In this document: positions 1 through 64,000 of the stretch, one piece after another
How the letters are laid out: each line of letters begins with the position of its first letter
Numbering within the stretch: position 1 is the first letter of the stretch
Assembly (NCBI RefSeq): GCF_025602895.1
Contig: NW_026516282.1
Location: 153,724 to 217,723 of the forward strand
Length of the DNA: 64,000 nucleotides
Reading direction: 5' to 3'
From: Polychytrium aggregatum
Taxonomy: Eukaryota; Chytridiomycota; Chytridiomycetes; Polychytriales
Made by a program: the position numbers and the translations under genes
Notes under the pieces: generated by a model
What the model was told of the DNA's origin: nothing
The model's input: the letters and a program-made list of their open reading frames with translations, nothing else
Database searches by the model: none

Positions 1-175
1 CACATTGCTCTTTCTCTCGGAGTGGGGCCCTTGCTGCACCCTGTTGCTTGTCCCTCCATATCGACTTGCCCCAGCCCGCCTTTCGGCCACAGAGCCGGGC
101 CGTCCCATTGCTCGTCCTATCAGCCTTATCGCACTTCGACTCACCTTTCCTCTCTCTCCCTCTCTCTTCGACACT

Positions 176-2982
176 ATGCAGTTGAACCATCTGCCCACAG
201 AGTTTTCAAATCTTACCATCATCCAGACCGGCGCTGCCCCGAGCCAAGGGAGTCTCTGTCAGTCGCCTGCGACGGCCCCATTGCAGTCATCCTCGCAGCA
301 GGTCGATGTGGATCCATTGATCCACGAGGGGGCGCTCGCCTACAGCAAGTTTCAGTACCAGGCCGCCATCCACCACTGGAGCCTGGCCCTGGAGATCGCC
401 TCTCGCAACCAAGACTACTACAACAAAGCCAAGATCCTCTCCAATCTCTCCAACGCCTTCCGGGCACTCGGACAGATCGTCAAAAGCAAGGCCTACATTG
501 GCGATGCCCTCAACACCGCCGTCACTCTCATCCGGCTGCTCCAGCACCACGACAGCTTCAACGTGTGGATGAACCAGGTTGTTCACTACGTCCTGCCATG
601 TCTGGCCGAGCCCGAGTCGAGCAACGGTCAGTTCGGCTGGGACTCTCCGTCCTCGATGCCGAAACTTCCGGCCCAGCCCGGGCCCTGGCTGATTGTCTGG
701 TTCCTCGAGCTCATGAGCACCAACGGAAACGCACTGTTTGCCATCAGGCAGGTTTTCCGTGCCATCCAGGTGCACAGCCAATGCTACAACATTGCGCGCA
801 GCATCTTTGAAGAGTATCCGCTCCCTGGAGGAGTCGTCCTGCCTTCGCCCGGCTCGACAGGGTCGCGCCGAGAGAAACATGGCAAGACCATCCGCTTTTC
901 GTATCTGCACCGGTCGCTGATCTCGGCCCAGTCCCGGGCCCTGACCCATTTGGGCATCTGCAACCAATTTCTCGGCTTGGACCAGATAGCTGCCAACTAC
1001 CATGATCAAGCCCTTGCGCTCGTCGACTTTTACACATCCCAGATCGGCCCCGTGGAGCACTTTGGACGGCGCAAGTCTGAATCGCAGCAGGACACATCCT
1101 ACATGGAGGAGTATCGGGCCCACATCCTCGCCAACAAAGCGAACGCCAAGTTTGCGCTTGGGGACGTAGCATCAGCCACCGAGAATCACCAAATGTCCCT
1201 CAAGGAGTTCCGGCGGCTCAAGCGGCCGAGATACGAAGCAATCGAACAGGCCAACCTGGCGACAATCTCTGTGCACGTCGGCTATCGCGTCAATCTCATC
1301 CACTGGATCAAGAGCGTCGAGAAGGCCATAGCCGAGGACGCAGACCTCCGCAGCTTTGAAAAGTTTTGGGGCCCCTGTCGAATTGCCGAAGTCAATGTGC
1401 ACAAGATGGCACACGAGCTTCCCACCGACCAGTCTGGGCCCATGAGTGCAGGCTCGGGATTCATCAGCAACGGAATCAACATGACGTACGACAGTATCGA
1501 CATGCTCAAGTCGTGCCAGGATTGGATGAGTCTTTGCATGATCTGGGTCAATATCGGTAAGGACAGGCTCTGACACTGCGCCGGCCGGGCGAAGGGTCGC
1601 GATGGGTTCACGCACAGCTGCGGTCCGGTGCCGCCGCGTTAGATCGATAGCAGTCGGCTCGGATGATGCGACGCTGAGGCAGTGGCACCGCCGATTGTGG
1701 CTAACGGTTCTTTCTGCCTCATTCGTGCTCCCTCGGCACCGACTGCCTCATCGACACCAATTACCCCCCTCGACGCCGGCTACTCTATCAATTCCATCGA
1801 CACCGCATGTACTGCCTGTTTGCGCCGCCAGCATCGGCATTCAACGCCCAGGGACAGCCGTACTATGCCCTGTACTATCTCGAACGAGTCATCCAGTCAA
1901 TGGATCGCGAATGGCACAACGTGAATCAGGCGCGCCAGGAGGATCTTATTGACGAGTCTTTGAAGCTCATCGCCACAGACTTTCCCGAGATCATTCGTCC
2001 CCAAGTTGAGTCGGCGCTCACCCAGGCCCTCTTTCATTTGGCTCGTATCAGCAGCACCGACCAGACCGTCGATCTCTTCCCGGCCTCGCATTACAGCGAG
2101 CTGTCTGGCTTGCCCATCTACGATGCCGAGCCCATCAACGAACTGCTGGCCGCGCTCCGGATCGACGCCAAGGCGGACATGTTCCAGGACCAAGGCACGC
2201 TGATCAGCCTCTTGTCCAAACATGCCGAAGACCTGTATCTGTACATAAGCGAGCACGCCAAAGCCTCGTCGTCGATCCGGCAAGTGCTTCCCTTGCCGGC
2301 CAACAGAGCGTACATGGATGTCTTCCGCAAGTCCAATATCGTTTGCTCGAACACGATCGGCAAGATCTACTGGGAGCTGATCATTCAGTTCGCCGGCAAC
2401 ATGCTGAACGGCAGCGACACCAAGCTGCTCGAGGACTTTTTGCAGTCGGGCTTGAACGCCTTCACACACGGCGTGCGCGAGGTCGACGCCATAGTCTCGG
2501 CCCGGCGGTCCAACAACTACCTCCGCATTGGCGACAAGGCCTTCCAACTTGTCATCAACAATACTGCCGAGCACCTCTACGGCGTCCTCGGAGCATTTGG
2601 CGCGTCAATGCTGGCCCTGATTGTGGATCTGAGTCGCTACACGCAGCACGCACAGCAGTTCCACATCGATATGACCGAGGCCTTTGGCTACCCGGGGACG
2701 CCACACCATCTCTTTGAGCAGCAACTCCTCGAGTGCGCCCAGAAGATGTGCTTTATGGATCTGGGAGTCTGTGCCAACTGCGTCAATCGCCTGTGCAACC
2801 TCGCCAACCACCACTCGTACGAGGCCAGGATGCTGCGGCTGGAGTCCAATCCAGAGGAGGAGTTTGAAAACCTCGGCGTCGACACCCTGGATCTCCTGCA
2901 AGACGCTTCAAGGCTGAACTGCGACTGTGGAAAGGACGATGCTCGTCGCCAAGTCTCATCATCCTCGTCGTCGATGCGCTAG
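176..2982 (+). CDS. TPR-like helical repeat protein, two exons
   Basis: Two exons, 176-1556 and 1832-2982, join in phase 1 across a 275-base intron (donor GTAAGG, acceptor CCAG) to give about 843 residues. The first ATG in the open frame is at 176. The N-terminal third has helix-pair motifs like tetratricopeptide repeats (GALAYSKFQYQAAIHHWSLA, then NKAKILSNLSNAFRALGQ), and a further pair lies near residues 300-340. The second exon is helical without clear repeats and ends with a Cys-containing segment (CANCVNRLCNLA and CDCG) and an acidic and Ser-rich tail. TPR proteins usually scaffold other proteins, but I do not recognise the family, so partner and compartment are unknown. The reading frame and junction are well supported; function is not. 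Confidence 0.7.
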
Positions 2983-3977
2983 TGTTTCTGGCGCCGCCCG
3001 GTCTCTGGCTTGGATCTGACTGGGACTCGCCTCCAGTATGCAATTTTTTGCTTCTTCCCTCCCCGCCCCCAGTCGATCCCTCCCGATTCCGCCTGTTTAG
3101 TACCCGACTCATCCGTCGCCTTCCATTCGGACCTGCTGTGTTGTGCCTCGACACCATGATTTCCTTACGCAAGTCGTTTCTGTCTGTGCCGTGCGCGGCT
3201 GCATTAACGCGGCTGTATCATTCCTCACGAGCCCTCGATGCTCCATTCGCCCTATTTTCTGTGCTTCTTCCCGCCGTTTGTTTGAGTTGTATCTTTGCCA
3301 TTCTCGCGGACTCGCTGTGCAACTCGCGCTTGCTACAAATACCATGCTTCTCGCGCCCTCAACTTGTGCTGTATTTCCTTTGAAGTGTGTTTCTCGGTCA
3401 AGATCGGCCGCTGCTTTGGTACAGGAATGATACCGCTCTTCCGTGGGACTTGGCCAGCGTTGATCAGCGCGGATGCCTGGATGCTTGCAGGGTGGATCGC
3501 AAATCGAGGGTCTCTGTTTGGGCTTGGCAAGGGTGAGGGAGGACTCGGAGAGAGAGGCCCAAGAGAGCGGAGATATGTACACTGGGTCTTGGCCGGCCAC
3601 TTGGTTTCGGGTCTGTTTCGGGTCGCTGGAATCGGCTTTGGGAGCGCCACACGCGCCCTGTGGCACGGCCGTGCCCGTCGCACACAGCCCCAAACTCCGA
3701 CATGGCGCAGCACTCGACACGTGCTCGTGCGCAGTGTCCACGTGTCCGTCACTGGCAATCGCCCGGCACGTGCCCCTTTGCTCCACCGCAGCCGATTGTC
3801 TCAGCCAGACATCCCAGTCTCGAGGCCATGCCCGCGGCCTCGGGCAGATCGCACCCTGCGAGCACGACCACGGCTGCAATAACGGCCACAGCAACGGCAC
3901 CTTCGATGGCGTTGGATGCAAGTCTGCTCCAGCCGCGGCGCCCGAGCGTCTTTGAATCGCTCCTCGCCTATCTGCGG
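2983..3977. other. Spacer and 5' leader before the PPR gene
   Basis: This stretch separates two genes on the same strand. It is pyrimidine-rich in its first 400 bases. The frame of the PPR gene is already open from about 3660, so part of it could be coding if an earlier start (ATG at 3702 or 3828) is used. I see no separate gene in it. Confidence 0.4.
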
Positions 3978-6900
3978 ATGTCTCGGTCGTGCTGCCAGTC
4001 GCACCCTCTGCTGTTCCTGCCGAGACGGCTGCTCTGCATTGCAAGAGTCCCATCGACTGGGGTGCAACGGTTGGCATGTTTGTCGACCCAGCGTCGTGGG
4101 CACTCCAGCGCTACCTCGGACTCAATAGCTCGAGCAGCTCATTCGAACAGTCTCACAAGCGCATCAAATCTGTCGTACCATTCAACACTCACAGCACACC
4201 GTGTGCGATCGATACGCTCGGCATACTCATCGCACCCAACCCTGCCGGCGTATCCGGCATACTCGACCGATTCAGATTCGCCAGCGCCCCGCACGTCTGC
4301 AGAATCGAGCCGCCGAGCTGTTGGGCAACTCGCCGCGATGCGCCAGCCCGAGCAGATTCTTGTCTGCCCATCCCGACCGCCATCTCGTCGACGGAATCGT
4401 CTTATCAGCAACCGATCGCCACGACTTCCACAGACCCGTCTCCGCTTCCCGGAACGCCCGAGGCTAGCCCGGCACCGGGCCAGGACGGCAACACTGCTTC
4501 TAGATCCCCTGCCAGCGCCCGAGCCCAATCTTGTGGACTTGATCCTCTCGACAGTGGATATCAGCGCCATGCCCACACTCTCTGATACGGGCGTCTCTCG
4601 GCCGCGCTCAGCCGTCCCATGCAGTTTATACCCCGTGCCAGGAGCTTCATATGGATGCCTCGAGACACAGCAAGATCGCCCGTTTCCTGACATGCCGGTG
4701 CCTGAATCGCTTCAGCTGCTACAGCTACCCATCAACCTGCCATCACAGCCACTACTCCCAACTGCTCGTCGACCTGGTGGGGCCCGACCAGGCACTAACC
4801 CTGAGCCTGCTAACGACAGCCAAGCCGATACGAATCCGCTAGACCGTCACGCCGCCTCTCCTTGGCACCATCGATCCCCTGAATTGGACTCTCTTCTGCG
4901 CGAGCGCATCGAGGCAGACCCAGCTGCATTCTCCAACCAGTTCAAGGAACTCGTTGCCGCAGGTGACTACCAGAACGCATCAGCAGTCTTTGCGCATTTC
5001 ATCTCGCAAATGACTCGCACCAACCAGGGCGATGCTCTGGAAAAATTAGAGTGCGAAGCAGCGACCTTTTCGTCCCTCGAAGACACGCTCAATGGCAAGG
5101 CTGAGAACACATCCATCGAGCTCCTCCTCACGATCATGGAACATGCTTGCGCCTTGAAGCTCGCTCTGCACGCCCAGCTCGCACGCCGGGCAGTGGAGTT
5201 TACCTGTCGTGCTCAAGCTCTCACTGTTGTTCAGCTCAATGGACTCTTGGGCAGGCTATTTGCCCTCTTTGTGCAAGCTGAAGTCCATATCGACCGAGAA
5301 ACGGGGCTGCAGACGCTTACAACCCTGCTCCGTCGCGGATGGCCCACGGTGGTGACAGCCCTCGATTGCCATCTGGGCAGTCGCCGGGGATACTTTGACT
5401 TGCAGGACCGACACGAACTTGTCAGCGACATGGCACGACACTCCAATCTCGGCACAGCAGTTGGCTTTTTCGAGTTGCTCGCCCGGGATGACCGGTACCG
5501 CTGCATCTATGACCATCCACAGATGCAAAAAACACTGATCAGCATCTTTCGACGCCTGGTGGCCGCTTCGGAAGCAGGGCTGCTGCGCCGGATGTACGCA
5601 CTGGCACGATCAGCCAGCCCAAGTCCGCCTGCTGCTCGGGTCCATGTCTTCCTCGTCACGGAGATTTACAAACGGCATATGGATCCTACCTTTGTGCTGG
5701 CTGACCTCAAGACCATCGCCGACAGCGATGGCGTGATCAACGACAGTGCCATCCTTACCCGTCTCCTGCGCATCGATCCGGCGCTTGCCCTCCAGTTCTT
5801 CAAAGACATGCGGTCGAGCGGCATTCTGCCGTCGAGCGAATCGTACACGGCGCTGATTGTGCACTACACCAGCAACCTCCACCTTGACGAGGAAATCGCA
5901 ATTCGTCTGTTTGAAGACCTCACCGCGACTGTACACACGCTGTCGGTGCAGGTGTACTTTCGGATGTTCAAGCTCATGGTGGTGCTCAGCAAGAGCGAGG
6001 CCGGCACGCACCTTGTGCAGCAGCTGCAGCAAGTCAAGCCCCAGCTGTCCGCCAAGACGTTTGGACTCTTGCTCTCCCTGCACGGCAAGGACCAGAACGT
6101 CGAGATGATCAACTCGCTGATATCAGCGTCCAAGGCACTCCCTGGCAAGCACAGCAGGTCGCTCAACCTGTACTTTGAGATCATCCTGGCGCTGGTGCGC
6201 TGCAACATGATGGAGAGTGCCGAGAAGCAGCTCAACGAAATCGTTGCTCTTGTCGAGTCGGGCGAGGGCATATGGTCGGGCTCGTACCACTACGATGCGA
6301 CCGAGCGGCGGTGGACCTATGTCCCCGTCAAGCACGGACGCATGATCACGGCGATCTCGGATCTGCCGCCCGACCACTTCAACATCATCATCCAGGGCTA
6401 CCTGCAGACGGACCGGCTGGCAGAGGCGCATCGGCTGTTTATGGGGTTCCGAGAGATGGGAATCTCCCCCAACTCGTACACGCTCACCTTCTTTGGCGAG
6501 TACTTTGCGCAGAAGGGACAAATCATCAACCTCAAGCTCATCTTTGAGGAGCTCGACTCGCTCAAGATCCGGCCGACCAACCAGTTCTACTGCTCGATTC
6601 TCTCGCACCTTCTCTCTCTGGAGAACGCCCAGGAATACGATCAGTACGTCGACTGGATCCTGGACCATATGAATCGCGCGGGAATCGAGCCCAACCACTT
6701 TACCTGGAACGTCATCCTGCGGATGTATAGCCGACGGGAGCCTCACCGAGCGTACGAACTGTGGGGGCAGCTTGCAACGCGAGAAGCGGCTCTCCAACCC
6801 CGCAACAGCAGCAGCGATCGTGATCTCGCCACCCGCTCGATACGGGCACCTGCGTCAGCAAGTCCTATTCTGGAAGGCAAGCGGCGCTGGGGCAGCAATC

Positions 6901-7808
6901 TTGCTCCGGACCCTCACAGCGAGCCTGCAGAGACCTCCGAGGCGCTCGAAAAGGGCATCGAGCACCGCCGCAACCGCCGAAAGGAAATCATGGAAGGCCA
7001 GATCCAGTCGGCGTTCAAGGAATGGGGGCGGCCACGCAGAGCCATTGTTTCAAACACCCGGACGACTCAGCTCATGGGCGACCTGTGCTTCCGCCAGGCA
7101 CATCGGGCGCAGGAACTCGGCGATACAAGGCTCTGCGAGCTGTGGATTGCACGCGGCAAGCGGATCCTGGAGCACTCGCTTGGACACGGTCTGGCGCTGA
7201 CGCCTTCGGTGCTCCAGTTCTATGTTCGAAGACTCTGCAGCCTGAACGAGCCCGAGGTGGCGCTGACGACGCTGAGCCAGGTGCTGGACCGCTTGATTCG
7301 GCTTGAAGAAGGGCGGGCTGGCGTCCACGATCTCAGCAAGATCCCCACTGTGCAGACATACGAGCAGTCGATGTTGTGGGACAAGATTCGCCACGACCAA
7401 ACCTGCCAGACAACGGCTGTAGCGACCCTATCGAGCAACACTCTGGCGACGACGACCACGACGACGACAACAACAATGGTAGATGCAGAGCTCATGGTGG
7501 ATCTGGTCGAGAAACTCGCGGAGCAGACTCGGGCCCAGGAGTACCGGCCCACCAAGTCCCAGATCCGATCGGCCACAGACCCGGCGGCAAGGCTGGTGGC
7601 GGATACGCCGAGTACATCAGACTCGCCGAAACGAAATCTGGGGGGTGCTGGTGCTGCTGGGTCGACCACTGGCAAACGAGCGGCTCTGGCGGGACTATAC
7701 GGCCGGCTGAAGCGATTGCATGGGCTGGGCACTGGGATTGTCAGCGAAGAAGCGTTGCTGGTGGTCGAGAGCGCCATCCAATGGCGCCGTGCGGATGATA
7801 AGACATAG
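3978..7808 (+). CDS. Pentatricopeptide repeat (PPR) protein, probably mitochondrial
   Basis: A single long exon encodes about 1276 residues from the ATG at 3978. In-frame ATGs at 3702 and 3828 would give longer products. I prefer 3978 because the next 40 residues are Arg-, Ser- and Leu-rich with no acidic residues, as in a mitochondrial targeting peptide. PPR-type helix pairs are visible, best at 6376-6760, for example FNIIIQGYLQTDRLAEAHRL followed by GISPNSYTLTFFGEYFAQKG and GIEPNHFTWNVILRMYSRRE. PPR proteins bind organellar RNA in a sequence-specific way and act in processing, stability or translation. The C-terminal 300 residues are less regular, with a Thr-rich run near 7446-7475. The exact RNA target cannot be read. 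Family assignment is firm; the start is uncertain. Confidence 0.8.
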   Translation: MSRSCCQSHPLLFLPRRLLCIARVPSTGVQRLACLSTQRRGHSSATSDSIARAAHSNSLTSASNLSYHSTLTAHRVRSIRSAYSSHPTLPAYPAYSTDSDSPAPRTSAESSRRAVGQLAAMRQPEQILVCPSRPPSRRRNRLISNRSPRLPQTRLRFPERPRLARHRARTATLLLDPLPAPEPNLVDLILSTVDISAMPTLSDTGVSRPRSAVPCSLYPVPGASYGCLETQQDRPFPDMPVPESLQLLQLPINLPSQPLLPTARRPGGARPGTNPEPANDSQADTNPLDRHAASPWHHRSPELDSLLRERIEADPAAFSNQFKELVAAGDYQNASAVFAHFISQMTRTNQGDALEKLECEAATFSSLEDTLNGKAENTSIELLLTIMEHACALKLALHAQLARRAVEFTCRAQALTVVQLNGLLGRLFALFVQAEVHIDRETGLQTLTTLLRRGWPTVVTALDCHLGSRRGYFDLQDRHELVSDMARHSNLGTAVGFFELLARDDRYRCIYDHPQMQKTLISIFRRLVAASEAGLLRRMYALARSASPSPPAARVHVFLVTEIYKRHMDPTFVLADLKTIADSDGVINDSAILTRLLRIDPALALQFFKDMRSSGILPSSESYTALIVHYTSNLHLDEEIAIRLFEDLTATVHTLSVQVYFRMFKLMVVLSKSEAGTHLVQQLQQVKPQLSAKTFGLLLSLHGKDQNVEMINSLISASKALPGKHSRSLNLYFEIILALVRCNMMESAEKQLNEIVALVESGEGIWSGSYHYDATERRWTYVPVKHGRMITAISDLPPDHFNIIIQGYLQTDRLAEAHRLFMGFREMGISPNSYTLTFFGEYFAQKGQIINLKLIFEELDSLKIRPTNQFYCSILSHLLSLENAQEYDQYVDWILDHMNRAGIEPNHFTWNVILRMYSRREPHRAYELWGQLATREAALQPRNSSSDRDLATRSIRAPASASPILEGKRRWGSNLAPDPHSEPAETSEALEKGIEHRRNRRKEIMEGQIQSAFKEWGRPRRAIVSNTRTTQLMGDLCFRQAHRAQELGDTRLCELWIARGKRILEHSLGHGLALTPSVLQFYVRRLCSLNEPEVALTTLSQVLDRLIRLEEGRAGVHDLSKIPTVQTYEQSMLWDKIRHDQTCQTTAVATLSSNTLATTTTTTTTTMVDAELMVDLVEKLAEQTRAQEYRPTKSQIRSATDPAARLVADTPSTSDSPKRNLGGAGAAGSTTGKRAALAGLYGRLKRLHGLGTGIVSEEALLVVESAIQWRRADDKT

Positions 7809-8442
7809 CGAGCGATGTTGCTTAGGATTGCGTTGCCGATAATACAACTTTTCCGAAACGAAACGAGACACGGTTTTGAGTGTCGCATGCCGCTTTCTCG
7901 GGTCCTGAATACACGCCCATCCATCGCCAGAGACATCCACGGCCCAGAAGCGATTGTCTCGACATCGAGAAGCCACGCAGCCGCCCAGACGATCGAATGC
8001 GAGTTGTTGCGAGCGGGCGGACATGGCGAGTGATGTTGTACAAAGCTCCCTGGCTGCACAGCCACATCGGCATCGCAGCACCGCATAGACCACTCAACAC
8101 CCACCCGGCACATCGCATCTCCGCATGCGTGATATTCGACAGCTCCGCATGCGCGACATTCGATATCTTCGCATACTTGACATCCCGCATCATTGCGCAT
8201 GCCGACCGTCGTTGCCACTGCCGCACACCGTCCGATCCCTCGCCCGCCTTGTTGTGGCGCCTCCCGCAGCCCACTGCGCACAGGCCGCCCATGTCGCCGC
8301 CCGGACACGGCCCGCCCTGGCCGCCATTTTCCGTCGCCGGCCTCGGTCCTCTGTCGCCGTCGCTGCTTTGCTTCATCCGCAATTTGCTCTCTGCGCATTC
8401 CGTCGCTGATCCATCCTGCGCCTTCCCGACCGTCCGCTCGCC
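7809..8442. other. Spacer between PPR and zinc-finger genes
   Basis: About 630 bases between two plus-strand genes. It is C-rich toward the downstream ATG. Open frames here are short and overlap on both strands without coding character. No gene is supported. Confidence 0.4.
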
Positions 8443-8640
8443 ATGCTGACTTGCAATCCCTCCCTCGCCCACGACGAGCTGCCTGACTCGGATGCCCGGT
8501 CCGTCTCGGATATGTCGTCCTGCTCGATCGACTCGGCCTGGTCCTGCTCGCCTCTGGACCATCCCGTTGTGCAGCTGCCCGTCCTGCCTCTGCACTTGAT
8601 CGCTTCCGGAAAGCTCTCCCTCTCGTCTCGGTCGCTCCTT

Positions 8641-8676
<36 letters not shown>

Positions 8677-9828
8677 CGGCCTGCCTCGCGCCCAAATCGC
8701 ATTCGTCCTCCCAAACCGTCGGTCTTCTCGTCCCCGTCGTCGTCGCTGATCTCGTCGTCGCTGAAGCGAACCCGCGACCACCGGACTCTCCACAATCTCG
8801 ATCAGCTCAAGTCCCATCCGCTGGGTCCGCTGCCTTTCGATGGTCACCAGCCCAACCAAAACCACCAGCGCCCCTCCAAGCTCCGGAAGAACAGCCTGTC
8901 GCCTGCAAATTTGCCCTTCCCGTCCGCGTCCGATACGTCGCCGGGCTCGTCTGTGCCTTCGTCGTCGCTGTATCCGCACGGCTCGTCCTCGCCCTATGTG
9001 ATCCTGCCTCCACAGGAATACGACAGCGCCCCCCGCAAGCACTGCGCCGTCTGCAGCATGGACATTTCCAACTATAGCGTCCACAAAAAGTCGCAGCAGC
9101 ACATTGAATGCCTGTTCCAGGTGGCCATGGATACCGGTCTGGTGGGTATCCTTGGGGAGCGATTGGTGCCTACAGCGGCCCCGCGGCTAGAGCGGCCGGG
9201 TCGACCGACAGCGCTTCGAGGCTGCTGCATGTTGATGTGCTAATGTGCTGATGTGCTAATGTGCTAATGTACTGATGTGCTAATATGCTGGTGTGCTAAT
9301 GTGCTAATGTGCTAACCATCCGCATCCGTTCTATCCACCGAAACCAACTATGTAGATCCGCGAGCGTGTCCGAAAGATTCCCAGCACCGACGGCAAAAAG
9401 GCAAAGTACTTTTGCGAGGACTGCAACATGGCCGTCACCAATACCACCCAGCACTGCCGCACCGAGTTCCACAAGGAGAACTTTTGTGCCCGTGTGGATG
9501 AGCGCAAGCCGACCACCCTGGTCGACAAGAACGGCGCCAAGAAGGTGGGTTTGAGTCGCAGGAACCCGCGCGCTGCACTTGAGGCCGCTGGCCCTGGTGC
9601 GGGAAGACTGTGCGATGGTGCAGTGCCGCTGCCCCGTGAACAGACAGACACTCGCACCGCCTTTGGGCATACATGAAGGCGGTCATGTCCACCGAGCGGA
9701 GTCACAGTCATGGGCGTCTGATTACGTCTGGCCGAGTTTGCTGCCCCAGGCTCATCTCTGTCAGTCTTGGCTGCCTGCAGATGTTCAAAATCTGGCACCA
9801 AGTCGCTCCTTCCGGATACAAGCTTTGA
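8443..9828 (+). CDS. Zinc-finger protein with poly-Gln tract, three exons
   Basis: Exons 8443-9141, 9356-9544 and 9781-9828 join in phase 0 (donors GTGGGT at both introns) to about 311 residues. The N-terminal half is Ser/Pro-rich with 11 Gln from a CAG repeat near residue 67. Two C2H2-like fingers follow: one in exon 1 (HCAVCSMDISNYSVH, then a second His six residues on) and one in exon 2 (YFCEDCNMAVTNTTQH and a further His). The last exon adds only 15 residues, beginning MFKIWHQ. Zinc fingers of this spacing occur in nucleic-acid-binding proteins, but I do not recognise the family. The Ser-rich N-terminus and poly-Gln suggest a nuclear regulatory protein; that is inference. The tiny last exon depends on the splice call. 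Confidence 0.65.
8641..8673 (+). repeat. CAG trinucleotide repeat (poly-Gln)
   Basis: Eleven uninterrupted CAG units lie inside exon 1 of the zinc-finger gene and encode a poly-Gln run. Pure repeats of this kind often vary in length between strains. Confidence 0.95.
9235..9315 (+). repeat. Intronic 9-base repeat resembling branch points
   Basis: About nine imperfect copies of a unit close to ATGTGCTAA fill the middle of the first intron of the zinc-finger gene, ending about 40 bases before the acceptor at 9354-9355. Each copy holds a CTAAT or CTGAT element, and the last copy reads CTAAC, the fungal branch-point consensus. Confidence 0.9.
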
Positions 9829-10723
9829 GGCGCTCTCCCAGTTTACTGTGAATCTCAGCAACAGCCTGTACATAGCTCAAGGTTCTTTCATTTCGTTTCC
9901 TTGTCTTTTTGCTCCGTGCTTCCTTTCTCTCCGCCATCGACCCTCCTGGCCAGCGTCTGCCTCTGCCCGCCCTGGACATCACATCCATGGCACTTGCTCA
10001 ATCCCCCACCGCACGCTACATCCATTCAGCGCTGCCGCCTCCATCCTGGCAGCGATCTCCCCGCCATCACACACCACCCTGGCGACCCTGGCCGCAATTT
10101 TGATTCTGGTTTTTCTTTTTTCTTTTTTGATTTCCTCCGCCGTTTCGTTTCGTTTCGTTTCACTCGCTTCTGCCCCCCGGTTTTCTTCTTGGCGCAGACC
10201 CTCGCAAGTTTCTATTGGATCCGTCCTAGCCCCGTGTGTCAGTCTTATCCCCGTTGCCCCTCCCCACAGAACACAGAGGTAGGTCTATTCGTGCGTGAAT
10301 AGATTCCATTTTGAAGATGTGATGCTCGTTGGCCGCGGCCTTTATTTCGACTTGTTTCGATCGGTATTTTCAGTGCGCCGTGTCGGATCAGCTGATGGCT
10401 TCAGCCGTCGGTCGCACGGTGCAAGCCGAGCGGGCGCATTCGCTGTGCTCTCTCATTCCTGCGAGCGGATGTGATCTCTCTGTGCTAGTAGGAGCTTATC
10501 CTTGACTCGGCGCAGACTCGCAGACGACAAACACGCAGTGCAATCCATCTGGAGCGATTCACGATGCATCGTTGTTCAGGGGGTGGCGTCATTGCGGGCT
10601 CGCGTTGGAGTGGCGGCATTGAAATCCGAACTTGACCGAGATAGACCCAGGGCGCATGGCGGGGACGATGTACGTGGTGTTCTCGATGAACGGTCCTTCT
10701 TGCAAAAGGCCCCCAAGAAACAA
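9829..10723. other. Convergent spacer after the zinc-finger gene
   Basis: Nearly 900 bases between the end of the zinc-finger gene and the 3' end of the WW gene. It holds long pyrimidine tracts (about 10098-10170, with a TTTCG repeat). Open frames here lack conserved motifs. I see no supported gene. Confidence 0.4.
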
Positions 10724-11824
10724 TCAGTCAGCATACTTTTTGCGCAGGGCTTGCAGCTTGCGCATCTTTCGCTGCTCCTTGAAGTCCAGGACCTCCTTTC
10801 GGCTGAGACGACGCTGTTTCTTCTGCGCATCCGAGTCGCTGCCTTCGAGCTGGTGTTTGAGTGTCTGCTCCAGCTGATATTGCTCGTGGTCAAAGTAGTG
10901 ACCGAGTTGGCGCAGGCCCTTGGCATTCGGGTGGTGGTAGTCGGCGGAGTAGTTCTGCTGTGACGCATTGCCCTGGCCACCGTCATGCGACAGAGTCTCA
11001 TAAGATGATGCCGGCCACCATCCCGATGAGTAAGCGGCTTCGGCTTTGGCTTCGGCTTGCTGTCCATACGACGAGGCCTGTGTCGGATAAAGCCAAGCAG
11101 GATCGACGCTGGCGGTGGGTTCGACAGGTATTGTCCAGGGGGCAGCCCCATCAACATCGCCGCTTTCATCAGCACTTCCACTGGCACTTGCGACCGTGGT
11201 GGCGTCCATACGCACGCTTTCGTCGGCCCTGGGTGAGTGGGTGACCCCGAGGGCAACGTCGAGCTGCCGCGCATTCCGGTCGATTTTGTCAAGGAGGGCG
11301 TCGAAAGTGTTGTCGGAATCTTGAGCGACCTGCGGATGTGCAAGATGCCCCTCGGGATCATAGTGCGCCTGTGCATAGTATTCATCGTAGGAGGCATACG
11401 CTTCGCCTGTGGTATACGGGTTGTACGCAGCGTGGCCGGTATAGGTGTCGGTGGCGGTATCATCGGTGCCGTCGGCGTCTTGCGAATGAAAGTACCACGC
11501 CGATGATGGCTCGACAGCCGGTTCTGCGGCATTGTCGTCAACATGCGGATACACAGCCGGATCGGAACGTTGATCTGTTGAGGCCGTGAGTGCAACAGCT
11601 GCGGTTGACGAGGGCGAGGGAGCGGACGGGTTGGTCCAGGTCGACTGGCCAAGGGCCGGGTTGTGCCAATAGTATGTCTGGTAGGTGGAATCCCAGGCTT
11701 GCATCCATGTCGCTGGAGCTGGGCTGTCGGGGACAAGCCCGTCCAAGTCCGGCGTGGTCGTGACGAGGGCTTGCGAGGCCGGGTCTTCCGTGCGGCTGTC
11801 TCCAGTTGTCGTCGAGGAGGCCAT
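10724..11824 (-). CDS. WW-domain protein with basic C-terminal tail
   Basis: One uninterrupted frame of 366 residues starts at the ATG at 11824. A WW domain covers about residues 40-66: the first Trp, an aromatic YYWHN block and STWTNP with the second Trp and Pro. The middle is acidic and rich in Tyr, Ala and Asp. The last 60 residues hold a HYFD block followed by a Lys/Arg-rich helix (RRLSRKEVLDFKEQRK). This layout, a WW domain plus a basic C-terminal helix, resembles WW proteins tied to RNA processing, but I cannot name an orthologue. WW domains bind Pro-rich ligands. The domain call is firm; the role is unknown. Confidence 0.75.
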   Translation of the reverse strand: MASSTTTGDSRTEDPASQALVTTTPDLDGLVPDSPAPATWMQAWDSTYQTYYWHNPALGQSTWTNPSAPSPSSTAAVALTASTDQRSDPAVYPHVDDNAAEPAVEPSSAWYFHSQDADGTDDTATDTYTGHAAYNPYTTGEAYASYDEYYAQAHYDPEGHLAHPQVAQDSDNTFDALLDKIDRNARQLDVALGVTHSPRADESVRMDATTVASASGSADESGDVDGAAPWTIPVEPTASVDPAWLYPTQASSYGQQAEAKAEAAYSSGWWPASSYETLSHDGGQGNASQQNYSADYHHPNAKGLRQLGHYFDHEQYQLEQTLKHQLEGSDSDAQKKQRRLSRKEVLDFKEQRKMRKLQALRKKYAD

Positions 11825-12623
11825 CGTCGCCAGCGAGTTTGGTCAGATCGAGGAAGGGCAGGCCGTTGGCTGGCTGGCGCGGGGCGAGAACCACAGGAAG
11901 GGCGATTCGGGTTCGTGTCCCAGCCCGATTTGGGAGTGGCTCGAGCGATATTGGATGGGGCCGAACCACTATGGCCGATCTCCTGGCTGGATGGTGTCGA
12001 TGCGGCCGTCTCTGTTCTCGACGCCGTCTGGCACGTGTGGAGGCCAAGAAACGTGATTTGACATCAGGCCCAAGATGACTTTTGATGTCGTTACTTTGCT
12101 CATATCGGACTCGCAAGGCGATGAAACGGGACATTCCCTCCGACATTCACCCGATACCTCTGACATTCACTCGATATCCTCTGACATTCACTCCGATCTG
12201 CCCCGGTGCCGCAGCCCGCTCGCACCTTCTGGCGCAGACGCGGGGGCTGGCCTGATTGGCCGTGGCCATGCTGCGGCGGCGCAGTCAATGTCACAGTGAC
12301 TCGGACGTCGTTCGCTCGAAAAGTATTTGAAGGCCGTGGGATCTCCTGCCAGATCTCCTGCTCGATTGTCTGCTCAATTGTCTGCTCAGTTATCGTCATC
12401 TTCAACTCTCAACACCCGGCGATCGTCGTTGTCCAAACACAGCCGGTGTCAACACAGCGCTTCCAAAGCGATCGTCCAAACAACACCCTCGTCAACACCA
12501 GCTCCATCTCTCGTGGCCCTTCGCCGCCCGGCCCTCTTCCCCACCTCTCGCCTCGCCCTGAATCGCAACCTCCCAGCCATTCGCTCAACACCGTCGCTCC
12601 CACCGCCTGACAAAGTCCCCGCC
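11825..12623. other. Divergent promoter region, WW gene and LRR gene
   Basis: This 800-base stretch lies between two divergently transcribed starts and should hold both promoters. A short repeated CTGACATTCACTC-like element occurs around 12140-12200. The frame of the LRR gene is open upstream to 12327 but lacks family character there. No separate gene is seen. Confidence 0.4.
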
Positions 12624-13514
12624 ATGTACTCGACTTCCCACAAGCACGGCACTCGCCCCACCCGAACCAAGGCCACCAACCTGGCGTCATCGCAGGCCGT
12701 CGACCCTAACAGCGACACCCCAACGGTCCGACAGCGCATCGCCGAGGCCCGTCGCTCTGGCCTGCTGGACCTGCGCTCCCTCAATCTGACCAGTATCCCT
12801 CCTGAGGCCTGTAAGCTCCAGAATGCCACCCATGTGCTGCTTGGCAGCAACAACATCCGCACCATCCCGGTTGATCTGCACAAGATGTTCCCCAACCTCG
12901 AGGCCCTGGACCTGAGCTCCAACCGACTCTCGAGCATTCCGCCTGGCTTGGCCATGCTCGACGACCTTGAGATCCTCGACCTCGAGGGCAACCCAGACCT
13001 CTCCGAGAACCTGCCCCCTGCCTTTGGCCCGCTCGAAGATCGCGTCGCCATCATCACCGGCTCCTTCCCGCCCGCAGCCCTTTCCGACGACAGTCGCCTG
13101 CCGCAGGAGGTCCAGGCCTTCTTTTGGCGGCTCGAGCACCTCGACACCGCCGGGCTGGACAGCATCTTCCGCCGCCGTCTTGCTCAGCGAGACTCGAATC
13201 TCGTCTGGTTTCTGACTCGCCGCTACGGCGCCCCTGTGCAGGAAGCCCCCAAGAAGAGTCGCGGCCGCGAAGCTTCCAATCAGAACCTCGATGTCGAAGA
13301 GAGCGACAACGAGGACAGCCACATGGACGACGACGACAGCGACGACAGTGGCGACGACTCGCACGTCGACCAGTCGATCGCCGCCCGCAAGGAAATGAAA
13401 CTGCAAACCGAATACGCTCGCAAGGACAAGGAAAGAAATGTCAGCGGCCGTGTCCAGGCCGGCCGCAAGACCAAGGCGATCCGCAACCACCTGCATCAGC
13501 CGGACGACTATTGA
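12624..13514 (+). CDS. Leucine-rich-repeat protein with acidic C-terminus
   Basis: An intronless frame of 296 residues starts from the ATG at 12624. Residues about 45-125 form three to four leucine-rich repeats of the LxxLxLxxN type (LDLRSLNLTSIPPEA, LEALDLSSNRLSSIP, LEILDLEGNPDLSENLP). A helical segment with FFWRLEHLDTAGLDSIFRRR follows, then a very acidic Asp/Ser run near residue 235 and a basic tail. Short LRR arrays are protein-binding modules. The acid-then-base tail suggests a nuclear or nucleolar protein, but that is inference. The frame is open further upstream (to 12327). I chose 12624 because the sequence before it is Ser/Pro-rich and unlike the rest. Confidence 0.75.
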   Translation: MYSTSHKHGTRPTRTKATNLASSQAVDPNSDTPTVRQRIAEARRSGLLDLRSLNLTSIPPEACKLQNATHVLLGSNNIRTIPVDLHKMFPNLEALDLSSNRLSSIPPGLAMLDDLEILDLEGNPDLSENLPPAFGPLEDRVAIITGSFPPAALSDDSRLPQEVQAFFWRLEHLDTAGLDSIFRRRLAQRDSNLVWFLTRRYGAPVQEAPKKSRGREASNQNLDVEESDNEDSHMDDDDSDDSGDDSHVDQSIAARKEMKLQTEYARKDKERNVSGRVQAGRKTKAIRNHLHQPDDY

Positions 13515-14346
13515 TTGCCGAGGACGAGACAGTTGTCCGTCTTGTGGATACGTTCGATGGCCCGAACAGCAGCAGCACGACCGGATGCTGGCCCGCGCGG
13601 CATCGCCTGCGGAAAGCCTCTGGCCGTTGATCCTGCACCAAACGCTTCTCCCTCCTCTCCAGATACCAGCACTCTGTCTCGTCCATCGATTCACTCTGTC
13701 CTTTGTTCCATGTCCACTTGTATCTAGAAATCGCTGTCTTTCCAGCAGCGGTGTTTGCAGCAGCGTTTCCCCATGCATTCCCCCCTCCCACATCCATCTG
13801 TGCCCACGCATCTCTCTCGGACATCCTGGCGCTCTCGCCTCTATCGACAATACAATACAATGCAATACTTGAACGAGACAGAGTGCGTCCCAGACACGGC
13901 GGTATCGCTCTGCCGTGTCGAGAGCCGGGCCAATCCATCGCCCGCATCGCCCGCATCATCCCACGCCATCCCATGTCGGCCGCTTCATCGCCGCCGGTCC
14001 GACACGTGCGAATCCGGACATCGCAACTGTCCTTTGGCTCGCCTTCGCTGTGGTGTGAATCTCATCCAGCCGCATCTCTGTCTCTGCCGGATGTGCACCT
14101 GGCTCTTTAGCATTCCTGGCCCGTCACGTATCCAATCACATTACCGCCTGCGAAGCTATCATCGCTTGCGAATCACACCGCCTGAGATTCTCCCGCCCTA
14201 TCGGCCCCCCCCCTCATCACCTTCCCATCGCCTGCGTTTCGGAGACCCCATCCGCTTCGATCTGTGCGAGCCCCACAGGCAGGATCGACATCTGCATACC
14301 AGCTTCGACTCTGCTACGTCCGCCTGACTCCAAAACAAGCACTCAC
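13515..14346. other. Spacer before the F-box gene
   Basis: About 830 bases between two plus-strand genes. It is C-rich and pyrimidine-rich. Overlapping open frames exist on the plus strand but show no conserved motif. No gene supported. Confidence 0.4.
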
Positions 14347-17232
14347 ATGGCCTATCCGCCCGCTCGACGGACGCTGGTCCAGCTCGTCATCGGCAGTCTA
14401 CTGATCATTGGACTGTGGGCCATGCGCGTCTGGGCCTCGCTGTTCTTCCTTCTGGTCGGGAGATACATTATCCGGAATGTCCTACTGAATCTGCAAGAGT
14501 CGGTCTTACTCTTTCACACGAGGCTCAAAGCGCTGTCTCGGGCCAAGGTGGGCTGTTTCTCTGGAGCAGGCACAGCAAGTACAGCACGCACGCACTCATC
14601 CGGTCGACGGATGTCGATCCGATCCCGGCCTTCCACACCCGATAGGGCCCTCGTTGGGAACGAGCGAGTCGACCCTGCATCTGTCCTAGTCACTATCGAC
14701 TCGCACCCTGCATCTATCCCAAGGCTACTATCGACCCGCACCCATTGCTCACATCTGCTTACTTCAACAGATCGGTCCCGCCGCCACTCTGCAGCGTCCA
14801 CCCGTTCTGCCCGTCGAGGTCCTTCATCTTATCCTCGAGCACTCGGAGCGACCCGAGCTCTACAGCAGCGCCTTGGTCAATCGCCATTGGAACCAGTGCG
14901 CTTCAAAAGTCCTCTATCGACACCCCCGATTTCGGAGCATCAAGGAAGTCGAGATGCTGCTGCGACAGCTTCGCCAGCCGGATCGATCGCTCTATCCCTA
15001 TGCAGAGATGATCGAGGAGCTGGACTTTTCCCAATGCTCAATGTTTGACAAGTCGCAGCTGGGAGTGCATCTGTTTCGCGAGCTGCAGCTGTGGCTCGTC
15101 CGGCCCTTGCTCTCCATCAACTTCAGCGGCTGCTCCTTCATCCGCGACCGGCATCTGGGGCTTCTGTCGCGGCATCTTGGGTCTGTACAGCACATTCGCA
15201 TTTCGAAATGCATGGTCGAGTCGGCCGACTTTGCCTTTGCGATGCCGCACGAAGCCAGATGGAGATCGGCATCCCGGTCCATGACACCGCTTTCCTCGCC
15301 GCCGCCGCCGTCGCCGCCGTCGTTGTTGCCGCTCGCACCGCCCTCGTCGCTCCTCAAGACCCTCCACCTGAATGGATGTCGGAACCTGTCCAGTCTGGCT
15401 TTCTCGAAGCTTTCCCGAAACTTTCCGAATCTGCGCTCCCTCGACGTCTCCAACACCGGCATCGACCACCAGAGCTTTACCCAGTTCGTGGACCACTCGC
15501 CACTCCTGCGCGTCCTTCACTTCTTCAACTGTGAGAATCTGGACGAGGGATGCATTGACTATGCTCTAGCGCATCTGCATTGGCTCTGCGACATGCACTT
15601 CTCGGCCGGCTTGGTCAGCGCCTCGCTCCTGGAGAGCCTCGAGGATGAGTATCCGGCGCTCTGGGCCGTCACCATCGAGTCCAAAACACAGCACGAGATC
15701 CGCGACGTCGATCTGCTCCTTTTGCTCGCTCGCTTCCCGGCTCTCGAAACCCTGTCCCTTGTCAAAGTCAAGGCCGGCAGCCGCTTCTGGACTGATTTCA
15801 CCAAGGTCGGCGGGGCGGCTCTCAAACGCCTCTCGATTGTCCATCACGGCCTTGTTCCCACGGTTGAGCCGTCGGCGGTGCCAATACTGCCGGTGTCGAC
15901 TGTTTTGTCTACCAACGCACTCGACGCTTCCGGCGTGACTTTGAGCCCGTCCCCGGACCTGCTGACGGCCATATCTCGTCACTGCGGCAAGCTCGAGCAC
16001 TTCCAGGTGTCCTTTGCTGCATCGCCGCTTCCGATGGCCCTTCCTACATTCCACGGCTTCTTTGCGGCGCTGCAACATTCCGGCTCGCGGCTTGTCACCG
16101 TCGACCTGGCGCGCTCTGGGATCGCCGATGTCGGTCTGTGTGAATTGGCCTTGGCCCACGGAGCAACAATCCGGGTGCTGGATATTTCCGATTGCTGGAA
16201 AGTCACCGATCTGTCGTTGGAAGCCCTGGCTGCATCTTGCAAGGGATTGCAGGAGCTCTATGCATTTGTGAGTCTGTTGGACACTGTGGCCGTCGCTTAC
16301 AGATGTGCAGGATGTCGGATCGTCGGTCGAGTGCTTGGATTCATCGTTGTGCTGCCACTGGTCTCGTTGTCTCAATCCAACTGACCCATACATGCTCTCT
16401 ACTTGTCGACTGGACCCGTTTGCCCTCTCGGCCGCGTCTCCGGCAACTCCTCCGTGAATTGTCTGCGAATCGTCAATGTTTGTCAACCCCCCGTTACCGA
16501 TGGACTGCTTGCCTCGCACCTCTGTGTCAAACACCAACACATTTCCCATCAATGGCTACGGCTCATCCCCGACACGGCGCGCATGTGCTGTCGTTTGTTT
16601 CGATGCAGAACTGCTTCCAGCTCACCCCAACTGCTCTTCACCGCATGTTGAAATCGTGCCACCTGATGAAACGGCTGGGCGTCAGCACCTCAACCAAAGC
16701 CCCGATCCAGCGCCTGTGGGGCCGCTACGCTTCCACCCTCGGGCCGTTGCCCATCCCATACATCGTCTTGCGACAGCTGGAAACGAACCGGGTCTATTCT
16801 CTCGCCTCACTCTCGCTTATCGCCCCCTTCGATCTGTACATGATCCAGGCCCAGTTTCCAAGCGTGGCTCTGACCGATGTCCCGCGAGACAAGTACACCG
16901 AACGGGTCACACGGGCCTATGGTACCAATCTTGGCGGCACAAGCCTGTGGAGCCGCTTCGATACTGCTCAAGGAGCCACTGGGGCCGCCAACCGCGACGA
17001 CAGCATCGGGCGCTTGATGGCGTGGCCGCTGTTGATTCTGCAGGCAGCTCGGGTCAATGGCTGGTCATTGAGCGAGACATGGACGCCGAGCCTCGATGGC
17101 AAGGACATACCCGCGGTCTCGACGGAGCTGAATCAGGAAAGTCGCTGGCTCCTCAGTGCCGTGGCCAAGCTCAACACCCTCCCGTGGGCCCCGAGGCCGG
17201 CACTTGATTTTGTAAACTACTTTGTAGCGTGA
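14347..17232 (+). CDS. F-box/LRR protein with N-terminal membrane segment
   Basis: Exons 14347-14547, 14771-16267 and 16609-17232 join in phase 0 to about 773 residues. Exon 1 encodes 67 residues with one long or two short hydrophobic segments (LVQLVIGSLLIIGLW and WASLFFLLVG) and a positive C-flank. Exon 2 opens with an F-box at about residues 80-115 (LPVEVLHLILEH, then SALVNRHWNQCASKVLYRHP). Leucine-rich repeats follow, such as LKTLHLNGCRNLSSLAFSKL and LRSLDVSNTGIDHQSFTQFV. The last junction rebuilds a repeat (LQELYAF joined to NCFQLTPTALHRML), which supports the splice. F-box proteins recruit substrates to SCF ubiquitin ligases through Skp1, with LRRs binding the target. The membrane segment suggests an SCF receptor tethered to a membrane. 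Skp1 binding itself is inferred from the F-box. Confidence 0.82.
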
Positions 17233-17521
17233 CCGTCGGGGGGGGGAGCGATGTTGCGCTGCTCCCTCTCGCTGCTCTGTTTCGTCCATCTGTCCATCTC
17301 TGTCTGTCGGTGCGGCTGGTCTGTGCTCTCAGTCGAGTTGGCATCTGTATTTGTTCCACTGAGGTTGTGATTGACATGGGCAATGCTGCAGATATACCAA
17401 TAGCAATGCAGATATACAGATGCCGTATTGTCCTATGTGTGGCCTGTCTTGGGGCTCGACGGCTCGCCGTGCAGCTTGGCAGTCCAAGCAGTGACCCCAA
17501 AGGTCCAGACAGCGGCTTTGG

Positions 17522-19529
17522 TTAGAAATTGAAACACTCAAACGTCTCGTCCAGCGGCCCGCCGACCCTCTCCCACTCTTCCTCGTCATCGTCAACCTTC
17601 TTGAGTCTGCCCCATGGGTCGTCGAGCGCTTTCTGGGTCTGGGTCGTCTCGTTGCGCTCGTTCATACTGGGTATGAGTGGCGGGGTCAGGTGGAGCTCGT
17701 TCACGGCACTCCAGCGAGCGATCGAATGGAACCAAACGTGACACTTGATGTCGGTTGCGTCGTGCCAGGAGCCGATGCGATCCCGGGGGGTCGGAGTGAG
17801 CAGCCGCTTGAGCAAGTCCCTGGCAGCGGCCGACGAATCGGCAAGGGCATTCGGGGATGGCCCCGACTGAATCGACTTCATGTACAGCTGAGGGTTGTCG
17901 CACTTGCCAAAGGGCAGATCGCCGGCAAGCAGCTCGTAGAGGACGATGCCCACACCCCACCAGTCGTAGGTCTGATTGAAGACTCCATGGCTGATCAGCT
18001 CTGGCGGCACATCTGGGTCAAGTCAAATCAAAACGAGAGAACAAACGTGGATGGGATGGCATGAGAGAGCTTCCACATCGCATCGCATCGCATCCCATGC
18101 GATCTCACGCCGTCGGAGACACCGCAGGAGCACTTAGAACACAGCCCCAAAATCAAACCGAATCAAGCGAGCTTCTCAGCCAACTGCGACTCCAGCCGCG
18201 ACCGTAGCAGCGACAAACTTACATCCTGAGCTCTCTGGCAAGTTGGAATTGCTCCACTGGACTATTGAGTTGCTGGACATTCGCCGGGCTTTACTGAACG
18301 AGCACAGCGTGATGTGACCTGTCGCTGTAATCAGGACTGTTTCGGGCCGAAGATCGCAGTACACAATGCCCTGGAGCCATGCCATGAAGTCAAGGTCGAG
18401 GTCGAGGTCGAGATTGAGCCGGTCGTGCGATGACGTGTCGAATTGCATGGTGGTCAAAGTTTGAGGTTCGGTGTTGAGGATATGGGGGGTGGCAAGATAG
18501 CGGAGACAAAGGGAGTTGGTGGTCCAAAGTACGATCCGCTGCCTTGACTTCTCCCAATGTGCTGGAAAGCACAGATATCGGTGCGATCAGCCAAGCGAGA
18601 TGAGGGCGATTGCAAACCTTGGAATGGACGTATTCGAGGGCCATGATGATTTCTGCAATGTAGAACCGCGCTTGATCTTCGAGGATTTTCTTGTATTGTC
18701 ATATGGAATAGCGATGTACCCAAGTGCAACGTTGTCTCAAGGGTCAATGGATCGGCACATCAAGGTGTGGTGGCAGCTTTCGGGCGCTGCCACGATAGAA
18801 AGATGCCTTCCCAGACCGCCCTTGTGCTCGATGTCGCTCTGGTCAGGAGTAGCTCGCAGATTGGCTTGTGCACATCCAACAGCCACTCACCCGAGCCTGC
18901 CGCATGAACTGGCGCAGCGAAAGTCCCGCGTATTCCATGACGATGTACAGATTCTTTGGGTCCTGGAAGCTGCCGACAAACTGAATGACAAACGGATGGT
19001 TCAGCTCGCGGAGAATGTCCCGCTCGGTCGCAAAGGCCTTCTCGAGCTGGCGGTGCTTGGCATCCCGCTTGCGCATGACCTTGACCGTCAGGAGCGCCGG
19101 CGTTTTGGTCTCGCCCATATCCATTCCGACTTCAGATACCAATCCCGCCAGGTAGAGGCGCGTGTTGGTGCAGGTGTGGAACCGGGTGACGATAATAATG
19201 TCTTCGCATGAAGTGACTTGATCGGCCTTGAGTCGACGGGATAGAAAAGCCTGCGAGACGGCTGGTGACTTTTTGCTGAGATTCGGGCTGCTCCTGTCGG
19301 TGCCGAGCCGGCTGTTGCTGGGCGAACTACCTCCAGGCTGCAGCGGGCTCTGTGGATCGAGAAAGTTGGAGTGGCTGAGCGACTTTGTTGCCGAGATCTT
19401 GGAGGGCAGCGGAGGGGCGAGCTTGGAATGCTCGGATTTCCTGGATTTCTGCTCTTGGGTTGCCATGATGTTGGGCGAGGAGCCTGACACCAAGTTGGAG
19501 CTGCCTTTGTGACCGGGTGTGAGCGGCAT
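17522..19529 (-). CDS. PKA-like AGC pseudokinase
   Basis: Four exons (19529-18891, 18689-18618, 18370-18223, 18012-17522) give about 449 residues. The first 110 residues are Ser/Pro-rich. The kinase domain aligns with PKA throughout: TVKVMRKRDA with the VAIK Lys, TERDILRELNHPFVIQFVGS with the helix-C Glu, RFYIAEIIMALEYVHSK, and the junction SGYVPPELI at the APE position. Catalytic elements are degraded. The glycine loop lacks glycines (VTRFHTCTNTRLYLAG), YRDLKPEN reads YCDLRPET so the metal-binding Asn is lost, and DFG reads SFS. The C-terminus ends FECFNF, an FxxF-type tail like PKA. A catalytically dead, regulatory PKA-like protein is the likely reading. The family is sure; lack of activity is inference. 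Confidence 0.82.
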
Positions 19530-20966
19530 TGCGGTAATGATGCGGTGAGGATTGGCAATTTGCTAGAGCAGCCGGCGGAGGGAGACCGAAAGATAACGAA
19601 TGGAAAGGTGAACGCTGGAGACGACAGTGCGCCGACGATGTAGGTTGTGCGGACGCAAGCGATGAAGTGATGGGACGGAGGCACAGCGAGTGCTCGAGGA
19701 CGAGGCAGTAGTCGTCGGACGAAACCGAAACAACAGAAACCCAATTCGAGATTCAAAGGCAAGCGTCAAGACAAGAGGGGCGGCCTGGGGCCGCGATGGG
19801 GGATAGCTGCAGCATTGTGCTTCCGAGTGATTGATTGCTGGGACATTTGTGCGGCTGCGGGCAGAAAGTTTTCCCGAGAATTGACGACATACAAAGCGTT
19901 GATTGGCCCGGCCAACATATCCGATACGGCATCGACAATGGCGGGCTGGAGCAGTACACTTTGCGGATCGGTATGCGGATCGGTATGCGGATCGGTATGC
20001 AGAGCTTCGTGTGAAGCGACCAACGATCGACGAAAGCGCTGCTGGATTCCAGTCCCTGGCAAGGCTTGTCGAAACAGAGGAATCTGCCGGAGCCCGACTT
20101 GGCTGGGTGATATGAAGTCGCCTACCAAGCCGCAGGCTGTGTCTCCCAAGAGCATTCATGTCCACAATGGCATTCATGCGCGAGTTCCAAACGAGCCAAC
20201 AACAATCGACTCTGTGATCGGGGTGTGGCTTGGGCCTGGCTGGAACGGTTCAAAAGCGCTGCCCTGCTCGCTGCCGTGCTTGCAGCCCGCTCTGCCCATT
20301 GTCAAAAACCGAGCCGACTGCTCACCGACGTCGGCCAGCTCGGTCCAAACACATGGAAGATCAAAGAACTGGCCAGGGCGATGCTCTCGGAGCACACCGG
20401 CGCCGCCGAATCGCTGGGTTGGAATCGCCGCTCGTCCCGCAGCGATATCCTAGCAGGCTTCGGCCACAGCTCGTCGCTGATCGGCCCAATGCCATCACGA
20501 CACAGACACCTCCTGTCTTGGATTTTGCTCTCTCGTCCCACGAGCAAAGCACCCGCCGTGGATGGTGGAAGACATCCACTGCAGTGGAATATGGGCAGTT
20601 TGGCCGCACTCTGGACGCTCGAGGCGAACGGTCTGTCGTCAAGCAGCGGACGGGAATGTGAGCAGGGCAGCTGGCGGCTATCACAGACTCAACCGGATGT
20701 ATGGAATTGAGCGGTGACACTGGATAAGAGACGCCGAGACGAACTGCAATTCATAGAAAGACGGAGACCGAGAACGCAAGGAGAAAGAACAGCACAATGG
20801 GCAGAAAATGGAGCAGAATCGAGACGCTTTCACCAGCATGCGAGAACGGCTTGATCAAGGTTTGATCTCGAGATCCGACACAGGCATCGATTGGGCTCGA
20901 GGACATGCACTCGAAGGCTTGCGATCGGAGCGACAGGATGGATATCCAGCGATCTCGTCCTGCTGA
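19530..20966. other. Spacer upstream of the pseudokinase, no firm gene
   Basis: About 1.4 kb between the pseudokinase start and a doubtful small gene. A plus-strand frame at 20225-20710 (about 160 codons, no clear ATG at its start) has partly coding-like codons near 20318-20480 but no recognisable motif. I do not annotate it as a gene. A 12-base repeat lies at 19962-19997. Confidence 0.35.
19962..19997 (+). repeat. 12-base tandem repeat, three copies
   Basis: Three exact copies of TGCGGATCGGTA in tandem, upstream of the pseudokinase gene. Confidence 0.9.
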
Positions 20967-21221
20967 TCAGTTGCGGCCGGTGTGGACAAAGATGCTGACT
21001 TCGGGATACTCCTCGTCCTTGAGCGAGCTCGATGGATTCTCGGGCTTGGGGAGGAAGCCGAAGTGGTAGAGGGTACTTTGGGAGGGAGGGATGTACGCAC
21101 GGCGTGAGTGATGAGTGGAGATTGATGGCAGAGACCTTTGCAGCGACACTCTGCACATTATCTCATAGCAACCCATGCTGAGACACACAAAGCCGTGAGA
21201 GACATGCACGGCCATGACCAT
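20967..21221 (-). CDS. Possible small protein, 3' exon visible
   Basis: A minus-strand frame ends at 20967. Its last 37 codons have strong coding character for this genome (C or G at third positions, Asp/Glu mix), including YHFGFLPKPENPSSSL and EEYPEVSIFVHTGRN at the C-terminus. The frame is open upstream to 21332, with ATGs at 21221 and 21215, but a splice acceptor (CCCAAAG) near 21091 could also start this exon. The Arg/Ser-rich segment before it (RVSLQRSLPSISTHHSRRAY) could be a mitochondrial presequence. I do not recognise the family. This may be a small mitochondrial protein or the last exon of a longer one. Confidence 0.35.
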   Translation of the reverse strand: MVMAVHVSHGFVCLSMGCYEIMCRVSLQRSLPSISTHHSRRAYIPPSQSTLYHFGFLPKPENPSSSLKDEEYPEVSIFVHTGRN

Positions 21222-21329
21222 CGCCGGAGAAGATTTGAGGTGTTTCCGCGCTCTCGCCCGTTCTCGCCGAGACCGAGTCAGCCGCGCGCAGCCACCTGTC
21301 GCTTGCCGATCTTGCATTTCGCTGTCCAT

Positions 21330-21410
21330 CATCGATCCAACGACTCAACACATCCAACGACTCATCGATCCAACGACTCATCGATCCAACGACTCAACGA
21401 TCCATCAATC
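21330..21410 (+). repeat. Repeat upstream of lumazine synthase
   Basis: Imperfect tandem copies of ATCGATCCAACGACTC lie 40 to 120 bases before the lumazine synthase ATG, in its presumed leader or promoter. Confidence 0.85.
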
Positions 21411-21452
21411 CCTCCCCCTTCCTTCTAGCCTTGCCCCCGCACCAACACCACC

Positions 21453-22209
21453 ATGTTTGAAAAGGGCGTTGTTCCTCTCTCGGGCGACCGTCTCAACGGC
21501 AAGGGTCTCCGCGTTCTGATCGGTAAGACGGCAAATGGCTCGGTGGATTGGCTGGGAACGGGGAGCGCAACTTGGCCATGGCTGCTCAAGCTCCAACCTC
21601 GATAGCTCCACATCCAAGTGCTGATCGAATTGAACGAATACGTCTCCTCTGGTGCAACGTCCTATTTCAAATGCAACGCTCTGATCGAACATCCATTCTC
21701 TTCATTTGTCTGCTGTCGCTCCTCTATCCCGCCCTCCGCCTCCCCATTCCCATCCCCATCCCCATCATCAAGTCCACACTCGATGGAACCTCGAGATTGT
21801 CCAGGCCCTCGTGGAGGGCACCCGCTCAACCCTGGAGCAAAACCACGTCAGCGATATCGATGTGGTCGACGTCCCGGGCGCCTTTGAGCTCCCCTTTGCG
21901 GCCAAGCGTCTGATCGAAGCCTCGAAGCAAAGCGCTCGGCCCTACGATGCAGCCGTGTGCATCGGCGTCCTCATCAAGGGCTCGACGATGCACTTTGAGT
22001 ACATCTGTGAGGCCACGAGCCAAGGCATCATGAACGTCGGGCTGCAGACGGGCTGCCCCGTCATCTTTGGGGTCCTGACATGTCTCAATGACGAGCAGGC
22101 TCACGAGCGTGCCGGCATTGGTCGTGGCAGCTCCAAGGGCCACAACCATGGTATCGACTGGGGACAGGCCGCCATCGAGATGGCTCGTCTGGGCAAGACC
22201 CAGAACTAG
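21453..22209 (+). CDS. RIB4: 6,7-dimethyl-8-ribityllumazine synthase
   Basis: Two exons, 21453-21522 and 21773-22209, join in phase 1 to 168 residues, the usual length. The enzyme condenses 5-amino-6-ribitylamino-uracildione with dihydroxybutanone phosphate, the penultimate step of riboflavin synthesis. The junction rebuilds the conserved start of the fold ([14 protein letters not shown]). [24 protein letters not shown] with the catalytic His, and [15 protein letters not shown] are all present, followed by the fungal HNHG motif and WGQAAIEMA. The active enzyme is a homopentamer or larger shell in the cytosol. The 250-base intron is pyrimidine-rich near its acceptor. No odd features; assignment is firm. 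Confidence 0.95.
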
Positions 22210-22748
22210 AATGGTCTCGAGGTCGATGTCCGCATCCCGCCCCGCCATAGCACCGGAAATAAGAGAGTGGCGAGTCGTCATCGACAGAACGAGCACCCCC
22301 GTCTGGCACGCGATAGTCCACCATCAATACAACGGTCATTTTGAGTTGCATCTCTGAATCCCGAGCCCACACTGCCTTTGAAAACAAACAATAACAGGAA
22401 TGTATATTCATTTGCCGAGGACATTGCCAAGTCTGAGAGACATGAGCAACTACTAGTGGCAGTGACGGAATCGAAAGCAAAGGGCGATACCGAACTCGCA
22501 AAATAACTTGGTCTAAAACATCGCGCGGTTCCGAGTGACAGTGGTTCGGACGACAGCCGGGCGAGCAGAGGCGGAAACGGAGAATCAAAGTGCAAGAGTA
22601 CAGACATGAAGCAAATAACAGTGATGTACATAGTCCGATAGCAACTAAAAGAACCCAATACAGCTCATAATTTCCTACAATACAATCGACACAGGACGGA
22701 CGGGGACATCCGGACACACACCAGGATGTCCCAAGACCCGGACCAGTG
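22210..22748. other. Convergent spacer, lumazine synthase and Sel1 gene
   Basis: About 540 bases between two 3' ends. It should hold both polyadenylation regions; an A-rich stretch lies near 22380-22400. No gene seen. Confidence 0.4.
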
Positions 22749-24818
22749 TTAGTCGATGGACCAATCGATGGCGGGAACCACCAAGTGACGGCGGCCTGGG
22801 GAGGCGGCGGTGCTGTGGCAGCGGCCATCAACGCCTCTGTCGTTCGCATCAGCGCATCGCCTTTGGTGCTCTTGGGCAGCCATCGCGACAAAGGTCCAGG
22901 CCCTGAGCATCAGGGAGACGTTCTCGATGCCGGAACGGTATCCCTGGACGCACGTCAGCAGACCCATGCGAAGCGAGTTGAGCCACTGGCCGCTGTAGTG
23001 GTTCTGGAAGGCAGGGAAGGGCGTGAACTGGTCCGAGCCTTGGTTCAGCACGTTGGAGAACATCAAGGTGCTTGGGTCGACGTAGTGCTTGTGGTAAGCC
23101 CACGAGTGTTCGCCAAGCGGATAGCCGCGGTCGCCGGCCATGCGGAACCAGCGAGCGGCCTCGTACTTGTCGTACTTGATGCCGTCGCCTTGGAGGTAGC
23201 ACATTGCGAGCTTGAACTGGGAAGCTGTGGGGCGGCCAATGGGTTGGCCCCAATTGCGCACGGACGAGGAGCGGAAGAAACGAGTCAATTAGTCAAGCGG
23301 ACCGACGGACAGCCAAAGCAAGCGGTCAAGGAACTGCAAGTCAAGCTGAGCGACAAACACAGCATCGGATGATGTAACTCGATTATAAGGGTGGGTTGGG
23401 AGTGGTGGCGGACAGACACCAGCCGCAGAGAGATCAGGACTATGGGGAAACCAATGCGGCAGACGCATTGAAAGGCTGAAATGGGTGGGAAAGACGGAAA
23501 CGAGGAAACGGGAGCCTGTCCAATGACGGCGGTGGTGGCGGGAGGGGTGAAGCGGCCAACGAGAGAGCGGGCGGAGGAAGCAATGCCGCAGACGGACGGA
23601 CACCATGACCAGCACGGCAAAGCTGCAGCAAGGCCCAAGGGCCCACCAGATGGACAATAGCACCCATCATCAAGGATACTCACCAGGATAGCCAAGCTCG
23701 GCACCCTTCTTGAACCATGCAACGGCAATTTGCTTGAGCTTGGCCTTCTCGCGTTGGCGATCGACAATGGAGCCAAAGCACTGGATGGCCCAGCCCTTTT
23801 GGAAGCACAGCCCAAGCTCATGGATGGCAAGAACCTCGTTGTTGACGGCGGCCTTGGTCAGCCACTTGACAGCGGCAATGTAGTCTTGCTCGATGCCGTA
23901 TCCGTAGAGCAAGCAGACCCCGTAGCAGTAGCAAGCCAGGTGGCGTAGGCGCCTTGCCATGACCGTCGACTCTGTCGGCATTCGAACAAGGAATGAGGGG
24001 GCCGAGGAAATGTCGTCCGGGTCGTCGTCGGCATCGTCCGAGGGCGGAGGCGGCGGCGGCGAGCGAGGCGTGTTCGAGAAGGCAACGTCCAAGAAAGCCT
24101 CGGCGGCGGACCGGTGATTGTCCTGGCGCATCAGCTCCAGGGCATGATCAAGAGCCTTGCACTCGGGCGGCATTGCGGGCGACTCGGACTCGGCGCAGTC
24201 GTCGGCACAAGAGCCGCTGGAGGAGCTGGACGAGATGCTCATCAGACTCGACAGCGAAAGCAGCGAGGTTGGACGAGCAGTCTTGGAACGGGGAGAGCGC
24301 GGGGGAGAGGAAGGCGGGGATGGGGGCAAAGGACGGGGTTCCGGGTGGCTGGGGGCATCTGGCGAGCTTGAGGGACTTTGGGGAGTTGCGACGACCGGGA
24401 TACTGGAGCCTTGCGCTCTCTTGGAGCCAACCGAATGACCAAAGAGCTTTGCCAGCAGGGTGTACGAGTTCCTTGCAGGCTGGCCATCGGCCTGGAGATC
24501 TTGGAGAGGCTTCCGCGCGACCTGTCGCGGCGACAAGGCGTGGAAGGGATTCAGCATGGCCCAGCCACCGCGACGGTGGGCAGGATCAAGACTGGCAAGG
24601 CTCATGGCAGCCGGGGCGGGAGCGGAGCTGTTGCAGGGCGAGACAGGGGTTTCCGGGGAGGCAAGAAGACGAGATTGAACCAGGCCAACGAATTGCAGGG
24701 GCGATTCCGGGACAAACTCCGGATGCATGGCTGGATTAGGATGCTGGAGGGGGGGATCTCCATGGGAAAGGGGACGCGGCGCTGAACGCGAAGCAAGTGA
24801 ATTGTTGAAGAGAGGCAT
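22749..24818 (-). CDS. Sel1-repeat protein with low-complexity N-terminus
   Basis: Exons 24818-23684 and 23224-22749 join in phase 1 (donor GTGAGT, acceptor CCACAG) to about 536 residues. The first 200 residues are Pro/Ser-rich. The second half carries Sel1-like helical repeats: CYCYGVCLLYGYGIEQDYIA, AIHELGLCFQKGWAI, and across the junction ELGYPASQFKLAMCYLQGDG, then EAARWFRMAGDRGYPLGEHS. Sel1 repeats are protein-interaction scaffolds. In fungi they occur in chitin synthase activators (Chs4/Skt5) and in ER quality control. No CAAX box ends this protein, unlike Skt5, so I do not assign that role. The exon join is supported by the repaired repeat. Confidence 0.82.
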
Positions 24819-25588
24819 GGGACAGCGATGTAAACATGAAGAATGGGGAGAAGGGGAGACGAGAGACGGTAGTCAAAGCGAACGAGGGGAGGGAGGAGTG
24901 CAGAGTCGGTGTGGTCGGGGGGGGGAGTTGGGAGACCTCACGGCTGTAGCAACACGGCAAAGGGGGGAAGAGGGGAGGGAGGGATGGGAGGGATGGGAGG
25001 GGGGAAGCAACAAGACAGACGGAGACAAAGGATGCTCGAGAGATCCGAGACAGAAACGGAGGCAGCAATCGCTGGGAGCAGGAGACAGGGGCCAAAGAAG
25101 GCGAGAGGGCGTGGGAGGAGCGAATCCTGCAGACCGGGGGTGAGGCAGAAAAAAGATCGCGACGGACGGCGGCTTTTATGGGCGGGTCGCACGGACGGGG
25201 AACGGCCAAGGGTGACAGCCGCTCTGAGTCAGTGGCGACAGTGACAGCCCGCGGGGAGACAGGGCGGCTGGATCCAGGCTGGAATGCAGCCGCGCATTCG
25301 AGCTGCTGTGTGACCGTGGCGTCGCAAGCCACACGCGGCGATCACAGCTGCGCGGCCACAGAGAGTGCGCGGTGGCCCAGCAGCCGGGCGCCACGGACAG
25401 AACACGGTGGAGCCGCGACTGACGCGCGGACGGAGTGCGCAGCCAGCGAGAGCGAGCGAGAGCAGCGGAGAGCGAGCGAGGCCACCAGCGAGAGGCGGCG
25501 AGGGAGGATTGTCCCAGCGGACAGACGCGGACAGACGCGGACAGACACGTGCGGGGGATGCGCAAGAGAGGGACGCGCAGCATGGACA

Positions 25589-25620
<32 letters not shown>

Positions 25621-25630
25621 CCAGCCAGCC
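25589..25630 (+). repeat. CCAG tetranucleotide repeat
   Basis: About ten CCAG units, interrupted once by a GCGAG, in the spacer between the Sel1 and CK2-like genes. Confidence 0.9.
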
Positions 25631-25874
25631 GGACGACGGACATGTTCGGTGGACTGGGCAGACAGCCCATATGCAATCTCTTCGCGCTCGCGCATGGGCC
25701 GGTGCGGTTGTGGTCGGCCCCTCGGCAGCGGCAGCGCGCCGCCAGCCAGCAGCCAGACAGGAGTCACACGGGACGAAGGCAGTTGTACGAGGGTATCGCA
25801 CGTGTGCAAGCGCACGGCATGCCAATGTTATTTTTGATGATGTGCGAGAACCGATATTACATGGCGACAATGGC

Positions 25875-25904
25875 ATGGATGGATGGATGGATGGATGGAT
25901 GGAT
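25875..25904 (+). repeat. ATGG tetranucleotide repeat
   Basis: Seven or more ATGG units in tandem, downstream of the CK2-like gene. Confidence 0.9.
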
Positions 25905-26186
25905 GAACGATGAGGAATGGAGATCAAAGATGAGAGCTGAAACAGAAATGCAGTCTATAGTCCGTGCGAGTAAACAACAGTGAGCTGGCCGAGACATGCT
26001 CGTGATCCTGTCCGGATCGGGCCAGTGTCCAAAACTGGGAGATGGGTCGAGTGGTAAAGTGCGGGTCCAGGAGGGTGCGATCAGAAGGTCTTTGCGACCG
26101 TGACCGAAAGAGAGAGGGAAGAAAGCAAAAATGGCCGTCCAGGCCGCGGGGCGCCGGGCGTTGGCTCCGTCTGGAATGACAAGAGC

Positions 26187-27556
26187 TTACATCGCTCTCA
26201 ACATCTCCTTGAAGAACGGGTGAGCCATGGCCTCCTTGGCCGTGAGACGCTCCTGGTGGTCGTAGCGCAGCAGCGACTCCAGCAAGTCCAGGCCCTCGTC
26301 GGTGACGCGCGAGCAGTTCGAGTCGTTCACGAGCGACTCCCAGTCCATCTTGGTGTACGCGGACAGCGAGCCAGGCAGAAGCGACTGGGCCTTGTAGAGA
26401 GGAATCGAGTAACGCTTGCAGTACTCCTGGAGGTCGCTGCCGCCCATGATCTTGACGATCGCCTGGAACTGCGAGGGGTAGTCCTTGGCGGCGCCCTTGA
26501 AGACAAAGGGCACTCGGAACATGAACGAGGCGAGGATGCAGCCGACGGCCCACATGTCGATCGACGAGTCGTAGGTCTCGTAGTCCAGGAACAGCTCGGG
26601 GGCCTTGAAGTACAGCGACGAGACGCCGCGGGTCGAGTACTTCTTGTTGGGCTCGTAGAACTCGGCCTGTCCCCAGTCCGCCAGCATCAGCTTGCCTGAG
26701 GCGATATCGTACAGGATGTTCTGGGGCTTGATGTCGCGGTGCATCACACCACGCGAGTGGCTGTAGTCGAGGGCACGCAGCAGATCAAACAGGTAGCGCT
26801 GCATGCGCATCAGATCCATCGACTCGTCGAGCTCGCACCATCGGCAGCTGTTGGCAAGCTCCATGACCATGGTGTCGGGGATAGCGGAGCTGGCCGTGGT
26901 CGAGTACGAGCCGTGGAAGCCGACAATGTTGGGACCGCCGCCGAGGTACTCGAGGATGTACATTTCCTTCTTGAGTTTGAGACAGACCTTCTCGGGCTTG
27001 ATGACCTTGACGGCAACTTCCTCCTGGGTAGAGTTGTTGACGCCGCGGTAGACGTTTGAGAAGGTGCCGGTGCCAAGCAGCTCGTAGAGGCTAAAGTCGT
27101 TGGCATTCCTGCAGACATACAGAGACAGAGTATATGTAAGTGGGTGTGGGTGTGGGTGTGGGTGGCATTGGAGGCCAAGCCACGGATCCGGACGGCTTGC
27201 CGCATTGCCAGGCTTTCCCAGACCAGGACAGATACTTACAGGCACCGAGGAGTCCACGACTTGAGGCTGCTGTCAGAGATGCTGAAGGCAGCGTTGCTGT
27301 AGATGCGCGAGATGCCGTTCTCTGTGCGAGAGTCCTTGGATGGACCCAGATTGAGCGACGACCACATGTCCGAGAGCTTGCGCATCGACCATCGCGAAGG
27401 AGCATCGACCAGGACCACCGAGGGCTTCTGGCCCGAGGTCTGGGTCTGCAGTCTCTGTGCGGCGGGAGTGTTGGGTTGTTGCTGTTGGCGGGTGGATGGC
27501 TGGAAGGGCACAGCAGCACGTTTGTCAGACGACTCATTGGCTTGGATGATCGCCAT
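26187..27556 (-). CDS. Divergent casein kinase 2 alpha-like kinase
   Basis: Exons 27556-27240 and 27108-26187 join in phase 2 to 412 residues. The first 90 residues are low-complexity. The kinase domain matches CK2 alpha: LGTGTFSNVYRGVNN, GGGPNIVGFHG, MHRDIKPQNILYD, the CK2-specific DWG in place of DFG (LADWGQAEFYEPNKKYS), YFKAPELFLD and DMWAVGCILA. The catalytic Lys (VAVKVIKPEK) and HRD Asp are present, so it should be active. It departs from canonical CK2 alpha in the basic cluster after that Lys (CK2 has KKKKIKR, here VCLKLKK), which binds acidic substrates and inhibitors, and in the activation segment. It is therefore a paralogue, not the conserved housekeeping subunit. Confidence 0.88.
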
Positions 27557-29249
27557 GGCTGTGATTGGATCGATCGGAAGGGTGCGAATCGGAAGAGGAG
27601 CCAGGTTGGGCTGGAGCAGGTGGGCAAGTAAAGCGTGCAGGTGGGGTGCAGTGAGCGGACGAGTGCGGAGGGCCGGTGCACAGGGCCCGGTATTTGAATG
27701 CCAGCCGCGATTTTTTTGCGCCTGCAGGCACAGCGCGGCGTGGGTGACGTGGTGGGCTGCGTGGGGGTTGCGGACGTGAGGTTCCATGACCCACCGCCAG
27801 GATTCCGAGGGGGCCGGGCTCGCGGGTCGGCCGCGTGTGTACAAGCTGCCCATTACAGGAATCTTTTTTTTTTCGCTCTTCCGAAGGGGGGGGGCAGAAG
27901 TCGCGTGGGGTCTGAACATGCACGGGGGGTTGGCCACGGCATGCTGAGCCGGGACAGCACAGGGAACAGCGCGTGGGACGGCAGCCCACAGTCGGACGAG
28001 CCGACGCAGCCGCCGCAAACAGAGGCGCTGGTGCACAGACACTGTGGCGGCGGCGGGACAGCAGCAGCGTGCGCAGCGGCCGCCAACGGGCAGCGGCGCA
28101 CCAATCGGAGCCGTGCTCGCGGCGCGTCTCGCAAAGAAAAAAAGTCCTGCCTCTTTTGGCCCGCGGCACCGCCACGGTTGTGTTGCTGTGCGCTGAGCGA
28201 GGCGCTTGGCGGAGGCGGCGCTGCCAATCAGCATCCGTCCCAACCGGCGCCGTTTCGGTGGCTGCGAGGCCGCTGCATCGACACCGCATCCCGCAGATCC
28301 AAGAGCGAGAGGGAGAGGGAGAGGGAGAGTGAGAAAAAAAATCCGGTGGGGTTGGGGAAAGCAGGCGGGAGAAGGAGGCGACACATGCGGCCGCGGTGTC
28401 AAGTGCGGGTGGGTCAAGTGCGGGACTCGCTGGATCCTCCGCAGATGGGACGCCGGGTCAACCACCCCGCTCGGCGACGTGCCATGCATCGCTGCCACGG
28501 GAAGCCAATCGCATCCTGCATGGGAGAAGCACGACCGCATCCATGTCAGTCCACGCCATGCCCGGCCAAGGTGCTTGCCAGCTCTCGCCGATTCGTGATG
28601 CAGGCCGATCCAGCCGCATCCCTCTCCGCCCCTTGGGCTTTGAAACGTCTTTACCTTTACCTTTGCCTTTGCCTTGCCTGACTTCCCACGCACAAGGAGT
28701 ACCTCCTGCCGGCGTCGATCTGACTCTTTGCCCGTGAGCCTGATCCCCAGACCACTCTGCTCGGGCTTTGTTCGTGCACGAGCATCTCCACCGGCCAGAT
28801 CGCACTTGACTCGCTCGCTCGCCTTGGCTTCCCGGCCGGCCCACCCGTTCCATCCCATTGGGTCAACTGCCCGGCACCCACCCTGATCACCCGGCAAAGG
28901 AGTCTGGTTGCAGACGACATCTGTCCAAGGCGGCGTCGACTCCCCACCCCAGACCTCCGCCCCAACACCGGCCCTCTGCGTGCGCAAACCCAAACAGAGT
29001 GTGCTTTCCACGATGGGTCACATCGCGCTCGTCAGTTTTCATCTTGTGCAAACATCAGTCAACACCGTGGGAACCGGCGACCAGCTCCCGGAGCAAGTCC
29101 AGGTCTCGGCGCAGACTCGATCCAATCGGGTTCAGGTCCTTTCTTCGCCCCCCGCCCGCCGCCTCCACCTCCACCTCCACCCCTGCCTTTGCCTCCACAT
29201 CCACCCCTCTCCATCCGCCGCGCTCCGCTGCCTCGTTCTTTCCCAAGAC
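27557..29249. other. GC-rich spacer upstream of the CK2-like gene
   Basis: About 1.7 kb between the CK2-like start and the PTPA stop. It is very G/C-rich with purine runs (for example around 28305-28345) and homopolymer runs. Long open frames on both strands (up to about 590 codons) are Arg/Pro/Ala-rich and mirror each other, which is typical of non-coding GC-rich DNA. No gene supported. Confidence 0.4.
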
Positions 29250-31803
29250 CTAGTCGAAAGGGATCGGCTTCCGAAGCGCACCGGCCGTCTTCTTCTCCAG
29301 GGCCGCCCCGAACGCGCTGGGGACTCGCAGACCGCAGCAAGTCGGGTGCTCCATGCCAAAGGCGTGAACGTGGTCGTTGCCGATCTCGTCGTCGTGCGGG
29401 ATCGGGCCCGAGGCCTCAAACTGGATGAGGCTGCCGAAGCGAAAGTGCTGCATGATCGGCAGTTTGTTCAGCACCTCGGCGCGGTACATCTTGATCATGC
29501 CTTCGTTGACTTTGCTCCACTTCTTGACGCCAGAGATGTCGTCGAGCATCGGTGAGTTCCAGCGCAGCGACTCTGTCTTGACCGAGTTGATAAAGTCGAT
29601 GCACGCCAGGTACATGTAGTCCTTGGAAAACTGCTCGAGAATATCCGGGTCGTGGATGGACTTTGGTCGGATGTGTCTGTGGTCTGCGCGGCGGCATGGG
29701 TGCTGTTAGGCTTTGGCAAGAGCGCAGGACCATCGCAAAACTGCGCGGCAGGCGTGTGTCGCTGAATCGATGCTTCCGGACCAGCCAATGCCACCGTACC
29801 GCCATGCATTAATCACGCCCTCGTGGCGATATTGTCGGTGCAGCCTCTGCTCAGCATCCGCCACCACCACCGACGGCCATTCCCACGCCGTCCTCAGAGT
29901 TCGCCCTCGGTGACCGCCCGTTGTGGATTCCCAAGTCTATCTGCGCCGTACCTGTCAGTTGAGCCGAGCCAAACAGGAAGGGCAAAAAGTGATAGTCGTC
30001 CAGGCCCCACACACCGTGCGAGCCGGCGGGCTCGAGCCAGTAGGCCTGCTGGAGGCTTCGCATCAGGAGAATGTACCTGGCGCGGAGTATCGCAGAGTCA
30101 GTATCGCCACCGGTGGTGCTGTCCGCTCCAGCCCGATCTTGCTGCTGGCGGTGGGCCGTCCCGGCGTTGTGGCCTCCCCCGTTACCACAGCCATGGCCGC
30201 TGCTGCTCGGCTAGGGCGACGGGCGGATGGACAGATGAGCCACTCTGACGACGCTCCAGCCCCATGATGGCGACGCGAGCCCCCTGAACAGCCCCCTCCT
30301 CCAGGATCACACCACGCCACCAGCAGCTCTGCAGCGCCATGACTCATGCACCGTCCACCAGGGATCTCACCTCCAGAAAGCCCGGAACACGACTGCCGGG
30401 TAATCATCTGACGTGATCAGGCCGATCTTCTCGAGGCAGAAGCTGCAGCCGTCCCCAGCCCAGTGCAGACCAGATCAGTAAGCGTCCTTGCAAGCCTGCT
30501 TTGATCTCGCGACACACAATCGTTTTTGAGCGCATCTCTGCATCCCCATCCCGACACCACCGACACCGCCGCTTCGGTCCACCTCCATCGCCAGCTGCCC
30601 ACCATTTCACTCCAAGCCAAGCGACATTCACGGCACACTCACAGGAAGCAAATGAAGTTGGCTTCGTGTCCGGTGCCATAGTCGATGCGCTTGCGATTGC
30701 CAAAGCTCAGAAGCAGGTACGATGAAACCTCCGCATTGGCTTCCGCAGGAATAAACTTGCCCGTCAGCTCCTGAATATTCTGCAAGCCATGGGCCGGCGG
30801 GCCCCCAGAAGCAAAATGAAGACGCAATCGTGAGTTCTCTGGATGGCCCAGTGCGAGTGTGAGCGACGGTGGTGCCAAGTCGAGCCCAGAAAGGGGTTGG
30901 CCGCATCTGGCTTCCACCTTGCACTTTTCCGGAGCCACTCTTCCTACCTTCGATACAAGATCATACCAGTCTTTGAATGCAGGGTTGCCGAAGCGGGACT
31001 TGAGATTCCCTTGGGCGGGAATCTGGCTGCAGTACTGCTCGAAGGTGTCCAGGACATGGATGATATCGCTAACTACCTTTGAGTGCGATTGCCAGTGATC
31101 CGGATGAGAATGGCGATCCCAATGGCAGGGATCGCCGCGGGGATGCGTTTGAGCGGGCCGATTAGTGACCAGAGAAGGGATTCTTTGCAGTAGCACCATC
31201 GCCATCGATGCCGTTCAGACAGATCGCCGCACATGCATTTCTTCCCGGCATGAGGGAGCAGCCCTCGACCCTGCTGGTTCGCATCACTCGGGGTTGTCTT
31301 GGCTGTCGTCCACCAACGGCTCGACCGCCAACCGCCAACCGCCAAACCGCTGGACGGGTCGATTGTCGTTGCTGCCGCTGTTTGCCCACAAGCCGATGCC
31401 GTACCTGCGATTGATGGTACTCCTGCCTCAGCGTCCGGCCCTTGGATGCTTCGTTGAGGCGCAGGATAAAGTCGACAAACTCCCTGTGGGTCTCCGACGC
31501 CTGGAATCGCTCCAGATCCTCTTTGGTCAAGATCGCTCGAGTGGGCACCCGAAAGGACGAGGGTGGCGTGGCTGATCCGTCAGCAGCCGCGGGATGAGAA
31601 TGGTCTCCATTCGGGTGGTGGTGGTGGTGATGGCCATCGGAATCGTGGTGGTGGTGCTGGTGGGAGCACTGAGCTGAATGGACATGCCCCTCGATCGGCG
31701 TCGCAGCGACAGGATTCTCCCGATTCTGGTCCAGTTCCTGATCTGCAGCAGGACGTGCGTCGTCGCGGATGGAGACGCTGGTTCCGTCAGAGACTACGAT
31801 CAT
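29250..31803 (-). CDS. RRD1: PP2A phosphatase activator PTPA with His-rich N-terminus
   Basis: Six exons (31803-31405, 31076-30948, 30779-30643, 30442-30371, 30076-29952, 29683-29250) give about 390 residues. Junctions restore PTPA motifs: [88 protein letters not shown] and [24 protein letters not shown] is a peptidyl-prolyl isomerase-like activator that loads metal and folds PP2A-type phosphatases, acting in cytosol and nucleus. RRD1 and RRD2 are the yeast paralogues; I cannot tell which this is. The N-terminus before the conserved domain (residues about 38-70) is a run of His with Asp and Gly, unusual for this family and possibly metal-binding. Assignment is firm. Confidence 0.93.
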
Positions 31804-32159
31804 CGTTGCTAAGAACCGCTAATGTCGTATAGGCTGGTCTGATGGGGCTCAAGCGGGATGGATTGGAAATCCCAAGAGCAGCGATTGTTGGCGAAGGGAC
31901 AGGGCCGTGCTTTCGTCAGCACCGTCTGTGGCCGCGCGACCGAACGAGCGGCCCGGCCTCGCTCAGCTTCGAGCTCCCCGCCCTCTGGTCATAAGCTCCC
32001 CAGGAGAGAAGCATTGCGGCATGAGCACGACGGCGAGCCTGTATTTCCGTTGCTCGCCCAGAATCGCTTGTCGCATCGCTGCATTCCCGGAGGCCACCCC
32101 ATGCCTCCCTCCCGACATCCCCGGATTCCCACGTCAGACATATTCACACATCTGCGCTC
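31804..32159. other. Spacer upstream of PTPA
   Basis: About 355 bases between the PTPA start and the ALKBH6-like stop; both genes are on the minus strand. It should contain the PTPA promoter and the ALKBH6-like 3' end. No gene seen. Confidence 0.4.
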
Positions 32160-33112
32160 TCACAGCCGCTTGCCCAGCGCAAACAGCTTGCTTTTCATCA
32201 CTCGCTGTGTCAGGCGGAATGTCAGACTAACTCGTGTCTCCCGTCTGCACTCGGCCTCATCGTTCGCTTCTGGGCCCGGCGGCAGGTTGATGCAGCCAGC
32301 CCGCCGATCAGTCTCGATCGGGTCGATTCCATGCAAGTACGCCGTGTAGACCTGGTCCTTCAGGACCAGGAGACTCCTGGGCTCGACCCAGACCGAAAAC
32401 TCGGGCGTTCGTTGCTCGCTGTCGATGGGATCGTCCAGCATCGAGGACGCCTCTGGACTGCCATCGCAGCGCCGGCGATAAAAGTTGAGGACACAGTGGC
32501 TGCCGAGCGAGACCGTTGCAACCGTCGGGTAGTATGCGGGACCGTCCTCGTGTGGCATGATTCCTTGGCCAGGCAAATATCTGGGGACAGGCCCAGGAAG
32601 GCAGCAGTGACGGCTCAGCAAACCGGCGGTACGTTTCCCAGGGCGATCGATAAGCGGATCCTCCTGCTATCGCCCACCTCCACTGCTGCCTGCTTCTTTC
32701 GTTGCCCGCTCATGTCGTCGCCGGGTTCTGGCATTGCCCCCCTCATGCTGTTGTGGTCTCGACCCCATGGAAAGCCGAATCGATCGCACACGCAACCAAC
32801 CAATACATACTCGTTCACAAGACAGTGGTTTGGCGGACGCATATCCTCCGTGAAGGACCCGACTTGACCCAGCTGCCCTGCAAGCCGGGTCAGCCAGCCA
32901 GGCAGGTCCTCGGGCAGTCCGACCAGCTGCTTTCCGGAGGGTGTGGCTCCCCAGTTCTGCAGCCGGCGGTTCTTGAGCGTTGTCCACTTGGGCTTGGGCG
33001 CCGCATAGACCTGCGCCAGGAGCTCCTGCTCCTGCTCAACGGTGATAAATTCTCGGATGTAGTAGAGCGACGGCGGGGTGCCCGGCACTTGGTTCTCGAC
33101 GTCGGTGATCAT
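32160..33112 (-). CDS. ALKBH6: ALKBH6-like 2-oxoglutarate/Fe(II) dioxygenase
   Basis: Exons 33112-32811 and 32580-32160 join in phase 2 to 240 residues (donor GTATGT). The protein follows ALKBH6 closely: PSLYYIREFITVEQEQELL, APKPKWTTLKNRRLQNWG, and across the junction [20 protein letters not shown], where H-x-D is the iron ligand pair, then TVATVSLGSHCVLNF and LEPRSLLVL-like VEPRSLLVLKDQVYTAYLHG. The late Arg that binds 2-oxoglutarate sits in RRETRVSLTFR. AlkB-family enzymes hydroxylate nucleic acids or proteins; the ALKBH6 substrate is debated. An in-frame ATG at 33283 would add 57 residues rich in Arg, Ala and Ser, a possible mitochondrial presequence. I chose 33112 because conservation begins there. 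Confidence 0.9.
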
Positions 33113-33576
33113 GGCGGTTGCAAGGGAGCCCCTGGTCGTTGCGGGTCCTGCGCGAAATCTGGGGAGTTTGCAGACATGAGACGAGAGCGACCGGGCCTTC
33201 TCGGCGACACGGGCCGCTCTCGGCGAGAAGGAACGGCGACCCGCGGCCAGCCACGCTGCGGCTGCACGGCATATGAAATTCATTCACCGGCTGCGCAGGC
33301 ATATTGGCCTTGCCACTCGGCCGCTTGCCGGGCGCCGTACTCGGTTTGTCCTTCTTTTTCGCTCGATACGGCGCCTTGGCCTTGACGAGAACACAGCGGG
33401 CATATCTCCGAAGCAGCAGCAACAAAAGCAGCAGCAGCAGAGCCAGACGCATCAGAAGCACCAAAGCATCAGAAGCATCAGAAGCATCAGAAGCACGAAG
33501 CAGCAACCTTTGCCTTGTCTCGTGGTTCCCTGTTACCCCTCCTCCACTTGCACATCATCTTCTCCCAGTCTTCACC
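33113..33576. promoter_or_regulatory. Divergent promoter, ALKBH6-like gene and SDH4
   Basis: The 464 bases between two divergent starts should hold both promoters, and may also hold the optional N-terminal extension of the ALKBH6-like protein (33113-33283). A repeat of AGCATCAGA lies at 33464-33497. No TATA box is obvious. Confidence 0.45.
33464..33497 (+). repeat. Short repeat of AGCATCAGA in a divergent promoter
   Basis: Four imperfect 9-base units in the leader region of SDH4. Confidence 0.85.
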
Positions 33577-34404
33577 ATGATCAACCGCGTTGGACTGCAG
33601 TGCGCCAGAGCCTCGGCCCGTTTCACGGCCGTCTCGCCCGCTGCCTTTTATGCCCCTCGCCATGTCGCTGCCACTTTCCACTCTGGTAAGCGTTGGGCCG
33701 GCTGCAGCAGCCATGTTCTGCGATGGCGCTGACTCGCTTCACGCAGCATGGCCGGACATGCGCCGGGGGGGAGGTGAAGATGCTAGCAGCAGACCATATC
33801 GATGCCAAAGTCCACTGCTGATCCTCTATACTCCATCCAGCTCGCGTGAACCTCTTTGAAAAGTCCAGTGCCTCCAACAGTAAGCCTCTCTGGCCCCTGA
33901 GTTTCGTAGAATAGCTTCGTCCCGGTGGTTGGTCGGCATATGAGCGGCCTTACCCGCCTTCATCCTCTGCCCATGCACCATCGCCATCGCCGTCGCTGGA
34001 TCCAGCACTGTGGATCCGTCCGCTGACGTCTACTGTCCTAATATCCACCAGGCGCTGCCACCGAGATCGAGCACAAGTCGCGCATCAGCGGCTCCTACCA
34101 CTGGAACTTTGAGCGTGCCCTCTCGATCGTCTCGGTTCCCCTCCTCGGTGCTGCCGCCGTCGTTGGCCCCAACGCCCTCATCGATTTCGCCCTCGGTGTC
34201 GTCATCCCCCTCCACATCCACCTTGGCCTGGACTCGGTCATCGTCGACTATCTCCCCGCTCGCCGCACCAAGGTCCTCAACATCCTGGCCACTTGGGGTC
34301 TGCGTATCGGCACCGGTCTGGCTCTCTATGGATGCTACCAGTTCAACACCAACGACGTCGGCCTGACTGCCTTTGTCAAGCGCCTCTGGACCGGAAAGCT
34401 CTAA
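33577..34404 (+). CDS. SDH4: Succinate dehydrogenase membrane anchor subunit (CybS)
   Basis: Three exons, 33577-33685, 33841-33879 (39 bases) and 34052-34404, join in phase 1 each time to about 166 residues. The first 35 residues are a mitochondrial presequence rich in Arg, Ala and Ser. The mature protein has the CybS landmarks: GSYHWNFERALSIVS, three hydrophobic helices (SVPLLGAAAVVG, LIDFALGVVIPLHIHLGL, LRIGTGLALYGCY) and HLGLDSVIVDYLP with the conserved His that ligates heme b. CybS anchors SDH1/SDH2 in the inner membrane and helps form the ubiquinone site of complex II. The tiny middle exon is supported by frame on both sides. The third exon has no ATG of its own. Confidence 0.92.
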
Positions 34405-35274
34405 GCCCGTCGCAATAAAGTCGACGACCACTCTCTTTCTTTTGGCATCGAACCGGATGATCTCGCAACGAGTGGACAGATGGTTCTGGCGAGCGCTTTT
34501 GGCCCCGATGAGATGCATCCGTCGCTCGATCACATCGATGGACTCTGCCAAACGACTGTCGGTGCCGTTGCTCGCGGCTTTGCTCGAGCATGTGAAAGTC
34601 GAGCGCACACAGGCAGCCGCATTAACTTGACAGGCTTTGGCTATCCCACTCGAGGCCGCCGATGATCTCCCGATGGCTGCGAGTGACCTGGAGGCAGAGC
34701 TCGATCGAGATGGATCTGTTGTGCACTTGCGCTGTTTTTGTCCGGGCGGCAGTTGGGCCAATCTCCGGCTGATTGAGGGCCGAGTCTCGAATTCCGTCGC
34801 TTGTGTCGTTTCTGTCGCTGTTGTCGCTTCTGCTGGTTCTGCTGCATTGTCTCGGGCCGCGCCTTTGTTCAAGAATTCGACCTGCGTCCCTGCCCTTGGC
34901 TCCGCCAATGCTCAACCACTCGTCTGATTCGGCGGGGGGGGGAGTCGAGCAGCCTTGATGATGCGGTGGCACTTGTTGGTCGCCCATCGTCTCTTTGTCG
35001 ACACAAACCTGGTGCTGAGCAGTCGCCTGGGTCGTCCCCTTGGTTGTCGCCAACGAGGCTGCCATCCTCTACTTTCCCACGCTCGCATCCGCGCACTTTC
35101 CTTCCCCACAGCTCCCCTGTCACTCTCTCCACTGCCGGCTGCCCCTCTCCCAGCCCACAGTCCTCCAGCCCACCTGTCGAGCGAGCCCCGTCCTCCACCA
35201 GAATCTGCCACAGCCCCCTGGCCGGACAGATCCACGCCCCCGCCCGTCGCGTCCGTCTCGGCAATGCATAGCAA
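34405..35274. other. Spacer between SDH4 and the AGC kinase
   Basis: About 870 bases between two plus-strand genes. Open frames on both strands are long but mirror images of each other and carry no motif. The region ends C-rich before the kinase ATG. No gene supported. Confidence 0.4.
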
Positions 35275-37872
35275 ATGAAAGAACTGTCAGTTTTTCAAAA
35301 GGTCATAAGGAGCAAGTCGTTTCTGGGCCAGAAAAAGAAATCGCTCTCTGGCAGCGACGAGAGCGTCGCCAAGCCCAGACACCGGAGCGCCACAACCGGC
35401 GCTGCCTCGGCCCAGAGCGAGATACATTTGCCCAAGAAGGATGCCAACGGCAGCAATCACTCGAGCGTCTCATCGAGCCTCACCGGCATCCGCGTCGACG
35501 AACCGACAAAGTCGAATGCGCCGCTCACAGATATCAGGCCTTCGGCGCGGAGCTCGACCGCCAATCGACCCGGCGGGAGAGGTGTCCTCACCCGGCATGC
35601 CAGTTCAGGAGCCAGGCTCACGGCCGAGGCAGGAATGCCGTCGGTAGCGACCCTGCCCCCAGAGAGCAGCCACCCGGTCATCTCGATGAAATCGAGCGAA
35701 AGCCACTCGCACTTGCTCACCACTCCCGACGGCACCTTGCGCCACGTCCGAAAGAAGAGCTTCGTCCAAAGCTTTGTCCATCTCGTCAAGAGCCCGTTCG
35801 GCTCCAGTATGCGCATCCGCAACCGCCTCACCTCGCCCCACATCTCGCAGTTCAAGCCGCCAGAACTCGATCCCTCGACGCTCGAGATGGGCACCTCGCC
35901 CTCGATTGAGATCCCCAATATCATGGTGGACGGCGAAGTCCAGCTCGATGGGTTTGACACAGCTCTCGAGACCAACCTCACCAAGACGGGATCGAGTACC
36001 TCCGTCAACTCATTCGTGGGTGACCTTCCGCGCTTCAACTCGTCCGCCTCAACCCAAGACTCCTCCGACCTTCTGACGCAGCCCATTCCCGCTCGGCAAA
36101 CTCGCAGTCGCTCGCTATCACTGCCAACCTCGGGCATGCGTCGGGCAAGCATCGGGGCTCTGGCAATCACAAACTCATATGTGCCGTTCCCACCAAGCGG
36201 CCCGCCCCCGACAATCCACGACCTGCATCTGCAGAAGCTCCTGGGATCGGGTGCCTTCTCGAGAGTGCTTCTCTGCTCCAAGAGGAAGCCCGCCTCTGCT
36301 GCCTCTGATGCTACTACTACGACTGCTACCACTCCTACCACTACTGCTACCACTACTACTACCACTACTACCACTACTACTTCTGCTACGGACGGTCTTC
36401 CTCCTCCATCGTTGTTTGTGGAATCCAACCCAGTTCCACACTCGTCTCTGCCGCGACACATGCAACATCACGTCCTGACCGTGCTGCAGCATCCCACATC
36501 CTTGGCCTCACCCAATCCATCGCACCAGACCCTTACTAGCTCTCTCTCGACCGCACTGCCATCCACCAGCAAACTGGAGGAGACACCAGTACCTATGGCA
36601 GTCAAGGTCATGTGCAAGCGACAGGTTCTGGAGTGGAACCAGGAGCGGCATGTGCTGCAAGAACGCAAGATCATTTCCAAGCTGCATCACCCCCTGATAG
36701 TCCAGTGTTACGGCGCCTTTCAAGATCTCAAGCACTTGTACTTGATTCTCGAATTTGTCCCCGGCGGTGACTTGTACCAGTATCTGCACGAGCAAACAGT
36801 AGGCGATGTTTCTGTGTCCTAACCCCGCAATCGTTCCTCTCGAGTCCCAGAGTCGATTTTTTCTTTTTTTGAAGTGTGCTGCAGCATGAGGCCTGTAGTG
36901 GTCTTCACGTGTGTCGTTCTTGCTCAACTACCCTGCTTCAGCGTTGTGTGCACCACCAAATGTCTCCCGTCTCAGGTGCAAGTGCTCGCAACCAATCTTG
37001 ATGTGTCTCTCCCTCATCACGCAGCGATTCGAGGAGCCCAAGGCCCGGTTTTATGCTGCCGAAGTGATTTGTGCGCTGGGGTACATCCATTCGGCACATC
37101 AGACAATCTACCGAGACCTGAAGCCCGAGGTAGGAGGGGCGCCGATATGCTCGCTGCACGGCGAGCGGCCGTCGACTCAGCAGCGACGACAACTACAGCA
37201 CCATCCGGATCGACGACTCTGACTGTTGATTTGTTGCACCTCCTCCCGCTCCAATTCCCTTCCAACCACCTGCCCCATCCTTAGAACATCCTTGTTACCG
37301 AACAAGGACACATCAAGCTCACGGACTTCGGCTTTGCAAAGATGGGCACCTCTGCAAACTCGTTTTGCGGCACACCGAGCTACATGGCGCCAGAAATGAT
37401 CCTGCGGAAGGACTACACCGCTGCAGTCGATTGGTGGGCGTGCGGGATCCTGATCTTCGAAATGATCTCGGGATACGCACCCTTCCAGGGCGAGACTAGC
37501 AAGGAGAGCTTCGAGAAGATCCTGGGGGGACAGATCAAGTGGCCGGTACACGTCCCTGTGGGGCCGATCCGGGATATCCTGAAGGGGTTGCTCGCCGCCA
37601 ACCCCCTGAAGCGCTTGGGATCCAAGAGCGATGCCAAGGACCTCAAGTCCCATCCGTGGTTCATCGGCGTGGACTGGGCTGTGGTCGACTGCGGTGGTGC
37701 TCGCCCACCGTTCCAAGTCACTTCCAAGTCATCCTTCAACGTCGCCGCCGCCAAGGATGACCCCAAGGAGGAGATCAGCATCGACGACCTGGACTTTTCC
37801 GACAGCGCCAATCCCGATTATCCGTGCGGCGACAACCTCAACCACGACGACAGCATCTTTGAGAGCTGGTAG
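35275..37872 (+). CDS. AGC-family kinase with a large N-lobe insert
   Basis: Exons 35275-36798, 37025-37129 and 37285-37872 join in phase 0 to about 738 residues. The first 310 residues are Ser-rich. The kinase domain is PKA-like: [108 protein letters not shown] and YMAPEMI. All catalytic residues are intact. About 100 extra residues sit between the glycine loop (near residue 323) and the VAIK Lys (near 444), starting with a Thr-rich run from a trinucleotide repeat. The C-terminus ends FESW, an FxxF-like hydrophobic tail at the very end as in PKA. It is an active kinase of the PKA branch, but not the ordinary PKA catalytic subunit, which is about 350 residues. Confidence 0.88.
36309..36381 (+). 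repeat. ACT/ACC trinucleotide repeat (poly-Thr)
   Basis: Imperfect ACT and ACC triplets in tandem, coding for a Thr-rich stretch inside the kinase N-lobe insert. Confidence 0.9.
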
Positions 37873-38550
37873 ATTTCCGTCGGACGATGGGAGCCAAGCG
37901 CCTGTCACCCTTGGCAGCCCAGGGATGAGCACAGTGGCCGTTGGATACCGGAACGAGCGTCTCGAGATACAGGTGCCGGTGCACACTCTCGGGCGAACAC
38001 ATGGCGCCCTGGTCGAGCACGAGTCGAGTAGCTTGCGAACCATCTGCAAACCCGCTGGGATGGTGATTAGCGGCAGCGGCTTGACAAAGCGCCGATGACC
38101 ATTGCTGTGCGGCAAGCACAAGGCATATTCTACGTTTCTTTTTGGGAGGAGTCATTCGTTTTGTTGTTGGGCCGGCCAGCAGGTCGGCCGAGTTTGATCC
38201 AGTCCCCCCTCCTCATCCATTCCCTTTGATTCTGCATCCTTCCCTGGTGCCCCCCAAATACATAGATTGTTGTTCCAACATGCCTCAGAGCAGCAGCAGC
38301 AGCAACGCCGGGTATTGCCGTGGCGTATACGCTACGAGCCCTTGTCTCTGGGACACTCAGACTCCCGCTCGCCGAGTCTGGCCCTCACCCGGCTTGTCTG
38401 CATGAGTCCTGCCCATCAGGTGAGCACGAAATCATGGGCCACTCGTTGTCTCACGAATCATACGCGGTGTTGCACAGAGTGCAGAAGAAACGAGGACGAA
38501 CGATCCTGCCAGACCCGCTTGGACGGCCTCCCTGATCTGATCTGGCAGCG
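37873..38550. other. Spacer between the AGC kinase and SRR1-like gene
   Basis: About 680 bases between two plus-strand genes. Nothing in it shows conserved coding sequence. Confidence 0.4.
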
Positions 38551-39878
38551 ATGGAAGACGACGGATTCGCACTCGTTCGAAAAGGACGCAAGTCCAGCAA
38601 GCCCGGATCAAAGCCCAGCGGCAGGGCCCGTCCCGGCAGCAGCAGCAACACGATCCAGTATAGAAACGTCTCGACACGACAGAACCAACCAAAGGACCCC
38701 GAAAGCGTTAAGAAGGGCATTCTCGATGCCGTCGAAGAGAAGCGGTACGGATCGCCGGTGCTGCTCCGTTTTGGCCTCTCTCCTGCCGTTTCGCTGCTGC
38801 TGATGCCCCTCTCTCTCACTGATACCGATGGCGATCGCATCGTGTGCCCTGTCGCCAATAGGTCTCTGCTCGCAAGGAGCCCATTCTTCCAGCAGGCAAT
38901 GGGTATGTGTCCTGCGGCACATCTCTGCAGCGACAGGGAGCATGGTTGCTGCTGCCTTCCCGCTCCACCGCCTTGCATTCATCCACCAACTCACCCGCCC
39001 TTCCAGACTCGGTGGCAACCGAGATGAAAGCCTTTCGGAGCAGCAGCGGGGACCTCGACATTGTCTGCTATGGCATCGGATCGCTCGCTGGATCGCGGAT
39101 ATCGCAGCTCCAATTCGCCCTCTGTCTGTTGCTGCACGAGATTTATAGCGTGAGTGCTGCTGCCGGTTGCGTGTCCCGAAGGACTTGCATCGTGCTTGTT
39201 CCCAATGAAGTAGGTCTTCCCCGACGCCTGCCTCATTATCTGCTGTGCGTTTGTTGGTTTCGCTGACATCCTCGCTTGGCTTGGCCGGCCTTCAGTTCCG
39301 CCATCTTTACATCTTCGACCCCATCATGTCAGAGATGGACCGGGCCATTGCCGATCACTTCAACCTGACCGTCATCGACACGAACGAAAGGGGCAAGCGC
39401 ACCGTCAGCCGACCGACACTCTTTTATATGCCGCACTGCGGCGCTGCTCTCTACAACAACGTTCTGTGGGCCAACTGGGGAGCATCCAGCCTCACAAACA
39501 TCGCCATCATCGGAAACAGCTTCGACATGTACTGCTGCTCGTGAGTGTCCCAGATCGGAGCATAGCGGCGGTCTACAGATCGCCCCTCTCCTCCCGACAC
39601 TTGCCGTTGGCTAGCCATTGGACTTCCAGTAGTGCGCACTGACCCCCGCCCGCATTGGTAGATCACTCGACTCAAAGCTCGCGGCGGAAGGACCGTTCAT
39701 CAAAACAATCCAAGCGCATACAACGGAGGTGGCGCTACCGTCAAACTTCCACGACAACGACGTCTTCAACAACCTCAGCTTTCACTTCTTCCGGCCGTCA
39801 TCAATGGATGCGATAGATGTATTGATCTGGGAGAATGCACCCGAGCCTGCATTGACGTCATCACCCGAGATCCTGTAG
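38551..39878 (+). CDS. SRR1-domain protein
   Basis: Five exons, 38551-38744, 38862-38902 (41 bases), 39007-39149, 39296-39540 and 39662-39878, give about 279 residues. The N-terminus is basic. The SRR1 domain shows DIVCYGIGSLAGSRISQLQF, ALCLLLHEIY, FRHLYIFDPIMSEMDRAIAD, TLFYMPHCGAALYNNVLWAN and ASSLTNIAIIGNSFDMYCCS. SRR1-like proteins include plant SRR1 (clock and phytochrome signalling) and yeast Ber1 (microtubule-related genetics). Their biochemical activity is unclear, with links to heme regulation in animals. Each junction restores a conserved block. The call to the family is firm; the role is unknown. Confidence 0.85.
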
Positions 39879-40075
39879 CGCCGGGAGGAACGGCCTCCGT
39901 CTCTGCCACGCTTTCCTCGCGGCTACACGATCCCTCGACATCAGCATACTCGTCCCGATATCGCCGCCATTATCCACATTGTTTCGAAGCAGTAGAACAG
40001 AGTCAGTAGACCGGATTGGTGCCGATGGCAGGTCTCCAGTGCAATCACACTTGTAGTTTTGGACTCTGGCTTTGA

Positions 40076-41852
40076 CTAGAGAAGAAAAGGATGCTGCAAA
40101 GCACCATGGGCAGTAATGCGCTTCTGAGGATTGAGGGCCAGCATTTTCTGTCCGGATGGTGTCGGAAACCACAAATGTGATACCAGGATCAGTGTCTGTA
40201 CTCGGCTCTGTCGATGGCAGAGAGCGTCCCGGCCATCATCAGGTCAATGACAGAGAGTATCCTTACCATCATCAGGTCTATGGCTCCTGGCGGCACATCT
40301 TCCAGGTCCGAAAGCGGATGCGGCTTGGTTCGCTTCTTGTCCAGAGCAGTCCAGATCTGCTGTCCTTTCTCGCCCAGGTTTCGTATGTCGGGCGATGCGC
40401 CCACTGTTTGGAGAAAGATATTAAGGATGATGCCGAATTCGCTCGTCTCTGCGGAGAGGAGCGTAGTCGGCAGACACAATGCGTGAGAAATCCTTGCGAA
40501 CAAGACTGGATCACTCTCGATCGCATCTACATCGATTGCGATCGCATCGAGATGCAGCTCGACTCGCATGCCATCAGCTCAATCAAGCCAGTAGTTGCAC
40601 TTTCGTGGCCCGGAGCGCACCTCCTTCAAAGATCGGCTTCCCCTTGAACATTTCTGTGGAGAAAGCGCTTGGGGATGAGGGGCACATCATTGCAGTCCAC
40701 AACACCGCACATCCATGGGGATCTCGTGCTGATCCCGTAGAGTGCTGGACAGACCTACCGGCAAAGATGCAGCCAACAGACCACATGTCCAGGGCATAGG
40801 TTTGTTGCTCAGCGGCACCAAGAAAGACCTCGGGTGCCCGATACAGCATGGTAACGACCTGGTTGCATCATGCGGGTTACAACGTGCTGGCTGTTCATCG
40901 GTGAGCTCGTTCAGTCCGTCGCCCACTGCCCACTGCCCACTGCCCACCAGATGCAGCTTCCGGTTCGATGGTACGGATGCCTTCCTGGTTCCCGGTTTTA
41001 TGTGTGAGCTACCCAAGCAAGTCGCTGATCACCTACACATGGCGTGTGCTTTTGCGACAGAGGGTAGCTGAACTGTCGGCTGAGACCAAAATCCGCAATC
41101 TTGAGGACATGCTTTCCGTCGCAGCGCTGTAAGAGAATATTGGCTGCGCCGATGGGACACGATCGAATCAGAGCAAATACCTCAATTAGAGAGAAGCCCA
41201 AGCTGCTCTCCATTGGCCCGCTCCCGGGCTGCTGTCGACTCACCTGGTTTCAAGTCGCGGTGATATGTCCTGTTCATGTGGCAGTAGTTGATGCCCTCGA
41301 GCATCTGCCGTGTGAGTGTCTTGATCTCGCATGGCTCCAGCGGGCCGCCAATCTTTTCCATGTATCTCTGCAGATCGGTGTCGGCATACTCCATCACAAC
41401 CAGAATCGACTCTGGCGCAATAAAGACTCTCTCGATCCTGAATCAGCTCAGACAACAACGATGAGTAGCAACGCAGATATGGATCAGAAAGCAGTCGGCA
41501 TGGCGATATAGTGCTTGGGTGCGCATGGGAGCGTCTCACGGCAACAAAACGGGGGCCCATGCCACCATTACCTGATGACATTTGGATGACGGAGATCCTG
41601 CAGCAGTGATATCTCTCTGATTGCCGTTGGAGGGATTCCGGCGATCGCTTCGTCGCGATACGTCCGCTTCATGGCAAAAACAACGGGCTCCTTGGCGGTC
41701 GAGGCCCGGAGCTTGACCTTGATCACTGAGCCGTAGACTCCGCGGCCGGCCTCGCCTTGGTGTTCATATATATCCCAAATCCTCTCGGCATGTGGCAGAA
41801 TGTTGATGATGCCTTGAGACCGGACCACTACGTCGGGCGTTTTGGCAAGCAT
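40076..41852 (-). CDS. Cyclin-dependent-kinase-like kinase
   Basis: Seven exons (41852-41572, 41437-41244, 41143-41037, 40858-40759, 40653-40621, 40448-40267, 40147-40076) give about 322 residues. Exon 5 is only 33 bases. Motifs run in order: YEHQGEAGRGVYGSVIKVKL, VVFAMKRTY, the cyclin-binding helix [81 protein letters not shown] and [28 protein letters not shown] and the activation segment point to the CDK8/CDK10/CDK11 branch, while PPTAIRE is nearer CDK1. All catalytic residues are intact. The protein ends six residues after the last kinase helix. The nearest named orthologue cannot be settled without a tree. Confidence 0.85.
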
Positions 41853-42320
41853 CGATGGAGAGAGTCGGAGAGGTCGGAGATGATCGCACTGATCTGTGAG
41901 CTGACTCGATCGCGAGCCAGTGCGTGATCAAGCCAAGATGGTCTGTGAGAGAGATCTCCAAAAACAAGGCGACAGCGCTCCTAAGTCTTGGACAAGAGCA
42001 GCAGCGAAACGAGGATACCGCCGAGGGCCGCAAGGATGCCCTGTCGGAAGCTCTCCTCTGTCCTGGGGCCCTCGCAAGCGATTCCAGAGAGCCGGCGCGT
42101 TGGCGGAGTTTGTGCCGTCTCAGCCGGATCGATCCACTTTTTTTTTTTTGGCTGTTCCAGCAACAACCCTCGATCGACTCGCCTGGCTCTGTCTGCTCTG
42201 TCTGCTCGGCTGCTCTGGTCTTCGCCACTCGGTGCCGCTCAAGCTCACGACCGACTCCTGCCGGTCTCACTCGCACCCGAGAACGCCCCATATCCAACCG
42301 ACGAGACTCCGAGTTCCGAC
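41853..42320. promoter_or_regulatory. Divergent promoter, CDK-like gene and SDA1
   Basis: The 468 bases between divergent starts should hold both promoters. A run of ten or more T lies at about 42139-42150. No TATA box is clear. Confidence 0.45.
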
Positions 42321-45300
42321 ATGGTTAAGAAGAACCGCGCCGACTTTATTGCCTCCAACCTGCCGCAGCTGCAGAACCTGGTCAAGCGGGATCCCATATC
42401 CTACAAGGAAGAGTTTCTGCAGCAGTGGCGGCACTTTGAATCCGGCCTGGCCATCTTTGCCCTCAAACCGGACGAAGAGGTATCGTGGGCTTTGTCTTGT
42501 GCCGGGCGACTGGGCTGGCTGGCTAGCCCTGCAGATCTCCGTTGTTGGCTGAGTGGCCACGACCAGCAGTGGCTTGATGCAGCTGCCGAGACAATTGTCG
42601 TCCGGGCACAGCGAACACTTGGATTTGTTTTGAAGATGCCGGCGCTTATACTGCATTCTTCTGTCGCCGACCCACCCGTCCCAGGCAAAGCAATTCGGGG
42701 AGCTCATAACCTTCCTATCGCATGTACGTACCCTGGGCTGCTGGTTTCTCATGCGAAGCAGTATCTCTGTTGGATGGCTGGGTCCGTGCACTATGCCGAG
42801 CCGCGACCACCGCGAGGTGTTGATCCCGTGAGTATCGATATCTAGGTGTCGTCGTGCTATCCCAAGGAATGTGCCACCTTCCCGCAGAAAATCGTGGATC
42901 TGCTTTCGAACCACTATCAAGAGATCCACCCGGATCTCAGGAAAACCATGGTCCAGGCCCTCATGCTCTTGCGAAACAAGGATCTGATCTCGTCCACCAG
43001 GTATCTGTTGCTTGGCGTCCTGTCGGGCGTGCTAGACTCGGCGTCGGATTGAGGGAGGAATGTTCGTCGTCAAGCTCCGAGTAGACGTGCGCGATGATGC
43101 AGAGCTATCCCGATACTTGAATTCCGCCTGTCGCTATAGACATACTCACAGTGATAGCACTTGTCATTTCTTTCGAAATCAACCAGCCTGCTGTCGCTGT
43201 TCTTTACCCTGTTCCGCTGCAAGGACAAGCAGCTTCGAGAGACACTGCACAACCATATCGTCAGCGATATCAAAAATGCCAACGCAAAGCACAAGAACAA
43301 CAAGCTCAACAAGACTCTGCAGAACTTTATGTACACGATGCTCAAAGACTCAAACGAGGTTCGCCAAATCCTTGGTCGCAGGCATCCGACACTCACTCCT
43401 TCCCCACCGACCTTGAACTGCATCAGGAGCACATCAGGAGCACATCAGGAGCACATCAGGAGCACATCAGGAGCATTTGAGAGCCGGTGTGGTGGAGGCT
43501 ATTAGAATACGCATATTTCGCCACTTGTCAAGTTTCGTTGTTCGACGCACATCTGCTCACATGCATGCTCTTCACCACCAACTCCTCTGCCGCAGGTTGC
43601 TGCCAAAAAGTCCCTCGATGTCATGATCGAGCTTTACATCAAGCATGTGTGGTACGCAGAGCTCGTCGGCATGGCTGAGTGTACCGCGATCAGAGACGTA
43701 CGAGCTGGCTTGCTTTCGTGAGCTTGCGCAAGCCTTTCTCATTCCCTTCCGGAACGCTCTCTTGCGATCCACCTCGATAGGGATGATGCCAAGACCGTCA
43801 ACATCATCGCCGAAGCCTGTCTCTCGAACATGTCCAAACTTGCTGCCACAGCAATCAACTTTTTCCTGGGCAAGGACAAAGAAGAGGCCCCGGATTCGGA
43901 TAATGAGGTCGGTGGAGTTGCCACACTGAATTATTCACAGCCAAAGCGGCCTGGTCGGACTCGCCGCGGCAGGCTTTGGAGCATCGCGCGTAGCATACAT
44001 CACAGAGACGGCATAGGGCGAATTGCTGGCTCCTTTTGCTCATCGCCTTGAACATGACGGCCTACAGGACGTTGATATGGACAAGCTGCTGCATCAGAAG
44101 CGAATCAACAAGAAGACAAAGTCTCGCAAGGGCCAGGTCGATAAAGCCCTGGCATCGATCAAGAAGGTGAGTGTGCTATGGCTAGTGGAAGCGGGCCGCG
44201 ATATCCAGTCACATTAACGCCGCCGCTGGCATCGGCAGAAAGAGCGCTCTAAAAGCAGAAACGAGTCCTTCAATTTCTCGGCTCTCCATTTGCTGAACGA
44301 CCCCCAAGGTAGATGCTTCGCTGTTACGGTCGTACTTGGAGTCCCGCAGAGTCAACACCCGAGTCCGGGTCTGACGGGTCTGACGGGCAATCAGGCAGCT
44401 TGATTGCATCTCTCCAGAATCCAACCTGACTCTGTCGTGGCTGCTGTCCTTGATCAGGCTTTGCCGAGAAGCTCTTCTCTCGCCTCAAGTCGTCGACGTC
44501 GCAGTCCTACTTTCGCTTTGAACTCCGCCTCCAGTTTATGAACTTGATCTCGCGACTCATCGGAATCCACAAGCTCACCCTGCTTGGATTCTACGAGTAC
44601 CTGATTCCGTATCTACAGCCTCACCAGCGCGAAGTGACACAGATCCTGGCGTACGCTGCCCAGAGCTCTCATGAAATGGTTCCGCCGGATGCCATCTCGC
44701 CCATGGTCGAGGCCATCGCCAACCACTTTATTTGGAACAACTCCTCCAACGAGGTTGTGACAGCCGGGTAAGTCGGTCGACCGAAAATAGGCGAGTGGAG
44801 AGCAGCTCTGATAACGGGCGGTGCGGGGCGAGCCGATTTGTGTGCCGTGCTCCAGTACGAGAGGATCAATTTGCTGATGCGCCTCTAGCCTCAACGGTCT
44901 CCGTGAGATTTGCCAGCGGTGCCCATTGGCCATGTCAGAGACCCTGCTGCAGTCGCTGGTTGACGACTACAAGAAGCACCGAGACAAGGGACCCAGCATC
45001 GCCATTCGCTCTTTGCTTGGGCTGTACCGCGAGATCAACCCTGAGCTGCTGAAGAAGAAAGACCGGGTAAGTGCCAGCGACTGTGCTCTGTTGGGCTGTG
45101 CTCCATATGCCAGGCGAGGGCATTGGCGACGGCCCTCCATCCCAAAGCCAGAGCATACGCTGCGGTGTTGCTTACTGGCTGCTTACTCCTGAACCACATA
45201 TCAGGGCAAGGCCGCCACAATGGGCATGAAGAACTTTGTGGCTCCCAAATTTGGTGAAGTCCGTGTGGCATCCGACGTTGAAGGAATTGATCTTTTGGAG

Positions 45301-46768
45301 AACGCCGGCGACGGATCCGATAACGACGGCGCCTGGGATGAGTGGGAGATTGACGAAGACGGCGGCGAGAGTGATGCAGAAGAGGTTGCCGAAGATGAAG
45401 ATGACGACGACGAAGGTTGGGAAGATGTCGAGTCCGAAGCCGGCGGCGAGGAAGATGTCGACCCTGGAGAAGGTATGCTAACCTACAGCACACTTTGCGG
45501 AGTCACTGCGTCGAGGGCCAGTTTCTCACTACCGATGCCTTGAATCATCAGGCTGGGAAGATTGGGAAGTTGTCTCGAATGACGACGAGGACGATGAAGA
45601 CGGCGAGGACGACGAGAACGACCAAGATGATGAAGATGACGAGGAGAATGAGGACGAAGAAGAGGATGATGAGCAAGAAGAAGCCACTTCATCAAAGCAG
45701 AGTGCTCGATCCGACTCCAAATCCCAGAAAACTGATGCCAGCAAGAAGAGGAAGGTTTCTACAGAACCAGATGAGCTCGACGACAAGGATGCCAAGTCCT
45801 CGAAGAAGCTTGGCCTCACGGCTGAACGAGTATGTGTGATGGTCAAAGTGTTCATTGAATGGGGCCTTCGCTGCGGCGGTGCTTTCTTGATGCCAGCGAG
45901 ATTCGCATGGAGTCGCCGCGACCCTGCTGGACTCGTGTGGTCTTGCACTCCGGAAGCACGAGCGCACAACCCATCTCACCCTCCTGCTCGGCCCGATTGC
46001 AGATTCTCACGGACGAGGACTTTGCCAGACTGAAGGAGCTTCGCATGGAGAGAGAGGCCGAAAAGATGGCAGGAGTTCGACCCACCAACCGCAAGCGCTT
46101 CGAGGACGAAATTGACGAAGACGACAGCGATGTCGATGCTGACGAAAAGGACCTGGTGGACGTTCGCTCGATCATGAGCGGAATCAAGAGAAAGGACGAC
46201 TACGAAGCTCGTATGAAGAGTATCCAGGTGAGGCCGACAGTTCCTCATCGGATTCGTGGCGTCTGCTGCTGCTTGCATGGTGCTCGTCATCCACTTTAGT
46301 CTGACCACCCACTCAATCACCAAAACACACCCTATGGCATTTGTTTGCAGTCTGGACGAGAAGGGCGAGAAAAGTACGGCTCGAAGAAGGGCAAGAAGGA
46401 GAAGGGCAGTATGACCAACCGGGTAAGTGCACGCGGAGCAGTCAGCAAAGCTTGCACATTTGAGCTCCCTTTTGAGTTGTGCTGACTCGCCGACGAATAC
46501 TGGCGATGCAACCCGCTATAGGAAAAGTCCAAGAAGAAAAACTATCTCATGATGGTCCACAAGCGATCGGTTGCAGGCAAGGCCAAGCGCTCGCTCAGCC
46601 AGAAACAGGTGGGTTTTGCATCGCTTCGCTGGTGCGGTTCTATTTCCCTGCATCGTGTCAAGCCATGCAACAGCCGCCGCTGACATACGGGCCCACGTTT
46701 CTGAACTCGACCTGTGTCAACAGCACGTTCTTCGCGAGCACATCCGGAAGCAGAAGCTCCGTTACTGA
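42321..46768 (+). CDS. SDA1: SDA1, 60S ribosome biogenesis factor
   Basis: Sixteen exons rebuild about 779 residues, close to the 767 of yeast Sda1. Exons: 42321-42479, 42685-42723, 42846-43000, 43187-43358, 43596-43651, 43781-43907, 44068-44166, 44239-44308, 44458-44767, 44889-45066, 45205-45472, 45552-45829, 46003-46227, 46351-46422, 46522-46608, 46724-46768. Conserved blocks include [86 protein letters not shown] and the C-terminal [11 protein letters not shown]. Exons 11 and 12 encode a long acidic region. SDA1 acts in the nucleolus in pre-60S maturation and export. Every junction keeps frame. The 5' exons are small and the introns vary in length. Assignment is firm. Confidence 0.93.
43421..43475 (+). 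repeat. 11-base tandem repeat in an SDA1 intron
   Basis: Five copies of CATCAGGAGCA in tandem inside the fourth intron of SDA1 (43359-43595). Confidence 0.92.
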
Positions 46769-46885
46769 GGCGCAGGTGGCAACACCAGCATCGCCAACCA
46801 TGCAGAGCTCGAATACAACCGTGGTATTATGCAAATGCGTCTGTCGTCCGGGCCGTCGCTCGGATCCAACGGCCAGTCGGGCCGT

Positions 46886-48189
46886 CTACCTCTTGCCAGG
46901 CATGAGGTTTGTGGAGCCCAGACTGCCCTTCTTCAGGTCGAGTGGCCTCAGGGCCCGATTGCCGCCAGCCTTGTGACCAGGCCCACCTGGGGGCGTTGGT
47001 CCTCCAGCCGCTGCTGCAGCGTTGAGAGTCGCCGTCATGAGGAGGTTGTTTCCGCCACGCTTGCCGGCTCCGGGCGCAAGATTGGGTGCATGTGTGAGCG
47101 AGGGCTTCTTGCCCTGCAGACCCATATTCGAGGCGCTGGCGAGGACGCTGCTTCCAACAAACTGCGAGCCCAGGCTGCTGGCGCTGAAGTCGGTTGTGGA
47201 AATGCCCATGGACGACATCATGCTGCTGCTGCCGCCACCGCGGTACTTTGTCCGCCGCTGTGTCGGATTGAGGACTGCCGATGGCCGTTGGTGAGGTTGG
47301 CCAGATGACGTTGGGTTGGAGACCCAGTTATCGGATATTGTGTGCCAGATGAAGTGGGAAAGCATCCGTTCGACAGCGTGAGCGAGACATGCGGCAGAGG
47401 AGCGGTGGGAATTGGATTCGGCAGTCGAAGCAGCCCGGCTTCAAGTCCGGCTGCAACGAGTCCGACTGGGAGCCGCACAGTGAGCATAGCCCAAGGTTGT
47501 GCACACCAAGGCTCACCCGTAAACTTCATCTTTTCGGTTCCCTCAAGCAGCGAAATGTATGCTGGCTGAGTCTCATCTGCGTCGTCTGCGAAGGGCAAGG
47601 TGGAGTAAAGGTCAACTCGTTAGTGCGTGGAGAAGGCCTGTGAGAGTAATCTCACGAACAGCGCCATCTGACGCCGTCCAATACAACTCGATGCCATCCA
47701 ATACTTCCGATGCCGCCCGGCAGCGACAAGAGCATACCGCTGGCACCGGCGACTTTGTAAGCAACCATTTGCCGATTCGGCCGGACTTACCATCCTTTTC
47801 GACTTGCACCACCCGGACGGCAATGTATGTGTTTCTCAGGGTAATAAAGTTCTTTGCATACTCCTTGGGTTTGCTGATCAAGTCGAGGACCTCGCCCGAG
47901 TCGGAGGCAAGGTCGATGGGATCCGGAAAGTTATCGAGCTTGCAGACCCGCTTGATATGATTCAGCATCACGAGGTTGAGGCAGTTGGGATTGACCATTT
48001 TCTCCTCGTTGGCTAATGGGTCGGGCTAACAGCGATTAGCAGGCCGGGCAGCGATGCGGCGACTCAGAGCAGTCGGGATCGAAGCCGACTGCGATAGCCC
48101 ACGAGATAGCAGACTCGGCCGTTTCTGGAGAGCTCTTAGCGGGGTGGGAATGGGCTGGCATTACCTCCGTACTTGATGAGAATGTACAT
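46886..48189 (-). CDS. CXorf65-like protein
   Basis: Four exons (48189-48165, 48012-47791, 47585-47517, 47274-46886) join in phase 1 each time to about 234 residues. Exon 1 codes MYILIKYG, the start of the family, and exon 2 carries its core: VNPNCLNLVMLNHIKRVCKL, then a DLASDSGEVLDLISKPKEYA block and ITLRNTYIAVRVV. Exon 3 adds PAYISLLEGTEKMKFT. This order matches human CXorf65, an uncharacterised protein; the same layout of NCS-VLLLLHYTRRKLGL, Y-x-x-x-F-L-T-x-RNTYYV is known there. The last 110 residues are Gly-, Ser-, Ala- and Met-rich and basic, without counterpart. Function is unknown. The gene lies convergent to SDA1, with 117 bases between stops. Confidence 0.78.
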
Positions 48190-48652
48190 TTTGGGGGATG
48201 GTAGCGTCCACTAGCAGATGGGAGGGTGAGGTCTGGATGGCCAAGAGCCCTCCTTGGGCGGCCTGATGAATGCTCGCACTTTCGGAGGTTTGTTGCGCCG
48301 GCAAGCCCAGGGCCGTGCTGTAAACAGATTGGGTGGTGAGAGTCATGGCCGGGGGTGACGGCGGCTCCAATCCGACTCGCTGTGGCGAGGCTGTCGGTGC
48401 GCTGGATGACGGCGGGGCGATACTCGGGTATGAGATGCTACATGCCACCGAATGATGCATGAGGCGACTTGGCCTCTGAGAGCGACACCCACGAGCACAT
48501 CGAGCATGGGCATCAAGTGTTGCCTGAGCGCTGGCGGAGCCTCAGAGCCGTGTGCTCGTTGGGCGGATGGGGGTGTATTCAGAAACAGGACAAGGATCGC
48601 TCCCTCATGATCGAGAGATATTCAGTATGAATTTGCGGCAGCGACATTGCGT
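48190..48652. other. Spacer upstream of the CXorf65-like gene
   Basis: About 460 bases between two minus-strand genes. A minus-strand frame ending at 48161 (from an ATG at 48346 or earlier) overlaps the first exon in another frame and could be an upstream ORF in the leader. No conserved motif. Confidence 0.35.
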
Positions 48653-49100
48653 TCATGCATCCTCGTGAGCAGGCTGTGTCTCGCTGATTGCCGAAGCTGC
48701 AGTGCTCCATTCGGTCGGATATTCGGCTTGCATCTTGTCCTTGATTTTCCTGGAGCTCAGCACAGTCAGAATCTCGCTGTCCACTTGCGGCTGTGTTATC
48801 GAAAAGCGATCTACATGCTGTCCTCAAGTTCCGTGCTATTGACGACGATCATACGCAAGGACCACGGCCACTCGGGATGGACAACGGCTATGGCCACATA
48901 TCATGACGAGCAACACAGGAAACCCACCGGATCCTCCGGAAGATCGTTTCGAGGTCTCCCTTCATATCCTTCAGAAGCTTGGCATACTGTTCGAGGCTCT
49001 TGAGGTTGTCGCCGTAGCGTGCGGCTGAGAAGTTGTTGAACGACTCCATGTGATGGTTGGTTTGAGCAAGCTGGGTCTTCCTGGATGGTGCGAAGGGCAT
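48653..49100 (-). CDS. KXD1: KxDL-motif protein (BORC/BLOC-1-type subunit)
   Basis: Two exons, 49100-48928 and 48749-48653, join in phase 2 to 89 residues. The core is the KxDL domain: MESFNNFSAARYGDNLKSLE, then QYAKLLKDMKGDLETIFRRI, with K-G-D-L as the name-giving motif, and RKIKDKMQAEYPTE across the junction. KXD1 is a small helical subunit of the BORC and BLOC-1-related complexes that position lysosomes and endosomes; in yeast a related Kxd1 is in the BLOC-1 complex on endosomes. This protein is short but complete over the domain. The exon start at 49100 gives MPFAPSRK; an earlier exon cannot be excluded. Confidence 0.82.
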
Positions 49101-50215
49101 TGCCGTGTGGCCACATAGCCGAATGCATTGTCAGACATCGAGAGCGGCCGGAGGCCCGCTAAGCTTATCGCTCCAAGGGCAGTGCGTCCATCGCCGACGG
49201 TAGCTCTGCTTGCCAGATCCACGCGGCGCAATCTGCGATGCATTCAAGCCTACATCCGTTCCTGAGTCTTGAGGATTGCCGTCATCTCGTCCCCTTCCAC
49301 AGAGGATATGAGATGGTCGCTCAGGAGCTTGAGGGTATCGGGGCTTTGCTCTTCCAGGGACATAATCGGGCAGCGCAGGTCTTGCGGTGGGGGCAGGCTC
49401 GTGGCGATCGAGAGGATGGAGATGATGGAGAGGATGGAGATGATGGTGCTGATGGAGTTGATGGAGATGATCGGGGTGGAGGCAAGGGTCGGGGCCGCGG
49501 GGCTCAGCCGGTGTTGCAGCCAAGATCTGGGTCTGGGCTGCATCGAGCCGAACGACGCCGCTGACCAAGACAACGCAGCCGCAGCTGCGGGCCATGGCTA
49601 CCATGTCACAGGCGTACCATCGCCGTATCGGCGCATTGCATCGGGAAGCTCATGGTCAATCGTCGCTACTGCTGATCGCCAGCCAACCCGATGCCAGAGG
49701 CAGCCAACTTGGGGCTGGCTGGGTTCTGGCCGGCTAGAGCAGGGCCAGCCACGTCGTTGCCGGGAGCGATGGCCGCGAAATGAATTGATTTGCGCCAGCC
49801 AATGGACGCGCGGCTGTCCGAATGCTGCGCAAACATTGTTGCTGAGAAGCAGTTGCTGCGCATGTCGGTGCACAGAACACAGACGCACAGAACACGCACC
49901 ACACACACACGCCGCGCTGATCTTCGAGTCCGGCCGTTTCGGTTTCTGCTCTCTTCCTTGCATCCATCGGCCGGTGTCATCTCGTCTGTTCCGTGGGTAC
50001 GTTTGCCCTGCTCTGTGCTGCTGTGTGCTGCGATTGCGCCCGGTGTCTCGTGCCAGACCCCGCCACCGCCACCAAAGTCAGCCGCCGCGCTTGCTGTGTC
50101 GCCCCTGGCCTCGTCCGCGGCGGCCTCTGCCTGCAATCCGTCTCACGGCTCCGAATTGCTTCCCTTCTCCACCGAATCGTCCAGCGCTCGTCCTTGGATT
50201 TCGATTGGCTTGATC
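49101..50215. promoter_or_regulatory. Divergent region between KxDL gene and nucleoporin
   Basis: This 1.1 kb lies between divergent starts. A GATGGAGATGAT-like repeat lies around 49411-49470. Open frames on both strands show no motifs. Both promoters should be within it. Confidence 0.4.
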
Positions 50216-53200
50216 ATGGCCGACATCGGCACGCTGTTTTCGCTCGGCACGCCCGCCATTCTTGCGGCTACGGCCGCGGTTGGTGCTGTCAGTGCCGCCG
50301 TGTACGGATGGACGACCATGCAAAAAGCAAAGGCCCGAAAGGAGTATCTCAGCATGGTGTCAGTTTGCAATCCGCATCGCTTTTGCGTTTTTCGATTCCC
50401 AGCTATTTTCGCTCTTTGTCTCGCATATCGCCACTGATTCAGCTGATCGATACTCTGTGATGCATGCATTTCTGCGCTGTTGAAGCCGTTCCGCGGTACT
50501 GATCGATCACTGATGTGATGGTTTGCATTTCTGGCCCACAGATCTCGTCGGAAAGCCGATCGCTATGGCGTTGTTCAGCAGCAGAGCTCGGCACGCAACG
50601 GTAGGGCGCTCTGCTGGGCCCAGCGACTTTGTGCAATTTCTCCGAGAGCAACACAGCACGATACGGACCCAGCAAAAAATCGCCGAGGTCGATTCTTTGC
50701 AATGGGCGCCTTGATCTCTCTCTCTTGCTCCGTCGCTGACACTGTTCACCCGCGCCGCTCGGCTGCTTGGTCGATCGCTCGCTGACTCGGCCGTCAACGC
50801 TTCTCGATTCCCCCAAACACCCCCAGGTGTCAGTCGGTCCTCGCGAACCAGTCGTCAGCCTCCGCTGGATTTCATCAACGAGGGCAACTCATCCTTCCGA
50901 TTCCGACACGGCGTTGACGACGGGCGAACCACCAAACTTCAGCCCAACCCGCCCCCGAACCAGCCTGTTGATTCTCAATACAAACCACAGGTCGCCCGCC
51001 CCAACCCGAAAGTGGAATACCGAGACCGTAAATATCGCAGTGCTTGGATGGATCTCGTGTCGGCAGAGCACCCGGATCCCCAGCGTCCTCACATTTGTGG
51101 ATCCTCTACCCCTGTCGATCCCTAGGCATCCGATATCCGGCAGAGCCCGCGGAACAGCAGCCTGAGCCCCGTCATACGCTGCGTCCAGCGGATCGACACC
51201 CCGGCAACGACAACGAACAATCCCCCTTCAGCAAACGCCGCATCCTCCTGGAAGACGAGGTACGCTGGCGTTCGGCCCGGAGCCTACATATCCAATCTCC
51301 AATTGCACAGGGCACGAAGACGACGCTGTTTGTGGTGTCGACGAGCAGCCCTGGGCACCAGGCTCGCATTCAACGTCCCTTTCCTACACTGACATTCGTC
51401 TTCTGACCCAAACTGCTCCTTGCAACCCATCATGTAGGATGACCCTGGATACATTTTCATCGACGGCGAGCGAGTGCCAATGACCGCCATTAACCGCATC
51501 GACTACAGCCTCCCCTTCCCTGCCACAAAACGACAGAGGCGCGCCGATGATCTTGATGATATGAGGGTCCACGTCGATATGAAGCCTCGGGAGGCTCCTT
51601 TGGTGGGTGCCGTGAGCCAGCCTGTCATATTACCCGTCGAGGCTGCTTCCATTGATCGTTTTGGATGTATCGCATCGCCCAGCACCGAAAACCGCTGGCT
51701 TGACGTATTGTGCCAAATGTCTTTGCCGAATCGCTCATCCGCCTCACTCTCCGCAGACCATCTCCAAACCTCAGCGCGAGTATGTTCCTCAGGCTGCGAC
51801 ATCGGCCCCGGCTCCAAAGGCAGAGGCTGAGACGGAGCGGCCCATTCCAAACCTGCCCCGCCATCTCTCGCGGCCTTCCGAACAGCCGCGCGTTCGAGTC
51901 TCAGTCACTCGCGAATATGTTGGTTCGCCCCTCGCCAAGTCAGTCATGGTCAAGCGCGACTTTTACAGTGACGAGGAGGAAGAAGAGGAGGAGCGTGAAG
52001 GCGATGTCCAGAGCGAGCTGTTTGCCAACCCCGCAGAGTTCAGAGCCACCCCAGAGACTCGTCCTCAGCTCCAACGAGGCTCCAGCAACGATGCTAGGAT
52101 GCCATCTGTCCCGCCCGTGCGCTCGGCGCAGAAACCTGGCGATCTACGCAAGCGCTTCATGATCGAAGATGATGAGGAGAATGACGAGAACACACGAAAT
52201 GTAAGTGCTTTCCCTTGGTGCTGCTCGTTGACGGAGCAATGTCTGGCTTTTGACCCACCCAACACGATTTCCACCAGGGCACGCCCATCAAGCGCCGCAA
52301 TGTCGACCGCTCTGCGTTGGTGTCCAAAACTCCACTCCGTGTTGTCTCGCAGACACCTATGAAGACAAAGATCTCGTCCTCGCCCGCCAGCGGCCGTCTG
52401 AAGCTGCGACCCAGCACGCCGAAAGCCTCGACCAGCAGCCCCAGTGTCCCCAAGCAGTCGGCCCTGAAGCGGCTTCTGACCGACGATGAGACCAACCGCA
52501 TTCTTGCCAAGGCCCTGGAAATTGCTGCTGCCAACACAAGCGAGACTGGCGAGAGCCGACGCGAAGTCCGGCTTGATCTGGAGGGCATCAAGCGGTCTGA
52601 GCAGGTGCCCGAGAAGATCAGGCACAAAGTTACGTTTGCGTTTGGCGAGGAGTCGACACCGTCCCCCGAGACTCTTTCGGCGGCCACGGCAACTCCTCTG
52701 TCGACTCAGGGCGAGCTTCAGTCCGCCGCTTCCTCATCCGCCGCCACAACACCCGCATTTTCATTTGGCCTTCCGAGCGACAAGCCTGAGAGCGTCAAAG
52801 CTGCGGAGGAGCCTCCGAAGCCAAGCTTGTTTGCAGCCCCACCTCTGTCAAAGCCTGATGACAAGGCTCTGACCTCTCCCGGTAGCATCTTTGCTGCTCC
52901 CACTACCTCGTCCCCAGCCACATCCTCTGTGTCATTGGCTGTAGCCGAAAAGCTGAAGGATAGTGCGCCGGTGTCCTTCAACTTCAACGCGACCACATCG
53001 GCTGGGACGACTTCTGCATTTGGCAGCAACGAGCCGTCAAAACCCTTCGCCTTTGGCACGACCACAACCACAGAATCCGCCATAGCTTTCTCAAGTGCCG
53101 CTGAGCCTCCCAAGAAACCCGAAGAGCCCAAAGCCACCGGCTTCTCGTTTGCGGGGATTTCCTCGACACCAGATCCCAAGCCGGCAATCTCGATTCCAAC

Positions 53201-55076
53201 CATCAGCTTCACGCCCCCGCCAGCAGCGTCGTCGGTGCCAGCGGAGAAGCCCAAGACCCCCGAGACTGCCGTCCCGACTTCAGGATTCTCATTTTTCACC
53301 ACACCAAGCACGACCACAGCTTCGAACAGCATTCCGGCGAGTATCCCGGCCGCTGCCAGCGCGAGTACGCCAACCCCTTCGTTGTTTGGGTCATTTGCTC
53401 CCCCAGCGACCACTTTGGTCCCCGTTGACTCGACCCCCGCCTCAGTTGCAAGCACTGCAGCCACCCTCCCTGCGGCTACCGCAGTGCCTGCCCAGGGAGC
53501 CTCTATCGCTCCGACTGCAGTGCCTGCGCCTGTTGTGCCATTGCCTACTGCGTCAACTACACCATCCGCTGCGGGCGCGGGCCTCCCAGCGATCGCACAG
53601 TCCTTCGGGTTCACCAAACCCTTCGAGTCTAGTGCGAGCGGCCCAGGCGCTACCCCCACTGCTACTACCCCCGCTGCCTTCGCTACTACCATCACTACCA
53701 CTGCCGCTGCGGCAGCGTCAGCGGCTCCGGCGCCTTTGAGCTTTGCTTTCGGATCAGGATCTCCTGCCCCAGGTGCATTCAGCTTTGGAGCTGGCCCAAC
53801 AGCGACTTTGGCGTCGACAACAGCGCCTCCTCCGACCTCGCTTTTTGGCGCGGTGACACCTGCACCGACCTTTGGTGCAAGTACCAGCGCCCCAATCATG
53901 TTTGGATCCACTGCCTCGACCGGCTTTGGCTCATCGACGACACCGGCAGCACCTACTGCTCCTGCGGCTTCTGCGCCAGCGATTCCTGCATTTGGATCAA
54001 CTCCTGCAGCAACCTCGGCCCCTCCTGCATCAAGCTTTTCCTTTGGTGGCACTGCCTCATCTGCTAGCAACTTTACGTTTGGATCCAGCGTGCCTGCGGC
54101 GACCGCGGCCCCGGCTTCAGCACCATCCTTTGCTCTCGGAGCTCCCATGTCCACTGGAGCTGCTGCCGCCCCGGCCCAGACACAACCGACCGGCTTTGGC
54201 AGTGTCGGCTCGGCTCCAACTGGTGCCAGCAACCCTCCAGGCGGATTTTCGTTTGGTGGGGCCGGCGGTGCCATGGCATCCTCCACCCCCGTCACTCCCG
54301 CTGCCAACTCGAGCTTTACATTTGGAGCAGATTCCTCGAGCATGAACACCTCTCCGGCCACGTCCTTTGGATTTGGAAGCCAGCCGTTGGCCTCCGCAGC
54401 TGCTCCAGCTACTGGATTCGGCTCCTTCGGCAGCCAGCCTACAGGCAACACCGGCTTTGGTTCGTTTGGGTCCTCAAACACCTCGGCCGCGCCTGCCCCG
54501 GCATTCGGCGCCGCTAATCTTTTCGGGAGCGCAAACAATGGCGCCGCAGCCAACAGCATGGATGCTACTCCAAGCGCTGCTCCGGCCTTTGGCGGCGCTC
54601 CTGGTGGTGCTCCTGGCGGTGCCCAGCCCTTTTCCTTTGGCTTCGGCTCGTCTGCGCCAGCATCGGCTCCTGGCGTCTTTGGTGCTCAGGCTGCACCAGC
54701 TGCACCAGCTGCACCAGCTCCGGCGGCTGTGGCTCCAGCTTCAGTGTTTGGCGCTACCGCACCCCCCGGCTCTGGTTTCCAGTTCGGACAAGCTGCCACC
54801 GCGACATCAAACTTTACTTTTGGTGCCCCTGCCAACCCAGCCCCGGCCTTTGGTGCGACCGACAGCTCAATGGGACAGCCGGCCAGCAACGCCTTCTCCT
54901 TTGGGGCGACCACACAAGCCTCTCAGCCTCTTGCGTTCGGATTGCCTCCGATGGGCGGAGGAGCTGCCCCGCCTGCGGTCGTCAACAATCCGTTCTCGGC
55001 CGGCCCGAACATGTCGCAGGGTGGCCGCAAGGTCGCTCCCGCCAAATCCAAGCTTGCGAATCGAGGTCGACGTTGA
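50216..55076 (+). CDS. Transmembrane FG nucleoporin, POM121-like
   Basis: Seven exons, 50216-50358, 50542-50600, 50827-51027, 51126-51259, 51438-51611, 51757-52200 and 52278-55076, give about 1317 residues. Residues about 10-31 form a hydrophobic segment (TPAILAATAAVGAVSAAVYG), followed by a basic stretch. The middle has RRILLEDEDDPGYIFIDGER, basic clusters (KRQRR) and an acidic run. From residue about 500 to the end there are FG repeats of FxFG and GFGS type in a Ala/Pro/Thr-rich matrix, and the chain ends in a basic motif (KLANRGRR). This order, a single N-terminal membrane helix, NLS-rich middle and C-terminal FG region, is that of vertebrate POM121, which anchors the nuclear pore to the membrane. 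Yeast Nup1 has FG repeats and a basic tail but no membrane helix. The nucleoporin call is firm; POM121 orthology is inference. Confidence 0.82.
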
Positions 55077-56074
55077 GTCGACCGGAGATCCGGTTCGGAG
55101 GTCTTCTCCGAGGCCAACAACTCTCCCTTGGTGTGCCGAATCGTGGTCGTTCTTGGACTCGCCCGTGGGAATGGAGTGGAGGGCGGACTCGACGATGAAT
55201 TCTAGGGAGGCTGCATTTTTCAGGAGGCACATGTGTTTCGATTTGTTGCACCTACAATACAGTATTGATGCGACATCACGAGGGGACTGCGCAGGTCGAT
55301 CATGCTGCGCACCACACTCGAGCCGCTGATCGGTGGCTCGATCCGCCAGGCTGCGCCACGGCGTCGGCGCCAACAAAACCGCCTCCGTCCCGCGCTCGCT
55401 CTTTGGCAGCTCGAGTTTTCTTCGAGCATCTTGTCAAATTGCCGGCATCTGGGCCCACGCTTCCATCCCATGCCGGTGCTGATGATGCTCAAGAGCGAGA
55501 CGGGGAGGCTCTGGGACACCCAACCCCCCGTCGGCCTTTCTAGGAGCGCCTGCGACAATGGCTTCTTGAGTCCCGTCGCAAGACTTGGCTCGATCGCAAG
55601 CCCGCTCTCAAGAGGAGACAGCCCCGTTGCATCATTCTTGCCCGGACTCAGACCTGGGCACGGGGGCCACTGCTGATGGGCGGTGTGGAGTCAGTGGATG
55701 TGGGATGGCGAGAGGGAGGTCAACGGACAGGGGCAGCTGGAGCCATCCGATGGCTGCTCTGATGATGCACTGGCGCCTCAGCATCGCCAGCATCACCAGC
55801 ATCACCAGCATCGCCAGCATCGCCAGCATCTCGCTGAGTATTGATCGGCAATCCGATCACCCGCTCCACCCGGTATGCACATGTTCGCATTCGTTGGCTG
55901 GGCGTCGGCGAAATGCCGCCACCGTTTCTCCGCCGCTGGTGGCGGAACAATGTTGCGGGCACATGCAGATTGCTCTCTTCGTCTCCCCAACTCCCGCCCA
56001 TATATTCAGCGCTTTTGCACCCACTTCCCCAGCGCTGCTGTTCTACCGCCCTTCCGCATCCTTCCTGGCCATCC
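55077..56074. other. Spacer between nucleoporin and elongase
   Basis: About 1 kb between two plus-strand genes. It contains a 9-base repeat near 55780-55832. Overlapping open frames have no motifs. The elongase promoter should be near its right end. Confidence 0.4.
55780..55832 (+). repeat. 9-base tandem repeat (GCATCGCCA-like)
   Basis: About six imperfect copies of GCATCRCCA in tandem, upstream of the elongase gene. Confidence 0.88.
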
Positions 56075-57718
56075 ATGAATCTTGAGACCTTCCAGTTTGT
56101 CGCGGGCCAGACGCCCCTGACCGATCTCCGGGTATGTCCACGACCATCCGCCGCCTGGCCATCGCCTCGAGGCTGGCCGAGTCTTTCAATTGCCGTGGCC
56201 CTGGACCAAGCCCGCCACGTATCGCCGTGGATATGCACAGCTTTCATCATGGAATCGACCATCCAACCCCTTATCGCTCTTCGGCCTCTATCACATCGCG
56301 CGTCCAGGTCATCGGAGCAACTTGGGCAATCTATGCCACCACCATCCTTGGACTCAGGGTATGTGTCGGCCGGGATGGCAGTGGTTGTCCTGGTGCTGTC
56401 GAGCACATTGTGTCCGATACACAGGGATTGCTCCCGGGGTGTGCTGGAGTCGTCGATCAGCAGGCAGAACCCATCCCTATACGATGGCTTCTCGGCCTCA
56501 AGCTCGTGTCGAGCCACCTGCTCAGGGCCCGGACTCACCCGCTGTCTCTCCTGCTGCCCCCAGCAATACATGAAGAACCGAGAGCCCTTCAAGCTCGTCA
56601 ACGCTACTGCCATCCACAACATGATCCTGTGCATCTGGAGTCTGATCATGGCCGTTGGTGTGTCCTATTCGGTCTATCAAGTCGGCCAAGTCGAGTTCCG
56701 CGCCATGTTCTGCACTCTCCCCAGCCACTCCGCGGCCAGGGGCTCTCTGTGGTTCTGGATCTACGTCTATTACATCAGCAAGTTTTACGAACTGCTGGAT
56801 ACGGTGATCCTGGTTCTGAAGAAGGTACGCAGTACACTGTGTGGGTGGGTGGATCCGAGACCAGGATGTCCGCGAGCAGCAGCACCACGGCCTTGCTCCT
56901 GCATTGGCCAACGTTGATTCTCATACACCATCGCTCCCACCAGAAACCCATCATATTCCTCCACTGGTTCCACCACGGCATCGTTGTCCTAATGGTCTGG
57001 ATCTGGATGTATGACATTGCTGTCGTCACAACGTAAGTGCCAGATTTCCTCGCCGGGTCGCTCCGAAGCCTCGCTTCGGCATCGATGCCTGAGGCCGACC
57101 CAAAGAACCGTGGAGCCGCATGTGAACCCAGCTCTGTGACTCATTCGTCTCATCCGCACAACCTCCCTCCAGCTGGGGCATGATCTTCAATACCGTCGTG
57201 CACGTTTTCATGTACTACTACTACTATGCGGCCTCGTTGGGCAAGTCGGTCTGGTTCAAGGTTTGTACTTTGGGTGTCTGTTGGACGTGCTTCCGGCTGC
57301 TTGCCTGTCAAGCGGGAGGTGCATCGGGCCTGCCAAATAGTCGGTGGGGGTTGTGGATGCTGGTTGGCCAGCATAATGGCCCCTGCCACAGTACGTCTCC
57401 TAACATGCCCTTCGACATTCCTTGGCTTGTAACATGTGGATCTTCGTCGCTTTCCCGCAACGTGTCCCCTGTGCGCCTGTTTCGCAGAAGTACATCACTT
57501 CCGGCCAGATCGTCCAGTTTGTCTGCTCGTTCTTTTTCACTGTGGTCTTTGCCTACTACCACTTGAAGATCAAGAGCACCGGCGGACCCGGGTGCCAGGG
57601 CGTTTCGGCCGCCATCTTCACCACCGGCCTGAACTTCATCTTCCTTGTGCTGTTCATCCAATTCTATCGGTCATCGTATGGCAAGAAGAAGGGGGCCGAC
57701 AAGCCCAAGAAACAATAG
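56075..57718 (+). CDS. ELO-family fatty-acid elongase
   Basis: Six exons, 56075-56131, 56308-56358, 56564-56824, 56944-57032, 57173-57260 and 57488-57718, give about 258 residues. The second exon is only 51 bases; with exon 1 it forms FVAGQTPLTDLR joined to VIGATWAIYATTILGLR, and exon 3 continues with QYMKNREPFKLVNATAIHN. The catalytic histidine box HWFHH is in exon 4, after FYELLDTVILVLKK. YYYYYAASLGKSVWFK and KYITSGQIVQFVCSFFFTVV are also standard. The chain ends with KKKGADKPKKQ, an ER retention type tail. ELO enzymes do the first condensation of very-long-chain fatty-acid synthesis in the ER membrane. Chain-length preference is not deducible. Family is firm. Confidence 0.92.
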
Positions 57719-58552
57719 ACAGACCCTGGTCAGCCCAGCTACTTGGGCTCTGAACTCGCCCGTTATTCCGATCTTTGCACAGCATGCGGCAGATGGAGCA
57801 CGGTATCTCTCTAGTCCTCGTGCGGTATCCTGGCTAGAGACTGTTCGTGCGAGCCCAGTCTCTCAGCCAACACCGATGCCGGTCGAACACAGCCCTCCGT
57901 CCCTCAGCGCAGCCTTGCATTCCAATCGGCAGACATCCCACGACCCACGGGTCGGGTCCGGGCAGGCGGAACTCGAGTGGATTGCCTTATTATGTCGTCA
58001 TTGACGAGGATGAGGGTCGGTGCGGAAAGGAGAGAGGGAGATGCACTCGGCACGGATGGGACAAGGAAAGGGGAAGAGAGAGCCACTGCTGGAGGGTGGA
58101 GCAACAGGTACCCAAGCAGCAATGCACGACGACGGCGGTGGAGGCAATTGGTCAACCAAGGCTGGATGAAGGAAGGTGGGGCAAGTTTGAGAACGACAGA
58201 CAAGGAACAACGCCTACAAAAAGCAAAGAAACGCAACGAAAACAAAGCAACGGCATCAATTGTAGTCAAGGGTAGCGCCATGGCGCAGGGCAACCAGAAG
58301 GAGAGAACCAATAGAAAGCTCGAGGAGGGGTAGACATGACAAGCCCAGCGGTGCTCATCGGCGCTGGTTGACGCAATCCAGACGAGACAGACCCAGCACA
58401 ACAGCGACACTCCCCAACGCTGGCGACTGCCGGGTCGCTGAAGAATGCCCGTTGTGCGTGTGCCTATCTCACATTGGCGATTGCCCGGCCGGCTTGAGCC
58501 AGAGTCATTCTCCGTGCCCTTGCATCATCGCATCGAGTCCCGAGATTCACCA
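57719..58552. other. Convergent spacer, elongase and SH3 gene
   Basis: About 830 bases between two 3' ends, purine-rich near 58000-58330. No coding motif seen. Confidence 0.4.
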
Positions 58553-59836
58553 TCAGAGCTTTTGCACATAGTTTCCGGGGATCAGTCCCAAGTCGAGCAG
58601 TCTGATCTTGACCCGGGCCTGCGACCCGCGGATCGTCAGCTTGACGCCCGTCAGCCAGCCCTCGCCATAGGCCTTCTGGTATCCAACAAACTCGCGCAGC
58701 TTGGTCCCGATGACACTGGCTTCGGGCTCAAACTCGACTTCTTTGAACGGGAATAGCGCTTGGATGTCGCTGTCGCCGCTGGGATCGCTGCTCACCAGGA
58801 TGTTGTGCTGCGAGTCGACCGAGTTGCCCGAGTCCACGAGTGCGCCCATGCCGCTTTCGTCGAGATCGTCGACGCTCGCCCACCGGTCCCGTTCTTCGGA
58901 CTGGCCGGCATTATTGCCAGTGTTGAGATTTGTCGGCTCCGAGCCGCGTAGTGAGTCGCACTTGGCCGAAGGCAGGCCGGAGGAGTGATTTGTGCTGGCT
59001 GGAAGGTCGGAGGCTGCCGCAGCCGGTTGGGCTGTTGAGTTCGAGGCTTTGGCCGAAAGCGTGTCCGATTCGGGTGCATGAATAGCAGCAGCAGTAGCAG
59101 CATTGGCGCTGCCATCGACATGCTTGGCAGCTTCCAGGCTCGTCGGAGGGGTCTGTGTCTCGGGAACATGCGGCTGCTTCCGTGGCACAATCTCAGCGAC
59201 AATTAGCTCGTTGCCTTCCTTTATCGACATCTCCCACTCGGTTACCTTCGAGAACTCAAAGGCGGCCTTGACGCAGTAAAAATCGAGCTGATCAGACGGG
59301 TGCTCGGTCGAGTCCTGGTTTAGGTAATGCGCCAGCATCGGAGCAATGTCTCGCTTCAGATCGATGCTATGCTTGCTCAGCGGCTGGCCGCTACTGTTGA
59401 GAATGTGGGCGGTGCCGGCGCCAGTGCCGGCGCCGGAGCCGGGGCTGACATCGTCTTCCTCGACATCGGAAGAGAACAGTTCCTCATCGGCCGGCCCATA
59501 CTCGGGATCATCGTCACTGTCGAGCCCTGGACTATGCGAGTGGTTGTTGGTCCAGTGGCGAGGGTCGCTCTCTGCATAAGCAAAGTCCCGGATATGGACT
59601 CGCGAGGCTGCATGGGCGGCAGAGTCAGAGGCAGAGGTAGAGGCAGAGGGAGCGGCGGCGGCTTTGGTCTGGGCGGCGGATGCCTCGTCGAGACTGGTTG
59701 CTACGACAGCTTCCTTGTGCGCATCTGTGGCATCGGCGGATGGGGCCGGCTCGCTCGTTGCGAGGAGCCCGTTGAGGGACAGCCCAGCAGGGTCGGCGCT
59801 GCTCCAATTGGCATCGGGTGCCTCGAAGGCCTTCAT
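58553..59836 (-). CDS. SH3-domain protein with a split SH3 domain
   Basis: One uninterrupted frame of about 427 residues from the ATG at 59836. The N-terminal 120 residues are Ala/Ser-rich, then acidic. The first half of an SH3 domain lies near residue 185 (CVKAAFEFSKVTEWEMSIKE, then GNELIV). The second half lies at the very end (YGEGWLTGVKLTIRG and LGLIPGNYVQKL), with the tryptophan and the PxNYV motif in place. About 170 residues rich in Ala, Ser and Asp separate them, with no stop codon. The halves resemble the SH3 of fungal Nbp2/Skb5 proteins, adaptors of MAPK phosphatases and PAK kinases, but the large insert is unusual. An intron cannot be wholly excluded. Confidence 0.72.
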   Translation of the reverse strand: MKAFEAPDANWSSADPAGLSLNGLLATSEPAPSADATDAHKEAVVATSLDEASAAQTKAAAAPSASTSASDSAAHAASRVHIRDFAYAESDPRHWTNNHSHSPGLDSDDDPEYGPADEELFSSDVEEDDVSPGSGAGTGAGTAHILNSSGQPLSKHSIDLKRDIAPMLAHYLNQDSTEHPSDQLDFYCVKAAFEFSKVTEWEMSIKEGNELIVAEIVPRKQPHVPETQTPPTSLEAAKHVDGSANAATAAAIHAPESDTLSAKASNSTAQPAAAASDLPASTNHSSGLPSAKCDSLRGSEPTNLNTGNNAGQSEERDRWASVDDLDESGMGALVDSGNSVDSQHNILVSSDPSGDSDIQALFPFKEVEFEPEASVIGTKLREFVGYQKAYGEGWLTGVKLTIRGSQARVKIRLLDLGLIPGNYVQKL

Positions 59837-60543
59837 TTGTGGCAATGGTGTTCAGGGAGGGCTCGGTCGAGCTGGCTGGAAGCGGATTCTGGCGTGTTGA
59901 TGCCACAGAGAGCCAGGAGGGTGGATGAGGCGATGGATGAGGCGACGGATCGGCGAGATACGGATCGAGATGACGGATGGGACGGCGTGCGAGACCAGAC
60001 GAGACCAGACGAGACCAGACGAGACCAGACGAACGGCGATGAGGCCAGAAGAAGACAGGACCGATGGATGGCAAGAAGCGCGGCAAAGACAAACCAGGAA
60101 GGAATCCCCAAAAAGGCGAGGCCAGGGCGGAGGCAGGACGCGGAGACGAGCGCAGACGAGGGCAGCGAAGCGATCTGCCACGGCGATGGGAAGGACTGAG
60201 GGACGCTCCGGGCCGAGAGCGAAAGGCGGTACATATGCCCGCAGTGCGCTCGATTGGGCGACTGTCCGGTGCCTTGCCCGCTGCCGCCCTGACGATGGGG
60301 CTGCAGCGCGCTGGTCTGGCTCCAGACTCCTGAACAGAGCCATCCCGACTCAACATGCTGAGAGCGGGATGCAACAGTGGTCCAGGGCGCAGCGTTCAAA
60401 GGCAACCACCAGCAGTGCCAAAGCAGCAACACCAGCGCCATGTCCTCCATCCGGAAGAAACTGCAGATGGCCCGTATCCAGACTTTCCCGCTCCCGTCAC
60501 TTGGTTCTGAATGCGCTATATTGGGCGATGTACCAAACAACCA
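59837..60543. other. Spacer between SH3 and coiled-coil genes
   Basis: About 700 bases between two minus-strand genes: upstream of the SH3 gene and downstream of the coiled-coil gene. A repeat of GAGACCAGAC lies at 59991-60030. No gene supported. Confidence 0.4.
59991..60030 (+). repeat. 10-base tandem repeat, four copies
   Basis: Four exact copies of GAGACCAGAC in tandem. Confidence 0.93.
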
Positions 60544-62602
60544 CTACGACACTCGCGAGTGTTTTGACTGGGACTGGTTCGGATCTGCCTCGCCCTCGTT
60601 CGGACGCTTCTGTCCTGCGAGCGCTGGCTCCTGCGGTCCGGCGTTTTCGATTGGTGCCGGCTCTCCGATCGGCGCTTCGCTCGGGAAGGTTATCCGCGAG
60701 AGGTCGCCCAATACGCCGCTGTGGTAGTCCTGAATCAGCTGCTCGATGATGGGCTTGGCAAACGACGAGAGGGCGGTCTTCAGTTGCTCCTCGAGGATCG
60801 AGCTGGGCGTCTCTGTCATGTTCGCGATGGTCTTGACATGGTTGAGCGAGCTTTCGTACTCCTCGACCTGGGCTTTGGCTTGCTCGTGGAATAGCTGCAG
60901 AAGCGAGCGTGTGAGCTGGTATTTGGCCGATATTGCAGCGAGGCGTTTCCGGTTGGGTGGCGCTGGAGCACTCGCTCGCCTTTTCGTGCAAGACGGCAGG
61001 ACGACGATGCGACGAGGCGATGGCGACGTGGGAGCTTGGTCTCCCGGTTCACCGGCATCCTTCCGCATCGCCCTCCGCACTGCAGGCCACCACCACACAC
61101 CCACGAGCCATCGCTTACCTTGAGGTTGGTGATATGCTGGTCAAACTCGGCTATCCTTGTCTTGGTTGCCGATTCGGCCTCGTCGACCATGCGCGCCAGC
61201 TCCATGTACTGCTGGATGACGAGATTGGATGGCTGGGCACTGGAGTTGTCCACCGAGCTGCTGAGCAGGGCCTCGATCCGGTCGATGCGCTCTTCCAAGA
61301 GCTTCTGGCGCTCCAGCTCCTGATCCAGAAGAGACAGCGCGTTTTCGAGCTCGGGGTCGATTTTCTGCTGCTCCTTATCGATTTCGTTCCGGAACTCGCG
61401 GACCTCGGTTTCGATGGTCACCAGCCCCTCGTCCTGCTTTGTCAGAAGATTCTCCAGATTGTTGTTGAAGTTTTGGAGGAGCTGCATCGGATGTGGCGGC
61501 GTCAGCGGCAGGATGTCTCGTGGGTCTTGGTCAGCGGCTGCCAGCTCCCGCTGTAATGTTGGCAACCAAATAGGCCAGTCTGGGGCTACGCTGAGCTGCC
61601 CCCTCCCCTCAAAAAAAGAGTAGATCTGGAGGGGGCAGGCCCGTTTGGTAGCAACAGGCATACCTCATTGTCTTGCTCGCGGCTCGTGATTTGCTGCTCC
61701 ATAAAAGTGAGAATCGAGCCAGAGTTCTTCAGCCTGCCACTAATTTCCTGTTGGATTTGGTTGAAGGTGCCGACTGACCTCTGGCGTTTGTTCGGACGAG
61801 GCACCGTCAGTGGAACGGCCAAAATCCAAGATCGCGAAGCAAACATGAGGCACCAAGCACCAAGCAGGCAAACTGCGAGATCCGACGCCTGCAGCGCCGC
61901 TATGCGCGAGGGAGAAGCAACATCCTCAGCATCAGCATCAGCATCAACATCGACATCGACATCAAATCAAGCTACCTCGTCAATGAAGTTCAGAAGCATC
62001 TTTTCCGAGCTGGCGAGCTCTTGCTCGAACAGCCGTTGCTTGGTGTCCCGCTCGCACTTGACTTCGTCCAGATCATTCTCTGCATCCGGCAAGACGGCGC
62101 CCAGCCAGATCCGCAAGCAAAAAAGCGTCAGCCAAACGACACTGCCTACACTGCCTACACGCTGTCGTCAAAAGAACGAGAACAACCCGCATAGGCAGGT
62201 GCATATACTGCGCTGGAAGGGAGGGGGCAACCCGTCGCCACCGCAGTCAGAATCTGCAGGGATCGCAAAGCCATCGCTATCGTGACGGCCACCAGGTCCA
62301 GCCAGCCAGCACACCCACAGCCAGCCGGAGCACGCCGGTATTGGCTGATGTTCATGGATAAAAATGTGAATATGAACATGGATATGATATGGACTGGAGG
62401 GATAGTAAATACATGGGGGGGGGAGCGTACCGAGCAGGGACTGGACTTTGGCGTTGGGGTGGACGGCATGCTTGATCCGGGAGAGCTGCTGTTCAATGTC
62501 CTGCAAGTGATCCTCAGCCAGCTGCGAGTCCTTGTAGGCCGATGTCGTCCCGTACAGAGTCCCGATAAGACTCTCGAGGCTTTCGTATTCTTTCGTTATC
62601 AT
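60544..62602 (-). CDS. Coiled-coil protein of unknown function
   Basis: Five exons (62602-62431, 62079-61976, 61780-61664, 61481-61119, 60915-60544) give about 375 residues. Nearly the whole chain is predicted helical with heptad-like patterns: HLQDIEQQLSRIKHAVHPNA, ERDTKQRLFEQELASSEKML, NQIQQEISGRLKNSGSILTF, EFRNEIDKEQQKIDPELENA, LDQELERQKLLEERIDRIEA and AKAQVEEYESSLNHVKTIAN. The C-terminus is polar and disordered. Junctions at exons 4 and 5 are chosen by phase; the exon 4 start could lie a little earlier (CAG at about 61512-61585). I do not recognise the family. A cytoskeletal or vesicle-tether scaffold is possible, but there is no direct evidence. Confidence 0.65.
61926..61964 (+). repeat. 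Intronic 6-base repeat (CATCAG/CATCGA)
   Basis: Imperfect six-base units in the intron between exons 2 and 3 of the coiled-coil gene, just after the donor. Confidence 0.88.
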
Positions 62603-63151
62603 CGTGTGCAGACGCCGGCCTTGGGTCTCTGGACAGGTGGCGAGCGGGTGCAGGGGGGAGGCTCGGGCGCAGATGCTGTCCAGGGCGGGCTTTTGCTGTG
62701 GGGAACGATCACCAACGGCGGTCCTCGATGGAGCCGGTTCGAGCCGGCGGTAGCTGTGTGTGGCTGTGTGTGGGAACGATGCGGTAGTGCCAGCAGGGAG
62801 TACATGCAGGCGCAGAGAAAGGACGACGACGACTGCTATGGGATATGGGATATGGGGGGGGGGCTTTGGGGTTGTATTCGATGCTGTGGGATCAGACAGA
62901 AACAGCAGGTGAGTCCGAGGCGGTTCTTTGGGCCAAGGAGATCCCAGAGAGTGATGGTGTCCATCCTGATGTGCCTGACCAGCAACCAATGGCTTTGGGC
63001 ACCCGAGTAGCTGGCCAATGTCCAGCCAAACGGGTGTGCTGTGTTGCTTTCTGCGGCAACTTTAATTCAGAAAACTGACACAAAGGAGTGTACAGAGAGC
63101 CTTCACTCCATGCTGAACCTGAAACGCAGTCCAGACAACCCCACTCCAGAA
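62603..63151. other. Spacer upstream of the coiled-coil gene
   Basis: About 550 bases; should hold the coiled-coil gene promoter and the 3' end of the next minus-strand gene. No gene seen. Confidence 0.4.
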
Positions 63152-64000
63152 TCAAATGCACAGACCATGCAGCCCCGACTCATCGAGTATGTATCTGTTA
63201 CTCGATCGCCTCGTCCACAATGGAAACGTGTCACGGATCTTGGCGATGGGTGGATGCTTCAAGATGTCGGAGAGAAACTGCCCAATCGAGCGTATGCAAA
63301 GGCATCCAGCTGGCCATATTGCTCGGCATCAAAGTACTTGCTGTGCCATATCGCGTATGGCGAGCCATCGTTGAGATTCATGAACAGCACCCTGACTTCG
63401 CCGGGTTGGATTTGTGGGTCAGTGGCGGTGAATTTGCGCCGGATGAATGTGCCCCTAGTCCTGGTCGGTGATGCACGAGCGGGTGAATGCCTGGACTTCG
63501 ATGGGAATCAAGGCTTCGGAGTCGATGGGTCTGCTGGGATCAGGGGCATTTGGGAATCGTTGGATTAGCTCGCCAATGAAGACATACTTCCAGGCATCCA
63601 TGAGGACTTTTGATTCCAGTAAGCTGTCACAGGAAGCTGGTTTGGGCTCAGGATGAGCCTTGGTTTCTTCTGAGCAAACTCCATGGGGGAAATGGATGAT
63701 GACGATACCTGTGAAGGTGGCGTGGTTCGAGTCGGAGGTGAATACAATGATTTGGATGTTGTTGGTGGCGAGCATGAGCTTCCATTTGGGCTCGATTTGG
63801 ATGGTAGACTTGCAGAGATCACGGTGACCTGTTTCGCTGCCAGCTCACACAAATTGGCCTTCCTCTCCGCCTCAGAGACGATGGCGATGGCCATGAGGGC
63901 CAGTGTGGGTGCATCGTCGGTGCGGGATGTTTTGAGTTGCTCGCAGATGATTGCACCGCGGCGAAGGTTGCAGAAGTTCTTGGACAGAGCTGCGTCTGTC
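63152..64000 (-). CDS. Partial gene at the right edge, unidentified
   Basis: Minus-strand coding-like segments continue off the right end. Near 63840-64000 one frame reads LSKNFCNLRRGAIICEQLKT and LALMAIAIVSEAERKANLCE. Near 63470-63790 other frames read IEPKWKLMLATNNIQIIVFT and WKYVFIGELIQRFP. Near 63300-63450 a frame reads EVRVLFMNLNDGSPYAIWHS. Near 63152-63300 another reads SIGQFLSDILKHPPIAKIRD and ends at 63152. The frame changes need introns I could not place with confidence. The start is outside the window. I do not recognise the family. Confidence 0.35.

Follow-up and report, generated by a model that had tools for sequence, protein, structure and literature searches.

A predicted FG-repeat protein with a POM121-like layout and a candidate N-terminal membrane anchor

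Introduction

POM121 is a nucleoporin of the pore membrane and binds Nup155 and Nup160. In the window, i.e., the whole stretch of 64,000 nucleotides which was analyzed here, an initial annotation had described a gene for a membrane-anchored FG nucleoporin of the POM121 type. This raises the question whether the encoded protein can be tethered to the nuclear envelope by its N-terminus, and whether its layout reflects kinship with POM121 or with other FG nucleoporins. In titles and abstract openings of open-licence papers, no POM121-like fungal protein was found.

Structure of the gene

The gene (50216..55076, forward strand) comprises seven exons and six introns with GT-AG borders, which together give an uninterrupted frame of 1303 amino acids. 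The start codon at 50216 and the stop codon at 55074-55076 are exactly those initially annotated. The features are as follows:

49862..50215, + strand: candidate alternative N-terminal extension of 118 amino acids, beginning with an in-frame ATG at 49862
50216..50343, + strand: exon 1, codons 1-42 plus two bases of codon 43, open frame with GT donor
50255..50320, + strand: in exon 1, hydrophobic residues 14-35 (membrane-helix score), followed by a Lys/Arg-rich stretch
50542..50600, + strand: exon 2, encoding basic residues downstream of the hydrophobic segment, GT-AG borders in frame, weak codon score (+0.06 per codon)
50827..51027, + strand: exon 3, GT-AG borders, codon score +0.15 per codon
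51144..51259, + strand: exon 4, begins the first KR-x-hydrophobic-acidic module (KRRILLEDE from 51233)
51438..51602, + strand: exon 5, with DDPGYIFIDGER from 51438, the block compared with POM121
51528..51542, + strand: in exon 5, KRQRR, candidate second basic cluster
51757..52200, + strand: exon 6, modules two and three (KRDFYSDEEEEEEE from 51952, KRFMIEDDEE from 52150)
52278..55076, + strand: exon 7, with KRR at 52290-52298 and the fourth module KRLLTDDE from 52467
about 52632..54989, + strand: in exon 7, FG region (sequence composition)
about 55008..55073, + strand: in exon 7, basic tail (sequence composition), followed by the stop codon

A CTGAC/CTGAT/TTGAC-like branch site lies at most 50 bases from the acceptor in introns 1, 2, 4, and 6. 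A branch-like site was found at -57 in intron 5, and no CTGAC/CTGAT-like site in intron 3. Two other donors for exon 1, at 50356 (GTGTCA) and 50357, were rejected, as the frame is lost downstream with 28 and 16 stops, respectively.

The locus is situated on contig C398 of a genome of 64.7 Mb in 418 contigs. The same genome contains a second, near-identical copy on contig C246, the exons of which match those of the window exactly, apart from an in-frame indel of 9 nt located in the FG region (54690-54698). Because of this identity, the second copy carries no information on selection acting on exon 1. The gene is real and encodes an FG protein with a POM121-like layout.

Exon 1 and the start of translation

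The codon model used for scoring was trained on 11 long frames located elsewhere in the window, which are uncurated and some of which are perhaps spurious, and it gave exon 1 a score of +0.20 per codon in frame over 42 codons, with -0.19 and -0.17 for the other frames. This is the highest per-codon score among the seven exons, and reading through past the donor yields -0.22 per codon over 31 codons. For exon 4, a second reading frame also reaches +0.16. The ATG at 50216 has an A in position -3 and a G in position +4, between 49862 and this start there is no ATG in any frame, and in a model without exon 1 the first methionine is encountered only at residue 183. Exon 1 looks coding.

Translation could also start at the in-frame ATG at 49862. 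The resulting extension of 118 amino acids would carry another hydrophobic stretch with an apparent insertion energy of +1.48. The codon score of the open leader (49784-50215) is weak (+0.03 per codon), and 49862..50215 is more likely a 5' leader than an N-terminal extension.

The N-terminal hydrophobic segment

Residues 14-35 show the lowest apparent insertion energy in the protein, +1.25 kcal/mol on an approximate insertion scale, followed by +3.05 for the next best segment. On this same scale, the reference helices of glycophorin A and EGFR reach -1.0 and -2.4, and a helix of 3 Leu and 16 Ala reaches +0.3. A value of +1.25 is attained by 49 of the 964 ATG-led stretches of 43 codons in the window, exon 1 being counted among them. 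The Kyte-Doolittle maximum of the segment is 1.75 over 19 residues. The hydrophobic moment is low (0.10-0.20 in 18-residue windows starting at residues 1-25), so that the segment is not an amphipathic surface helix, and an N-terminal amphipathic membrane helix in the style of Nup1 was not found. The net charge amounts to -1 over residues 1-10 and to +7 over residues 33-63, which favors an N-out/C-in topology.

The single N-terminal hydrophobic helix proposed at first is therefore retained in part: the segment is hydrophobic, non-amphipathic, and the best candidate in the protein, but its insertion energy is marginal. Judged by these scores, residues 14-35, approximately, are probably a weak membrane anchor.

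FG region, basic tail and searches for other families

The protein contains 36 FG and 15 FxFG motifs, but no GLFG, in its 1303 residues. All FG motifs except one (35 of 36) are located within residues 500-1275, where only 38 of the 776 residues are charged. By composition this corresponds to an FG nucleoporin, i.e., many FG repeats in a region of low charge, and the C-terminal position of the region agrees with that in POM121. The subsequent residues 1276-1303 include seven K/R and no D/E, and the long FG region with a basic tail that had been described is thus confirmed. The tail, GGRKV..RGRR, presumably resembles the C-terminal ends of Nup1 and Nup153.

None of the Pfam nucleoporin models was matched by the protein, which the queries jointly covered from end to end. 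The PDB searches covered residues 1-500 and the last 258 residues. With phmmer, neither residues 1-500 nor the last 62 residues yielded a match (E up to 10) in a set that includes full-length yeast Nup1 (5owu_B), and the comparison with Nup1 that had been proposed gave no support for kinship; for the last 258 residues, no PDB match was obtained at E up to 0.01. The assignment as a nucleoporin is based on FG content and layout, because no Pfam nucleoporin model or PDB entry matched in the searched regions. Regarding a Nup1-like N-terminus, Pfam is uninformative in either direction, because a presumed Nup1 N-terminus has no Pfam match when used as the query itself.

Several Pfam matches of window fragments were at chance level and were set aside, namely Skp1 (E 6.8, 4.3, and 0.72), CytochromB561_N (1), McrBC (0.19), and the bacterial membrane domain LapA_dom at residues 13-47 (0.28). 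In bacterial and archaeal genomes, the scan yielded 261 pattern matches, none of which is a relative.

The basic middle region

Four modules of the type KR-x-hydrophobic-x-acidic are found in the basic middle region: KRRILLEDEDD (residue 160), KRDFYSDEEEEEEE (289), KRFMIEDDEE (355), and KRLLTDDE (435). They are the sole four matches of the pattern among the 86,725 residues of the stop-free stretches of the window. Shuffled proteins contain 0.005 matches on average, and none of 1000 windowed shuffles reaches four. Altogether four patterns were tried, all of them written after the copies had been seen, so that the choice of pattern is uncontrolled in the shuffle counts; for each, the observed number was reached by none of 1000 windowed shuffles (means 0.139, 0.005, 0.0, and 0.001).

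The first module is followed by KRQRR, and KRR is located 19 residues after the third. With these downstream clusters, modules one and three look like bipartite import signals (residues 160-203 and 355-378) when judged by eye. By eye, the start of the POM121 NLS (KRIVEEED in the presumed human sequence, KRTVAEED in 4yi0) fits the module pattern as well.

Comparison with POM121

PF15229, which we take to be the POM121 domain comprising the region around and after the NLS, was not matched by any of eight hmmscan queries derived from the window. Residues 1-420 and five further fragments were searched at E up to 10, with the HMMER filters discarding most matches with E above about 0.1; for the FG exon and for exon 6 the limit was an E of 1. 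A fragment of presumed human POM121 sequence scores 123.3 bits at positions 5-81 of PF15229, which shows that the Pfam library is able to detect POM121. The profile search proposed at the outset was therefore negative. At the Pfam level, no match beyond the FG repeats was found, an outcome which the initial annotation had named as refuting its reading. On PF15229, the defining sequence test, the protein would not be counted among the POM121 proteins. Two PF15229 matches were detected in the same genome, on contigs C35 and C382, both with 25 bits (below the cut-off of 27 bits) and one internal TGA each; neither is the gene described here, and the translation on C35 was not recognized as a known protein.

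A block like the EEEDQIFLDG region of POM121 had also been described. Such a block is present at residues 159-181 (SKRRILLEDEDDPGYIFIDGERV), with a similarity that is weak, and near chance in comparison with a PDB peptide. The presumed human fragment matches 4yi0_A, a POM 121 chain of 30 residues, the positions 6-30 of which read KRTVAEEDQLHLDGQENKRRRHDSS. Presumably, 4yi0 represents the POM121 NLS on importin alpha. If so, the counterpart of the block in POM121 would be the linker that joins the two basic clusters of the bipartite NLS. The NLS of the peptide has the form KR..EED..LDG..KRRR, and the peptide has LHLDG where the POM121 motif initially cited reads IFLDG, i.e., LH in place of IF; IF would not be constant among POM121 proteins, provided that the presumed human letters are right.

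Against residues 1-500, the presumed human 25-mer scores 34. Of 2000 shuffles each, 39 (global/composition) and 74 (local) do at least as well; at a lower gap cost (-7 vs. -11) the numbers are 13 and 9. For its 22-mer core, 23 and 53 of 2000 shuffles equal or exceed the observed score. The 4yi0 peptide scores 31, a value attained by 136 (global) and 221 (local) of 2000 shuffles; at gap -7 the numbers are 77 and 111. It aligns best at residues 355-383, away from the block. The presumed human fragment of 78 residues scores 41 (151 and 178 of 2000 shuffles) with its best place at residues 400-446. The presumed human letters thus carry a weak signal and the PDB peptide, which is verified, carries none; homology is not established by this. 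In the PDB set, the block alone had a lipoprotein (E 1.6) as its lone match.

Comparison with other known systems

In its order of parts, the protein resembles POM121: a single hydrophobic segment near the N-terminus, a basic middle region with an import-type signal, an FG region, and a basic C-terminus. It differs from vertebrate POM121 in the missing PF15229 match, in the near-chance similarity of the NLS linker to the PDB peptide, and in the marginal helix. The initial POM121-type interpretation thus holds for the layout and not for the sequence profile. The FxFG region and the basic C-terminal end are shared with yeast Nup1 and metazoan Nup153. Heh2 is not known to have an FG region.

The membrane proteins Heh1 and Heh2 have an import signal consisting of a basic NLS and a disordered linker, to which the present protein may be likened, and Heh2 further differs by its LEM and MAN domains (PMC4695851). 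The same paper mentions a structure in which the rat Pom121 NLS, in complex with a transport factor, adopts a fold like that of the Heh2 NLS, a signal for membrane-protein import; it is proposed there, for yeast Heh2 and by analogy for POM121, that such signals guide membrane proteins towards the inner nuclear membrane. Nup1, Nup60, and Nup153 possess amphipathic helices according to PMC8700311, whereas the hydrophobic segment found here is non-amphipathic. Finally, TtPom121 of Tetrahymena (129 kDa) combines an N-terminal TM with C-terminal FG repeats and was named from its expression profile, TM/FG layout, and location, as stated in PMC5450191. It is a ciliate protein and is likened to the present one by its layout.

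Interpretation

The reading which we favor, at a probability of roughly 55%, is that the protein is an FG nucleoporin of POM121-like layout whose N-terminal helix anchors it in the nuclear envelope. For membrane insertion, topology, import route, and location of the protein we infer the following. A single signal-anchor helix (residues ~14-35) would tether the protein to the nuclear envelope, with the short N-terminal end in the lumen and the positively charged remainder facing the pore or the nucleoplasm. Its delivery to the inner nuclear membrane would be mediated by basic signals of the importin-alpha type (KR..acidic..KRR and KRR..KRQRR), a route that has been proposed for POM121 and for yeast Heh2. 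The long FxFG region would project into the channel, where it would bind transport receptors. The protein would work like POM121, either by shared descent or as a Nup1/Nup153-type or lineage-specific protein of the same layout.

It is rather doubtful that the protein is soluble, with an Ala/Gly-rich N-terminus that forms no membrane helix, or with a mis-joined exon 1. The marginal insertion energy, at a level attained by 49 of the 964 ATG-led stretches, and the short exon 2 with its weak codon score argue for it, while the clear codon signal of exon 1, and the lack of any methionine before residue 183 once this exon is removed, argue against it. The layout may have arisen convergently in an FG nucleoporin of the Nup1/Nup153 type or in a lineage-specific one, a possibility which we rate at somewhat less than even odds and which would be a special case of the favored reading if the helix is real. 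FxFG motifs are present and GLFG motifs absent, and the tail is presumably like the ends of Nup1 and Nup153, a likeness which no match supports. Nup1, Nup60, and Nup153 contact the membrane N-terminally via their amphipathic helices (PMC8700311), and convergence of the layout may also hold for TtPom121, which was identified from its expression profile, layout, and location (PMC5450191). However, the N-terminal segment is not amphipathic, and no match to yeast Nup1 in the PDB set was obtained with residues 1-500 or with the final 62.

A true POM121 orthologue, another special case of the favored tethered nucleoporin, appears quite unlikely. A POM121 of opisthokont or older age would have been retained here, and it, or its helix, would have been lost in yeasts. 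The parts occur in the same order, the block KR..EDED..IFIDG resembles the presumed human NLS at the shuffle counts of the 25-mer and the 22-mer given above, and the POM121 NLS fits the module pattern by eye; the surveys that give POM121 an older or wider range (PMC8421043, PMC8700311) would agree with this reading. Nevertheless, all eight PF15229 queries failed, the PDB peptide with LH for IF and the 78-residue fragment score at chance-like rates with best places elsewhere, and two other surveys find Pom121 in chordates only (PMC6371224) or in vertebrates only (PMC2951903).

Evolutionary implications

The surveys conflict on the taxonomic range of POM121: it is reported only in chordates (PMC6371224) or only in vertebrates (PMC2951903), or it is a candidate for an origin in the last eukaryotic common ancestor (LECA; PMC8421043, citing its references 20 and 36), and PMC8700311 describes its conservation as wider. 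According to PMC13242641, there is no homology between POM121 and Pom34, and Pom152, Mug31, and Nup60 serve as fungus-specific models in PMC10034585. A very unlikely, further-reaching scenario is that POM121 is an ancient opisthokont nucleoporin, the original of which would be kept here with its helix and with import signals multiplied to four modules, and that the Nup1-type proteins of yeasts are its helix-less descendants, a loss which the initial annotation had suggested. Provided that both helix and taxon are confirmed, a fungal FG nucleoporin with a membrane anchor would add another example in favor of either a deep ancestry or a repeated invention of this layout.

Second copy and surroundings of the FG-protein gene

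A near-identical second copy of window positions 49451-56150 was found at 211800-218500 of contig C246 (locus L008) of the source genome G000, which is either a haplotype or a duplicate. Compared with the window, it shows one SNP within intron 2 of the FG-protein gene, at 50689, an in-frame 9-nt indel (54690-54698), a length difference of 18 nt near 55805, inside an AGCATC-type repeat, and four SNPs that lie beyond the gene.

An open leader in frame with the gene precedes the adopted start codon and would encode another hydrophobic stretch:

49862-50215, + strand, open leader with an ATG at 49862

Downstream, a frame at 55838-56914 (+) matches a fatty-acid elongase (ELO, PF01151, 2.1e-20). Pentatricopeptide repeats (PPR_2, 8.3e-18) occur in a long frame at 3537-7805 (+).

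Possible likeness to POM121

Elsewhere in G000, the POM121 model PF15229 (cut-off 27 bits) gave two sub-threshold matches of 25 bits, each with one internal TGA (C35:734847-734981, L001; C382:61251-61385, L002), which are probably due to chance.

The basic middle of the FG protein contains four KR-x-hydrophobic-acidic modules, and no further copy was found in the remaining stop-free stretches of the window:

from 51233, + strand, module
from 51952, + strand, module
from 52150, + strand, module
from 52467, + strand, module

Judged by eye, the NLS of POM121 matches this pattern.
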